Shown: piece by piece, positions 1 to 40,987 of the stretch | How the letters are laid out: every line of letters begins with the position of its first letter | Numbering within the stretch: position 1 is the first letter of the stretch | From: a virus | Strand: one strand, 5' to 3' | IMG/VR virus record: IMGVR_UViG_3300019873_000002 | Span: 1 to 40,987 of that record | Length of the DNA stretch: 40,987 nt | Position numbers and translations under genes: made by a program | The notes under the pieces: model-generated | Database searches by the model: none | What the model was told of the DNA's origin: nothing | The model's input: only the letters and a program-made list of their open reading frames with translations

Positions 1-95
1 AGCTATTCTCTGGTCACGACTGGAGAACATGGGAGAAACAATATAAGGACTTAAGAAGAAATCTCGCTAGTCGGGATTTTTTCTTTTATATATAA
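1..95 (+). CDS. C-terminal part of a small protein split by the window ends
   Basis: If the two ends of the window are joined, the frame opened by the ATG at 40900 continues without a stop through 1-92 and ends at TAA 93-95, giving a protein of about 60 residues. The joined protein is hydrophilic and probably helical, and the part here contains DWRTWEKQYKDLRR. The other two forward frames are also open for about 45-55 bases here, so the frame evidence is moderate. The last codons overlap a terminator-like hairpin at 59-86. I recognise no family. It would be the last of a series of overlapping small genes that starts at 40389. Confidence 0.5.
   Translation, partial: LFSGHDWRTWEKQYKDLRRNLASRDFFFYI
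59..86 (+). terminator. Hairpin plus T-run terminator
   Basis: AAATCTCG (59-66) pairs with CGGGATTT (72-79) over a 5-base loop with one G-T wobble, and is followed by TTTTCTTTT. It is a typical intrinsic terminator for the rightward late unit, placed over the last codons of the small gene that appears to cross the window ends. Confidence 0.6.
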
Positions 96-96
96 T
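91..96 (+). promoter_or_regulatory. Possible -10 box before the small zinc genes
   Basis: There is a TATAAT at 91-96, directly after the terminator and 29 bases before the ATG at 126. I see no good -35 box at 17-18 bases. It would restart transcription for the 126-785 cluster. Confidence 0.3.
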
Positions 97-125
97 AGAA
101 GAAACGTCCTTCACATAAACTATCT

Positions 126-374
126 ATGCCACCTGAAAACCACGACCTGAGAACATGCGTAATCTGCGGCAACCGTTATCCAAGAATCGCCATGCAGTGC
201 AGTAATGGAGTAGAGACTTGGATATGTAAAGATGTAAACTGTCTCAATGCATACGTAAACCAAAAGAAAGGAAAACATGAAACCCATCAAGCTGACACAG
301 GAAGCGAGCCGCAGGTTCTTGTGCCTAAAACTCCCGCTAACAATCCCCCAAAGGAGGCGGAAGGTGCGGATTAA
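126..374 (+). CDS. Small zinc-finger protein, 82 aa
   Basis: Residues 11-14 form a CVIC knuckle and a second Cys group follows after WIC (around 33-39), so it probably binds one zinc ion. The C-terminal 35 residues are polar and Pro-rich and look disordered. It belongs to a set of small CxxC / (W,F,Y)xCxxC proteins scattered through this genome (443, 12442, 14748, 40625, 40776). No Shine-Dalgarno sequence is visible before the ATG. Function unknown; small treble-clef proteins of this type in phages often bind host proteins or nucleic acid, but nothing here proves that. Confidence 0.65.
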   Translation: MPPENHDLRTCVICGNRYPRIAMQCSNGVETWICKDVNCLNAYVNQKKGKHETHQADTGSEPQVLVPKTPANNPPKEAEGAD

Positions 375-432
375 ACGGACTCAAACAAACCTCACTGTCC
401 GGATATGCTCTGTGCCTATTTGGACACTGTAG
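277..432 (+). CDS. Possible overlapping basic microprotein, 51 aa
   Basis: This frame overlaps the end of the 126-374 gene and fills the gap up to the next start at 443. It has one of the best Shine-Dalgarno matches in the region (GAAAGGA six bases before ATG). The product would be strongly basic, with an RRRKVRIKR stretch. The conflicting frame at 126-374 is the better-supported gene, and both could be real as overlapping phage genes. No family recognised. Confidence 0.3.
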   Translation: MKPIKLTQEASRRFLCLKLPLTIPQRRRKVRIKRTQTNLTVRICSVPIWTL

Positions 433-442
433 AAAGGACATC

Positions 443-631
443 ATGAACCCAGAGGAGACAAAAGTCTGCGATAATTGCAGAGCTACCAAACCACTCAATG
501 AAATTATCTACGCCATTCTTCATGACGGGAAACTTCAAATATACTGTTTCGATTGTTTGAAACTTTATATGGAAAGGATGAAAAGTGAACCGCTACAGAA
601 TCAAAATGTGGGTCAGACAATGGTTGTTTGA
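443..631 (+). CDS. Small zinc-ribbon protein, 62 aa
   Basis: CDNC near the N-terminus (residues 9-12) and YCFDC (about 34-38) give a CxxC-x22-CxxC zinc site. It shares the general layout of the neighbouring 126-374 product and of the 40625 and 40776 products. A Shine-Dalgarno site (AAAGGA, 7 bases upstream) supports the ATG at 443. The next gene starts inside its 3' end, so the two are probably translationally coupled. Function unknown. Confidence 0.7.
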   Translation: MNPEETKVCDNCRATKPLNEIIYAILHDGKLQIYCFDCLKLYMERMKSEPLQNQNVGQTMVV

Positions 632-689
632 AATCATTTGTTTCCTCATCTTTGTCGCAGTGTTTTTGGTGTTCTTTGTTTTTAACTAA
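585..689 (+). CDS. Single-span membrane microprotein, 34 aa
   Basis: The frame starts with GTG 585 (AAAGGA just upstream) or ATG 606 and encodes a short charged N-terminus, then WLFE, then one hydrophobic segment of about 20 residues to the stop. It is similar in layout and in DNA (tggttgtttgaa) to the next small frame at 699-785, so the pair look like a tandem duplication. It would sit in the inner membrane with the N-terminus probably inside. A role in lysis or membrane takeover is possible but is inference. Confidence 0.5.
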   Translation: MNRYRIKMWVRQWLFEIICFLIFVAVFLVFFVFN

Positions 690-698
690 GGAATGCCT

Positions 699-785
699 AT
701 GACAGATGAAATCAAATCGTGGTTGTTTGAAGGACTGTGTTGCACATTGTTCTTCATCATAGTCCTGTTGTTCTTTTGTTTTTAA
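699..785 (+). CDS. Single-span membrane microprotein, 28 aa (paralogue of 585-689)
   Basis: The product has a short polar start containing KSWLFE and then one hydrophobic segment rich in L, F, I and C running to the C-terminus. A clear Shine-Dalgarno site (TAAGGA, 8 bases upstream) supports the start. WLFE is shared with the preceding microprotein, in the same position relative to the membrane segment. It is the last rightward gene before the terminator at 828. Function unknown. Confidence 0.5.
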   Translation: MTDEIKSWLFEGLCCTLFFIIVLLFFCF

Positions 786-827
786 GGGGGCTCGACCATC
801 TCCCTGGCTCGGACTAGGTCGAAACAC

Positions 828-860
828 AAAGCGTGGGTTTTTACTCACGCTTTTATTTTT
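828..860 (+). terminator. Strong intrinsic terminator of the rightward unit
   Basis: AAAGCGTG (828-835) and CACGCTTT (846-853) form a perfect 8-bp stem with a 10-base loop, followed by TATTTTT. It closes the small-gene cluster, which is the end of the rightward unit on a circular map. Confidence 0.8.
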
Positions 861-864
861 GTGT

Positions 865-870
865 TATAAT
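865..870 (+). promoter_or_regulatory. TATAAT box upstream of the hairpin group
   Basis: A perfect TATAAT lies just after the terminator and about 9 bases before three successive hairpins with no coding frame. If active it would start a short RNA made of hairpins, ending at 981-1010. No convincing -35 box is visible, so the call is weak. Confidence 0.25.
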
Positions 871-878
871 TTTCAAGT

Positions 879-967
879 GCCGAAGTTTTTAATTTCCTTT
901 GGCATATCCGATATTTGTTAACTATCGGATTTTAGGCAAAAAGTTTTTTACAAATCTTCTTTTTGCC
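879..967. other. Three successive hairpins between convergent operons
   Basis: Stem 1 pairs GCCGAAG (879-885) with CTTTGGC (897-903), one wobble. Stem 2 pairs ATCCGATA (906-913) with TATCGGAT (923-930). Stem 3 pairs GGCAAAAAG (935-943) with CTTTTTGCC (959-967). They are separated by only 2-4 bases and lie between the rightward and leftward units. They may be terminators read in either direction or a short structured RNA. Confidence 0.55.
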
Positions 968-981
968 GTTTCATAGCTGAG

Positions 982-1010
982 ACTCCTCCTTTACGGGGGA
1001 GTTTTAGTTT
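982..1010 (+). terminator. Hairpin with following T-rich tract
   Basis: ACTCCTCC (982-989) pairs with GGGGGAGT (995-1002), one wobble and a 5-base loop, followed by TTTAGTTTA. It lies directly beyond the stop of the last leftward gene (1009) and reads as a terminator in the rightward direction. Confidence 0.6.
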
Positions 1011-1986
1011 ATTTTTTTATATGATTTAAAACAATTTGTAATCCTTCTTTTAAAAAGTATTCAGGAACCCAACCTGTATCTTTATATAATTTAGAAGAAT
1101 CACCATATCTATTTTTAACACCAACAGGTTTATCAAGAAGATGTTTTATTTTTCCTTTATGACCTTCTAATTCACAAAGATATTTAATTATTTCATTAAA
1201 TGAAGTAAGAACACCAGAAGAAATATTATAACTTTCTCCACTTGTTGCATTGATTGCCAACATCATTGCGGTAATGCAATCTTCAATATATACAAAATCT
1301 CTTGATTGCTCTCCATCACCCCAAACTTCAATTGGATTATCATGATTTTTTACACGAAGTGCCAAAGAAGGAATAGGATAAGTCAAATCTTGGTCCTCTC
1401 CATATCCACTAAAAGGTCTAACACATACTACATGTTTTCCATATACTTTGTGTGCTAAAGATGCAAGGTATTCCCCTGTTAACTTGCTCCAACCATAAGT
1501 CATATCAGGAACGTATAATGTTTTATCAAACTTAATCATATTCTCTGTAAGTTTAGTTATATTAACATTTGTTTGCTGGTATATTGGATAGGCAGCAGAG
1601 GATGACGCGTAAAGCACGCTGTTGACCCGAGAGGCCTTCCTGGTCAGCCAAGTAAAGAATACACTATCTATGGCTAAATCTTTGGCTACAAGCAACGGGT
1701 CCCCATCAATAAGTGCCCTTCCTCCGACAATTGAGGCAAGATGATAAACTTCATCAAATTCAGGAAATGTCGGACTTTTCATTTCCTTTTCAAGACAATA
1801 AAGTAAATCATCATGAATGAAATTAATCTGACGCATTTCTTCTTTACTTAACCATAAACTTGGTTCTTTTCCTGTACTTAAATCATCAATAATCCAAATA
1901 GTATCTTCTCTTTTAAGAAGTCTTTTTACTAAATGTCTTCCGACAAAGCCACATCCTCCAGTCACAAGTGTTATTTTTGTTTTCAT
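1009..1986 (-). CDS. NAD-dependent sugar-nucleotide epimerase/dehydratase (extended SDR)
   Basis: A 325-residue extended short-chain dehydrogenase. Residues 8-16 carry the Rossmann GGCGFVG dinucleotide loop, an ASSSAAYP stretch gives the catalytic Ser, and YGWSK gives the Tyr-x3-Lys pair. The length is typical of UDP-glucose 4-epimerase, GDP-mannose epimerase or GDP-fucose synthase relatives, and the exact substrate cannot be read from sequence. It converts a nucleotide-activated sugar using bound NAD(P). It overlaps by 4 bases the glycosyltransferase-like gene upstream and is the last gene of the leftward operon, so it may supply the sugar for glycosylation of phage DNA or virion. Confidence 0.85.
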   Translation of the reverse strand: MKTKITLVTGGCGFVGRHLVKRLLKREDTIWIIDDLSTGKEPSLWLSKEEMRQINFIHDDLLYCLEKEMKSPTFPEFDEVYHLASIVGGRALIDGDPLLVAKDLAIDSVFFTWLTRKASRVNSVLYASSSAAYPIYQQTNVNITKLTENMIKFDKTLYVPDMTYGWSKLTGEYLASLAHKVYGKHVVCVRPFSGYGEDQDLTYPIPSLALRVKNHDNPIEVWGDGEQSRDFVYIEDCITAMMLAINATSGESYNISSGVLTSFNEIIKYLCELEGHKGKIKHLLDKPVGVKNRYGDSSKLYKDTGWVPEYFLKEGLQIVLNHIKK

Positions 1987-2915
1987 TTAATTATGTTATA
2001 AATATAATCACCATTAATTTTATCTTCAGTAATTTGTAAATGTTGCCAAGCAATAATTTCATTATATTTTTCTTTGTTTTCATTGAGTTCATTCATTTTT
2101 TCACGGAGTTCTTTATAATTATGAACTCGTAACCAAGAATCTTTAGGTATAATTTTTCCATCAATATCAAATTTAGAATCTGTAAAGGCTATAATATCAT
2201 TAACAAAACATTCATAAGGACGAGGAGACATAAAATGTTTTTCATTACATTCAGGGTCTGCAATACAAATTGAATATTTTGTTTTTGAAAGAGTTTTAAG
2301 AAATTCAGTTCTTGTACTTCTATTTTCTATTCCTAGAAATTTAGATTTTGTTGTAATAACATGTCCAGGACGCCAAATATATTCAAGAAAATCATCAAGT
2401 CTTTTTCTTTCAGTGCCTCCAAAATAAAATTCAATAGTTTTTTCTGGTATTTCTTCCATTTTGATATCATATAATCTAAGTTCAGCTAATCCTCCATATA
2501 TTTCAGGAATTGGAAATCCCCATATATCTTTGGCTTGTATAATAGGTTGAGAGGCCATTGTATAAATATTTGTGAAGTACTTATATAGGTCTTTGTTATC
2601 TGGCTGAAGTGCAAGGTCTGTTAAAATAAAATCTAAACGAGTACATTGTTTTGAGAGTTTTTTAATAACACCATCACGATATTTGTCTTCTTTAAAAGTT
2701 CCTCCGATTATTATTATTCTACTATACCATTCATTAATATTTCCAATTTTAATATCATCATTTTCTTTTAAATCAGATTCTGAAATCATACAAACTTCAT
2801 GTCCATTTTTAAATAATATCTTTGCAAGATTAACTACCTCATATGACCATGCAGCAACATCAGAATTATCATCATGAAAAAAAACAGGCTTAAAAATCTT
2901 GTATAGTGCTATCAT
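1983..2915 (-). CDS. Putative glycosyltransferase (GT-B-like), 310 aa
   Basis: The N-terminus (DNSDVAAWSYE then LAKIL..GHEV) resembles the first Rossmann half of GT-B enzymes. The C-terminal half has an SPRPYECFV segment and acidic residues like those near the donor-sugar site of phage glucosyltransferases. I cannot assign a named family. It lies between an epimerase and a dNMP-kinase-like gene, with 4-base overlaps on both sides, in the same operon as the dCMP-hydroxymethylase-like gene. A role in glycosylating modified bases is therefore plausible. Alternatives are a capsid or host-surface glycosyltransferase. Confidence 0.5.
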   Translation of the reverse strand: MIALYKIFKPVFFHDDNSDVAAWSYEVVNLAKILFKNGHEVCMISESDLKENDDIKIGNINEWYSRIIIIGGTFKEDKYRDGVIKKLSKQCTRLDFILTDLALQPDNKDLYKYFTNIYTMASQPIIQAKDIWGFPIPEIYGGLAELRLYDIKMEEIPEKTIEFYFGGTERKRLDDFLEYIWRPGHVITTKSKFLGIENRSTRTEFLKTLSKTKYSICIADPECNEKHFMSPRPYECFVNDIIAFTDSKFDIDGKIIPKDSWLRVHNYKELREKMNELNENKEKYNEIIAWQHLQITEDKINGDYIYNIIK

Positions 2916-3418
2916 ATATGTTTTACAATTTCATTAATCTGATTTGTAATATTTTCATTATTTGTATTTATTTTAATATATCGACATTGTGTTTGATTAA
3001 GATAATCTAAATAAATGTTTGTCATTTTTTGATAATCATTGATTGAAACAAAGTCTTTGTCTTCTTCATCGTGCAGAAATTTATCTTTAGTTTTGTAACA
3101 TAACACTATTAATGTATTCATTTTACTAAATCTAATATCTGTGTCAATAGCTTTTTCATAATCAAAAGACCTAGCAAATAATTTACTATACATCCAATCA
3201 CATGGAAATCCTCGGTCAGAGATATAAGAAACGTTTGTTTGTTCTGTTATTTGTGTTATGGTTTCTTGAGAATATCTTTGAGCAACGATTGGGTCCCAAA
3301 AATGTTTTGGAGTTTTCATTTTCCATATAGGTAAATTTAATTTTTTAGATAATTCTTTTGCAATGCTTGATTTGCCTGAAGTATCATGACCTATTAAAAT
3401 AATTATTGTTTGTTTCAT
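2912..3418 (-). CDS. P-loop nucleotide kinase, probably deoxynucleoside-monophosphate kinase
   Basis: 168 residues. GHDTSGKSS (residues 9-17) is a Walker A loop, and SDRGFPCDW at about 67-75 gives the DR motif of thymidylate/deoxynucleoside kinases. A short lid segment rich in Lys, Asp and Glu follows. It is shorter than T4 gp1 (dNMP kinase) but of the same general type. It overlaps the polymerase stop by one base and the next gene by 4. In this context it may phosphorylate the modified dCMP made by the 5724-7016 product to the diphosphate. That role is inferred from the gene order. Confidence 0.65.
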   Translation of the reverse strand: MKQTIIILIGHDTSGKSSIAKELSKKLNLPIWKMKTPKHFWDPIVAQRYSQETITQITEQTNVSYISDRGFPCDWMYSKLFARSFDYEKAIDTDIRFSKMNTLIVLCYKTKDKFLHDEEDKDFVSINDYQKMTNIYLDYLNQTQCRYIKINTNNENITNQINEIVKHI

Positions 3419-5739
3419 TAGAATAAAGTTGCTTGTTGTTTTTCTAAATTATAAATTTCCCAATCAATTTTCGGCCAAACTACCTGACATACTCGTTTAA
3501 TAGGTGCAAAGATTTCTTTTTCCCAGTAATAAGTATAATCAGGCGTTGTTTTTAACTCGTCAATTAACATTGCTTCATTTCGACCATTAATATTAGTAAT
3601 TACATAACTTAATCTTGTTCCCATTTTTTTCTTGCTTGGATTTATTGGAAGGATTTTCTTTTCATTTAATAATCTTTCGACCAATCTTGAATTTACACTA
3701 TTAACTGCATAATCTTCTGGATTTTTTGTCACTTTAATTGTTTTAACTAACTGTTTTACATCAACCTTACCGTTATATAATTCCTTTTGTTTTTTCTTAA
3801 TAAATTCTATCATCTTTTCAAAAGAAACACCACTAAAAATTAAATTGATTACTTCCATATACATCTCGATTCCATATTTAGTATTAGATTTTTGTACATC
3901 AGTGGTACCACGAGAAAAGAGTTTGTTAACTTGTTTTCCATCTTTCATTCCTAAAAGTCCAGAATACTTTTTCTTTTCTAAAAGTAAAAATTTGCTATAC
4001 ATCTTTTCATATTCTAAAGTTACAATATTTTTAACAAGTCCAAAATCCTCATTTATCATATTGTTCATAACACTGTTTAAACTGTTTATAACGATTGGGC
4101 CTGTACAAAATATACTATCAGTATCACCATATATTACTTTTAATCCTTGTTGTTCTGCAATCCAAGCACTCATTTTATTTAAAAATTGTCCTGTAACAGT
4201 AATCCCTTGAGAAGTATATTTATTAAAATATCTTGAACTTGCTTGACATGTAATGCCAAACATGCTATTTGCTAATTCTTTATAAATCATGCTATTTGCA
4301 AATGTTAAATTATATTCTGAGGTTCCAACTTCCAAATTTTTAAGTTTGTCTCGATATACTTTTCGTAAATCAAGAAATTCTTGAACTATATTAGGAATTA
4401 AACTTTCTTCTTTTTTAAAAAACGAATTGTTTGCCGCTTGAAAGTATTTATTTTCAGGGTCTAATCTTAACTTCTCTAATTTAAGAAATTCAATCCATTC
4501 TTTATATTTTTTCTCTTCTATTTTTTTACCATTAAGAAACTTGAGATATGCAACCTCTCCTTGTTCTGAAAGATTTTTATCAAGGACATCAATGCCAATA
4601 TTCCATCCGATAATAATTGAAGGGTAGAGAGATTTGAAGTCACAAACATGGACATTATCATAATAACCTTTTAATGGTTCCTTTACATAACCTCCAGAAA
4701 TAAATGTAGTTCTTAAATCTTCCATCTTGAATTTTGATGCTTTTGATTCTAAAATAACTCCTTTACTCTTTGCTTTTCTTAATATGTAATTATCAATAAG
4801 TTCTCCTACATAAAATTTATTTAAAGATGAGTAAGTCAAAGAACATTCAGCAATCATTAAAGGAATGATTTGAAGTTTTTCATCAAGTTCTTTTAGAATA
4901 AGTGTATCATTTAGATTATATTCAAGAAGTAAATCAAGATTTTCTTTATACAATTCATGAATTTTTTTCCCTTGAAGTTCAATCTTTTCTTTTCCTAAGA
5001 AGAATTTACCTACGGTGTTGAGTTTAAAGTTCTCAAGTCCAATATGAGTTGCATCATACGCGTAGAGTTTAAAAACCCTCTGAAGTAAATCTATATGTAT
5101 AATTGTCTGCCAATAATACACAATTCCGTACTTTAAACATCTCATTTGCAAATATGGCAAATCAAACTCATCACCATTCCATGATGCGATTATATCGTAT
5201 TTTTCTATTAACTTTGTAAAGGACCTAAGAATTTTTTCTTCATTTCCTGCTTTTTTCCATGTTTTCCCTTCTTGGTCACATGCAGCCCAAGATAGAATTT
5301 CATCTCGTCCGATTTCAATATTTCCAATTTCATCTGAAGTTTCTATGTCATAATAGAGAACCCGAAGATTCGTTTCCATTTCAATATTATTATCAATCAA
5401 ATATCTTTTAGATTTTGACAAATCAAATTCAAATAAAGGGATACTTCTCATGTGTGCTTCTTCTTTGAAATCGTTTATATTGCAGTCTCCTCGTTCTTTT
5501 CGAGCATACACTTTGGCATACTCGGGATTATCTTTAAGTCTTTCTACTTTAGTAATTAATCCAAGATGAATATATTTTTCAATTAATTCTTTGTTTGTTG
5601 AAACATCTTTCGATAAAAGATAAAAATACCAAATAATATTATCAAGATAAGTACAAATACGTTTGCCATTAATTTTTTCAATGATTGCAATTCCTTTTTC
5701 TGTATCATACGAAGTTATGAATTTCATGAAAGTAACCAA
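3418..5739 (-). CDS. Family B DNA polymerase with proofreading exonuclease
   Basis: 773 residues. Exonuclease motifs: DIET (131-134), SWNGDEFD (187-193) and YNLND (274-278). Polymerase motifs: A DFKSLYPSI (367-375), B KELANSMFG (487-495, Phe where Tyr is common) and C YGDTDS (537-542), then a KKKY motif. All catalytic acids are present, so it should be an active replicative polymerase. The C-terminus ends QQATLF, which resembles the bacterial beta-clamp motif. The ATG at 5727 is an alternative start that would reduce the overlap with the upstream gene. No phage helicase or primase is seen, so host factors must provide these. Confidence 0.95.
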   Translation of the reverse strand: MVTFMKFITSYDTEKGIAIIEKINGKRICTYLDNIIWYFYLLSKDVSTNKELIEKYIHLGLITKVERLKDNPEYAKVYARKERGDCNINDFKEEAHMRSIPLFEFDLSKSKRYLIDNNIEMETNLRVLYYDIETSDEIGNIEIGRDEILSWAACDQEGKTWKKAGNEEKILRSFTKLIEKYDIIASWNGDEFDLPYLQMRCLKYGIVYYWQTIIHIDLLQRVFKLYAYDATHIGLENFKLNTVGKFFLGKEKIELQGKKIHELYKENLDLLLEYNLNDTLILKELDEKLQIIPLMIAECSLTYSSLNKFYVGELIDNYILRKAKSKGVILESKASKFKMEDLRTTFISGGYVKEPLKGYYDNVHVCDFKSLYPSIIIGWNIGIDVLDKNLSEQGEVAYLKFLNGKKIEEKKYKEWIEFLKLEKLRLDPENKYFQAANNSFFKKEESLIPNIVQEFLDLRKVYRDKLKNLEVGTSEYNLTFANSMIYKELANSMFGITCQASSRYFNKYTSQGITVTGQFLNKMSAWIAEQQGLKVIYGDTDSIFCTGPIVINSLNSVMNNMINEDFGLVKNIVTLEYEKMYSKFLLLEKKKYSGLLGMKDGKQVNKLFSRGTTDVQKSNTKYGIEMYMEVINLIFSGVSFEKMIEFIKKKQKELYNGKVDVKQLVKTIKVTKNPEDYAVNSVNSRLVERLLNEKKILPINPSKKKMGTRLSYVITNINGRNEAMLIDELKTTPDYTYYWEKEIFAPIKRVCQVVWPKIDWEIYNLEKQQATLF

Positions 5740-7016
5740 TGTAAAAACTTATAATTTTCAGGAACATTTGAATAATCTAAAGAACGTATCATTTTAACTT
5801 CTTCAGGTCCAGAAATTTTAGGGCATAAAACCAATGAATATTTTGATGATTTTCCCAATTCTTTTAAAAATTTAAAATGCCGTTCATAAATATGGAATGA
5901 TTCTACAAAATGATAATATTCACCATATTCTAATTCTGGATATTTTTCTTTTAACATTATATATATCATTTCATGAATAATTGAAAAAATAGGAATGTCT
6001 GAGCCTAATCCAAAATAAGAATCCTGTGAACGCATTTTTACTGTCATATTTAATTTATTTTTTCTAATTCTAAAACTCAAACCAAAAGTACATGGAACAT
6101 CAACTTCACCATCATTTAAAATATGATAAGGCTGCAATATCATAATAACTGCACGTCTTGAATCTTTGTCATTTGTTAATTCTTTAATTACAGAATCAAA
6201 TTGATTAAGTTTACCAAAAATATAAGGACCATAATTTGAATTTATTAATCCATCTTTATTTATCATCCCCTTCCAAAGAGTTGCATGTTCAATAATACTT
6301 GTATCATACGGATCGGATTTTAAATACCATCGAAGTTCTGTTTTAATATATCCAACTTTAAGTTTTCTACTTTCAAAATTACAAAATCGAACGTAAGGTG
6401 GAATTGTAACTCCAAAATTTTCAATCTCTAAAGTTTTCATTCCTCTTGGAGATGTTTCATTTCCCCATCTTTTTAATCTTGCATAAATATTATAAAAAAT
6501 AGCTTTATGATGTCTTGTTGATTTTAAAAATCCCCAATTCTCCTTTAATCTTTTCATTGTATTTCTAAATTTGTTTTTAGAAAAATCAGTATGTGTTCTT
6601 CCATACATCCCATTTCCTTTTCCTGTCATTGCAATACTATGTGCTAATTTTCCTTTCTTTGTTTTCATATGACTATGCTTTGATATTAATGCTTTGCTTT
6701 TTTCTGAAAGATGCTTGCCAAACATTCCATTTTCTTTTCCAAAGAATGTTCCTCCAAGTGCTTCATTTTTAAGATTATAACAATTTAAATTATTTGCAAC
6801 ATTTAACTTTTTTAATATTTTTTCTTCTTGAATTCTAAAATCAACACCACTATATAAAAAAGTTCTTTCAAAATTATTAATCCCATATTTTTTAATTGCA
6901 TTTCTAAATATTAATCCACTTCCAATGTATTTATCGGTTATTTTTCCTTTATGAGAACCAATGTAATATTTGTTATTTATTAAATTAGTCCATTTATAAA
7001 CAAATCCGATTTCCAT
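5724..7016 (-). CDS. GIY-YIG nuclease fused to a dCMP-hydroxymethylase-like (thymidylate synthase fold) enzyme
   Basis: 430 residues. The N-terminus is a GIY-YIG nuclease (GFVYKWT at 4-10, YYIGS at 17-21), followed by two NUMOD3-type repeats (about 92-108 and 132-146). Residues about 172-430 form a complete thymidylate-synthase-fold domain: catalytic Cys309 in VPCT, RR at 287-288, MRSQD at 328-332 and SFHIYERH at 373-380. Counting from the Cys, residue 340 (+31) is Asp where dUMP-using thymidylate synthases have Asn (E. coli C146 and N177). Asp at this site is the mark of dCMP hydroxymethylases such as T4 gp42. It therefore probably makes 5-hydroxymethyl-dCMP. The nuclease part is a likely homing endonuclease caught in an in-frame fusion. 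Confidence 0.85.
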   Translation of the reverse strand: MEIGFVYKWTNLINNKYYIGSHKGKITDKYIGSGLIFRNAIKKYGINNFERTFLYSGVDFRIQEEKILKKLNVANNLNCYNLKNEALGGTFFGKENGMFGKHLSEKSKALISKHSHMKTKKGKLAHSIAMTGKGNGMYGRTHTDFSKNKFRNTMKRLKENWGFLKSTRHHKAIFYNIYARLKRWGNETSPRGMKTLEIENFGVTIPPYVRFCNFESRKLKVGYIKTELRWYLKSDPYDTSIIEHATLWKGMINKDGLINSNYGPYIFGKLNQFDSVIKELTNDKDSRRAVIMILQPYHILNDGEVDVPCTFGLSFRIRKNKLNMTVKMRSQDSYFGLGSDIPIFSIIHEMIYIMLKEKYPELEYGEYYHFVESFHIYERHFKFLKELGKSSKYSLVLCPKISGPEEVKMIRSLDYSNVPENYKFLHWLLS

Positions 7017-7019
7017 AAA

Positions 7020-7280
7020 TTAAAATAGTTCCAACTGAATTTCGAGCGGTAATCTAATAAATTTCTTGTCATTAAAACTCCTATCTCGTTCCTCGACTTT
7101 AATAATATCTTTTTCAATTAATTTTTGCAATAACTCATGAGTAATACTCCTTATAACAACTCCATTTTTACCTTGATAAGGAATTTGGTACAAGGAATAT
7201 TTATTCATGTCGAATGTCTCCTGCATTAAGAATACAGTATTTTTATAGGGGTTTTGAATTCGGGGATAAGTATACGTCAT
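7020..7280 (-). CDS. Small protein ending in a beta-clamp-binding motif, 86 aa
   Basis: No family recognised. The middle (about 40-65) looks like a winged-helix fragment (SITHELLQKLIEKDIIKVEE), and the protein ends QLELF at the extreme C-terminus, a close match to the bacterial sliding-clamp consensus QL(S/D)LF. It lies directly upstream of the dCMP-modifying and polymerase genes and 1 base from the preceding gene. A role in recruiting or occupying the host clamp is inferred from the tail. Confidence 0.6.
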   Translation of the reverse strand: MTYTYPRIQNPYKNTVFLMQETFDMNKYSLYQIPYQGKNGVVIRSITHELLQKLIEKDIIKVEERDRSFNDKKFIRLPLEIQLELF

Positions 7281-7484
7281 TTATTTATATGCGATAATTT
7301 CTTTTGTCTTTTTATCTCTTTTTAATTGTCCCATTTTAACAAGTTTTAACAAATTAATTCTTGCTGTTTCCAAAGAACATTTTGCAAGCTTTGCAATGCC
7401 TTTTGTTGTAACTTCACTTCCTTTATCAAGAACTTTAACTGTTGAATCATACACTTTACGAATTGCTAATATTTTTTGTTTCAT
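7281..7484 (-). CDS. Small winged-helix/HTH protein, 67 aa
   Basis: Residues about 22-62 read as a winged helix: a TTKGIAKLAKCSLETARINL helix pair followed by a GQLKRD wing. The protein is basic, which fits DNA binding. It abuts the next gene without a gap. It may regulate the operon or help the replication apparatus. No specific family is assigned. Confidence 0.55.
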   Translation of the reverse strand: MKQKILAIRKVYDSTVKVLDKGSEVTTKGIAKLAKCSLETARINLLKLVKMGQLKRDKKTKEIIAYK

Positions 7485-7490
7485 AATTTT

Positions 7491-7775
7491 TTAATTAATT
7501 TTAATTTTGCCTTGCGAGGCAAGTGCCATGAAATCAAGAACATTTGAACCTTGAATATGAGTGTAATTTCTTTTTCCTTTTTTTTCAACCATTGGCTTAA
7601 AAATATTAATCCATTGCTGTTCTTTTAATCGATAACCAAAAGTCATTGCACTATTCCAAGGTACTACTTTTAATTTTACAAGCTCTCTAGGAGAGTAAAA
7701 TCTTTCAGGATATATTTTTTCCATTTCTAATTCATTTTTTATTTTATTTTGTTTAATCATGAATTTTTTGTTCAT
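7491..7775 (-). CDS. Small putative DNA-binding protein, 94 aa
   Basis: The central part (FYSPRELVKL at 26-35, then basic stretches around 60-70) resembles excisionase-like or MerR-like winged helices, but the match is by eye only. Several Met codons exist near the N-terminus (1, 6, 18), so the start is uncertain. It overlaps the end of the NinB-like gene by 23 bases. Confidence 0.45.
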   Translation of the reverse strand: MNKKFMIKQNKIKNELEMEKIYPERFYSPRELVKLKVVPWNSAMTFGYRLKEQQWINIFKPMVEKKGKRNYTHIQGSNVLDFMALASQGKIKIN

Positions 7776-8196
7776 TATCGACCACTAATAACGGTGCATC
7801 ATTTCTTTCTTTTATGTATTTATCAGTATCAGGTATTGCAATCATTGTTTCTGCAGAAATTTTATTTAAGTATTCTCCAAATGCTACTTTTTTCATATTT
7901 TTTGTTGACCCTGGAATTTTTATTTCATGACCAAGTACTTTAATAAATATTGGTTTAAGATATTTTCTTTTAAAATATTCATGTAATTCTTGAGCATTGT
8001 TTCCTGTTTCCATTTCTATCACTTCTAGAAATAACCAATAAAGAGAATTTTGAGAAAGAGAACGAGTTGTAATTTGACGTTCAATTCTAAAAAGTTTGCC
8101 TTCTGACTCTTTAAGATAATTTCTAAATCTTGCCTCATTATGAGGAGAACCAAAATCTTGTTTTCCTTCTTTTGCTGTAAAAATGAAAGTACTCAT
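7753..8196 (-). CDS. NinB-like recombination mediator, 147 aa
   Basis: The segment TTRSLSQNSLYWLFLEVI (about 43-60) is like the RSxxQNxxxW signature of the NinB/Orf family, and the C-terminal half has the STKNMK...F.EYL region and an IPDTD motif seen in relatives. Lambda Orf binds single-stranded DNA and SSB and helps load recombinase. Its neighbours here, an SSB-like protein and a YqaJ exonuclease, fit a phage recombination set. The family call is by motif only. Confidence 0.6.
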   Translation of the reverse strand: MSTFIFTAKEGKQDFGSPHNEARFRNYLKESEGKLFRIERQITTRSLSQNSLYWLFLEVIEMETGNNAQELHEYFKRKYLKPIFIKVLGHEIKIPGSTKNMKKVAFGEYLNKISAETMIAIPDTDKYIKERNDAPLLVVDNEQKIHD

Positions 8197-8200
8197 ATAA

Positions 8201-8674
8201 CTAAAATGGAGTATCTCCTTCAGGAATTTCCAATGTTTCTTCTTCCATTTCTTCTATTTCTGGCATTATTTCTTTTTCTTTTGTTTGTTCTCCTAATTTA
8301 GCAAAGTTACCTTCATCATCCATCGACCAAGATGGCTCACTAAGATATGCTATTAACTGCATTTTTCCTGCAACAATTGCTTTCAATATCCAAACCTTTA
8401 CTTCTTTTCCAATCCAATTTGTAGTATCTTTTCCAAATGCATCAATCAAGTTATTCTGAGATGATTGATTTATTGACATTGCTTTCTCTCCATTTCTTGT
8501 TTTAATCTTAAATACGTTTTGAACTCCAAACTGTCCTTGAACAATATTTCCGGCATCAAGAATAGTAACTAAATCATTGTCTTTTATATCTGCTTCGTAT
8601 TTCACACCTTGATACTCATAAGGCTTTTTTCTAGCAAATCCTACTCCGAATGAAACTTTTTTTTCTAACAACAT
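8201..8674 (-). CDS. Single-stranded-DNA-binding-like protein with acidic SSB-type tail
   Basis: 157 residues. The N-terminal ~115 residues look like an OB-fold (alternating beta-type strands, KVWILKAIVAGKMQLIAYL). A linker leads to a very acidic tail with EMEEETLE and the last residues EGDTPF. This resembles the DDDIPF tip by which bacterial SSB recruits repair and replication proteins. Position between the NinB-like gene and the exonuclease supports a recombination or replication role. Whether it binds ssDNA is inference. Confidence 0.6.
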   Translation of the reverse strand: MLLEKKVSFGVGFARKKPYEYQGVKYEADIKDNDLVTILDAGNIVQGQFGVQNVFKIKTRNGEKAMSINQSSQNNLIDAFGKDTTNWIGKEVKVWILKAIVAGKMQLIAYLSEPSWSMDDEGNFAKLGEQTKEKEIMPEIEEMEEETLEIPEGDTPF

Positions 8675-8676
8675 AA

Positions 8677-9303
8677 CTATAATTCTGGGATTATTTTTTT
8701 AATAATTGCTTCAGCTTCTGATAAAAATTTCTCCTGCTCGACCTTGCAAGTTTCAATTTCTTGTAATATATCTTTTCTGAATACTTCGATAATATGGAGA
8801 GGGTGAACCTGAATTTGGGGATGATACCCGACAAAATATAATTTCTCTAACTTTGGATTAACTATAAAATACTGAAATACTTGATAAAGATATTCTTCTG
8901 GCACTTTATTAGTTAACCAAAGTTTGACATAATTCTTTCCAAGAGGGCATTTTATCTCAATAGCAATTTTATCATCAGTATCTTTAACATAACCATCAGG
9001 AGAATTCGAAATTATTGGATTTTCATCATTTTCTATAAATCCAACACGTTCAATAGAAACATTTTTTTCTAATTCAAATGCACTTACAGCATCTATCTCC
9101 AATCGACTTCCTCGATCCATAGGATTCTCATAATCTGTATCACTATCAACACCCAGAATCAAACGATTTGCAATTACTTCATACAACATTTCCTGTCTTG
9201 CCTTAGGAGTTCCACATATCCCTTTGAGCATCGTTCCTGTAAAATGTGTTTTTCTTAATTGTTCCCATTCTGGAGAACCTTGTTCAATATTTATTTTTTT
9301 CAT
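8677..9303 (-). CDS. YqaJ/lambda-exonuclease-type recombination nuclease
   Basis: 208 residues, the usual size of lambda Red-alpha-like nucleases. Visible motifs are QGSPEW...R (8-17), RGSRLE (64-69, Glu69), SPDG (101-104, Asp103), IEIKCP (115-120, the ExK pair Glu116 and Lys118) and YQVFQYF (140-146). It would resect double-stranded DNA ends 5' to 3' for single-strand annealing. It lies next to SSB-like and NinB-like genes. No Red-beta/RecT annealing protein is recognised in the window. Its start overlaps the HNH gene upstream by 20 bases. Confidence 0.9.
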   Translation of the reverse strand: MKKINIEQGSPEWEQLRKTHFTGTMLKGICGTPKARQEMLYEVIANRLILGVDSDTDYENPMDRGSRLEIDAVSAFELEKNVSIERVGFIENDENPIISNSPDGYVKDTDDKIAIEIKCPLGKNYVKLWLTNKVPEEYLYQVFQYFIVNPKLEKLYFVGYHPQIQVHPLHIIEVFRKDILQEIETCKVEQEKFLSEAEAIIKKIIPEL

Positions 9304-9613
9304 ATTTTTTTATCCAATTTTTGTCATATTTTATATGACAATTTCGACATAATTGATAATATTTTTTTATATTTATTGTATATTTGTAACCTTTTCTTTT
9401 TGCATAATCAAAAATATTTGATTTTCCAGTACATTTAAATTTTAATATTTGTCTATATCTATTTTGACAATATATTGCTTTACCATATTTTTTTTGAATT
9501 CTTCCATGAACACCATTGTATCCAAGTCTGTTTCCTTTCCAATTTCTATGTTCTTTGCCTTTTCTAAACATTCCAGGATTATATGTTGTTCTTTTGTATA
9601 TTCCTATAGGCAT
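9284..9613 (-). CDS. HNH endonuclease, 109 aa
   Basis: The protein has the layout of small phage HNH homing nucleases: basic N-terminus with FRKGKEHRNWKG, then YGKAIYC, and a C-terminal LCRNCHIKYD zinc/HNH motif (about 88-97). It is very AT-rich and lies tightly between the exonuclease and a small gene, as free-standing mobile HNH genes often do. The first Cys pair expected in the family is only partly present, so activity is uncertain. Confidence 0.75.
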   Translation of the reverse strand: MPIGIYKRTTYNPGMFRKGKEHRNWKGNRLGYNGVHGRIQKKYGKAIYCQNRYRQILKFKCTGKSNIFDYAKRKGYKYTINIKKYYQLCRNCHIKYDKNWIKKYEKNKY

Positions 9614-9617
9614 ATTA

Positions 9618-9839
9618 TTATTCTTCTTCCGACCAACCTTCTATCATTTCACTTATTTCATGTAAATCATGGCCACATAAATTACAAAATTGTATATGTG
9701 ATTTACCATTTTTAAAATAAGTGAATAATACGGCATCAACTTTTTCATCTTCAAACATTTTTTTCACTTTTCTATCAAACAGCATTTCTTTTTTATCTTC
9801 CTTATTAAAGAAAGGTGATTTTTTACTTTTGCTTTTCAT
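9618..9839 (-). CDS. Small protein with a CxxC knuckle, 73 aa
   Basis: Lys-rich N-terminus, then a beta-type middle and FCNLCGHDLHE at about 51-61, which gives one CxxC plus His and could bind a metal. The C-terminus is acidic. It overlaps the next gene upstream by 17 bases. Not recognised. Confidence 0.5.
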   Translation of the reverse strand: MKSKSKKSPFFNKEDKKEMLFDRKVKKMFEDEKVDAVLFTYFKNGKSHIQFCNLCGHDLHEISEMIEGWSEEE

Positions 9840-10227
9840 CTTTTTTCTTTACTATTTTTTCTAATGGCTTGACATATTGCTTTTTTAATTCTTGAGCAAT
9901 CTTTCTAATTTCTCCATCACTACGTTCGTCTTGACTAAACATTCTCCAAACATTTTGCAACTCTTCTAATGTTTTTGTTACTTTAAGTTTTTCTATTGAT
10001 TCAGATGTTTTATAATTCTGTCCAATATTTGCTATAACAGTTGTATAATAATTTTTATGTTCTTCTAAAAACCAATCTCTCCAATCAGCAATGAATTTTT
10101 TTACATCTATAATTCCAGCTAATCCATTTATCTTTGCAAACTCAACAGCAGCGTTAGTTGCGTTGAAAAATGCAATAGATAAACCTTTGCGGTATTGTGC
10201 ATCACGAATAATTTTATCTTTTTCCAT
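9823..10227 (-). CDS. Hypothetical helical protein, 134 aa
   Basis: Predominantly helical by composition. The N-terminal half (GLSIAFFNATNAAVEFAK, then WRDWFLEEHKNYY) looks like a compact helical domain, followed by charged helices and a lysine-rich tail. I do not recognise a family. It lies in the early leftward operon beside recombination genes, with start and stop tightly packed against both neighbours. Confidence 0.55.
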   Translation of the reverse strand: MEKDKIIRDAQYRKGLSIAFFNATNAAVEFAKINGLAGIIDVKKFIADWRDWFLEEHKNYYTTVIANIGQNYKTSESIEKLKVTKTLEELQNVWRMFSQDERSDGEIRKIAQELKKQYVKPLEKIVKKKDEKQK

Positions 10228-10229
10228 TT

Positions 10230-10592
10230 TTATTTATTGTTATTTGTAATGTATGTCGGCGATATTTTCTCCGTAAGTTCCGAAAGAGCTGTCTTCAATG
10301 TCTTAATCATTTCATCTTTTGCTGCTAGAACTACGTAGTATTCATCTTGTTCTTCCTTTATTTCTTTTTCTGTACGTTGCAGACCTTCTATTTTTGCTCG
10401 CATTGTCGCAAGTTCTATTCCTAAATCTTCTTTTTCTTGATGGAAACTATGTTCGTTATCAGATATTTGTTTTCTGTTATCTAAATAACTCTGCGAAAGT
10501 TCCATCGCAATTTCTGCCATTTTTTCTTTGCGATATACTGCCAATTCTCGGTCAATCAATTCTTTTTCTTTGAATATGTTTTTGAACATCAT
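10230..10592 (-). CDS. Coiled-coil protein, 120 aa
   Basis: After an MMFKNIFKEK start the whole protein is a long charged coiled coil (for example ELATMRAKIEGLQRTEKEIKEEQ). I chose the ATG at 10590-10592 because the longer start at 10628 overlaps the preceding gene by 35 bases and AAAGAA lies upstream of the shorter one. No family recognised; a structural or scaffold-like role is possible. Confidence 0.5.
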   Translation of the reverse strand: MMFKNIFKEKELIDRELAVYRKEKMAEIAMELSQSYLDNRKQISDNEHSFHQEKEDLGIELATMRAKIEGLQRTEKEIKEEQDEYYVVLAAKDEMIKTLKTALSELTEKISPTYITNNNK

Positions 10593-10593
10593 T

Positions 10594-10917
10594 TTATTCT
10601 TTATTATTTTGATAATCTTTTTTACCACACACTTGGCATCGAAGATAAATAACTGGTTGGAAAACCCAACTACTTACAATAATGCCTTTTTCTTCTAACA
10701 TTTTATTCTCCGCCATCTCGAAATCGTATCTGCGTTTTTCACTTCGGTAGTATTCTTCAATCGTTTCTTGTGAAACTGGTTTTGTAGTTTTCACATGAGT
10801 TGGAAGAATTATCTGCATTTGATGCGGACGCCTACCTTTACAGAGTTTCGGTTTCTTTAATGAACTTTTTGGCTCTTTCTCTATCCATTTTTTCTTTTCG
10901 TAATTATATTCTTTCAT
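10594..10917 (-). CDS. Small basic protein with C-terminal CxxC, 107 aa
   Basis: Start chosen at 10915-10917 (MKEYNYEKKK). The open frame extends 13 codons further upstream, but that part lies in the 5-base-phased array and is probably not translated. The protein is basic and carries LCKGRRPHQM in the middle, a helical YYRSEKRRYDFEMAENKM segment and a C-terminal CQVCGKK. Not recognised. Its leader RNA is the array itself, so array and gene may be functionally linked. Confidence 0.5.
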   Translation of the reverse strand: MKEYNYEKKKWIEKEPKSSLKKPKLCKGRRPHQMQIILPTHVKTTKPVSQETIEEYYRSEKRRYDFEMAENKMLEEKGIIVSSWVFQPVIYLRCQVCGKKDYQNNKE

Positions 10918-10928
10918 TTTCTTAGAAG

Positions 10929-11373
10929 CTCTACAGAACCTCACTTTAGCTCGCAAGACAAAACAGAACGGTACTATAAAAGCAGGACTTTACAAAACAC
11001 TACATCGCAACACTGGACATTACTCGACTGAACCAGACTCGACATCGCTGGACATGACCCAACTGTACAAAACAATACTCCAGAGGCAAGACAGTGCTCG
11101 ACAAAATGCTACAAAACCTAACAACACATTACACTGCTCAACCGCACCACAGAAGCAATACTCCACAACACTTCACGGGGCAATAATTCACCGCAGCAGA
11201 CGGCACTACACTCGACCGCACCTAACTTCAAAAGCAGAACTCTACTGAACTTCGCCATACTAGACTTCACAATACTGCAATTAACTTCACCTCACTTCAG
11301 AAGCAATACTCTACAGCACCTAACTGGACATAACCAAACTGGAAATTACCACACGACACTCTAGAAGCTACAC
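10929..11373 (-). repeat. Five-base-phased degenerate array (GYNNN on the transcribed strand), main block
   Basis: Read on the plus strand, every fifth base is C preceded by a purine (NNNRC). The long segments are 10929-10974 (9 of 10 C), 10983-11078 (20 of 20), 11087-11147 (12 of 13), 11156-11226 (13 of 15), 11235-11295 (12 of 13) and 11304-11359 (11 of 12). The purine at position 4 is present in all units. The other three bases vary freely, so it is not a simple slippage repeat. It carries stops in all frames I looked at and lies between two leftward genes. It is less AT-rich than its surroundings. I do not recognise it. Confidence 0.9.
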
Positions 11374-11675
11374 TATTTTAGTTGTGCTACTTTTTCTGTT
11401 CTATCCTTCACTTTTCTAACCTTGTCTTCCAAACCCTGCATTCGAAACCACCCAATTCGTGTTTTGACATTTGTGTTGGCGGCATTGAGGTAGCCAAGAA
11501 CGATTTTCGCTTCTTTTAGTCCTTGCTCCGTCATCTTCCTACCTTCCATTATGGCTGTGCTTTCAACCATTGCTTCAAGTAAATCTCGACTTAACTGCAC
11601 GAGATTTAGATTCTCAATATGTTCCATTTTATCTTTCTGATACACTTTCAATAATTTTTTCATTTTGTTTTTCAT
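11373..11675 (-). CDS. Small helical protein flanked on both sides by the array, 100 aa
   Basis: Helical and basic, with no Cys. The segment KEAKIVLGYLNAANTNVKT resembles EEAKIHLAVLNEAGRKVAK of the 64-residue product at 12931-13125, so the two may be distant paralogues. The DNA on both sides (10929-11372 and about 11689-11806) is the 5-base-phased array, so this protein is a candidate array binder on position alone. The start has the common leader of this operon (TTAGAAATATG). No family recognised. Confidence 0.6.
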   Translation of the reverse strand: MKNKMKKLLKVYQKDKMEHIENLNLVQLSRDLLEAMVESTAIMEGRKMTEQGLKEAKIVLGYLNAANTNVKTRIGWFRMQGLEDKVRKVKDRTEKVAQLK

Positions 11676-11688
11676 ATTTCTAATAATG

Positions 11689-11806
11689 CCGACCTTTACT
11701 TACTTGACTACGAAAGCTGTACTGGACTAAACTTCGCTGGACTTTGCTTGACATTACTTCACGTGGCGATACTATACTTCGCTACACTGGAAAAGCATTA
11801 CTTTAC
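11689..11806 (-). repeat. Five-base-phased degenerate array, second block
   Basis: Same NNNRC phasing as 10929-11373. From 11717 to 11787 all 15 expected positions are C and all 15 preceding bases are purines. Shorter in-phase runs flank it (11689-11699, 11703-11708, 11796-11806). Two phase-reset elements (ctacgaaagc and ctggaaaagc) lie at 11708-11717 and 11787-11796. The block fills the space upstream of the 100-residue gene and runs into the last codons of the 11798-12352 gene. Confidence 0.85.
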
Positions 11807-12352
11807 TGGTTCAAACGAAACTACTTCAAACCTACCGAATTTCGGTCTCCATGCACCGATACCGACATAAATTCCCGCATACTCCAAAATAGATTTCAAC
11901 ATTTCTGGTGATACCCTTTCGTCTTGAAGTAAGTCAATCGTGAAAGATAAATTCCATTTGTTAAAGACAGGGCGAACAACCCAGACGGCTCCACCAGTGT
12001 TTTTATTCCGTCCCCATCGGGCATCCATAGTCGGCTTCTGATTCTGATGAAGTATCTCAACAGGGTCTATGATTAGACCACCTTTGATTACATCCTTAAA
12101 AGATTTTTTACCCTCCATCTTGAAAGTTGTTGCAGCTCTCGTCATTGCGGCTTCAATCATTTCTGAAGGTTGCATGAACTTACCACTCGCAGTCTTGTAA
12201 GAGTGCATATCAAACTGTTCTTTGTCTGTTAAGTCTTTTACTTTCGCTTTTGGACTAGATTTTCTTTTTAGTATTTCTTGTTCTTCTTTTGGCGTAGGAT
12301 GCTTTGCTTGAAGCAAAGGTGCTATGCCACTAATTTTTACTTTGAATTTCAT
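11798..12352 (-). CDS. Conserved-looking phage protein of unknown function, 184 aa
   Basis: A mixed alpha/beta protein. It starts with a strand (KFKVKISGIAPLLQ), has a Lys-rich linker (25-45), then FMQPSEMIEAAMTRAA, and ends with an AGIYVGIGAWRPKFGRFEV stretch. I have the impression of having seen such proteins in phage early regions without an assigned role, but I cannot name the family. It lies just upstream of the second array block, in the early operon. A nucleic-acid role is possible but not shown. Confidence 0.6.
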   Translation of the reverse strand: MKFKVKISGIAPLLQAKHPTPKEEQEILKRKSSPKAKVKDLTDKEQFDMHSYKTASGKFMQPSEMIEAAMTRAATTFKMEGKKSFKDVIKGGLIIDPVEILHQNQKPTMDARWGRNKNTGGAVWVVRPVFNKWNLSFTIDLLQDERVSPEMLKSILEYAGIYVGIGAWRPKFGRFEVVSFEPVK

Positions 12353-12441
12353 ATTTTTTTAATTTATTATTAATCTACTTAACATATACATTTTTGAAAC
12401 CCTTGTGTTAGTTTATGTTTATATTTTCCTGATGACATAAA

Positions 12442-12657
12442 TTATTTTATTTGACAAATACATTTTTTAATTCCAATTACATCAACTTCAAAATTATCGC
12501 CATCTCCTAATATTTCAATTTTTCCTGTATCTAAACATTTTTGACAATTATATTTTTCTAATTTTTCACATTCTTCACATATCCAAAGAGTCGTTTTAAG
12601 AATGAATCGAACATTTTCATTTGAATTACATTTGCTACAAGGTCTAATTGAATTCAT
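12442..12657 (-). CDS. Double zinc-knuckle protein, 71 aa
   Basis: Four Cys pairs: CSKC (7-10), CEEC (27-30), CQKC (38-41) and a final CxC pair. The second half (CQKCLDTGKIEIL...CIC) is like half of the DnaJ cysteine-rich domain, while the first half matches the CxxC / WICxxC microprotein set of this genome. It probably binds two zinc ions. It overlaps the upstream gene by 4 bases. Function unknown. Confidence 0.6.
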   Translation of the reverse strand: MNSIRPCSKCNSNENVRFILKTTLWICEECEKLEKYNCQKCLDTGKIEILGDGDNFEVDVIGIKKCICQIK

Positions 12658-12875
12658 TTCAATTTCCTAATTATTTCTAAATTTTCCAATGTTTGATACT
12701 TTTCAGGAATTTCAACCTCTTTATAGAACCCTCTGAGAGTGATTTTGGTGTCAAATGGTATTTCCTCCATCCCATCAATAAGAATGAACAGGCGACCGAC
12801 GTGGTCACACCTGACACTCTTTACGTCCAATCCTAAGGTCTTTAAGTACTGTTCCATTGATAATTGCTTTTTCAT
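12654..12875 (-). CDS. Hypothetical protein, 73 aa
   Basis: A small, mainly beta-type protein (FILIDGMEEIPFDTKITLRGFY) with a helical N-terminus containing SMEQYLKTLGLD. No motif or family is recognised. The leader TTAGAAATATG is shared with the 11675 gene and, more loosely, with 13125. It is translationally coupled to the zinc-knuckle gene downstream. Confidence 0.5.
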   Translation of the reverse strand: MKKQLSMEQYLKTLGLDVKSVRCDHVGRLFILIDGMEEIPFDTKITLRGFYKEVEIPEKYQTLENLEIIRKLK

Positions 12876-12930
12876 ATTTCTAATTTAGTTAATAAATAAC
12901 AAACTATTAATCCTATTATTATTGATTGTA

Positions 12931-13125
12931 TCATCGCATTATTGATGTTAAATTAAGATTTTTATATTTCTTTCCAAATTTTTTAGCAACCTTTCGACCT
13001 GCTTCATTTAAGACTGCTAAATGTATTTTGGCTTCTTCCATGCACTCATCATAATTACCGCCAGTATGCAACTTGGCTCGTGCTGTTTGTAAACCTATTA
13101 ATGCTTCTTTTGTTTTATTTTTCAT
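12931..13125 (-). CDS. First leftward gene, small helical protein, 64 aa
   Basis: Basic and helical, with EEAKIHLAVLNEAGRKVAKKF in the middle. It resembles part of the 100-residue array-flanked protein at 11373-11675. As the first gene after the leftward promoter it would be expressed early and strongly. Not recognised. Confidence 0.5.
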   Translation of the reverse strand: MKNKTKEALIGLQTARAKLHTGGNYDECMEEAKIHLAVLNEAGRKVAKKFGKKYKNLNLTSIMR

Positions 13126-13139
13126 ATTCTATTAAACAT

Positions 13140-13168
13140 ACTATATACTAATTAATACGAGATGTACA
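13140..13168 (-). promoter_or_regulatory. Leftward early promoter
   Basis: Read on the minus strand: TGTACA (13163-13168), a 17-base spacer, then TATAGT (13140-13145), leaving a very short leader before the ATG at 13125. It is the only candidate I found in the divergent control region for the leftward operon. Confidence 0.5.
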
Positions 13169-13203
13169 GGTTTAACCATATCAAACTGTTAATAACTAAT
13201 TTA

Positions 13204-13222
13204 ACCTATATAAAATATAGGT
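13204..13222. promoter_or_regulatory. Inverted repeat, possible operator
   Basis: ACCTATAT and ATATAGGT form a perfect 8-bp inverted repeat around AAA, in the divergent control region 36 bases upstream of the leftward -35 box. It is sized for a dimeric HTH regulator or a short hairpin. Confidence 0.4.
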
Positions 13223-13265
13223 ATTTTAAGGACTAGAAAGAAAATCTCTGAAAATGAGCCTTCAA

Positions 13266-13277
13266 AAATGTACATTT
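13266..13277. promoter_or_regulatory. Perfect 12-bp palindrome, possible operator
   Basis: AAATGTACATTT is a perfect palindrome. Its TGTACA core recurs in the leftward -35 box at 13163-13168, so a single regulator could recognise both. Confidence 0.35.
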
Positions 13278-13357
13278 CCTGTAAAAAAGATAAAATGAAT
13301 CTAATTTTCATAATTTCTTTTTATTCCTTTAGTTTATTACGTTTTCTTACAAGTTTT

Positions 13358-13366
13358 CGTGGATAA
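13358..13366 (-). promoter_or_regulatory. DnaA-box-like site
   Basis: CGTGGATAA reads TTATCCACG on the minus strand, 8 of 9 matches to the TTATCCACA DnaA box. It is a single copy in the AT-rich divergent region about 490 bases from the iterons. It may help host initiation at the phage origin, or be chance. Confidence 0.3.
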
Positions 13367-13404
13367 TCAAAAGGGATAAAAGGAAAGAATAAAAGTTATT
13401 AACA

Positions 13405-13433
13405 TTTACATTTAAACCTTTATTTGATATAAT
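13405..13433 (+). promoter_or_regulatory. Rightward early promoter
   Basis: TTTACA (13405-13410), a 17-base spacer and a perfect TATAAT (13428-13433) give a strong sigma70-type promoter. Transcription from about 13440 would make a leader of about 88 bases containing the interleaved inverted repeats before the initiator gene. Confidence 0.75.
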
Positions 13434-13448
13434 TTTATTATGAATAAA

Positions 13449-13509
13449 AGCTTTTGCCTATTACAAATTAAGTTGAACATACAAGTTCTGCAAAAGCTCT
13501 TGTATGTTC
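13449..13509 (+). promoter_or_regulatory. Interleaved inverted repeats in the initiator leader
   Basis: AGCTTTTGC (13449-13457) pairs with GCAAAAGCT (13490-13498), and GAACATACAAG (13475-13485) pairs with CTTGTATGTTC (13499-13509). The order is a, b, a', b'. The two 3' arms touch, so both long stems can hardly form together in one RNA. Mutually exclusive hairpins, acting as a switch or attenuator, are more likely than a full pseudoknot. Confidence 0.7.
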
Positions 13510-13527
13510 TATTTAGTTTGAAATTTT

Positions 13528-14262
13528 ATGAATAGGATAAAAATACAAGATAATAGCGGAGATAAAAAGTATTTTACTCAAATACCAAATATGATAATTA
13601 ATCATTCAACTGCCTATGAGCAATCACTTTATTTAGTTATGAAAAGGATAGCAGGAGAAACAGGTTCCTGTTTTGCATCATTAAATTTTTTATCAAAAAA
13701 ATTAGGAATTGCAAAAAGAACTATAAATTCAACAATTGCAAAACTTTTAAAAAGAGAATGGATAAAAGAAATAAATCAAAAAAAAGTAAAAGGAGGTAAT
13801 GTCAGACAATTTATAATTGTTGATTTATGGAAATTAAATATAGAATTATATGAAAGTGGAACCCACGTATCCACTAAAGTGGAACCTGAGTACTCGGAAG
13901 TGGAACCCGAGGGTACTCGAAGTGGAACCCACGTGTACCCTAAGAAGAACTATAAAGAAGAACCAAAAGAAGAACCATCTGCGGAGACAAGCTCCGCGCT
14001 TTTTGTTTTTAGTGAGTATTTAAAAAAAATGGGAAATTCTAATCGGCGTCATATAAATGTTATTGGGCATTATTTTGAGGAAAAGGGGTTATTGTTTGAT
14101 TCGGAAAAAGAAGTGTCTGCTGCTATTAAAAGGCATTTGCGTGCTGGAGTTGAGGTGGCAAATTTTTCTGATGATAAAATTGTTCAAGCGACCAGTCAGG
14201 CAAAAAAAGAATATAAAGATAAGTGGACTGTGGAAACAATATTAAAAATTTTAACTAGATAA
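13528..14262 (+). CDS. Replication initiator with N-terminal winged helix, iterons in gene
   Basis: 244 residues. The N-terminal part (FTQIPNMII...LYLVMKRIAGE, then CFASLNFLSKKLGIAKRTI) is the winged helix of phage replisome organisers and lambda O-like proteins. A flexible middle (about 110-150) contains SGTHV twice and VEPE twice and is encoded by the four iterons. The C-terminal ~90 residues are helical and may contact a helicase loader or helicase. It is the first rightward gene. The gene order and the origin inside the gene match the lambda O and lactococcal phage pattern. Confidence 0.75.
   Translation: MNRIKIQDNSGDKKYFTQIPNMIINHSTAYEQSLYLVMKRIAGETGSCFASLNFLSKKLGIAKRTINSTIAKLLKREWIKEINQKKVKGGNVRQFIIVDLWKLNIELYESGTHVSTKVEPEYSEVEPEGTRSGTHVYPKKNYKEEPKEEPSAETSSALFVFSEYLKKMGNSNRRHINVIGHYFEEKGLLFDSEKEVSAAIKRHLRAGVEVANFSDDKIVQATSQAKKEYKDKWTVETILKILTR
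13854..13940 (+). repeat. Four iterons, probable replication origin
   Basis: AAGTGGAACC occurs at 13854, 13877, 13898 and 13920, spaced 23, 21 and 22 bases (about two helical turns). Each copy is followed by a partly palindromic stretch (CACGTATCC, GAGTACTC, GGGTACTCG, CACGTGTACC). An AT- and purine-rich stretch and a hairpin (GCGGAG 13981-13986 with CTCCGC 13992-13997) follow, as in lambda ori. Confidence 0.8.
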
Positions 14263-14264
14263 TT

Positions 14265-14624
14265 ATGTCAAAATTCAAAAAAGTTAAGGAAATAAAAAAT
14301 GAGATAAGTATAGAAATGGTAAAAGCATGCAAAAATGATATTGCAAAATTTGGTTTCGATGCAAAGGAATATATAAAATTTCTTATTTCAATAGGTGCAA
14401 TGAAAGATAAAGACACGGTTTTAAAATTTCGTGATGATGAAATGGAACAATATCGAGAGTTATTTCTTAAGAAAAATGAGCGTTCCACTGAAGATACTAT
14501 GCAATTAGATAAATACAAAATAGAGAGTTCGTATTATGAAGGTGATATTGTTGTAAAATTTTTTACAGGATATTTTTGTCCTCGTTCTTTTTGGGATATG
14601 ATTTATAATCATAAATTAGAATAA
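14265..14624 (+). CDS. Hypothetical protein, 119 aa
   Basis: Charged and helical in its first 80 residues, with a more hydrophobic C-terminus (VVKFFTGYFCPRSFWDMIY). It follows the initiator by 2 bases, the position of a helicase loader in many phages, but it has no P-loop and I see no loader motif. Function unknown. Confidence 0.55.
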   Translation: MSKFKKVKEIKNEISIEMVKACKNDIAKFGFDAKEYIKFLISIGAMKDKDTVLKFRDDEMEQYRELFLKKNERSTEDTMQLDKYKIESSYYEGDIVVKFFTGYFCPRSFWDMIYNHKLE

Positions 14625-14629
14625 AAATT

Positions 14630-14773
14630 ATGTCCACAGGAAAATGTAAGAAATTAAATCATAAAATGTCATGGAAAAATGATGGAATTGGTCGAAAATT
14701 TTATTCATGTAATAATTGCGGTGTTACACCTGTAATAATAAAACACAATGAATCAGGAATTAGAAGAAAATGA
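14630..14773 (+). CDS. Zinc-ribbon microprotein, 47 aa
   Basis: GKCKKLNHK and YSCNNCG supply a Cys, a His and a CxxC that could hold one zinc ion. The protein is basic. The next gene starts 26 bases before its end, so the two are coupled. Unrecognised. Confidence 0.5.
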   Translation: MSTGKCKKLNHKMSWKNDGIGRKFYSCNNCGVTPVIIKHNESGIRRK

Positions 14774-14894
14774 AATAAAACAGACGAAACCTATTTTTTG
14801 TCCTCTTTGCAATAAAAAAATAGAAGGAGCAAGATATTTTATTCAAGAACAAAAGCATTGGATTTGCACTGAATGTTATTTAAAAGATGAATGA
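14748..14894 (+). CDS. Zinc-ribbon microprotein, 48 aa
   Basis: CPLC (18-21) and WICTEC (38-43) form a CxxC-x18-CxxC zinc site, the best example of the WICxxC microprotein layout in this genome. It overlaps the NinG gene start by 4 bases (ATGA). A role as a regulator or cofactor of the neighbouring recombination gene is only a guess. Confidence 0.6.
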   Translation: MNQELEENEIKQTKPIFCPLCNKKIEGARYFIQEQKHWICTECYLKDE

Positions 14895-15274
14895 GAAAAG
14901 TAAAATTACAAAAGAAAAGCAAACAAAAAATTTCTCTTCTTAAACGAAAACTATGGTCAATCTTTTCGAGTTATATAAAGCGCAAAGAGAAAAACATTTG
15001 CTTTACCTGTGGGCGGAAATCGGAGGGAAGTGGGTCGCATGCGGGACACTTTGTCCCGAAATCGGTTGGCGGTTTGGCTTTATACTTCCACGAGGGAAAC
15101 GTGCATTGTCAATGCTACAACTGCAACATAAATCTTGGCGGCAACCAGTATATTTATGGAAAGAAGCTCGGCGAAGAAAAAGTAAAAGAACTCTACGCTC
15201 TAAAAAGTAAATATACCAAGTGGTCGGCTGAAGAGTATTTAGAGAAAATTGAGCATTACAAGAAATTATTATGA
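14891..15274 (+). CDS. NinG/Rap-like Holliday-junction nuclease
   Basis: 127 residues. A basic helical N-terminus is followed by CFTCGRK (37-43), SHAGHFVPKS (49-58), YFHEGNVHCQCYNCN (65-79) and LGGN, the Cys/His pattern of lambda NinG (Rap), a zinc-containing HNH-type nuclease that cuts branched DNA. It is shorter than lambda NinG (204 residues) but has the whole signature region. It is coupled to small genes on both sides. Confidence 0.85.
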   Translation: MRKVKLQKKSKQKISLLKRKLWSIFSSYIKRKEKNICFTCGRKSEGSGSHAGHFVPKSVGGLALYFHEGNVHCQCYNCNINLGGNQYIYGKKLGEEKVKELYALKSKYTKWSAEEYLEKIEHYKKLL

Positions 15275-15408
15275 AATACTTAATAAGCATTCCAGCTATT
15301 ATTCTAGCTGTCCTTACTTACGGGTGTTCTTATTCATTCCCCACTTACGCCTGGCACTTTGGCTGGATAGGAGGGGCGTTAGCGGTGTATATTATTAAAA
15401 ATATATGA
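15271..15408 (+). CDS. Small membrane protein, 45 aa
   Basis: Two hydrophobic segments (3-18 and about 30-43) with a Cys at 19 in LTYGC, near but not matching a standard lipobox. It overlaps NinG by 4 bases (ATGA) and the next gene by 4. It would sit in the inner membrane. Role unknown. Confidence 0.5.
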   Translation: MKYLISIPAIILAVLTYGCSYSFPTYAWHFGWIGGALAVYIIKNI

Positions 15409-15563
15409 AAGAAAAAAGATACAAAGGAATGTCATGGCAAAGATTATGGTTAAACTTTCGGCATACATTTATGGGACATCCTAAAAAAGATTGCCATAAA
15501 ATAGCGGAATTATCAGTAAAATGTAAGTGTGGTGAAATAATATCACTATCAGATTTTTATTAA
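15405..15563 (+). CDS. Small basic protein with CxCG, 52 aa
   Basis: A basic helical N-terminus (RYKGMSWQRLWLNFRH), then HPKKDCH and CKCGE, giving a possible Cys/His metal site. It overlaps the preceding membrane protein by 4 bases. Not recognised. Confidence 0.5.
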   Translation: MKEKRYKGMSWQRLWLNFRHTFMGHPKKDCHKIAELSVKCKCGEIISLSDFY

Positions 15564-15587
15564 AAGATTTATCAAGAGCATAAAGAA

Positions 15588-15956
15588 ATGAAAGAAGAAT
15601 TACAAAAAAGAATAAAATATACAACTGACGAAGAAGAAGCGGAGTATGATAAAAATTGGGCAGGAAAAAAGTTTGATGAGTTGGCGGGAGAGAAAGAAGA
15701 TTGGGAGAAAAAATTTGATAAACTTTCTGATGGACAAGGACTTCATTATGTTTGTGATGGTAAAACTTGTAATTGTGATGATATTGTAAAATCGTTTATC
15801 AAGGAGTTGCTAAAATCAGAAAAGGAAAAATGGCAAAAGGAACGGAGCGGATGGAACGAACTCAAACAATGTCCACAATGTTTCACAATGAAAGTTTTTA
15901 CCACAAAAGTTTGTTATCGTTGCACAGAAAAGAGCAAACCTCGAAGCACTTGTTGA
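15588..15956 (+). CDS. Charged protein with CxxC zinc site, possibly frameshifted
   Basis: 122 residues in the frame as read, with a strongly charged helical body and CPQC...CYRC near the C-terminus. After about 15927 the +1 frame is open to a TAA at 16057-16059 and encodes a convincing continuation (KRANLEALVEWSK, then SWSARLQKAIKSFII) with no start codon at its beginning. Either one base is inserted here (real or assembly error) or the ribosome shifts +1. The intact product would have about 157 residues. Unrecognised. Confidence 0.55.
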   Translation: MKEELQKRIKYTTDEEEAEYDKNWAGKKFDELAGEKEDWEKKFDKLSDGQGLHYVCDGKTCNCDDIVKSFIKELLKSEKEKWQKERSGWNELKQCPQCFTMKVFTTKVCYRCTEKSKPRSTC

Positions 15957-16069
15957 ATGGTCAAAATCTCCACCCATTCCTACTCCAAAAGTGATAGAAT
16001 CAAAACCGATCTCTTGGTCGGCGAGATTGCAGAAGGCAATTAAAAGTTTTATAATATAACAAATTATGA

Positions 16070-16075
16070 TATAAT
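16070..16075 (+). promoter_or_regulatory. -10 box directly before the 16082 gene
   Basis: TATAAT followed by 6 bases and then ATG, so the mRNA would begin at or next to the start codon. The -35 region is weak (TTTTAT). Confidence 0.4.
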
Positions 16076-16081
16076 AGATTT

Positions 16082-16435
16082 ATGAAAATAACATTAAAAA
16101 AAATAGTAGAGTCTAAACCTGCTTTAGATATATTATTATTAACAAAGTTACCCGTTAAAGTATCTTATCGATTAGCTAAATTAGATATTAAATTACAAGC
16201 AGAGATGGCGGTGTATGAATCACAAAGAGTATCTTTGGTAAAAAAGTTTGGAGAACAGATTGACTCTAAAACAGATAGTTGGCAAGTACCAGCTGATAGA
16301 ATACAAGATTACAAAATAGAATTTGATAAACTTCAAGGAGAAGAAATAGAAATAGATTTTGAAAAAATAAAATTAGAAGATTTAGGAGATATTTCTATCG
16401 AACCTAAAAATCTTCCAGAATTTATTTTTGAATAA
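16082..16435 (+). CDS. DUF1617-like phage protein, 117 aa
   Basis: The layout KITLKKIVESKPALDILLL, then LPVKVSYRLAKL, a VYESQR helix, a short loop and an alternating EEIEIDFEKIKLEDL tail matches the small head-region proteins grouped as DUF1617. These occur near terminase genes in many phages and have no proven function. It directly precedes the small terminase. Confidence 0.6.
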   Translation: MKITLKKIVESKPALDILLLTKLPVKVSYRLAKLDIKLQAEMAVYESQRVSLVKKFGEQIDSKTDSWQVPADRIQDYKIEFDKLQGEEIEIDFEKIKLEDLGDISIEPKNLPEFIFE

Positions 16436-16448
16436 TTATTTACTATTA

Positions 16449-16477
16449 TTTACAAATTAGTAAATATGTATTATAAT
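16449..16477 (+). promoter_or_regulatory. Promoter at the small terminase gene
   Basis: TTTACA (16449-16454), a 17-base spacer and TATAAT (16472-16477). The ATG at 16480 is only 2 bases after the -10 box, closer than expected even for a leaderless mRNA, so the promoter may be used with a start shifted by a few bases or with a downstream start codon. Confidence 0.55.
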
Positions 16478-16479
16478 AT

Positions 16480-16911
16480 ATGTCAAGAGAAATAACAAAA
16501 GCTTCAAAAGCATTTGCAGATGAATATATGGAAACTGGAAATGGAGTTCAATCTGCTCTTAAAGGTTATAAATTAACAAATTATAATTCAGCAAAGGTAT
16601 TAGCATCAAGAATGATAACCCATGATAACGTAAAAAAATATATAGCCAGTAAGGCTCAAGATGCATCTTCAATGATTTATAAATTGTCTCAAAAAGGGAA
16701 AGCCGAAGTTATAAGATTGAATGCGAGTCGTGATATTTTAGATAGAGCAGGATTCAAGCCAGTTGAGAGAACTGATATTACTTCAATGGGAGAGAAAATT
16801 CCAACTCCAATTTATGGTGGGTACATTGAATCTAAAAATGTAGAAGAAATAAATGATGTTAAAACATTAAAAGAAGATGACTCAACAAATTCAGGAAAAA
16901 AATCCATTTAG
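16480..16911 (+). CDS. terS: Terminase small subunit
   Basis: 143 residues, typical of Terminase_2-type small subunits. An N-terminal HTH region (FADEYMETGNGVQSALKGY, then AKVLASRMI...VKKYI) is followed by a helical middle and an extended C-terminus (PTPIYGGYIESKN) of the kind that contacts the large subunit or portal. It recognises the packaging start site on phage DNA. The large-subunit gene starts 35 bases before its end in another frame. Confidence 0.85.
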   Translation: MSREITKASKAFADEYMETGNGVQSALKGYKLTNYNSAKVLASRMITHDNVKKYIASKAQDASSMIYKLSQKGKAEVIRLNASRDILDRAGFKPVERTDITSMGEKIPTPIYGGYIESKNVEEINDVKTLKEDDSTNSGKKSI

Positions 16912-18181
16912 TTATCAAAATGTTACAGCAACTAAAAAAATCTTTGAATTAAAAAAAAGAATAAGAGCTGTAGCAGGTGGGACCTCAGCAAGTAAAACTG
17001 TTTCTATTTTAATTTGGTTGATAAACTATTGCCAATCTGTTCAATCTCGTTTAAAGTTATGTTCTGTAGTTTCTGAATCTCATCCTCATCTTGAAAAAGG
17101 CGCAATAGTAGATTTTATAAATATCATGAAGGATAGAGGGTATTGGAATGATGAATTATGGAATCAAACTAAGCATACATATACATTTGAAACAGGAAAT
17201 AAACTTGAGTTTTATTCTGTAGATACCTACTCGAAGGCGCACGGCCCTCGACGTGACATTCTTTTTATGAATGAATGTAATCCCCTATCTTATATCATTG
17301 TCGACCAATTAATCGTTCGTACAAAGGAAATAATTTGGCTTGATTGGAATCCTTCAGAAGAGTTTTGGTTTTATACAGAAATGCTTGGAAAAAGAGATGA
17401 TATAGATTTTATTACTCTTACTTATAAAGACAATGAAGCATTAGATGAACAAGTAATCAGAGAAATAGAAAGTCATAAAGGAGACAAAGCATGGTGGATT
17501 GTTTATGGGCTTGGACAACTTGGAGAAATAGAAACTAGAATATATAAAAATTGGCAAATAATTGATGAAATTCCTCATGAAGCTAGACTTGAACGATACG
17601 GAATAGATTTTGGTTATAGTAATGACCCAACTTCTATTGTAGCAATTTATTATTATAATGGTGGATATATTGTTGATGAAATAGCATATCAAAAACAACT
17701 TCTTAATAAACAAATTGCAGATATTCTAAGAAATTTATCCAAAGTATTAATTATTGCAGACAGTGCTGAACCAAAATCTATTGATGAAATAAGATTAAAT
17801 GGTTTAACTATTCTTCCATCTAAAAAAGGGCCAGGAAGTATAAATCAAGGAATTGCTTATGTTCAACAACAAAAAATATCAATAACAAAACGGTCAGTTA
17901 ACACGATAAAAGAATATCGTAACTATACTTGGATAACTGACAAAGATGGAAAGATTTTAAATGAACCAAATGATTTTAATAATCATTCAATGGATGCTTT
18001 ACGTTATGCTATTGCTTCAATAAAAGACCCAAATCAAGTATCTGCTTATGTGCACTATTCAAGTAATACAATGCCGAGAAACAATATTGTGCCATTTCAA
18101 ACAATGCAAGGATTACCACCAGAATTAACTAAAATGGAAGAAAAATCAAAAAAGGCCTTTACATATTATCAGAGACTATAA
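16877..18181 (+). CDS. terL: Terminase large subunit (packaging ATPase and nuclease)
   Basis: 434 residues. Walker A GGTSASKT (34-41), Walker B LFMNE (129-133), then a C-terminal RNase-H-like nuclease with Asp244 in GIDFGYSNDP, an acidic residue near 268 and Asp295 in IIADSAEP, and NHSMDALRYA towards the end. All core motifs are intact. It pumps DNA into the prohead and cuts it to length. The overlap with the small subunit gene suggests coupled translation. Confidence 0.95.
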   Translation: MTQQIQEKNPFSYQNVTATKKIFELKKRIRAVAGGTSASKTVSILIWLINYCQSVQSRLKLCSVVSESHPHLEKGAIVDFINIMKDRGYWNDELWNQTKHTYTFETGNKLEFYSVDTYSKAHGPRRDILFMNECNPLSYIIVDQLIVRTKEIIWLDWNPSEEFWFYTEMLGKRDDIDFITLTYKDNEALDEQVIREIESHKGDKAWWIVYGLGQLGEIETRIYKNWQIIDEIPHEARLERYGIDFGYSNDPTSIVAIYYYNGGYIVDEIAYQKQLLNKQIADILRNLSKVLIIADSAEPKSIDEIRLNGLTILPSKKGPGSINQGIAYVQQQKISITKRSVNTIKEYRNYTWITDKDGKILNEPNDFNNHSMDALRYAIASIKDPNQVSAYVHYSSNTMPRNNIVPFQTMQGLPPELTKMEEKSKKAFTYYQRL

Positions 18182-18187
18182 TATAAT
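18158..18187 (+). promoter_or_regulatory. Promoter of the 18.2-kb short transcription unit
   Basis: TTTACA (18158-18163), an 18-base spacer and TATAAT (18182-18187), overlapping the terminase stop. Transcription would start near 18194. The -35 box is identical to those at 13405 and 16449. Confidence 0.55.
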
Positions 18188-18193
18188 CTATTT

Positions 18194-18289
18194 ATGCTGT
18201 ATGATAAGACAAATGCATATTGTAAAAATTTAGAGGGGAATATGTATTTGTCTCATACAACAGACGTACAAAGCTTCATTTTTAATTAA
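18194..18289 (+). CDS. Possible leaderless 31-aa peptide gene or small RNA
   Basis: An ATG six bases after TATAAT opens a 31-codon frame (starts MLYDKTNAY, stop inside the terminator loop). The same RNA folds: AGACAAATGCATAT (18207-18220) pairs with ATATGTATTTGTCT (18240-18253), 14 bp with one wobble, and GTATG/CATAC extend it. Promoter, hairpin and terminator together make a unit of about 110 bases. It may be a small RNA, a peptide gene, or both. Confidence 0.4.
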   Translation: MLYDKTNAYCKNLEGNMYLSHTTDVQSFIFN

Positions 18290-18302
18290 ATGAGGCTTTT
18301 TG
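18270..18302 (+). terminator. Terminator of the short unit
   Basis: AAAGCTTCATTT (18270-18281) pairs with AAATGAGGCTTT (18288-18299), 12 bp with one wobble and a 6-base loop, then T residues. Confidence 0.75.
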
Positions 18303-18353
18303 CGTTTAATAGTTATAAGAATTATTAAATTTGAACGTCCAGCTAACTCTGGT

Positions 18354-18395
18354 AACACCCTGCTATTGATAAGCAGGTGTTATTTTTCTCTTCTT
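18354..18395 (+). terminator. Second terminator with long pyrimidine tract
   Basis: AACACC-C-TGCT (18354-18364) pairs with AGCAGGTGTT (18372-18381), 10 bp with one bulge, followed by ATTTTTCTC and a pyrimidine-rich tract to about 18420. It isolates the terminase transcripts from the portal unit. The rest of 18303-18490 shows no gene. Confidence 0.7.
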
Positions 18396-18490
18396 CTCTT
18401 TTTCTTTCTTTATATTTCTTATGACTTAGTTTTCTTATCTTTTTAAGTAATTTAATATTAGTCTAGTATACTTTATTTTTAATTATATGA

Positions 18491-18496
18491 TATAAT
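18491..18496 (+). promoter_or_regulatory. -10 box directly before the portal gene
   Basis: TATAAT, then 7 bases, then the portal ATG at 18504, so the structural-gene mRNA is probably leaderless. No strong -35 box is visible. Confidence 0.45.
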
Positions 18497-18503
18497 TATC
18501 TTA

Positions 18504-20576
18504 ATGTCAATTTATACTACAAAAGAAACAGAAACAGGAAGTGGAATAAAAAAGATAGAAGCAGTTTTAATGCGAACGGCAGTTAATAAAGATGGAACTG
18601 TATCTGACGAAGTTTCTGAATATAAAGAAACAGAAAATGAGTTCATAGTTTCTTCTCTTATACTTAAACATTTTGCACAAGGCGTTCAAAATCAATACAC
18701 ACCTCGTGTTGAATTTAATGATTTGTCTTTAATTTCTCGCGACCAATATGACCAGATGTCTTTTAATACTTATCAACCAAACAATGGCGAAGCTTGGGAA
18801 GGTAGTCCGCAAAGTGCTTGGCGTTCTCGCGCAATTAGACCGATTGTTAGAAATAAATGTATTTCAATTGCAGCTCATGCGACAGCACGTTTAATCTTTC
18901 CTAAAATATTTGCTTACAACGAAAGTAGCGATGAACAACAAGAAGCAGCGCAGGTTATGGAAGATTTGATGGAATGGTCAGGTGATGTTTCAAACTACTC
19001 ATCCATCGCTCTTTTACGGGTTATAACAGCTCTTTCTAGTCCTGCTTCTATTGGTTATACAGAATATGCTGAAGTTTATCGTACAGTTAAGACAGAGAAG
19101 ATAAACGGCAAATGGAAAGAAGAAAAAATACTAGACGAATCTTACCCTTGTTTTACTGATTGTGTTGTGCCCGTCTCACAATTATTGATAGAGAATTTCT
19201 ATGAACCTGATATTCAAAGGCAAGGGTTTCTAATTTGGAGAAAGGTTTATGCTTATAGTGATGCACAAGCAAAATATAACGGAGTGTATGATAATTTTAA
19301 ATATGTTAGACCTGGAGTACAAACAATCTATGACGATGCTAATAAACAATTCTATTACGTTTATGACCCGAATATGCGAAGTGAAGATGTGGAAGAAATT
19401 ACTTATTGGAACAAGAATTTAGACATTAAAATAATAATGGTCAATCGAGTAATGTTAACTCCTTTTGATAATCCGAATCCTAGGAACGATAAACTCTATC
19501 CGTTTGATAAATTTGGCTATGAACCAATCAATAACAGATTTTTCTATTATAAGTCTCTTGCTTTTAAGCTTCAGCATGATAGCGATATTATTAATACACT
19601 TTACCAGATGGTGATTGACGGAACATATCTCGCTATCTTCAAACCAATGGTGAATGTGGGAGGTGAGATAATTGCGAGCGATGTCATTGTACCTGGTGCC
19701 GTTACTACTTTAAGCAGTCCTGATGCTGATTTGAGAGCTATTAATGTGGGTTCTGACTTAAAAGCAGGATTGGATATGTTGTCTGTAGTTGAAAAATCAA
19801 TCAATGAAAGTTCACAAGAACCACTTCAGCAAGGAACAGCTCAACAAGGTTCGCAAACTGCATTTGAAATATCAAGATTGGAACAAAATGCAAATACGAT
19901 ACTTGGTTTATTCTTACAAATGATTGCAAAACATGTTAGAGATTTTGGTAAACTGAGAGTGGGAGATATCGTTCAATATTTAACTTTACCCGATGTAGCT
20001 AAAATCACAGGTAATAGTGAACTTACTTACAAAACATTTTTCTTAAAAGGTCTAGAAAAAACTGGAGCGAAGAATAAGAAAATAGAATTTACTAACAGTG
20101 TGCCGGAGAAGATGACTGAAGATAGTTATTTAAACTCATCATTCGATATATTAGAAGAAGAAAAAAAGAAAGAGATGACTATTTCTAAAGCTAATCCAGC
20201 GATGTTCCGTGAATTACAATATCTAGTGGCTGTTCATCCTGATGTTCTTAATCCTCGTAGTGAAGACCTAGAAAGAAGTTACAACTTAGAACAATATGAC
20301 CGTATGGTTTCCGCTCCGCCTGGAATGTTCGACCCGATTGAAACTGCTAAACTTTTAATGATTTCGAATCCAATAACGAAAAAAGACCCTGACAAATATA
20401 TGGCAAAACAACCGACTCCTGAAGAACAAGCAATGATGAATGCACAACAAACACAAGCAGGCATGCCACAAGCAGGCATGCCACAAGCTGGTAATAGTCC
20501 ATTAGCGTCTGCTATGGGGAAAAATCCTTTAAAGAGTAAAACAAGTTCAACAGTAATGCCAACTTTATCAAAATAA
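18504..20576 (+). CDS. Portal protein
   Basis: 690 residues, near the size of P22-type portals (about 725). The middle (LYQMVIDGTYLAIFKPMVN, then AINVGSDLKAGLDMLSVVEKSINESSQEP and SQTAFEISRLEQNANTILG) has the long-helix plus wing pattern of portals that accept any nucleotide at packaging start. It follows terminase and precedes scaffold and capsid. The C-terminus carries three QAGMP-type repeats and a polar tail. It would form the dodecameric DNA gate of the head. Confidence 0.8.
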   Translation: MSIYTTKETETGSGIKKIEAVLMRTAVNKDGTVSDEVSEYKETENEFIVSSLILKHFAQGVQNQYTPRVEFNDLSLISRDQYDQMSFNTYQPNNGEAWEGSPQSAWRSRAIRPIVRNKCISIAAHATARLIFPKIFAYNESSDEQQEAAQVMEDLMEWSGDVSNYSSIALLRVITALSSPASIGYTEYAEVYRTVKTEKINGKWKEEKILDESYPCFTDCVVPVSQLLIENFYEPDIQRQGFLIWRKVYAYSDAQAKYNGVYDNFKYVRPGVQTIYDDANKQFYYVYDPNMRSEDVEEITYWNKNLDIKIIMVNRVMLTPFDNPNPRNDKLYPFDKFGYEPINNRFFYYKSLAFKLQHDSDIINTLYQMVIDGTYLAIFKPMVNVGGEIIASDVIVPGAVTTLSSPDADLRAINVGSDLKAGLDMLSVVEKSINESSQEPLQQGTAQQGSQTAFEISRLEQNANTILGLFLQMIAKHVRDFGKLRVGDIVQYLTLPDVAKITGNSELTYKTFFLKGLEKTGAKNKKIEFTNSVPEKMTEDSYLNSSFDILEEEKKKEMTISKANPAMFRELQYLVAVHPDVLNPRSEDLERSYNLEQYDRMVSAPPGMFDPIETAKLLMISNPITKKDPDKYMAKQPTPEEQAMMNAQQTQAGMPQAGMPQAGNSPLASAMGKNPLKSKTSSTVMPTLSK

Positions 20577-20580
20577 ACTT

Positions 20581-20922
20581 ATGATTTTGTATTCAAAATG
20601 GCTTGAATTATCATTAACAACTCGTGTAAAGATAACCGAGATATTTGGTATTCAAAAGAAGTCATCTACACATGTCGAAGATAATAAAGTAGTTTCTGAT
20701 GGATATTTAATTAAAGATATTGAAACTGCTTTAAATGTTGAAGCTTTACAAAAGTATTTAAAAAATAATGAAACAGATTTAGCAAAATTATTTTTAATGT
20801 TAGTTGATACGATTGAACAACCGCTCCAACCGCTTCCAAATCCAGTCATTCCATCTGAAGTCGTTTCACAGATTCAAGAAGTTATTAAAAAGAAAAGAGG
20901 TAGACCTAAGGTAATTAAATGA
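20581..20922 (+). CDS. Hypothetical protein with AT-hook-like tail, 113 aa
   Basis: Helical, then Pro-rich (PLQPLPNPVIPSE), and ends in KKKRGRPKVIK. The RGRP core is the AT-hook motif for the minor groove of AT-rich DNA. It lies between portal and scaffold and could be a head-associated DNA-binding protein. No family recognised. Confidence 0.5.
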   Translation: MILYSKWLELSLTTRVKITEIFGIQKKSSTHVEDNKVVSDGYLIKDIETALNVEALQKYLKNNETDLAKLFLMLVDTIEQPLQPLPNPVIPSEVVSQIQEVIKKKRGRPKVIK

Positions 20923-21347
20923 ATAGAACTAAAGAACAAATAGCAGAAGGCATGAAAAATGTGCAAGAAGTAAAACGCAAACAGGGAATTATAACTGAAC
21001 AATTTTATCCTGCACTTATCAAAGCTACTATCTCTGTTGAGGAGGCAAAAATGTTGATTCAAGCGTTGGGAAGTTTAATAATGGAGGAAGTTCTTAAAAC
21101 AATGAAAGAAAGAAAGTTTAGTGAAATAAAAGATATTCTAATTGAAAAATTAACCAAAGAAGGCAGAAAAGAAGAAATAGTCGCACTCTTAGATACTTTA
21201 AAAGAAGAAAATCTTTTTACAGCAAGAGAATTAATCGAAGGTATGTCAAATGCAATTCAACAAATGATTATTGACGAGATGCAAAATCGTAAATTGGATT
21301 CTATGAAGATAGATTGGAATAGATATTTAAATATGCAAATTAAATGA
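20919..21347 (+). CDS. Hypothetical helical protein, 142 aa
   Basis: Almost entirely charged helix (EIKDILIEKLTKEGRKEEIVALLDTLKEE and so on, broken by short turns). It overlaps its neighbours by 4 bases on each side. Possibly a head-assembly helper given its position, but unrecognised. Confidence 0.5.
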   Translation: MNRTKEQIAEGMKNVQEVKRKQGIITEQFYPALIKATISVEEAKMLIQALGSLIMEEVLKTMKERKFSEIKDILIEKLTKEGRKEEIVALLDTLKEENLFTARELIEGMSNAIQQMIIDEMQNRKLDSMKIDWNRYLNMQIK

Positions 21348-21508
21348 AATTTGATATAGGTGAGAAAACAACAGCTATAATTATGCCATTAATTGATGAA
21401 GTGTATTTATCAAATACAATGTTTGGCGGAGAGTCGATAACATTAAAAGGAGTTAAAAGATTAAAAGAACTACTCAATGAACAGGAAAACAATACAAAAA
21501 ATAATTAA
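21344..21508 (+). CDS. Small hypothetical protein, 54 aa
   Basis: A short beta-type N-terminus (IGEKTTAIIMPLIDEVYLS), then SITLKGVKRLKELL and an Asn-rich tail. It overlaps the preceding gene by 4 bases and the next by 32. Function unknown. Confidence 0.45.
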   Translation: MKFDIGEKTTAIIMPLIDEVYLSNTMFGGESITLKGVKRLKELLNEQENNTKNN

Positions 21509-21734
21509 TGAATTAGTTAAAGACAAACCTGATGTTTCTTATATTAGAGGTATTTTGGAAACTCTTTTAGAGAGTTTGCCAGAGGAAAAGATAAACACTC
21601 AAGGTGTGGATGTAAGAATTTTTAAAACAACTGGTTCAGGTTTTGTTGATGAAGCGACAATGTTAGAAAATGAAGCCAAGGCAAAACTAAAAAGTATTGA
21701 AGGCACTATTAATAAAAGCATAACAATGGAATGA
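21477..21734 (+). CDS. Hypothetical protein, 85 aa
   Basis: Starts with a helical segment (TIQKIINELVKDKPDVSYI), followed by a helix with LETLLESLPEE, then an acidic region containing FVDEATMLENEAKAKL. It overlaps the next gene by 4 bases. Not recognised. Confidence 0.5.
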   Translation: MNRKTIQKIINELVKDKPDVSYIRGILETLLESLPEEKINTQGVDVRIFKTTGSGFVDEATMLENEAKAKLKSIEGTINKSITME

Positions 21735-22072
21735 CAAAAACAGAAAACATTGATGAATTAGTTAAAGAAAAGTTAGTTCAACTTTTAAGTATAGTTGACC
21801 TTACAAAAATTATATCTGTGGATAAAGCAGGAATCGTGTACATTGGAGGTGTTCAACAAGATAAAGCAATGCTCCAGAATTTAAAACAAGAAGCCGAAAT
21901 GCTTTTAGCATCTGACCTTTGGAAGATTCTTTATCATACACCAAAGGCATTAGCTGAAAAGGCGATGTTTGTTGAAGGAAAGACTTTAGATGATTTAAAT
22001 AAAGGCAGAAGTATGCTCTTTACATTAGATACTCAGAAAAATATATTAGAAACTTTATCAAAAATAAAGTAA
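21731..22072 (+). CDS. Hypothetical head-region protein, 113 aa
   Basis: Helical. The C-terminal half (LLASDLWKILYHTPKALAEK, then MFVEGKTLDDLNKGRSML and LDTQKNILETL) looks like a compact domain often seen as a small unassigned gene before the scaffold in phages. I have no family name. It is last in the series of coupled genes after the portal. Confidence 0.5.
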   Translation: MTKTENIDELVKEKLVQLLSIVDLTKIISVDKAGIVYIGGVQQDKAMLQNLKQEAEMLLASDLWKILYHTPKALAEKAMFVEGKTLDDLNKGRSMLFTLDTQKNILETLSKIK

Positions 22073-22075
22073 TAG

Positions 22076-22105
22076 TTGTCTTAAAAGAAAGGAATATGTT
22101 ATAAT
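22076..22105 (+). promoter_or_regulatory. Promoter before the scaffold gene
   Basis: TTGTCT (22076-22081), an 18-base spacer and TATAAT (22100-22105). The leader of about 50 bases before the ATG at 22162 has no clear structure. It would boost expression of scaffold and capsid. Confidence 0.5.
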
Positions 22106-22161
22106 TAAATTAATAATAATTCTGGTTATTCATACCATTTAAAAAATGAATTGAAACTATT

Positions 22162-22644
22162 ATGGAAAATGCAACTGAAACAAATACTCAACCTATTGCA
22201 GTTGAGGAGAAGAAAGAGATAACTGACTTCGAAGCCAAAGTATTGGCATTAGAAGCAGAGAAAGCAACAATTCTTGAAAGAGAGGCAAATTACAAAATTG
22301 CTTATCTAAAAGAAAAGAAGAAGAATGAGCAGATTGACCCTGATGAGACGGACGAAGAACGAATCAGACGCATTGCCCGTGAGGAGTTAACTCAAGAGAG
22401 ATTAACTGCCATAGACAGTGAAAAAGAAGAACTTCTTAGAAAGACTTTGAAGGAGAACAAAGAACTCAAACTAGCTATTTCAAATAAAACAAACGTTTCA
22501 GCTTCATCTGGCTCTCATACCGAAAGTATTCCTGTTACAGGAACACAAATAACACCTGAACAATTAGCGGCTTTTAAAGCTAAAGGTTGGTCAGATAAAG
22601 ATATTGAAAGATACAAGAAGAATCTCAAACGTTACTCAATGTAA
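22162..22644 (+). CDS. Probable scaffolding protein, 160 aa
   Basis: A charged coiled coil (about 20-105) followed by a polar linker and a C-terminal helical hook (TPEQLAAFKAKGWSDKDIERY, with a basic end). This build and the place directly before the head proteins are typical of phage scaffolds, which bind the capsid protein through the C-terminal helix and leave after assembly. No protease is seen nearby, so it may exit intact. Confidence 0.7.
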   Translation: MENATETNTQPIAVEEKKEITDFEAKVLALEAEKATILEREANYKIAYLKEKKKNEQIDPDETDEERIRRIAREELTQERLTAIDSEKEELLRKTLKENKELKLAISNKTNVSASSGSHTESIPVTGTQITPEQLAAFKAKGWSDKDIERYKKNLKRYSM

Positions 22645-22684
22645 ATTTGAAATGGTTAGATTATTAATCTAACATTACAAATTT
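22643..22684 (+). other. Intercistronic hairpin, scaffold / decoration
   Basis: An inner stem GTTAGATT / AATCTAAC (22655-22662 with 22666-22673) and an outer stem AAATTTG / CAAATTT (22643-22649 with 22678-22684) fill the gap up to the next ATG at 22686. There is no T-run, so it is more likely an mRNA stability or translation element than a terminator. Confidence 0.6.
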
Positions 22685-22685
22685 T

Positions 22686-23180
22686 ATGGCAATAGGAGAT
22701 TTTACGATTCTAGAGCAAAACAGCTCAAATGGAGGACGTGGTAGTAGGAAATGTTTAGTAGCGGCAGGAGCTGCTTCTACAATCATCAATCCTGGAGAAC
22801 CAGTTGCTCGCGCACTCGGTGCAGCGGTTGTCACTCAACCTGCAACGAATACACCAGTTGTAGCTACTGATTTTTATGTGGGAATTGCACAGACAGCTTC
22901 CACACAAACAGCCGCAGCTGCAGGGACAGTTGATGTGATTCCAATAAATTCAGCAGTAACTTGGCTAGTTGCTCCAAAGGTAACAGCTACGTTCGATACA
23001 CAATCCGAATACGACGCACTTGTAGGTGATAGGGTTTTGATTGATTTAACAGCAGGTGTTTATACGGTTCTAGCAACTGACGGAGCAACGAATGGCTTGG
23101 TTATTCAGCCACTTGATGTTGCTAAATATCCAGGGAAAGTTGCAGTTGCATTTAGAGCAGGAGTTTCAGACTTGACTTAG
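22686..23180 (+). CDS. Probable capsid decoration protein, 164 aa
   Basis: Rich in Ala, Val and Thr with beta-type strands; the segments INPGEPVARALGAAVVT and TDFYVGIAQTAS are like the small beta-barrel decoration proteins that sit on phage capsids. It is directly between scaffold and major capsid genes, the usual place. The family match is by composition and context. Confidence 0.6.
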   Translation: MAIGDFTILEQNSSNGGRGSRKCLVAAGAASTIINPGEPVARALGAAVVTQPATNTPVVATDFYVGIAQTASTQTAAAAGTVDVIPINSAVTWLVAPKVTATFDTQSEYDALVGDRVLIDLTAGVYTVLATDGATNGLVIQPLDVAKYPGKVAVAFRAGVSDLT

Positions 23181-23182
23181 AA

Positions 23183-23198
23183 AAGTCAGATTTGACTT
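23183..23198 (+). other. Intercistronic hairpin, decoration / capsid
   Basis: AAGTCA / TGACTT with a 4-base loop. The flanking TTGACTTA is present twice (23172 and 23192). Confidence 0.45.
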
Positions 23199-23204
23199 AA
23201 TATT

Positions 23205-23216
23205 ATTAACTTAACA
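23205..23216 (+). promoter_or_regulatory. ATTAACTTAACA leader motif of the capsid gene
   Basis: This 12-mer, as ATYAACTTAACA, is found before the starts of the genes at 23230, 24218 and 28578, with a looser copy before 24836. The distance to the ATG is 8-17 bases. It could be a translation enhancer for strongly expressed late genes. Confidence 0.4.
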
Positions 23217-23229
23217 TTAGAATTAATTT

Positions 23230-24165
23230 ATGTTTACAGAATCCCAGAATTTTTCCATAGTCCAAACTGAACTAGATAAAGTGTTTTTTCAACAGTTTGA
23301 CTATGATGAGACATTTCCTGGAGTAGCACACGCTACGACTTCGGATATATTCAAGCCGCAAGATACGACCCATGCTGCTTGGATTCAGTCTATTAACAAA
23401 GGGTCAGGTTTATTCCCTGCTATTGGAGAGACAGTTTCCGTTCCTCTTTCTACTCCTTCAGTTCGCAATAAACAAACGACAGCAATCTTAACATTTGCTC
23501 AAGGCATTAATATCTCAAAACAACTTTTTGATGATAATATGCATGGTGTTTGGGCTGCTGATGTCAAAGATTTTGCAGAACAAGCAAAGAATACACAAGA
23601 TTTCACAGCTTTTGCTTTGTTTAGAAATGGATTTACAACGGCATTGACTGCTGACGGTCTTCCTATCTTTAGTGCATCTCACGCATTAATTGGAGGTGGT
23701 ACGCAATCAAATGTTGCTACAGGAGCAGGTTCAGCATTGTCTCCAACTTCTCTTAACACAGCACTTGTTAACTTGATGGAACAAAAGAATCAAGCGGGAG
23801 TTATTTCAGGAAGTTCGGCAGCTGTACTATTAGTACCGCCAGCTTTATGGAAACACGCTCGTGAGATTACAGATTCAGCATTGATTGCAGATTCAGCTAA
23901 TAACAATGTGAACGTTTATCGTTCTGCACTTGGTATTACGGTATGGACTTCACATTGGTTGGGTAGTGTAGCAGGAGGAAGTGATACAGCTTGGTTTTTG
24001 CTCGCTAAAAGACATGGATTCACACGTTTAATTAGACAAGGAATTGAAACGGCACTTGTTGATTGGAGATATTCAAATAATTTGACATATTTTTATCAAG
24101 CTAATTTCCGTGAAAATTACTTCTGTGCAGATTACGCAGGTTCCTATGGTGCAGCAGGTGTTTAA
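23230..24165 (+). CDS. Major capsid protein
   Basis: 311 residues. The region LTADGLPIFSASHALIGGG (about 139-157) is the DG..lFs..H motif of Mu-type and related HK97-fold capsid proteins, and the beta-rich C-terminal part (RHGFTRLIRQGIET...DWRYSNNLTYFYQANF) fits the A and P domains. It follows scaffold and decoration genes. No long N-terminal delta domain or cleavage site is evident, which agrees with a separate scaffold protein. Confidence 0.85.
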   Translation: MFTESQNFSIVQTELDKVFFQQFDYDETFPGVAHATTSDIFKPQDTTHAAWIQSINKGSGLFPAIGETVSVPLSTPSVRNKQTTAILTFAQGINISKQLFDDNMHGVWAADVKDFAEQAKNTQDFTAFALFRNGFTTALTADGLPIFSASHALIGGGTQSNVATGAGSALSPTSLNTALVNLMEQKNQAGVISGSSAAVLLVPPALWKHAREITDSALIADSANNNVNVYRSALGITVWTSHWLGSVAGGSDTAWFLLAKRHGFTRLIRQGIETALVDWRYSNNLTYFYQANFRENYFCADYAGSYGAAGV

Positions 24166-24184
24166 TCTATAAGTCGGTAGATTA
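24163..24184 (+). other. Intercistronic hairpin after the capsid gene
   Basis: TAATCTA / TAGATTA (7 bp, 8-base loop) starts in the capsid stop codon. Confidence 0.4.
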
Positions 24185-24217
24185 CTTTATCAACTTAACA
24201 GACTTAATAGATTAAAT

Positions 24218-24757
24218 ATGCCAGGTACAAATTTTTTCGACACCTATCCTCTGATTGATGTGGCGTTATCCGATGAGTTTGGCAATGCAATACTCGCTAA
24301 ATGTCTTGTTGCTAATATCCCCAGCGGAACAGCAGGATTTGCAGAGGGTTGTGAGATAATCGCAACTGATACAGGAGCTCATTATTACAATACTGGTAGT
24401 GCGACTTCCTGCACTTTTGTGGTAGGAGGTACTATCGGAGCTCTCTCTATAACGACTGCTTCAATTCAAGCTAATGCAGTAACGCTCGCTAAACTGGCGA
24501 CAGGCATTACGCCTTCGCATGTTGTTAAATTCGCAGGTAAGATTACTTGGAGTGGTAGCGGTGCATCACTCGCAACAACAGTTGCGGGAGTAGCAGCTAC
24601 GGACATCGTTTTGACCACTATTCAAACAGTGCCTACACAAGCAGCTTACATTCTATCCGCAGCTCCGACTACTAATACGATTACGATTGTTCTCTCAGCT
24701 GCTAATACAAGTAATGATGCAGTTATTGCTTATCAGGTTTTGAGAGCAGTTTCTTAA
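24218..24757 (+). CDS. Virion structural protein, probably head fibre or neck-associated, 179 aa
   Basis: Ala/Thr/Ser-rich and beta-type. The segment ASIQANAVTLAKLATGITPSHVVKFAGK resembles the repeats of phage fibre shafts and head fibres, and the C-terminal half looks like a compact beta domain. It comes right after the capsid gene and has the ATCAACTTAACA leader motif (24189-24200). A head-fibre or decoration role is likely. Confidence 0.55.
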   Translation: MPGTNFFDTYPLIDVALSDEFGNAILAKCLVANIPSGTAGFAEGCEIIATDTGAHYYNTGSATSCTFVVGGTIGALSITTASIQANAVTLAKLATGITPSHVVKFAGKITWSGSGASLATTVAGVAATDIVLTTIQTVPTQAAYILSAAPTTNTITIVLSAANTSNDAVIAYQVLRAVS

Positions 24758-24760
24758 AGA

Positions 24761-24811
24761 TTTATTTCTTTACTCTGGACTGTTTTTGCAGTCTGGTGAT
24801 AAGGAAATAAA
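24761..24811 (+). other. Long imperfect hairpin between structural genes
   Basis: TTTATTTC (24761-24768) pairs with GAAATAAA (24804-24811), and GACTG/CAGTC (24778-24782 with 24789-24793) caps the structure with a TTTTTG loop. It could act as a partial terminator or an mRNA 3'-end stabiliser. Confidence 0.55.
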
Positions 24812-24835
24812 ATTATTAACTAACTATTAAATGCA

Positions 24836-25096
24836 ATGATTACACAAGAATTTCAAGTGACTTATATCGCAACCCAGACTACTACTGTAGTATCAACAGG
24901 CAGAACTACGTTACACACTATTGTTTGTCCGATTGCACTTACGGGCACAGCAACCTTTCAAGATTCAGCCGCAGCTGCTTACTTTGTTCTACCAATCGGT
25001 TCAATCGGCACACTTCAATTTGACTGTGCTCTCGATAAAGGACTTTCCGTAGTAACTTCCGCCGCTGATAAACTTATTATTAACTGGCAGAAATAA
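24836..25096 (+). CDS. Small virion-type beta protein, 86 aa
   Basis: All beta by composition (TYIATQTTTVVSTGRTTLHTIV, then ATFQDSAAAAYFVLP, then LIINWQK at the end). It is similar in style to small neck or decoration proteins of phages. It ends 2 bases before the adaptor-like gene. No family name assigned. Confidence 0.5.
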   Translation: MITQEFQVTYIATQTTTVVSTGRTTLHTIVCPIALTGTATFQDSAAAAYFVLPIGSIGTLQFDCALDKGLSVVTSAADKLIINWQK

Positions 25097-25098
25097 AA

Positions 25099-26304
25099 AT
25101 GTACTCAATCACTGACGTTAAAAATGACCTTGCTGGAGTGCTCCACGGGACTACGCTTTCACAGATTCAAAATATTGATGGGGTGATAAATAGGGCTGCA
25201 AGGCAGTTGTTATTAGATTGTGATTTCCAAGAAACCAAACGAACAGTTGAATTTGTTGCCCCGATATTCAATACAGTTTTTGATTATCCTATTGCTACCG
25301 ATGTCAAAGGAAATAAAATAATAGATATTTTTCCACAAGTAAATAGACTTCCAAGCTCTATCTGGTTGCAGTCATATAATCAAGCATTTGATATTGCTAA
25401 ACAAAATCTGTTTGCTTCTCAGAATATGTTTACAATGAATTTTAATTCTGGATTAAAGACTATTAAAATAAATGCTCCATACTTGAATAGTCCGATTGTT
25501 GTAAATAATATAGATAACATTACAAACAATGGTACGTGGAGTGTTGCTGGTACAGGTTCAACCCTTTCAGTGAATAATACAAATTTTGTTCAAGGAGCAG
25601 GTTCTTTACAATTTAATGTTACAACGGGTTCAGCATACATAGAAAACTCCACAATGACAGCAATAAACCTTTCAACCTATCTCAATCAGTCTTCTTTCTT
25701 TATTTGGGTGTATGTTCCCATTGGAGCGAATTTAACCTCTGTAAACTTGCGTATAGGGTCATCTATTGCTAATTATTATACACTATCAGTAACTCAAACT
25801 CAGCAAGGCACAGCATTCATTAACGGTTGGAATTTATGTCAATTTGAATGGTCTAGTATGAGTGTGGTAGGAATACCTATATCAACGGCATTAAAATACT
25901 CTCGGGTCACCGTAGTGATGACAGCTAATGCCTCTGCGGTCAAGGTTAATGGATTAAACTCGATTCTTGGCACAGTTTTGTCTTATTCTTATTATTCAAA
26001 GTATCTTTTTAGAAATGCTATAACTGGTGCGTTTCAAGAAACAGTATTAGATGACAGTGATTTAATTAATTTAGATACTGAAAGTTATAATTTGCTATTC
26101 AATCAAGTTGCATATTTAGCAGGACAACAGCAACAAGGAGCAGATGCACTGCAATATGATGCTTCGTTCTTTCTTAATGCTTATAACTCGGGAGTACAAA
26201 GATACAAAAACCAATACAAATCAGAACTTCAAAAACCACAGTCAACTTATTACAGCATGCCTCGTGTTAATTACGGAAGATTTTTAGGTCGTAGATTTTA
26301 TTAA
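25099..26304 (+). CDS. Head-tail adaptor-like protein with inserted carbohydrate-binding-type domain
   Basis: 401 residues. The N-terminal part (VINRAARQLLLDCDFQETKR at 29-48, then strands) and the C-terminal helices (310-370) look like a phage neck adaptor that caps the portal. Residues about 138-290 form a separate beta-sandwich (GAGSLQFNV, FIWVYVP, NLRIG, GTAFINGWNL) of the LamG/CBM-like type often found in phage structural proteins. The insertion adds a probable sugar-binding surface to the neck. The assignments are by pattern. Confidence 0.6.
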   Translation: MYSITDVKNDLAGVLHGTTLSQIQNIDGVINRAARQLLLDCDFQETKRTVEFVAPIFNTVFDYPIATDVKGNKIIDIFPQVNRLPSSIWLQSYNQAFDIAKQNLFASQNMFTMNFNSGLKTIKINAPYLNSPIVVNNIDNITNNGTWSVAGTGSTLSVNNTNFVQGAGSLQFNVTTGSAYIENSTMTAINLSTYLNQSSFFIWVYVPIGANLTSVNLRIGSSIANYYTLSVTQTQQGTAFINGWNLCQFEWSSMSVVGIPISTALKYSRVTVVMTANASAVKVNGLNSILGTVLSYSYYSKYLFRNAITGAFQETVLDDSDLINLDTESYNLLFNQVAYLAGQQQQGADALQYDASFFLNAYNSGVQRYKNQYKSELQKPQSTYYSMPRVNYGRFLGRRFY

Positions 26305-26315
26305 TTATTAATCAA

Positions 26316-26489
26316 ATGAAATCATTAAATTATAAAGTCGGTGTGTTAAAGAGAAAATTTAAGATTAAAGGTGATTTTGAACCTGGAACTTTGATTTCAA
26401 AAGTCAATGAAAACAAATCTCCAAGATTATTAAATACTAACTCACCATTCCATCCAAAGCAAAAGGTAGCTATACATGGAATGGTATAA
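26316..26489 (+). CDS. Small basic protein, 57 aa
   Basis: A basic, beta-type protein (NYKVGVLKRKFKIKGDFEPG) with a polar C-terminus. It lies between the adaptor-like and stabilisation-like genes and overlaps the next small gene by 14 bases. Not recognised. Confidence 0.5.
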   Translation: MKSLNYKVGVLKRKFKIKGDFEPGTLISKVNENKSPRLLNTNSPFHPKQKVAIHGMV

Positions 26490-26616
26490 CAAAATGGGAG
26501 TTAAACAAGTTGTAATGGCACAATCAGCAATGAAAAATGCTACTGTTTCAGCCACTCTTTCCGCTTTAGAAAATGAAAATGAAGAAGCAAAAAAGAGTGA
26601 TAAAAAGAAAAAATAA
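26476..26616 (+). CDS. Small protein with charged tail, 46 aa
   Basis: A short helical protein ending in a highly charged, Lys-rich tail. It overlaps the preceding gene by 14 bases, and its stop is 2 bases from the next ATG. Unknown. Confidence 0.45.
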   Translation: MEWYNKMGVKQVVMAQSAMKNATVSATLSALENENEEAKKSDKKKK

Positions 26617-26618
26617 CA

Positions 26619-28535
26619 ATGGCAAGTAAACCACCAGGTTTTGGAATAAGTAGGAGAATCGCGAGCGCTAAAGTTCACGAATTCTTAGTTGTTTCAAATT
26701 ATAAATTAGGATATAGAAATCGTGAAGACGTTACTAATTTACCGCCTGGTGTTTTGATTGTTGGTAGTCAGAATGTTCTTACCAATGTTTCGGAAAGAGT
26801 GCAGATACGACAAGGATACGCCTTAGACGGAGCAACAAGCAGTGTTAATGCCGCCATTTTGTCTAATTTTGATTGGACAACACGAGGAAATGGCGAACGG
26901 CATTTAAGAGCTGGATTCTTAACGAGTGCAGCTAACGATGGCAAACTTCAATATCGTTATGTTTCACCAACTGGCGTGGTTACTTGGCGAGATTTACTTA
27001 CTTCACTCACGACAGTTGCCTACAATTTCACTACTTTTTGGGACACTACTGAAAGTTTAAGAGTCTGTTTATTTGTGAATGGTACTTCTAACATCTTTGA
27101 ATGGAATGGAGCGTACACTGAATTACTGTCTTCTACAGCCAATACTTTAACCAAAGCAGGTGATACTTGGCTTGATACGGGATTTTATTCAACAGGTACG
27201 AGGAGTGTAGTCATAAATGGCACTACTTATACTTACACGGGAGGAGACGCAACAACTACTCTAACAGGTGTTACGCCTGACCCTTCTGCTGAAGCTGTCG
27301 GTTCTATTGTGCATCAATCGGTGAGAACTACCGCAAACAGTGCGATAACAGGAATAACGGCTACTTTTAAGAATGGATTGATTGCTGTTCTAAACAATCA
27401 AATCTTTATTGGTTCACTCACTTCATCTGTGATGTGGTTGTCTAAAGTGAATAACTATAAAGATGTAACCGCTAGTACACCACGACAGACAGGGGAAGGA
27501 GGGAGTCTAATACTTGACCAAAATTTGGTCGCTTTCATTGTTCAAGGTGCGACAGACGCACCTACTATGTATATTTCGGCTGGAAAGGATTTATGGTATA
27601 AAGTTACTTTTACAGATTTCGTTTCAGCGACTGGAACATCAGGACAAACATTAGGGGCGTTACCAATCAAGACAGGCAAACGACAGGGAGCAATTTCTCA
27701 GGCATTCGTTTCTAGTATGAAGAACAACACCATTACTGTTACAAATGAAGCAACAGTTGATTTAATGGGAGTGGTAGAAAATTTTCTTACGCAGATTCAA
27801 ACACAAAATATTTCAGATGCTATTAAATTAGATATGGATTCTTATGATTTTACTGATGGCTCTATTTTCTATCACAGATATTTTATTTATGTTGCAATAC
27901 CAAAAGAAGGATTAGTTTTAATTTTCAATATTCAAACAGGTAACTGGGAACCGCCCCAGACTATTCCCGTTTCAAGATTTTATATTGTAAATGGAGAACT
28001 TTATGGACATTCATATAATAGTTCGGAAAGTTACAAACTATTTACTGGATATGCGGATAGAGTTTATACAGGATTCGTTGGTTCACCGATTCAAGCTAAT
28101 TGGGTTTTTTCTTATCAGAATTATGGTACAAGAACACAATATAAGTCAGCAAACTATTTATACGTTGAAGGATATATTAATTCCAATACTATTGCCGATG
28201 TTAAAATTACTTATGAATTAGATGGATGTGCAACTGAAAAGACTTTTACGATAAATGGAGATGATAAACAGATTGTTTGCATTTCAAATATTGGAGGTAA
28301 TTTAGGTTCATTTGGAAAAAGACCGCTTGGAAAACAAAAGTTGGGCGGTGCTGGCATGAGTTCAATTCAAAATCTGCCACCAAAATTTAGAGTAGAAAAA
28401 TCTTTTAATAATACTGATTTTTTTGAATCTTCTATTTCATTTTCAGTTTTTGGAACAGATAATAGAATGGAATTAATTTGTTTTGGATTAAATGCTACTC
28501 AATCTACACAACTTCCAATAACCATAAGACAGTAA
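26619..28535 (+). CDS. P22 gp10-like DNA-stabilisation / tail-hub protein
   Basis: 638 residues and mainly beta. The segment NLPPGVLIVGSQNVLTNVSERVQIRQGY (about 41-68, quoted by its outline N.PPG.L..G.QN....R...R.GY) is typical of the gp10-type neck proteins that seal the packaged DNA in short-tailed phages. A beta-propeller-like body follows, with repeated strands and DFTDGSIFYHRYF-type motifs. It comes after the adaptor and before the fibres and ejection proteins, as in P22-like gene orders. Confidence 0.65.
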   Translation: MASKPPGFGISRRIASAKVHEFLVVSNYKLGYRNREDVTNLPPGVLIVGSQNVLTNVSERVQIRQGYALDGATSSVNAAILSNFDWTTRGNGERHLRAGFLTSAANDGKLQYRYVSPTGVVTWRDLLTSLTTVAYNFTTFWDTTESLRVCLFVNGTSNIFEWNGAYTELLSSTANTLTKAGDTWLDTGFYSTGTRSVVINGTTYTYTGGDATTTLTGVTPDPSAEAVGSIVHQSVRTTANSAITGITATFKNGLIAVLNNQIFIGSLTSSVMWLSKVNNYKDVTASTPRQTGEGGSLILDQNLVAFIVQGATDAPTMYISAGKDLWYKVTFTDFVSATGTSGQTLGALPIKTGKRQGAISQAFVSSMKNNTITVTNEATVDLMGVVENFLTQIQTQNISDAIKLDMDSYDFTDGSIFYHRYFIYVAIPKEGLVLIFNIQTGNWEPPQTIPVSRFYIVNGELYGHSYNSSESYKLFTGYADRVYTGFVGSPIQANWVFSYQNYGTRTQYKSANYLYVEGYINSNTIADVKITYELDGCATEKTFTINGDDKQIVCISNIGGNLGSFGKRPLGKQKLGGAGMSSIQNLPPKFRVEKSFNNTDFFESSISFSVFGTDNRMELICFGLNATQSTQLPITIRQ

Positions 28536-28541
28536 ATATGT

Positions 28542-28547
28542 TATAAT
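28542..28547 (+). promoter_or_regulatory. -10 box before the glycine-rich fibre gene
   Basis: TATAAT followed by the ATCAACTTAACA leader motif (28558-28569) and the ATG at 28578. No clear -35 box. Confidence 0.4.
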
Positions 28548-28577
28548 TATAATAATTATCAACTTAACAAAAACAAA

Positions 28578-29930
28578 ATGGTAGTAAAATTCGTTCAAGC
28601 GCAAAATTTCTTCTTAGCTGGAGCGGGCGCAGTAACAGGAGCAACAACTATTGTTCTAAAATCTTTTCTAGGTATTAACGGAACAGCATTAACAATGACT
28701 GATTTTGGAGATATTGGTTTTGCGACGCTTGAACCAGGCAATAACACACAAGAAGAACAAATAAGTTTTACAGGAGTTACACAAAATGCAAACGGGACAG
28801 CTACACTTACAGGAATTTCCTCCGTTCTTTTTATTAGTCCTCATACTACCACATCAGGGATTCTAAAAACACATCCAGGTTCAGCTACTCTTGTTATCTC
28901 AAACACTTCTGGTTTCTACAATCAATTCTTTCTTCAGGGAACGGCTGTCGGTCCCGCTTCCTCCACCGACAATGCCATAGTTCGCTTTAATGGGACAACA
29001 GGCAAATTATTACAAGACAGCGCATTAACAATCCTTGATTTATCAGTGAATGATTTAGGAGTTGTTCCTCCAACTAGAGCTGGTCAAGGAATAAATTTGA
29101 CTATTGCGGGTGGAAATTCAACTGATGGAGCAAGCGGAGGATTGATTTTAGCGGGAGCTGACAGTGTAGGAGCTAATGATGGAGCAGAAGGAAAATTAAA
29201 AGGAGGAAAGGGTGGTGCGACTGGTGCTGGTGGTCCCGCATATCTTTTAGGAGGAACTGGCGGTGGTACAAATGGTGCTGGTGGTCCTGTTATTGTTCAA
29301 GGAGGAGATGGTGCTGTGAGTGGTGGTGCTGGTGGTGCCGCTAATATTTATGGTGGTACTGCAAAAGGTGGAAATTCTAATGGAGGGGGAGTTAATATTT
29401 TTGGAGGTATAAAAACTGGTTCAGGAGTTAGAGGACAAATATATCTTTATCCTGATGCCAATTCTTCTTATGCTGCTATTCTTGATTTAGATTCTATTGT
29501 TTCATCATTCAAAACTTTCACCCTCCCTAATCAGTCAGGAATATTCCTTCTTGAAGAATTAGTTTCTACAACTTGCACAGTTTCTACTAATGACTTAATA
29601 GCAAATTTTGATTTAACAACTATTCTAGCAGGTTCAACCGAATCAATTATCGTCTCTGCTATTTGTCAATTATCGTCAACTAATTTTACTACCAATATAA
29701 TATTAGGTAGAGCATCGGCTGGTGTTACTCCAACTGGCAATACTTCAATTCTTTTGGTTAACGGTCAAAGTATTGCTTTTTCAAAGTCAGCAGGAAGCAC
29801 ACCAACAGGAATAGCGGTAATTATGACTTCCGCTACTAATCTAAGAGTTACGAATACTTATGGTTCAACACCAGGAGCTGGAGGAGCAGCAAAATTAAAA
29901 ATAATAATTCAAAATTTCCCAAATATATAA
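28578..29930 (+). CDS. Fibre protein with glycine-rich (polyglycine II-like) block
   Basis: 450 residues. The N-terminal ~120 residues look like a virion-attachment domain, then TDNAIVRFNGTTGKLLQDS is a recurrent phage fibre segment, also present as a relative in the 34645 fibre. Residues about 175-285 are Gly-rich with short hydrophobic breaks (GGPAYLLGG, GGPVIVQGG, GGAANIYGG, GGGVNIFGG), similar to the polyglycine II sandwich of the T-even-like gp38 adhesins. A C-terminal beta domain follows. Likely a receptor-binding or fibre protein. Confidence 0.65.
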   Translation: MVVKFVQAQNFFLAGAGAVTGATTIVLKSFLGINGTALTMTDFGDIGFATLEPGNNTQEEQISFTGVTQNANGTATLTGISSVLFISPHTTTSGILKTHPGSATLVISNTSGFYNQFFLQGTAVGPASSTDNAIVRFNGTTGKLLQDSALTILDLSVNDLGVVPPTRAGQGINLTIAGGNSTDGASGGLILAGADSVGANDGAEGKLKGGKGGATGAGGPAYLLGGTGGGTNGAGGPVIVQGGDGAVSGGAGGAANIYGGTAKGGNSNGGGVNIFGGIKTGSGVRGQIYLYPDANSSYAAILDLDSIVSSFKTFTLPNQSGIFLLEELVSTTCTVSTNDLIANFDLTTILAGSTESIIVSAICQLSSTNFTTNIILGRASAGVTPTGNTSILLVNGQSIAFSKSAGSTPTGIAVIMTSATNLRVTNTYGSTPGAGGAAKLKIIIQNFPNI

Positions 29931-30014
29931 ATGAAACTAAATTGGTTAGCGATAATGTTTTATGGAATATATGGATTGATAATTTTATTTATAATTTATT
30001 TGATAATTAGATGA
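29931..30014 (+). CDS. Single-span membrane microprotein, 27 aa
   Basis: Starts MKLNWLAIMFYGIYG and continues as one hydrophobic helix to a final Arg. It begins directly after the fibre stop and overlaps the next gene by 4 bases (ATGA). Possibly a membrane or ejection helper. Unrecognised. Confidence 0.45.
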   Translation: MKLNWLAIMFYGIYGLIILFIIYLIIR

Positions 30015-30355
30015 ACAAAACAATTTCCCCGATAATTTTAACGAGTCGTCCCGCCCAGAAACATCTGGACAAAATTAGAGTTGAACATTCTACTCTTTTA
30101 GATTCTATGCAGAATCAACAAATGAAGAATGAACAGTTTACACAAAATGAAAAGATGGAAAAACAAATACAAGATACAGAAAGAAATACTCAAACCTTAG
30201 AAAGAGATACTTTTAATCAAAAAACGTCTTTAGATAATCAAAAAATGGCTGCTGATAATGAGAAAAGCAAAATTGAAACAGAAACAAGACGACTTTCGGA
30301 AATTAACAAACAGAAAGAGCTTGAGATTAAGGAAAAAGCATTAAGTATGGAATAA
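30011..30355 (+). CDS. Coiled-coil protein before the ejection genes, 114 aa
   Basis: After a short Pro-containing start, almost the whole protein is a polar coiled coil (QNQQMKNEQFTQNEKMEKQI and onward) rich in Gln, Asn, Lys and Glu. It may be a tail-assembly or ejection chaperone. No family recognised. Confidence 0.5.
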   Translation: MNKTISPIILTSRPAQKHLDKIRVEHSTLLDSMQNQQMKNEQFTQNEKMEKQIQDTERNTQTLERDTFNQKTSLDNQKMAADNEKSKIETETRRLSEINKQKELEIKEKALSME

Positions 30356-30358
30356 TTT

Positions 30359-32131
30359 ATGCCAACACAATACGCAGGAGGTAAAGCTCCAAATGACCCA
30401 AGTAATAAATTTAATACAAAGACAGGATTACCAAACTCAAACTATAAAGGTGGGTCCAATTCCAATTCCAATTCCAATTCCAATTCCAATTCCAGTTCTA
30501 GTGGAAGTTCAACTTCAGTTACCAAAAATCAAGCAATAGCAGGTATAAATGCTTCAAATGCTAATGCAGCTACTAAAGTTTTGGCTATTAAAGACTTAGA
30601 TAAATATTATCCTTCTGACACAGCAGGCACTTTAGGTTCTAGTGGCTCTACTGCTGGTTCAAACACTTACAAAGTAACTAATAATGCAATTCCCACTTAT
30701 GGAGAGAACTCTGCTTCGGTTAAAGCATTACAACAATCTTTGAACGCTAAAGGAGCAAATCTAAAAGTTGATGGCATGTACGGACCCTTAACTGCCGCTG
30801 CTGTAACACAATTTGGTGGAAGTTCAACTACTCAACCAGATGATACAAAAAAAACACCTGAAGCCACTATTAGTCCTGAACAGAAAATAATCAACGACAA
30901 TCAAGCAAAAATAGCCAAAATTCAGCAACAAAATGATGATGCTTACAATAAGTTCGTCAAAGATACTAACGCCATTACGAGAGGTTCTGTCCCACTCAAC
31001 TCAACGCAACAGGCACAAGTTGACCAGGTGCGACAATCGTTTCAAGATTTAATCGGTACTCAAAATCTTGCGAACACTGCGGCAGTGGGAAGTGCCTCTG
31101 TCCGTGGCTATCAAACGGGAAGTGAATACGACCCTAGTTTTCAAACCAAAGTAATAGGTAGTATATTCACCGCAGGACAACAAAAAATTGCAAATCTAAA
31201 TGTACAAATGGCAGGAGCTGTTGGAGCATTAACTGAAGCATTTAAAAATGACAATATCAAAGCAGTTAAAGATGCCTACGATGCTTATAAAGAATACGAA
31301 AAGGAACGAACTGATATTTTGCAAAAAACAATAGAAACTACTCAAGCTGCTATTGATAAAGTGAGAGACCAGCAATTAACATTAAATGCAGCAGCTGCGA
31401 CGGATGCACGAACTTATTTAAGAGGATTAACCAATTCAGCACTAGAAAATGGGGATAAAGCTGCATTTATAGGTCTTTCAAAGATAAATGTACCAGTTGC
31501 AAGCTCTCCAACATTTCAACAAGACTTGCAGGACTTTAATGATGAAGTTAGTAAATATGCGGGAGATATGAAAGTTAATCCAATGGATGCTTTGGACATA
31601 GAATTTAAGAGAGCACAGATAAATAAAATTTATGCTGATATTGCGGAAGCCAAGAATACAGCAAGTTCAACTGGAACAATAAGTGGAAAACCTCAAAATA
31701 GTTCACAAGCATCCGCAAATGGATATGCCGATAGATTAAATGAATCTGACGCTATCATAAGTAAGATAGGTAATCAGTTTGCTGGAAATATAAGTTTTGG
31801 TGGTTCGCTCCCTAATCAACTTCAAAGTTCAGATAGACAAATGTATGAACAAGCTAAAAGGAATTTTATCAATGCTGTTCTCCGTAGAGAATCAGGAGCG
31901 GCTATTTCAGAAAGTGAATTTAGTAGTGCGGAAAAACAATATTTTCCACAAGCGGGAGACAGTCCAGCAGTTTTAACACAGAAATTAGCATCCAGAAATA
32001 CCACTATAAATAATCTTTATAGAGAAGCAGATGTGCGAAGACCAGTTTTGCCAGGGCAGATAATTCAAAGTGATACTGGCGTTAAATATAGGGTCGGATT
32101 AGACGGGGAAACACTTGAAGAAATAAAATGA
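30359..32131 (+). CDS. Probable ejection / virion protein with peptidoglycan-binding domain
   Basis: 590 residues. The N-terminus has a Ser/Asn low-complexity linker encoded by a hexanucleotide repeat. Residues about 120-155 (SVKALQQSLNAKGANLKVDG then YGPLTAAAV) match PG_binding_1, so the protein probably touches the cell wall. A helical body follows and then a C-terminal RNFINAVLRRESGAAISESEF / QYFPQAGDSP segment that I associate with phage DNA-transfer or internal virion proteins. No lysozyme catalytic motif is visible. Confidence 0.6.
   Translation: MPTQYAGGKAPNDPSNKFNTKTGLPNSNYKGGSNSNSNSNSNSNSSSSGSSTSVTKNQAIAGINASNANAATKVLAIKDLDKYYPSDTAGTLGSSGSTAGSNTYKVTNNAIPTYGENSASVKALQQSLNAKGANLKVDGMYGPLTAAAVTQFGGSSTTQPDDTKKTPEATISPEQKIINDNQAKIAKIQQQNDDAYNKFVKDTNAITRGSVPLNSTQQAQVDQVRQSFQDLIGTQNLANTAAVGSASVRGYQTGSEYDPSFQTKVIGSIFTAGQQKIANLNVQMAGAVGALTEAFKNDNIKAVKDAYDAYKEYEKERTDILQKTIETTQAAIDKVRDQQLTLNAAAATDARTYLRGLTNSALENGDKAAFIGLSKINVPVASSPTFQQDLQDFNDEVSKYAGDMKVNPMDALDIEFKRAQINKIYADIAEAKNTASSTGTISGKPQNSSQASANGYADRLNESDAIISKIGNQFAGNISFGGSLPNQLQSSDRQMYEQAKRNFINAVLRRESGAAISESEFSSAEKQYFPQAGDSPAVLTQKLASRNTTINNLYREADVRRPVLPGQIIQSDTGVKYRVGLDGETLEEIK
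30455..30496 (+). repeat. Hexanucleotide tandem repeat (TCCAAT)
   Basis: Six perfect TCCAAT copies (30455-30490) and a seventh with one change (TCCAGT). They encode an Asn-Ser linker. The 6-base unit keeps the reading frame when the copy number changes, so it can vary linker length. Confidence 0.9.
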
Positions 32132-33606
32132 AAATAACAGACTTAAAAAATTATAAAGTGTTGCCAGGAGTTTATAGTCCAGTTTCGGTAACTCAACAAA
32201 CACAACCAAAAAAGTCATTTGGTGAGAATTTTGTTGATACTGCTTTAAATACTGGAACTAACATAACTAATTTCCTAGGTGGAAAGGCAGTCGCTGATAC
32301 TTTTGGTTCTGAATTAGCAAAAATAGGAAAAAGCCAACAGGAAAAAGACATCATTTCACGAGAACAACCAGGTATTAAAGAAACTATTGGTAGTGGTATT
32401 CAATTAGGAGCTAACTTTTTGCCTGGAGCTGGTGTAGGAGCAAGTCTGGCAACTAAAATAGCTGTTGGGGCGGCTACTGGACTTGCGTTTGATGTTGGTT
32501 CGCAACTGCAGGATAAAGATAAAAAAATATCTGACATACACCCAGGAATAGGGACGCTTGTTGGTGGCGTATTGCCTGTCGGTGGAGCTGTTATAGGATT
32601 AGGTGCAAAAATAATAGGCAGGTTATTTAAAGGATTGGGCTCTGGTCTTTCTGGTGTTTCAACTAAAACCATTGATACTATACTAGAAAATCCAAAGGTC
32701 GCACAGGAAGTAACTAACGCTATTGCTAAAGAGGGCGGTAGTAAAATCCTTGAAAAGAACGCCAAACAAATAATAAATGGCGTATCGACTATCAGACAAC
32801 AAGCAAGAAAAGCGTTTGGAGAGGGATTAGAAACTTTATCCGAGACCGATATTGCTCCAAAAACATTTAGAGATAGTGTTCAAAAAACCCTTGATAAATA
32901 TGGTGTTTTTATTGAAAAAGGGAAAAAAGTATTGAGTGGAGTTGAATTTACTGACCCAAAAAATATCGCAAAAGCATCTGAACTTATTGACAGACTTTCA
33001 AATGTAAAGCTAGATGGAAAATCATTGAGAAAGTTGGCAGATGATATAGAAAATTCTGCATTTAAGGTAGCAACAAGTGACGAACGCTTGTCTTATAATG
33101 TTTTTGTTAAAGATTTATCTACCGCATTAAAAGATTCTATTTCAGCTTCTACGCCAAAACTGTCCGAAATAAATAAAGCATTTTCTCAAGATATGCAGTT
33201 AGTAGAAGCAGTAGAAGATATATTTGGCAAGGTGGATTATAAAAATCTTTCTGAAGTAGTCAAAGCATCAAAAAAACTTGAGGCATTATTTGCTCAAAAA
33301 GGATTAGCACCCGATGTTATAGATAATTTCTTGAAAAGAATCGGAATTAACCCATCTGACTTCAAGGTAAGTGAAGCAGTCAGACAGATAACTGATAAGA
33401 CTACGGGTGGCAATACGAAAGGACTTACATTTGGTGAAATAATGCAACAAGTAACGAGTTCGGTAATTACACCTCAACTTATAAGAGATATTTCAATTAA
33501 AACGGGAATCGCTGATAAAGCATTGACTCCTCTTTTGAAGTCCTTGAAGGGTCTTTCTCCCGCTTTGCAGAAGACCCTAATACAAGCTCTCCTACAAGTC
33601 CAATGA
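32128..33606 (+). CDS. Probable DNA-ejection protein with hydrophobic glycine segments
   Basis: 492 residues. Residues about 90-175 hold Gly/Ala-rich hydrophobic stretches (ATKIAVGAATGLAFDVG, GTLVGGVLPVGGAVIGLGAK) able to enter membranes. The rest is helical and charged. This build, and a place between a peptidoglycan-binding virion protein and the fibres, fit an internal virion protein that forms part of the DNA channel during injection. It overlaps the previous gene by 4 bases. The C-terminus may have been changed by the homing endonuclease next to it. Confidence 0.55.
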   Translation: MKITDLKNYKVLPGVYSPVSVTQQTQPKKSFGENFVDTALNTGTNITNFLGGKAVADTFGSELAKIGKSQQEKDIISREQPGIKETIGSGIQLGANFLPGAGVGASLATKIAVGAATGLAFDVGSQLQDKDKKISDIHPGIGTLVGGVLPVGGAVIGLGAKIIGRLFKGLGSGLSGVSTKTIDTILENPKVAQEVTNAIAKEGGSKILEKNAKQIINGVSTIRQQARKAFGEGLETLSETDIAPKTFRDSVQKTLDKYGVFIEKGKKVLSGVEFTDPKNIAKASELIDRLSNVKLDGKSLRKLADDIENSAFKVATSDERLSYNVFVKDLSTALKDSISASTPKLSEINKAFSQDMQLVEAVEDIFGKVDYKNLSEVVKASKKLEALFAQKGLAPDVIDNFLKRIGINPSDFKVSEAVRQITDKTTGGNTKGLTFGEIMQQVTSSVITPQLIRDISIKTGIADKALTPLLKSLKGLSPALQKTLIQALLQVQ

Positions 33607-33722
33607 CAAAAAGCCCTATAAAACCTAATATAAACGCCTTTATTACCAAATATACTATAAATGTAACCATACCTCTAATATAGCATATAGCCAATAAAAA
33701 TGCAAGTTTGTCAAGTTTTTTA

Positions 33723-33728
33723 TATAAT
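33723..33728 (+). promoter_or_regulatory. -10 box before the homing endonuclease gene
   Basis: TATAAT, then 8 bases, then ATG (33737), so the mRNA is probably leaderless. This would let the mobile gene be expressed alone. No good -35 box is visible. Confidence 0.4.
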
Positions 33729-33736
33729 TAACCATT

Positions 33737-34630
33737 ATGAGAAAAAGACCACTAACCGAAGCACATAAGCAAAAAATAAGTATGGCAAAGCGAGGAATTA
33801 CCACTAGAAAAGGATTTTTTCTTTCTGAAGACCACAAAAGAAAAATTGGACTAGCAAATTCCATTGCTTTGAAAGGCAGACATTTTTTTCCTATAAATGA
33901 ATTTGAAAAAGGACATCAGCCATGGAATAAAGGTATTTTATCAAACGAAGTAACGAAACAAAAAATTAGGGAAAAATTACTTGGTTACAAACATACTGAA
34001 CAAGCAAGAAAGAATATGTCGGATGCAAAAAAAGGATTTATTTTCACAGAGAAACATAGAAAAAATATCAGTATAGCAAAAGTAATTTCAGGATATTCTC
34101 ATTCTAAAGAAACAAAAGAAAAAATACGACACGCTACTCTAAAACAAGAAAATTTTAATCGTTTGGGAATGTTAGGTAAAAAACATACATTTGAATGGAA
34201 AAAAAATATGAGTGAATTTCACATTGCTCATCCAAATAAACATTTCAAAAATACTTCTATTGAAATTAAAATTCAGAATGAATTGATAGAAAATAAAATA
34301 CCATTTATAAAACAAACTGGAGTAGAAAAAGTTGCCGTGGTGGATTTCTTCTTACCTGATTTTAACGTTGTAATCCAATGTGATGGTTGCTACTGGCATA
34401 ATTGTTTGGAACACAATCCTAAACATCATATAGAAGCTCGCCAAAGAGATATAACCCAAACTGCGAAATTAGAAGCCAGGGGTGTCAAAGTATTTCGTTT
34501 CTGGGAACACGACATAAACAAATCGCCGAATGAATGTATTAAAAGTGTATTGAATTATCTATTAAAATATCAAGGAGCTGGAATTAGTGCGGCGGCTGTG
34601 GCGGGTGCTAAGTTATTAAGAAAGAAATAG
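33737..34630 (+). CDS. Homing endonuclease, NUMOD3 repeats plus Vsr-like EDxHD nuclease
   Basis: 297 residues. The first ~150 residues contain repeated NUMOD3-like DNA-binding units (LSEDHKRKIGLAN, FTEKHRKNISIAK, HSKETKEKIRHA). The C-terminal nuclease shows TSIEIKIQNEL, VVDFFLPDFNVVIQCDGCYW and FRFWEHD, the EDxHD pattern of the very-short-patch-repair-like homing endonuclease family (I-Bth0305I type). The last 20 residues (GAGISAAAVAGAKLLRKK) are of different, GC-richer composition and may be a captured tail of the neighbouring gene. It is inserted between ejection and fibre genes. Confidence 0.85.
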   Translation: MRKRPLTEAHKQKISMAKRGITTRKGFFLSEDHKRKIGLANSIALKGRHFFPINEFEKGHQPWNKGILSNEVTKQKIREKLLGYKHTEQARKNMSDAKKGFIFTEKHRKNISIAKVISGYSHSKETKEKIRHATLKQENFNRLGMLGKKHTFEWKKNMSEFHIAHPNKHFKNTSIEIKIQNELIENKIPFIKQTGVEKVAVVDFFLPDFNVVIQCDGCYWHNCLEHNPKHHIEARQRDITQTAKLEARGVKVFRFWEHDINKSPNECIKSVLNYLLKYQGAGISAAAVAGAKLLRKK

Positions 34631-34632
34631 TA

Positions 34633-34638
34633 TATAAT
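34633..34638 (+). promoter_or_regulatory. -10 box directly before the large fibre gene
   Basis: TATAAT, 6 bases, then ATG (34645), again predicting a leaderless mRNA. Confidence 0.4.
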
Positions 34639-34644
34639 TAAAAA

Positions 34645-37600
34645 ATGGCAAAAGACTTCAAAAAATTACGCAAGATATTCCAAGATGACCCTTCTATGAC
34701 TCAGCAATTAAATGCTGAAGAACAAACTCAACTTTTAAAAGACATGAAAGCAGGCAGTCAAGATAACTTCTTGCAATCGTTGAAAACTGTCTTTAAAGGA
34801 GATACTGGAGAACCTTTAACTTGGGAACAATTAACCGATGAACAAAAGTTAGAAATCAAAGGCGAAAAAGGAGATGTCGGAGAAATGGGACCAATGGGTC
34901 CGATGGGTCCCACAGGTCCGCAAGGAGAAAGTATTGTTGGTCCCAAAGGCGACAGAGGTGCTGACGGAATTGATGGCATTGGAAAAGATGGCAAGGACGG
35001 GTCACCTGACACAGGTGAACAAATTGTTGCCAAACTAAATACATTAGATAATGTCCTTGATAGTAAAGTCATTATTGGATATGAAAATAGTGATGTAATA
35101 ATCGCTAAAATAAAATCCCAAAAGTTAGAATTAAAGGACATCAAGAATATGCCTCTCAATATGTCCGATATGAGATGGCATGGAGGAGGAATTTCAAACA
35201 TTACTGATTTAATTCAACAAGGAACCAATGTAACTATTACTGGACTTGGAACAACCGCAAGTCCTTATATAATAAATTCTAGCGGTGGTGGCGGTACAGG
35301 AGATGTTACAGGTCCCGCCTCAGCGACCAATAACGCTTTAGCCCGTTACGATGGAGTTACAGGCAAAATAATTAAAAACAGTGTTGCCACTTTAAGTGAT
35401 AATGTTTTAACCTTAACCGCCAATACTCCAGGGATTATTCTAAGCAACACTGCAGGTCCGACAGATGAGAAGAACTTTGAAATACTCTCCACCGCAGGAA
35501 AATTGAGTTTTATCTCACGTAGCGACTCACTGATAGACAATGCCATTTTAGGCGTGTGGCACCCTAATGGAGACCTGGAAGTAACAGGCTCTCTTTCTTC
35601 AATAAAAGGAGTGGCTTATACCTTCCCAGGCAGTCAAGGAGCTGCCAATACAGTTTTAACTAACAATGGCAGTGGAGCACTCTCCTGGACTGCTGTAACA
35701 GGAGAGGGCACGACTGTAGCTAATGGTCTTGTCTTAGATGGCACAGCTATTAGTTTTGCTCAATCTACTAATTATCCAACTTCATATATTCCTTACGCTA
35801 CCGGCACTACCACTATGGGCTTTGCGTCAGGATTATTGTGGAATGATTCAACCCATTATCTGACATTAGATTCACCAACTTTCCCTTATGCCGGAGGATT
35901 AAATCTCAATAGAGGGGGAAGTATAGTGGTTACTCTTACAAATACAGGTGTATTAACACTACCTGGTCTTAGTTACAATGCAGTGGGTGGTTTAACTATT
36001 ACAGGTAACTCTCCTAGCTTATTTCTAACTAACGTCGGGGGAGCATCAAATAAAAAGAACTTTACAGTCTCTAGCGGAGATGATGCTCTGCAATTTACTT
36101 GGTATGACGATACTATCGGGTCATCACTGCGATTAGGTAACTTCAATCCTGCTGGAGATTTGACCTTGACTCGTTCTCTCATCACTCCACAACTCGTTTT
36201 CAGTCAATCAGTTTTAACCTATGGAGCGACCACCAACATAAACTTCGACGGCAATGCTTTTCAGACACTTTCTCTTACAGGTAACGTAACTTTTACCACT
36301 TCTAATCTAGCGGTAGGCAAGTCGGTAACGCTCAAAATACTTTGTGATGGCACTTCACGCACTTTCACTTTCCCTGCTTGGATTTGGACTGGTGTCGCTC
36401 CTACGTCGATAGCCATAGGCAAGGTAGCCATGCTTACGCTTTATTCTTCAGGCACCACAAACGCAGGAGTCGTTGCTTATTACAGTGAGCAAGACCTATC
36501 AGGTTCAGCAGGCACAGTTACCGCAGTATCAATCGCTACCGCTAATGGTTTTAGTGGCACTTCATCTGGCGGCGCAACTCCCGCTCTCACAATTATCGCT
36601 GGAGCAATCACTCCAACTTCAGTCAATGGAGTCTCTGCCGCAACAATGGCATTCTTAGATGCGACAAGTTCCGTGCAAACACAGTTAAATGCGAAAGGTG
36701 TCGGGTCTGTAACAAGCGTTGCTCTTACTGTTCCTTCCATTTTGTCTGTGTCTGGTTCGCCCATCACCACCAGCGGAACACTAGCTGTTACGCTTGCAAA
36801 TCAAACTGCCAACACTGGTTTGATGGGTCCAACCACGGGCTCCGCTGCCGCCCCTACCTTCAGGAGTCTTGTAGCCGCCGACATTCCCGCTATTGCTGAA
36901 AGCGGAGTTACAAACCTGACAACGGACCTGTCAACGCTCACGACGAACGTAGCTGCGAAGCTACCCCTCGCTGGCGGCACGTTGACGGGCAATTTGCTGT
37001 TCACCGACAACCTCTACGACATCGGCGCAAGCGGGGCGACGAGGCCGAGAAATGTTTATGCGGGGACATCGTTTATTGGACCTGCTGGAAGCGTCTCGGT
37101 TCCGCAATTTTCTTCTACAAACGACACTACGAGCGGTTTGTGGTGTGCTTCCAATAAACCCCGGTTGATAGTTGGTGGAGTACAGATTTTAGAAGCCAAT
37201 ACTATCGGAGTAACATTAATCGGTTCAGCGCTTAGTTATGGGTTTGGTGGCTCCGTTCCCGATTTGATTTTGACCAGAGAATCCGCCGCAGTTCTACAAC
37301 TTGGTCAAGACTCCGCTACTCCCATCGCCCAAACACTGAAAGGTTGCGATGCCAGGGCTGGAACCGATACAAATACTGTAGGCGGTAATCTTACTCTAGC
37401 AGCAGGACGACCCACTGGTTCAGCACTAGGCGGTTCACTACTTTTCCAAACCGCACCTGCTGGTTCAACAGGCACAGTGGCAGGGACGTTGACGACAAGG
37501 TTGACGATTGATTCTACTGGCAACGTCGGGATTGGGACAACGGCGCCTCCGGTGAAATTAACTGTAAGTGCGGACGGTTCTACTCCTGCCTCGTCAATGT

Positions 37601-38907
37601 ATAATTCGAGCCAGGATAGTATTTTGTTGTCTAACAACGGGGGTGTAGCTACATTACGTCTTGCTGGAGCAAATAATTCTGGCGGCGTCACGGGTTTTGG
37701 TCAATTAACACTACAAGGAAGTCGAGGGACTATGGCAGTTCCTCTGGCGTCGGCTAGTGGCGATACTCTTGGTTCTATCAATGGTAATGGTTATGATGGA
37801 ACCGCTCGGCAATCTGCCGCTTCTATAGTCTTGGATGTTGATGGAACTGTAAGTAGCGGTGTCATTCCAGGACGCATAAAATTTTTGACAACAACCAGTG
37901 GAGGAGTTGGTACAGAAAGAATGAGAATTGATTCTTCAGGTAACGTCGGGATTGGGACGACCTCTCCAACAGCCGTTCTGCATTTGAAGGCAGGGACGGC
38001 TGCCGCTAGTACCGCACCTCTTAAATTTACTTCTGGAACACTCAATACCACTGCCGAAGCTGGAGCGATAGAGTTCGTTACTGACGCTTTTTATGGAACT
38101 GTAACGACAGGAGCGGTTAGACAGCAGTTTGTTACCGATACCAACACAATAACGTTGGTAAATAAAGCTCTAACCTCACCTATTCTCACTACACCTACTC
38201 TCGGCACTCCTGCTTCAGGCACACTGACAAATTGTACTGGTTTGCCAGCCGCTGCAATTTTGGCAGGTAGTTTTGGAGCTGGAGCATACGTGATAAGCAC
38301 TTCACTTCAAGTGAATACACTGGCTATTGGAACAGGTACTTTCTCTGGTGGTAGTGTTAAAGTAGATATTTTAAGCTCCGGCAGTGGCGTAGGTAACCAG
38401 ATTAAGCTAGTAAATAACCACAATACAGGGTTATATGTAGGATTAGCAGGAGACACCACAGGAGACGCTATATTCTACAACGCTGCTAACACGAATGCAT
38501 TGATATACACTAATGCTCTTTTACGTGTAACGGTCTCTAATGCGGGTGTGGTTACTTTGGCTAACCTCGCGGGCACAGGTTCAAGAGCGGTGATAGCGGA
38601 CGCTAGCGGTGTGCTTACTGCTCCTGTGTCAGACGAAACAGTCAAGGAAAACATCAATACCCTAGATTATGGTTTGAAAGAAGTGATGGCTCTCAATCCT
38701 GTTTCTTTCACCTTTAAAGAAGATTGGAAGAGTATGGGGGAAGGCAGGCAAGTAGGTTTAATCGCCCAGCAAGTTGAAAAGATAATTCCAGAAGTAACTT
38801 TCACCACACCGACTACAGGTAAAATGGGAATCAACTATGAGAAACTTGTTCCTGTTTTGATTAAAGCCATTCAAGAATTACAAGAAGAAGTTAAAAGACT
38901 AAAATAA
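34645..38907 (+). CDS. Large tail fibre/spike with collagen-like stalk and C-terminal S74 chaperone
   Basis: 1420 residues. Residues 1-70 form a virion-attachment region, 73-119 a collagen-like Gly-x-x stalk (GEMGPMGPMGPTGPQG). A long beta-rich shaft follows with repeated fibre modules, including two NVGIGTT repeats that are also nearly identical in DNA (about 37522 and 37942). From Ser1329 (SDETVKENI) to the end is a peptidase S74 intramolecular chaperone, with VGLIAQQVEKIIPEV and a C-terminal coiled coil; it trimerises the fibre and normally cuts itself off at the Ser. The main host-recognition protein. A GC-rich patch (about 36880-37080) suggests module exchange. Confidence 0.9.
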   Translation: MAKDFKKLRKIFQDDPSMTQQLNAEEQTQLLKDMKAGSQDNFLQSLKTVFKGDTGEPLTWEQLTDEQKLEIKGEKGDVGEMGPMGPMGPTGPQGESIVGPKGDRGADGIDGIGKDGKDGSPDTGEQIVAKLNTLDNVLDSKVIIGYENSDVIIAKIKSQKLELKDIKNMPLNMSDMRWHGGGISNITDLIQQGTNVTITGLGTTASPYIINSSGGGGTGDVTGPASATNNALARYDGVTGKIIKNSVATLSDNVLTLTANTPGIILSNTAGPTDEKNFEILSTAGKLSFISRSDSLIDNAILGVWHPNGDLEVTGSLSSIKGVAYTFPGSQGAANTVLTNNGSGALSWTAVTGEGTTVANGLVLDGTAISFAQSTNYPTSYIPYATGTTTMGFASGLLWNDSTHYLTLDSPTFPYAGGLNLNRGGSIVVTLTNTGVLTLPGLSYNAVGGLTITGNSPSLFLTNVGGASNKKNFTVSSGDDALQFTWYDDTIGSSLRLGNFNPAGDLTLTRSLITPQLVFSQSVLTYGATTNINFDGNAFQTLSLTGNVTFTTSNLAVGKSVTLKILCDGTSRTFTFPAWIWTGVAPTSIAIGKVAMLTLYSSGTTNAGVVAYYSEQDLSGSAGTVTAVSIATANGFSGTSSGGATPALTIIAGAITPTSVNGVSAATMAFLDATSSVQTQLNAKGVGSVTSVALTVPSILSVSGSPITTSGTLAVTLANQTANTGLMGPTTGSAAAPTFRSLVAADIPAIAESGVTNLTTDLSTLTTNVAAKLPLAGGTLTGNLLFTDNLYDIGASGATRPRNVYAGTSFIGPAGSVSVPQFSSTNDTTSGLWCASNKPRLIVGGVQILEANTIGVTLIGSALSYGFGGSVPDLILTRESAAVLQLGQDSATPIAQTLKGCDARAGTDTNTVGGNLTLAAGRPTGSALGGSLLFQTAPAGSTGTVAGTLTTRLTIDSTGNVGIGTTAPPVKLTVSADGSTPASSMYNSSQDSILLSNNGGVATLRLAGANNSGGVTGFGQLTLQGSRGTMAVPLASASGDTLGSINGNGYDGTARQSAASIVLDVDGTVSSGVIPGRIKFLTTTSGGVGTERMRIDSSGNVGIGTTSPTAVLHLKAGTAAASTAPLKFTSGTLNTTAEAGAIEFVTDAFYGTVTTGAVRQQFVTDTNTITLVNKALTSPILTTPTLGTPASGTLTNCTGLPAAAILAGSFGAGAYVISTSLQVNTLAIGTGTFSGGSVKVDILSSGSGVGNQIKLVNNHNTGLYVGLAGDTTGDAIFYNAANTNALIYTNALLRVTVSNAGVVTLANLAGTGSRAVIADASGVLTAPVSDETVKENINTLDYGLKEVMALNPVSFTFKEDWKSMGEGRQVGLIAQQVEKIIPEVTFTTPTTGKMGINYEKLVPVLIKAIQELQEEVKRLK

Positions 38908-39635
38908 TGTCAATCGCAGTAATAAAATTTCAGGGAGCTAGAGCAAATGTCTCTGGTGGTGGTGGCCCTTCTGTTTTGCCAAGTGATTTCTCTGGTTTAC
39001 AAAAATGGTACAGGTCTATTGATTTATCTTTAAGTGATAACGACCCAGTATCAACATGGACTGATAGGACATCAAACCACAGCGATGCCACTGCTACAGG
39101 AACAGGACGACCGACCTATAAGACTAGTGTTGTTGACAGTCAGCCAATGCTCCGATTCGATGGCACGGCTAATTTCTTTGATATACCTTCAGTTACATTT
39201 GCTAGTGCGGATTGCACCATTGTTTTTCTTCTTAAAACGATATCGTTATATAATTACAATCCGATTATTGGTAGTCGTGGTAGTGTTACTGGTTACATGT
39301 CCTATGACTATTTTGAGCTTAACTATTTGCATTATTATAATGGAAGTGGCGGATATGATTCAGATGTGTTTGACTCGGCGAACAATCTGAAAATGATTTC
39401 TATAGTCTCATCTTTCTCAGGGAACACAATAAAGGTGAGAGAGAACAAAACATCAAGGAATCAATTTTCTTCGGTCTATTCGGTAGTCTTTAATACTCTT
39501 GGAAACTTTGCTGATGGTCTTTTTTATACAGGTGATATATACGAAGTATTGATATACAACACTGCGCTGACAGCAGCCAACTTGGATAGTTTATATGACA
39601 GTTATTTCAAGTATTATTTACCATCGTTGCCTTAA
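38907..39635 (+). CDS. LamG/concanavalin-like fibre tip protein, 242 aa
   Basis: After an N-terminal Gly-rich linker the protein has the jelly-roll sequence of LamG/concanavalin A-like domains (LQKWYRSIDLSLSDND, MLRFDGTANFFDIP, FTGDIYEVLIYNTALT-like end). Such modules are common on phage fibres for sugar binding. The ATG shares a base with the stop of the large fibre. It may attach to the fibre released by S74 cleavage or be a separate receptor-binding protein. Confidence 0.75.
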   Translation: MSIAVIKFQGARANVSGGGGPSVLPSDFSGLQKWYRSIDLSLSDNDPVSTWTDRTSNHSDATATGTGRPTYKTSVVDSQPMLRFDGTANFFDIPSVTFASADCTIVFLLKTISLYNYNPIIGSRGSVTGYMSYDYFELNYLHYYNGSGGYDSDVFDSANNLKMISIVSSFSGNTIKVRENKTSRNQFSSVYSVVFNTLGNFADGLFYTGDIYEVLIYNTALTAANLDSLYDSYFKYYLPSLP

Positions 39636-39646
39636 AAGTATATAAT
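39617..39646 (+). promoter_or_regulatory. Promoter before the lysis-type cluster
   Basis: TTTACC (39617-39622), an 18-base spacer, TATAAT (39641-39646), then 7 bases to the ATG at 39654. It resembles the TTTACA promoters at 13405 and 18158 and would give a leaderless transcript. Confidence 0.55.
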
Positions 39647-39653
39647 TAAGATT

Positions 39654-39902
39654 ATGACGGAGCTATACAACAAGCGCCAAGAAGATATAGACCTAGCGAT
39701 AGTGCAATCTGATATTGCTTTTATTAAAGAAAAGGTTAAAGAGATTGATGCTGATTTGAAGAATGATTACGTTAGTCAAAAAGAATTTAAAGCATTAGAA
39801 GATAAAATAGCTTTTTTAACCAAGATTCTTTACAGCGCCATAGGAATAATTTTAGTCTATGTTCTTTCCCAATTATTAAATTTACTTTCCACAAAAGCAT
39901 GA
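39654..39902 (+). CDS. XhlA-like coiled-coil membrane protein, 82 aa
   Basis: About 55 residues of charged coiled coil followed by one membrane span (ILYSAIGIILVYVLSQLLNLL) and a short tail. This is the build of XhlA/hemolysin-type proteins, which assist holins in phage lysis cassettes. It overlaps the next gene by 4 bases. Confidence 0.65.
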   Translation: MTELYNKRQEDIDLAIVQSDIAFIKEKVKEIDADLKNDYVSQKEFKALEDKIAFLTKILYSAIGIILVYVLSQLLNLLSTKA

Positions 39903-40351
39903 AAACAATTCTAGGAATAACTGAAGAAAGAATGGCACAGGTTGTTTCTTATGCTACTATTTTCATGGGGATAGTAGTCGTTTATGCTTTTTTTCTTATC
40001 ATTCAACCTGCTAACTGGTTAAAAATTGTCCAGCCCTATAAAGTTATTTCTCCAAATATCGGACAGGGGTATAATTTGAATTATGAGGTGGAGTATTGTT
40101 CCTCTAAGGAGTTATATCTGGTAGTAAGCAGGCAATTAGAGAACACAGAAACGGGCGAATTGTGGGATGTGTCGGATAGAGCAACTCACTTCAACAAAGG
40201 ATGTTCAAAGGAAATACAGAATGTTTTGATTCCGTTGCGAATCGACGTGGGAACGTACAAACTGCGGGACAGTGTCAGTATAAAAGTAAATCCATTACGA
40301 ACCGATAATTACAGTTACGAGAGTGCAAGTTTTTCGGTTGGCGCGTATTGA
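39899..40351 (+). CDS. Membrane-anchored protein with an outer beta domain, 150 aa
   Basis: One membrane span near the N-terminus (YATIFMGIVVVYAFFLII, about 18-35), followed by a beta-type domain of ~110 residues with two Cys (in YCSSKE and KGCSK) that could form a disulfide outside the membrane. It lies between XhlA-like and holin-like genes. It could be a spanin-like, anti-receptor or superinfection-exclusion protein. Not recognised. Confidence 0.5.
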   Translation: MKTILGITEERMAQVVSYATIFMGIVVVYAFFLIIQPANWLKIVQPYKVISPNIGQGYNLNYEVEYCSSKELYLVVSRQLENTETGELWDVSDRATHFNKGCSKEIQNVLIPLRIDVGTYKLRDSVSIKVNPLRTDNYSYESASFSVGAY

Positions 40352-40365
40352 GGTCGAGGTATAAT
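40338..40365 (+). promoter_or_regulatory. Possible promoter before the holin-like gene
   Basis: TTGGCG (40338-40343), a 16-base spacer and TATAAT (40360-40365), with the ATG at 40389. Confidence 0.4.
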
Positions 40366-40388
40366 TATTAGATAAGTAGATTAAATTT

Positions 40389-40628
40389 ATGGAGATAACA
40401 GATTTTCTAGCGATTAGTATTGTGGGAGTTGTGCTGTCAATCGCTTTTGAGTATTTCAAAAGTAACACAACCAATCCAACGAAGAGTAAATTATGGGCTG
40501 TGGGGTTGTCAGTGGTAGTAGGAATTGTTTATGTGTTAATTCGGGATACAGTGTGGTATTCCACTATACTCGGCATACTTGCGAGCGCAAGTACAACTTA
40601 CGCACTGTTCTTAAATAACGCAAAATGA
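40389..40628 (+). CDS. Holin-like protein with three membrane spans, 79 aa
   Basis: Hydrophobic spans at about 5-21, 35-51 and 58-75, joined by short polar loops (EYFKSNTTNPTKSK and RDTVWYS). Size and layout fit small phage holins that open the inner membrane. No endolysin is recognised nearby or elsewhere; the peptidoglycan-binding virion protein at 30359 has no visible catalytic site. Confidence 0.65.
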   Translation: MEITDFLAISIVGVVLSIAFEYFKSNTTNPTKSKLWAVGLSVVVGIVYVLIRDTVWYSTILGILASASTTYALFLNNAK

Positions 40629-40789
40629 TTCAAGGTCATGTTAATATTTACCACCAAGGAAAAGGAAGAAATGTCTGTGGAATCTGCGGACAATCTTTTA
40701 GATGGGAATTGCAATTTATTATCGGAGCAAACACCTTCGCGTGCCAATCTTGTTTTCTGAGGTTGATGAACCAAAATGACACAAAATGA
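40625..40789 (+). CDS. Zinc-ribbon microprotein, 54 aa
   Basis: CGIC (18-21) and CQSC (40-43) form a CxxC-x18-CxxC site in the layout shared by this genome's small zinc proteins. The start overlaps the holin-like gene by 4 bases (ATGA), and the next gene starts before its stop. Function unknown. Confidence 0.6.
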   Translation: MIQGHVNIYHQGKGRNVCGICGQSFRWELQFIIGANTFACQSCFLRLMNQNDTK

Positions 40790-40907
40790 AGAAAAAACTA
40801 AAATACCGACGTGCGATGTATGCACTAACAAAGCAACGATTTTTCTTTGTGAGGTGTGTTATGCAGTGGTGAAGATAGAAGATTTTGCTAATGATTTAGA
40901 TGAATAA
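40776..40907 (+). CDS. Zinc-ribbon microprotein, 43 aa
   Basis: CDVC and CEVC, spaced 8 residues apart (TNKATIFL between them), form a compact zinc site, followed by an acidic tail. It overlaps both neighbours. Similar in layout to the 40625 and 443 products. Confidence 0.55.
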   Translation: MTQNEEKTKIPTCDVCTNKATIFLCEVCYAVVKIEDFANDLDE

Positions 40908-40987
40908 AAATAACCTAAAAAATGAGATAGATAAATTCTACGACAGCTATCAAGGGGCTTCGGATTTACGTAGCGACGAGGAGAAAG
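40900..40987 (+). CDS. N-terminal part of a small gene cut by the window end
   Basis: The ATG at 40900 overlaps the stop of the preceding gene and opens a hydrophilic frame (29 full codons) to the edge. If the window ends are joined it continues in frame through 1-92 to a stop at 93-95, for about 60 residues in total. Unrecognised. Confidence 0.55.
   Translation, partial: MNKNNLKNEIDKFYDSYQGASDLRSDEEK

Follow-up and report, generated by a model that had tools for sequence, protein, structure and literature searches.

We conclude that the region of five-base phased DNA in the window (the whole 40,987-nt stretch of viral DNA analysed here) is very probably a VIPR (Viral Interference Programmable Repeat) locus, whose array supplies the guide RNAs (vrRNAs) of a Vipr protein. 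This assignment is made because the neighbouring product matches a Vipr by profile, because its structural model is Cas7-like, and because arrays and this protein are linked when the search is started from either of them. VIPR itself is already known. In PMC13142463 (bioRxiv 2026.04.26.720920) it is described as a CRISPR-like RNA-guided phage system that represses competing elements, built from a phage RAMP protein and vrRNAs of 9-16 YNNGG units in which the NN letters recognise DNA and one target base is skipped per step. Seven VIPR types are described there, with GGY/NN 'or a related consensus', and vrRNA transcription, RNP formation, DNA binding and repression are reported for relatives of the present system. 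The statement of the earlier note that no phage element like the array had been described is thus superseded, and what is new here is a GY variant together with evidence for a target. The GY class may already stand in figure S17 of that paper, and this is our main doubt as to whether the locus is a new variant or a new member.

Phasing and layout of the array

The unit counts of the earlier note were reproduced exactly. In the seven segments that it had singled out, 91 complete NNNRC units and 7 segment-opening RC dinucleotides make up 98 units, with a purine at position 4 in all 98 and a C at position 5 in 92 (91 and 85, respectively, when only complete units are considered). Lag-5 autocorrelation over 10929-11360 is 0.431, compared with 0.285 ± 0.020 for 1000 mononucleotide shuffles, none of which exceeded 0.344. 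Across the whole contig, the 432-nt windows with the highest lag-5 values are those that cover the array. When both strands of the 41 kb were scanned, runs of at least 5 RC units at spacing 5 were found in the array region alone, and on one strand alone. Hence both the phasing and its confinement to the two gaps around the gene at 11373-11675, as first noted, hold against shuffled controls and the rest of the contig.

A coding origin was rejected, since a 5-nt period is incompatible with codons and there is no ORF longer than 64 aa inside the array. No Rfam RNA, ribozymes included, reached gathering score between 9800 and 13500, and the array RNA folds no better than its shuffles (z about -0.2), with no conserved tail structure seen. 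Repeats can decay to phased patterns, and the region could on that account be the remnant of a tandem repeat or else an assembly artefact, an objection already foreseen in the earlier note. We give this reading practically no weight: no short-unit tandem repeat was detected in the array region, in agreement with the initial view that it is not a slippage repeat, and the same phasing, with other letters, lies beside the same gene not only in a sister phage but also in many that are unrelated, which contradicts an artefact.

The breaks between segments proved to be a recurring punctuation, RAAGC on the + strand (GCUUY on the transcript; AGAGGC once), which makes a 9-nt step and shifts the phase by one base (-1). 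Read on the transcribed (-) strand, the order is GCUUY, 9-19 GYNNN units, GCUUY. The main array (10924-11368, - strand) holds six putative guides, flanked and separated by GCUUY and situated downstream of the 100-aa gene (11373-11675, - strand): guide A (11305-11359, 11 units), guide B (11236-11295, 12 units), guide C (11157-11226, 14 units), guide D (11088-11147, 12 units), guide E (10984-11078, 19 units, which may be two guides without punctuation between them) and guide F (10930-10974, 9 units), all on the - strand. The seventh, guide G (11718-11790, - strand), is a lone vrRNA between the 100-aa gene and vipr (11798-12352, - strand). Its punctuation reads, on the + strand, GAAAGC on its 3′ side (11712-11717) and AAAAGC on its 5′ side (11791-11796).

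The Vipr protein and its linkage to arrays

The family profile of the 11798-12352 product retrieved one PDB sequence, 36pp ("SUSP1 Vipr protein"), with an E-value of 1.4e-33; no Pfam family matches the window protein. The AlphaFold model of this 184-aa protein has a pLDDT of 92.9 and was matched by Foldseek to Cas7 subunits of type VII, Csm and Cas7-11 complexes with a probability of 1.00 and TM-scores of about 0.46-0.60 on the query. A G-loop motif, GxGxWRPxFGRF, is present in the alignment of the family. This Vipr/Cas7-like RAMP is most likely the reader of the array, in place of the products of 11373-11675, 12931-13125 and 10594-10917 that had been put forward as candidates.

A forward scan of IMG/VR, made with a degenerate pattern (RC at five-base intervals) and with no protein information, matched more than 100 stretches, many of them with several separate runs. 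The degenerate search proposed in the earlier note therefore does recover similar arrays in many phages. Among the ORFs lying within 4 kb of the arrays there was a single dominant family, the relatives of the 11798-12352 product, present in 52 of 76 loci by BLAST and in 62 of 76 by profile search; in most of the remaining loci the array was close to the end of the available sequence. The reverse test started from 80 IMG/VR loci selected by a Vipr peptide motif and is thus free of the selection made in the forward scan, a few loci being common to both sets. A period-5 array was found in 64 of these 80 loci and in none of the 80 after dinucleotide shuffling. Simple reversal still gave arrays in 11 of 80, and is a weak control because a reversed CNNRC still contains RC. 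In 56 of the 64 array-bearing loci, GY was on the vipr strand.

This strand asymmetry bears on the idea of a double-stranded DNA element touched every half turn, or of a single-stranded DNA filament site. Five base pairs are about half a turn, and a half-turn contact would to that extent suit the pattern. The spacing is exactly 5.0 over up to 95 bases and is broken by -1 phase shifts, whereas DNA has 10.5 bp per turn, and neither form of DNA element fits a motif that mostly keeps to the vipr strand; we consider such elements extremely improbable. An RNA coated by a ring or filament protein (TRAP-like or nucleocapsid-like), holding GY every 5 nt with the other bases as filler and with no guiding, would also account for a 5-nt step and a fixed GY taken by themselves. 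TRAP is a ring protein that binds a fixed number of NAG sites, one motif about every 5 nt of RNA, and has no guide function. The likeness is that a short RNA motif is read about every 5 nt, but the window has runs that vary from 9 to 19 GYNNN units, unlike a fixed ring, with no fixed A before the G, and no relative of the TRAP family was found among the neighbouring genes scanned. As the array is moreover linked to a Vipr/Cas7-like protein, positions 2 and 3 of its units differ from intergenic DNA and one guide spells vipr codons (see below), we regard a non-guiding RNA as very unlikely. The TRAP-like, ssDNA-filament and half-turn dsDNA readings first suggested are therefore not supported, while the more general proposal of a non-coding array kept by selection was right, and one protein contact per five RNA bases fits it.

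Other genes were observed near arrays. A small family with a FEWDD...YRL.QAR motif adjoins them in 11 loci (L031, L034, L058, L068, L074, L075, L086, L087, L110, L118 and L131) and a second small family does so in 6 (L024, L042, L051, L057, L090 and L098); both probably serve other VIPR types as accessory genes. In L029, L036 and L054 a ParB-like protein adjoins the arrays. Elsewhere in the window, a 430-aa ORF (5724-7016) has by eye a GIY-YIG-like endonuclease start and a thymidylate-synthase-like end, and the ORFs at 9284-9613, 14891-15274 and 33737-34630 resemble, also by eye, HNH or other homing-type endonucleases.

A relaxed clamp and a guide that matches vipr

The closest Vipr relatives that we found are those of the sister phage L127 (86% identity to the window Vipr), L142 (72%) and L143 (54%). 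In most relatives position 1 of the array strand, which corresponds to the first G of GGY, is a near-fixed C (85-100% in L144, L196, L145, L146 and L147). In the window, L127, L142 and L143 taken together it is A35 C15 G9 T41, as compared with A37 C12 G10 T41 for intergenic DNA of the window, and in the window array too this position has plain intergenic composition. Positions 2 and 3 depart from it in the window and are more GC-rich across the four-phage clade (position 1 versus 2+3, p 4e-5). We take the intergenic-like position 1 as a sign that contact with the first G has been lost and that NGY/NN remains. The three bases that the earlier note called variable do vary, but they would not be free filler: from their composition, we read them as two guide letters and one unread base.

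The vipr and 100-aa genes of the window and its sister phage are 80% identical in DNA and the guides only 26%, that is, the guides have turned over. The 100-aa gene keeps its place in L127, L143 and L142 (where the copy is interrupted by a stop), and its product was sought without success in G004, a strict-GGY relative. The protein has no match to characterised families, and its structure model is helical with low confidence. Its conserved place makes it a candidate VIPR accessory (vap) of the clade. A 64-aa ORF at 12931-13125 of the window weakly resembles it (EEAKIHLAVLNEA versus KEAKIVLGYLNAA; 24% identity).

Eight models of reading and skipping were applied in a comparison of all guides from the clade and from G004 with the genomes of these five phages. 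Two clear outliers emerged, with scores of 18.0 and 17.6 (the highest permuted score in the model being 13.4): guide G against the vipr of the sister phage and against its own vipr. They arise only when positions 2-3 are read and one base is skipped. The match extends over the 11 units nearest the 5′ end of the vrRNA, with 20 of 22 read bases matched, and hence 2 mismatches, in each genome. The predicted site in the window (12033-12064, + strand) spans codons 97-107 of vipr, with two matched bases and one skipped base per step, and the skipped base falls at the third (wobble) position of the codons, the frame being counted from position 12352, where the gene starts. In 700 permutations of the units the match was not reached in either genome, and Gumbel p values were 5e-4 and 3e-4, uncorrected for the guides, genomes and models tried. 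Under a three-letter code (NNN read), or with skips of 0, 2 or 3, no target stood clearly above shuffles in the clade genomes.

When 610 guides from all loci were compared with 108 vipr genes, two outliers exceeded the permuted maximum, and only at step 3: guide G and a guide of L109, an unrelated phage. The read bases of the latter (near 2850, - strand) spell out, 20 in a row and in codon frame, the L202 vipr (3001-3531) at the glycine loop GDFRPTYGRF. These matches between guides and vipr genes fit the report in PMC13142463 of vrRNAs that target other VIPR systems. Guide G could instead serve as an autoregulator of its own vipr and not as a weapon against that of rival phages, as it stands alone directly downstream of vipr and agrees with its own vipr in 20 of the 22 bases read. 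The unbroken core is longer, however, in the sister-phage match, where it comprises 18 contiguous bases, and the mismatches of guide G to its own vipr lie inside that core. The L109 guide also fits the vipr of another phage (23/26) better than its own (19/26), and targeting of other VIPR systems is what that paper describes. If the locus is VIPR, we therefore think autoregulation somewhat unlikely.

For the other six guides no target was found in the clade genomes, in IMG/VR pattern scans or in local searches. Exact 8-unit patterns of guide C (two patterns) and guide G gave 23, 4 and 30 matches in IMG/VR, with flanks at about chance; the two guide C patterns included 3′ units, which, to judge from the later vipr match, may be unread. 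A weak excess at skip 1 in a larger local target search was gone in repeats with cleaner masking. Host assignment yielded distant named genomes, with 38% as the highest identity, and many of these were environmental MAGs.

Comparison with described systems and proposed mechanism

The locus shares with the VIPR systems described in PMC13142463 (for example type II of Escherichia phage SUSP1, and that of a Pseudomonas fulva prophage) a Vipr RAMP homolog with a small neighbouring gene, and a long intergenic array near vipr in which 5-nt units combine a fixed clamp with variable letters and are grouped into guides of about 9-19 units. Transcription of the array together with vipr would also be common to both, for the window phage as deduced from sequence. 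Both have a target that is computed by the 1-nt-skip rule and whose skipped base lies at the codon wobble, here for one of seven guides. The clamp of the window is GY and not the canonical GGY; since 'a related consensus' is allowed for in that paper, we take this to indicate a variant and not a non-member. A conserved vrRNA 3′ tail is described there for type II, with other types differing, whereas the guides of the window are split by the short GCUUY alone. The neighbour in SUSP1-type loci is phrog_5926, while that of the window is the dissimilar 100-aa helical protein.

In the genome of Felixounavirus wV8, CNNAC arrays flank a close homolog of the SUSP1 gene on both sides. Annotated direct repeats 'DR_4' of this genome (NC_012749, 59418-59475 and 60811-60868; L138 4419-4476 and 5812-5869) sit between CNNAC arrays, one on each side of the vipr homolog, and are probably conserved vrRNA tails.

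With the backbones of class 1 CRISPR-Cas complexes (Cas7, Csm3, type VII Cas7) the system has in common the RAMP fold and, presumably, periodic contacts to the guide RNA. It differs in its 5-nt step, as against the 6-nt step given for these complexes in PMC13142463, and in pairing that is gapped and not near-contiguous. Identical repeats as long as those of CRISPR were not found in the region, nor were cas families in the neighbouring genes scanned.

In the mechanism that we propose, the array would be transcribed leftwards together with the genes into vrRNAs of GYNNN units, possibly processed at GCUUY. The Cas7-like Vipr would polymerise along this RNA with one subunit per 5 nt, each gripping the fixed GY. 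The two variable bases adjoining GY would act as guide letters, and the third, which is the first G of GGY elsewhere, would be unread and drift. The guide would then pair with dsDNA in three-base steps, two bases paired and one skipped, and DNA-bound Vipr would block transcription. Guide G matches vipr genes of its own kind, and the other six would presumably be aimed at competitors absent from databases. More tentatively, and with the chances slightly against it, the clade may form a VIPR sub-type of its own, whose protein has lost its hold on the first G and contacts two bases per 5-nt subunit, whose tail-less array is cut at GCUUY with the help of the 100-aa helical protein specific to the clade, and in which one guide is dedicated to the control of vipr.

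Other fixed motifs were observed in IMG/VR phages at the same 5-nt step: GUC (L024, L076, L115), GUU (L075, L121), GUG (L098, L051), YGY (L067) and UGY (L155). This indicates that the clamp differs between VIPR lineages.

An array recognised from raw sequence alone has thus led to a system whose first description dates from 2026. Guide-to-vipr matches were computed for two phages that are unrelated to each other, and both agree with a wobble-aligned rule in which one base is skipped; one of the two falls on codons for the Vipr glycine loop. The fixed VIPR clamp can shrink to GY, which means that what the protein holds is separable from what the guide reads, and the varied clamps at a constant 5-nt step form a natural set for learning how RAMP proteins choose their RNA.
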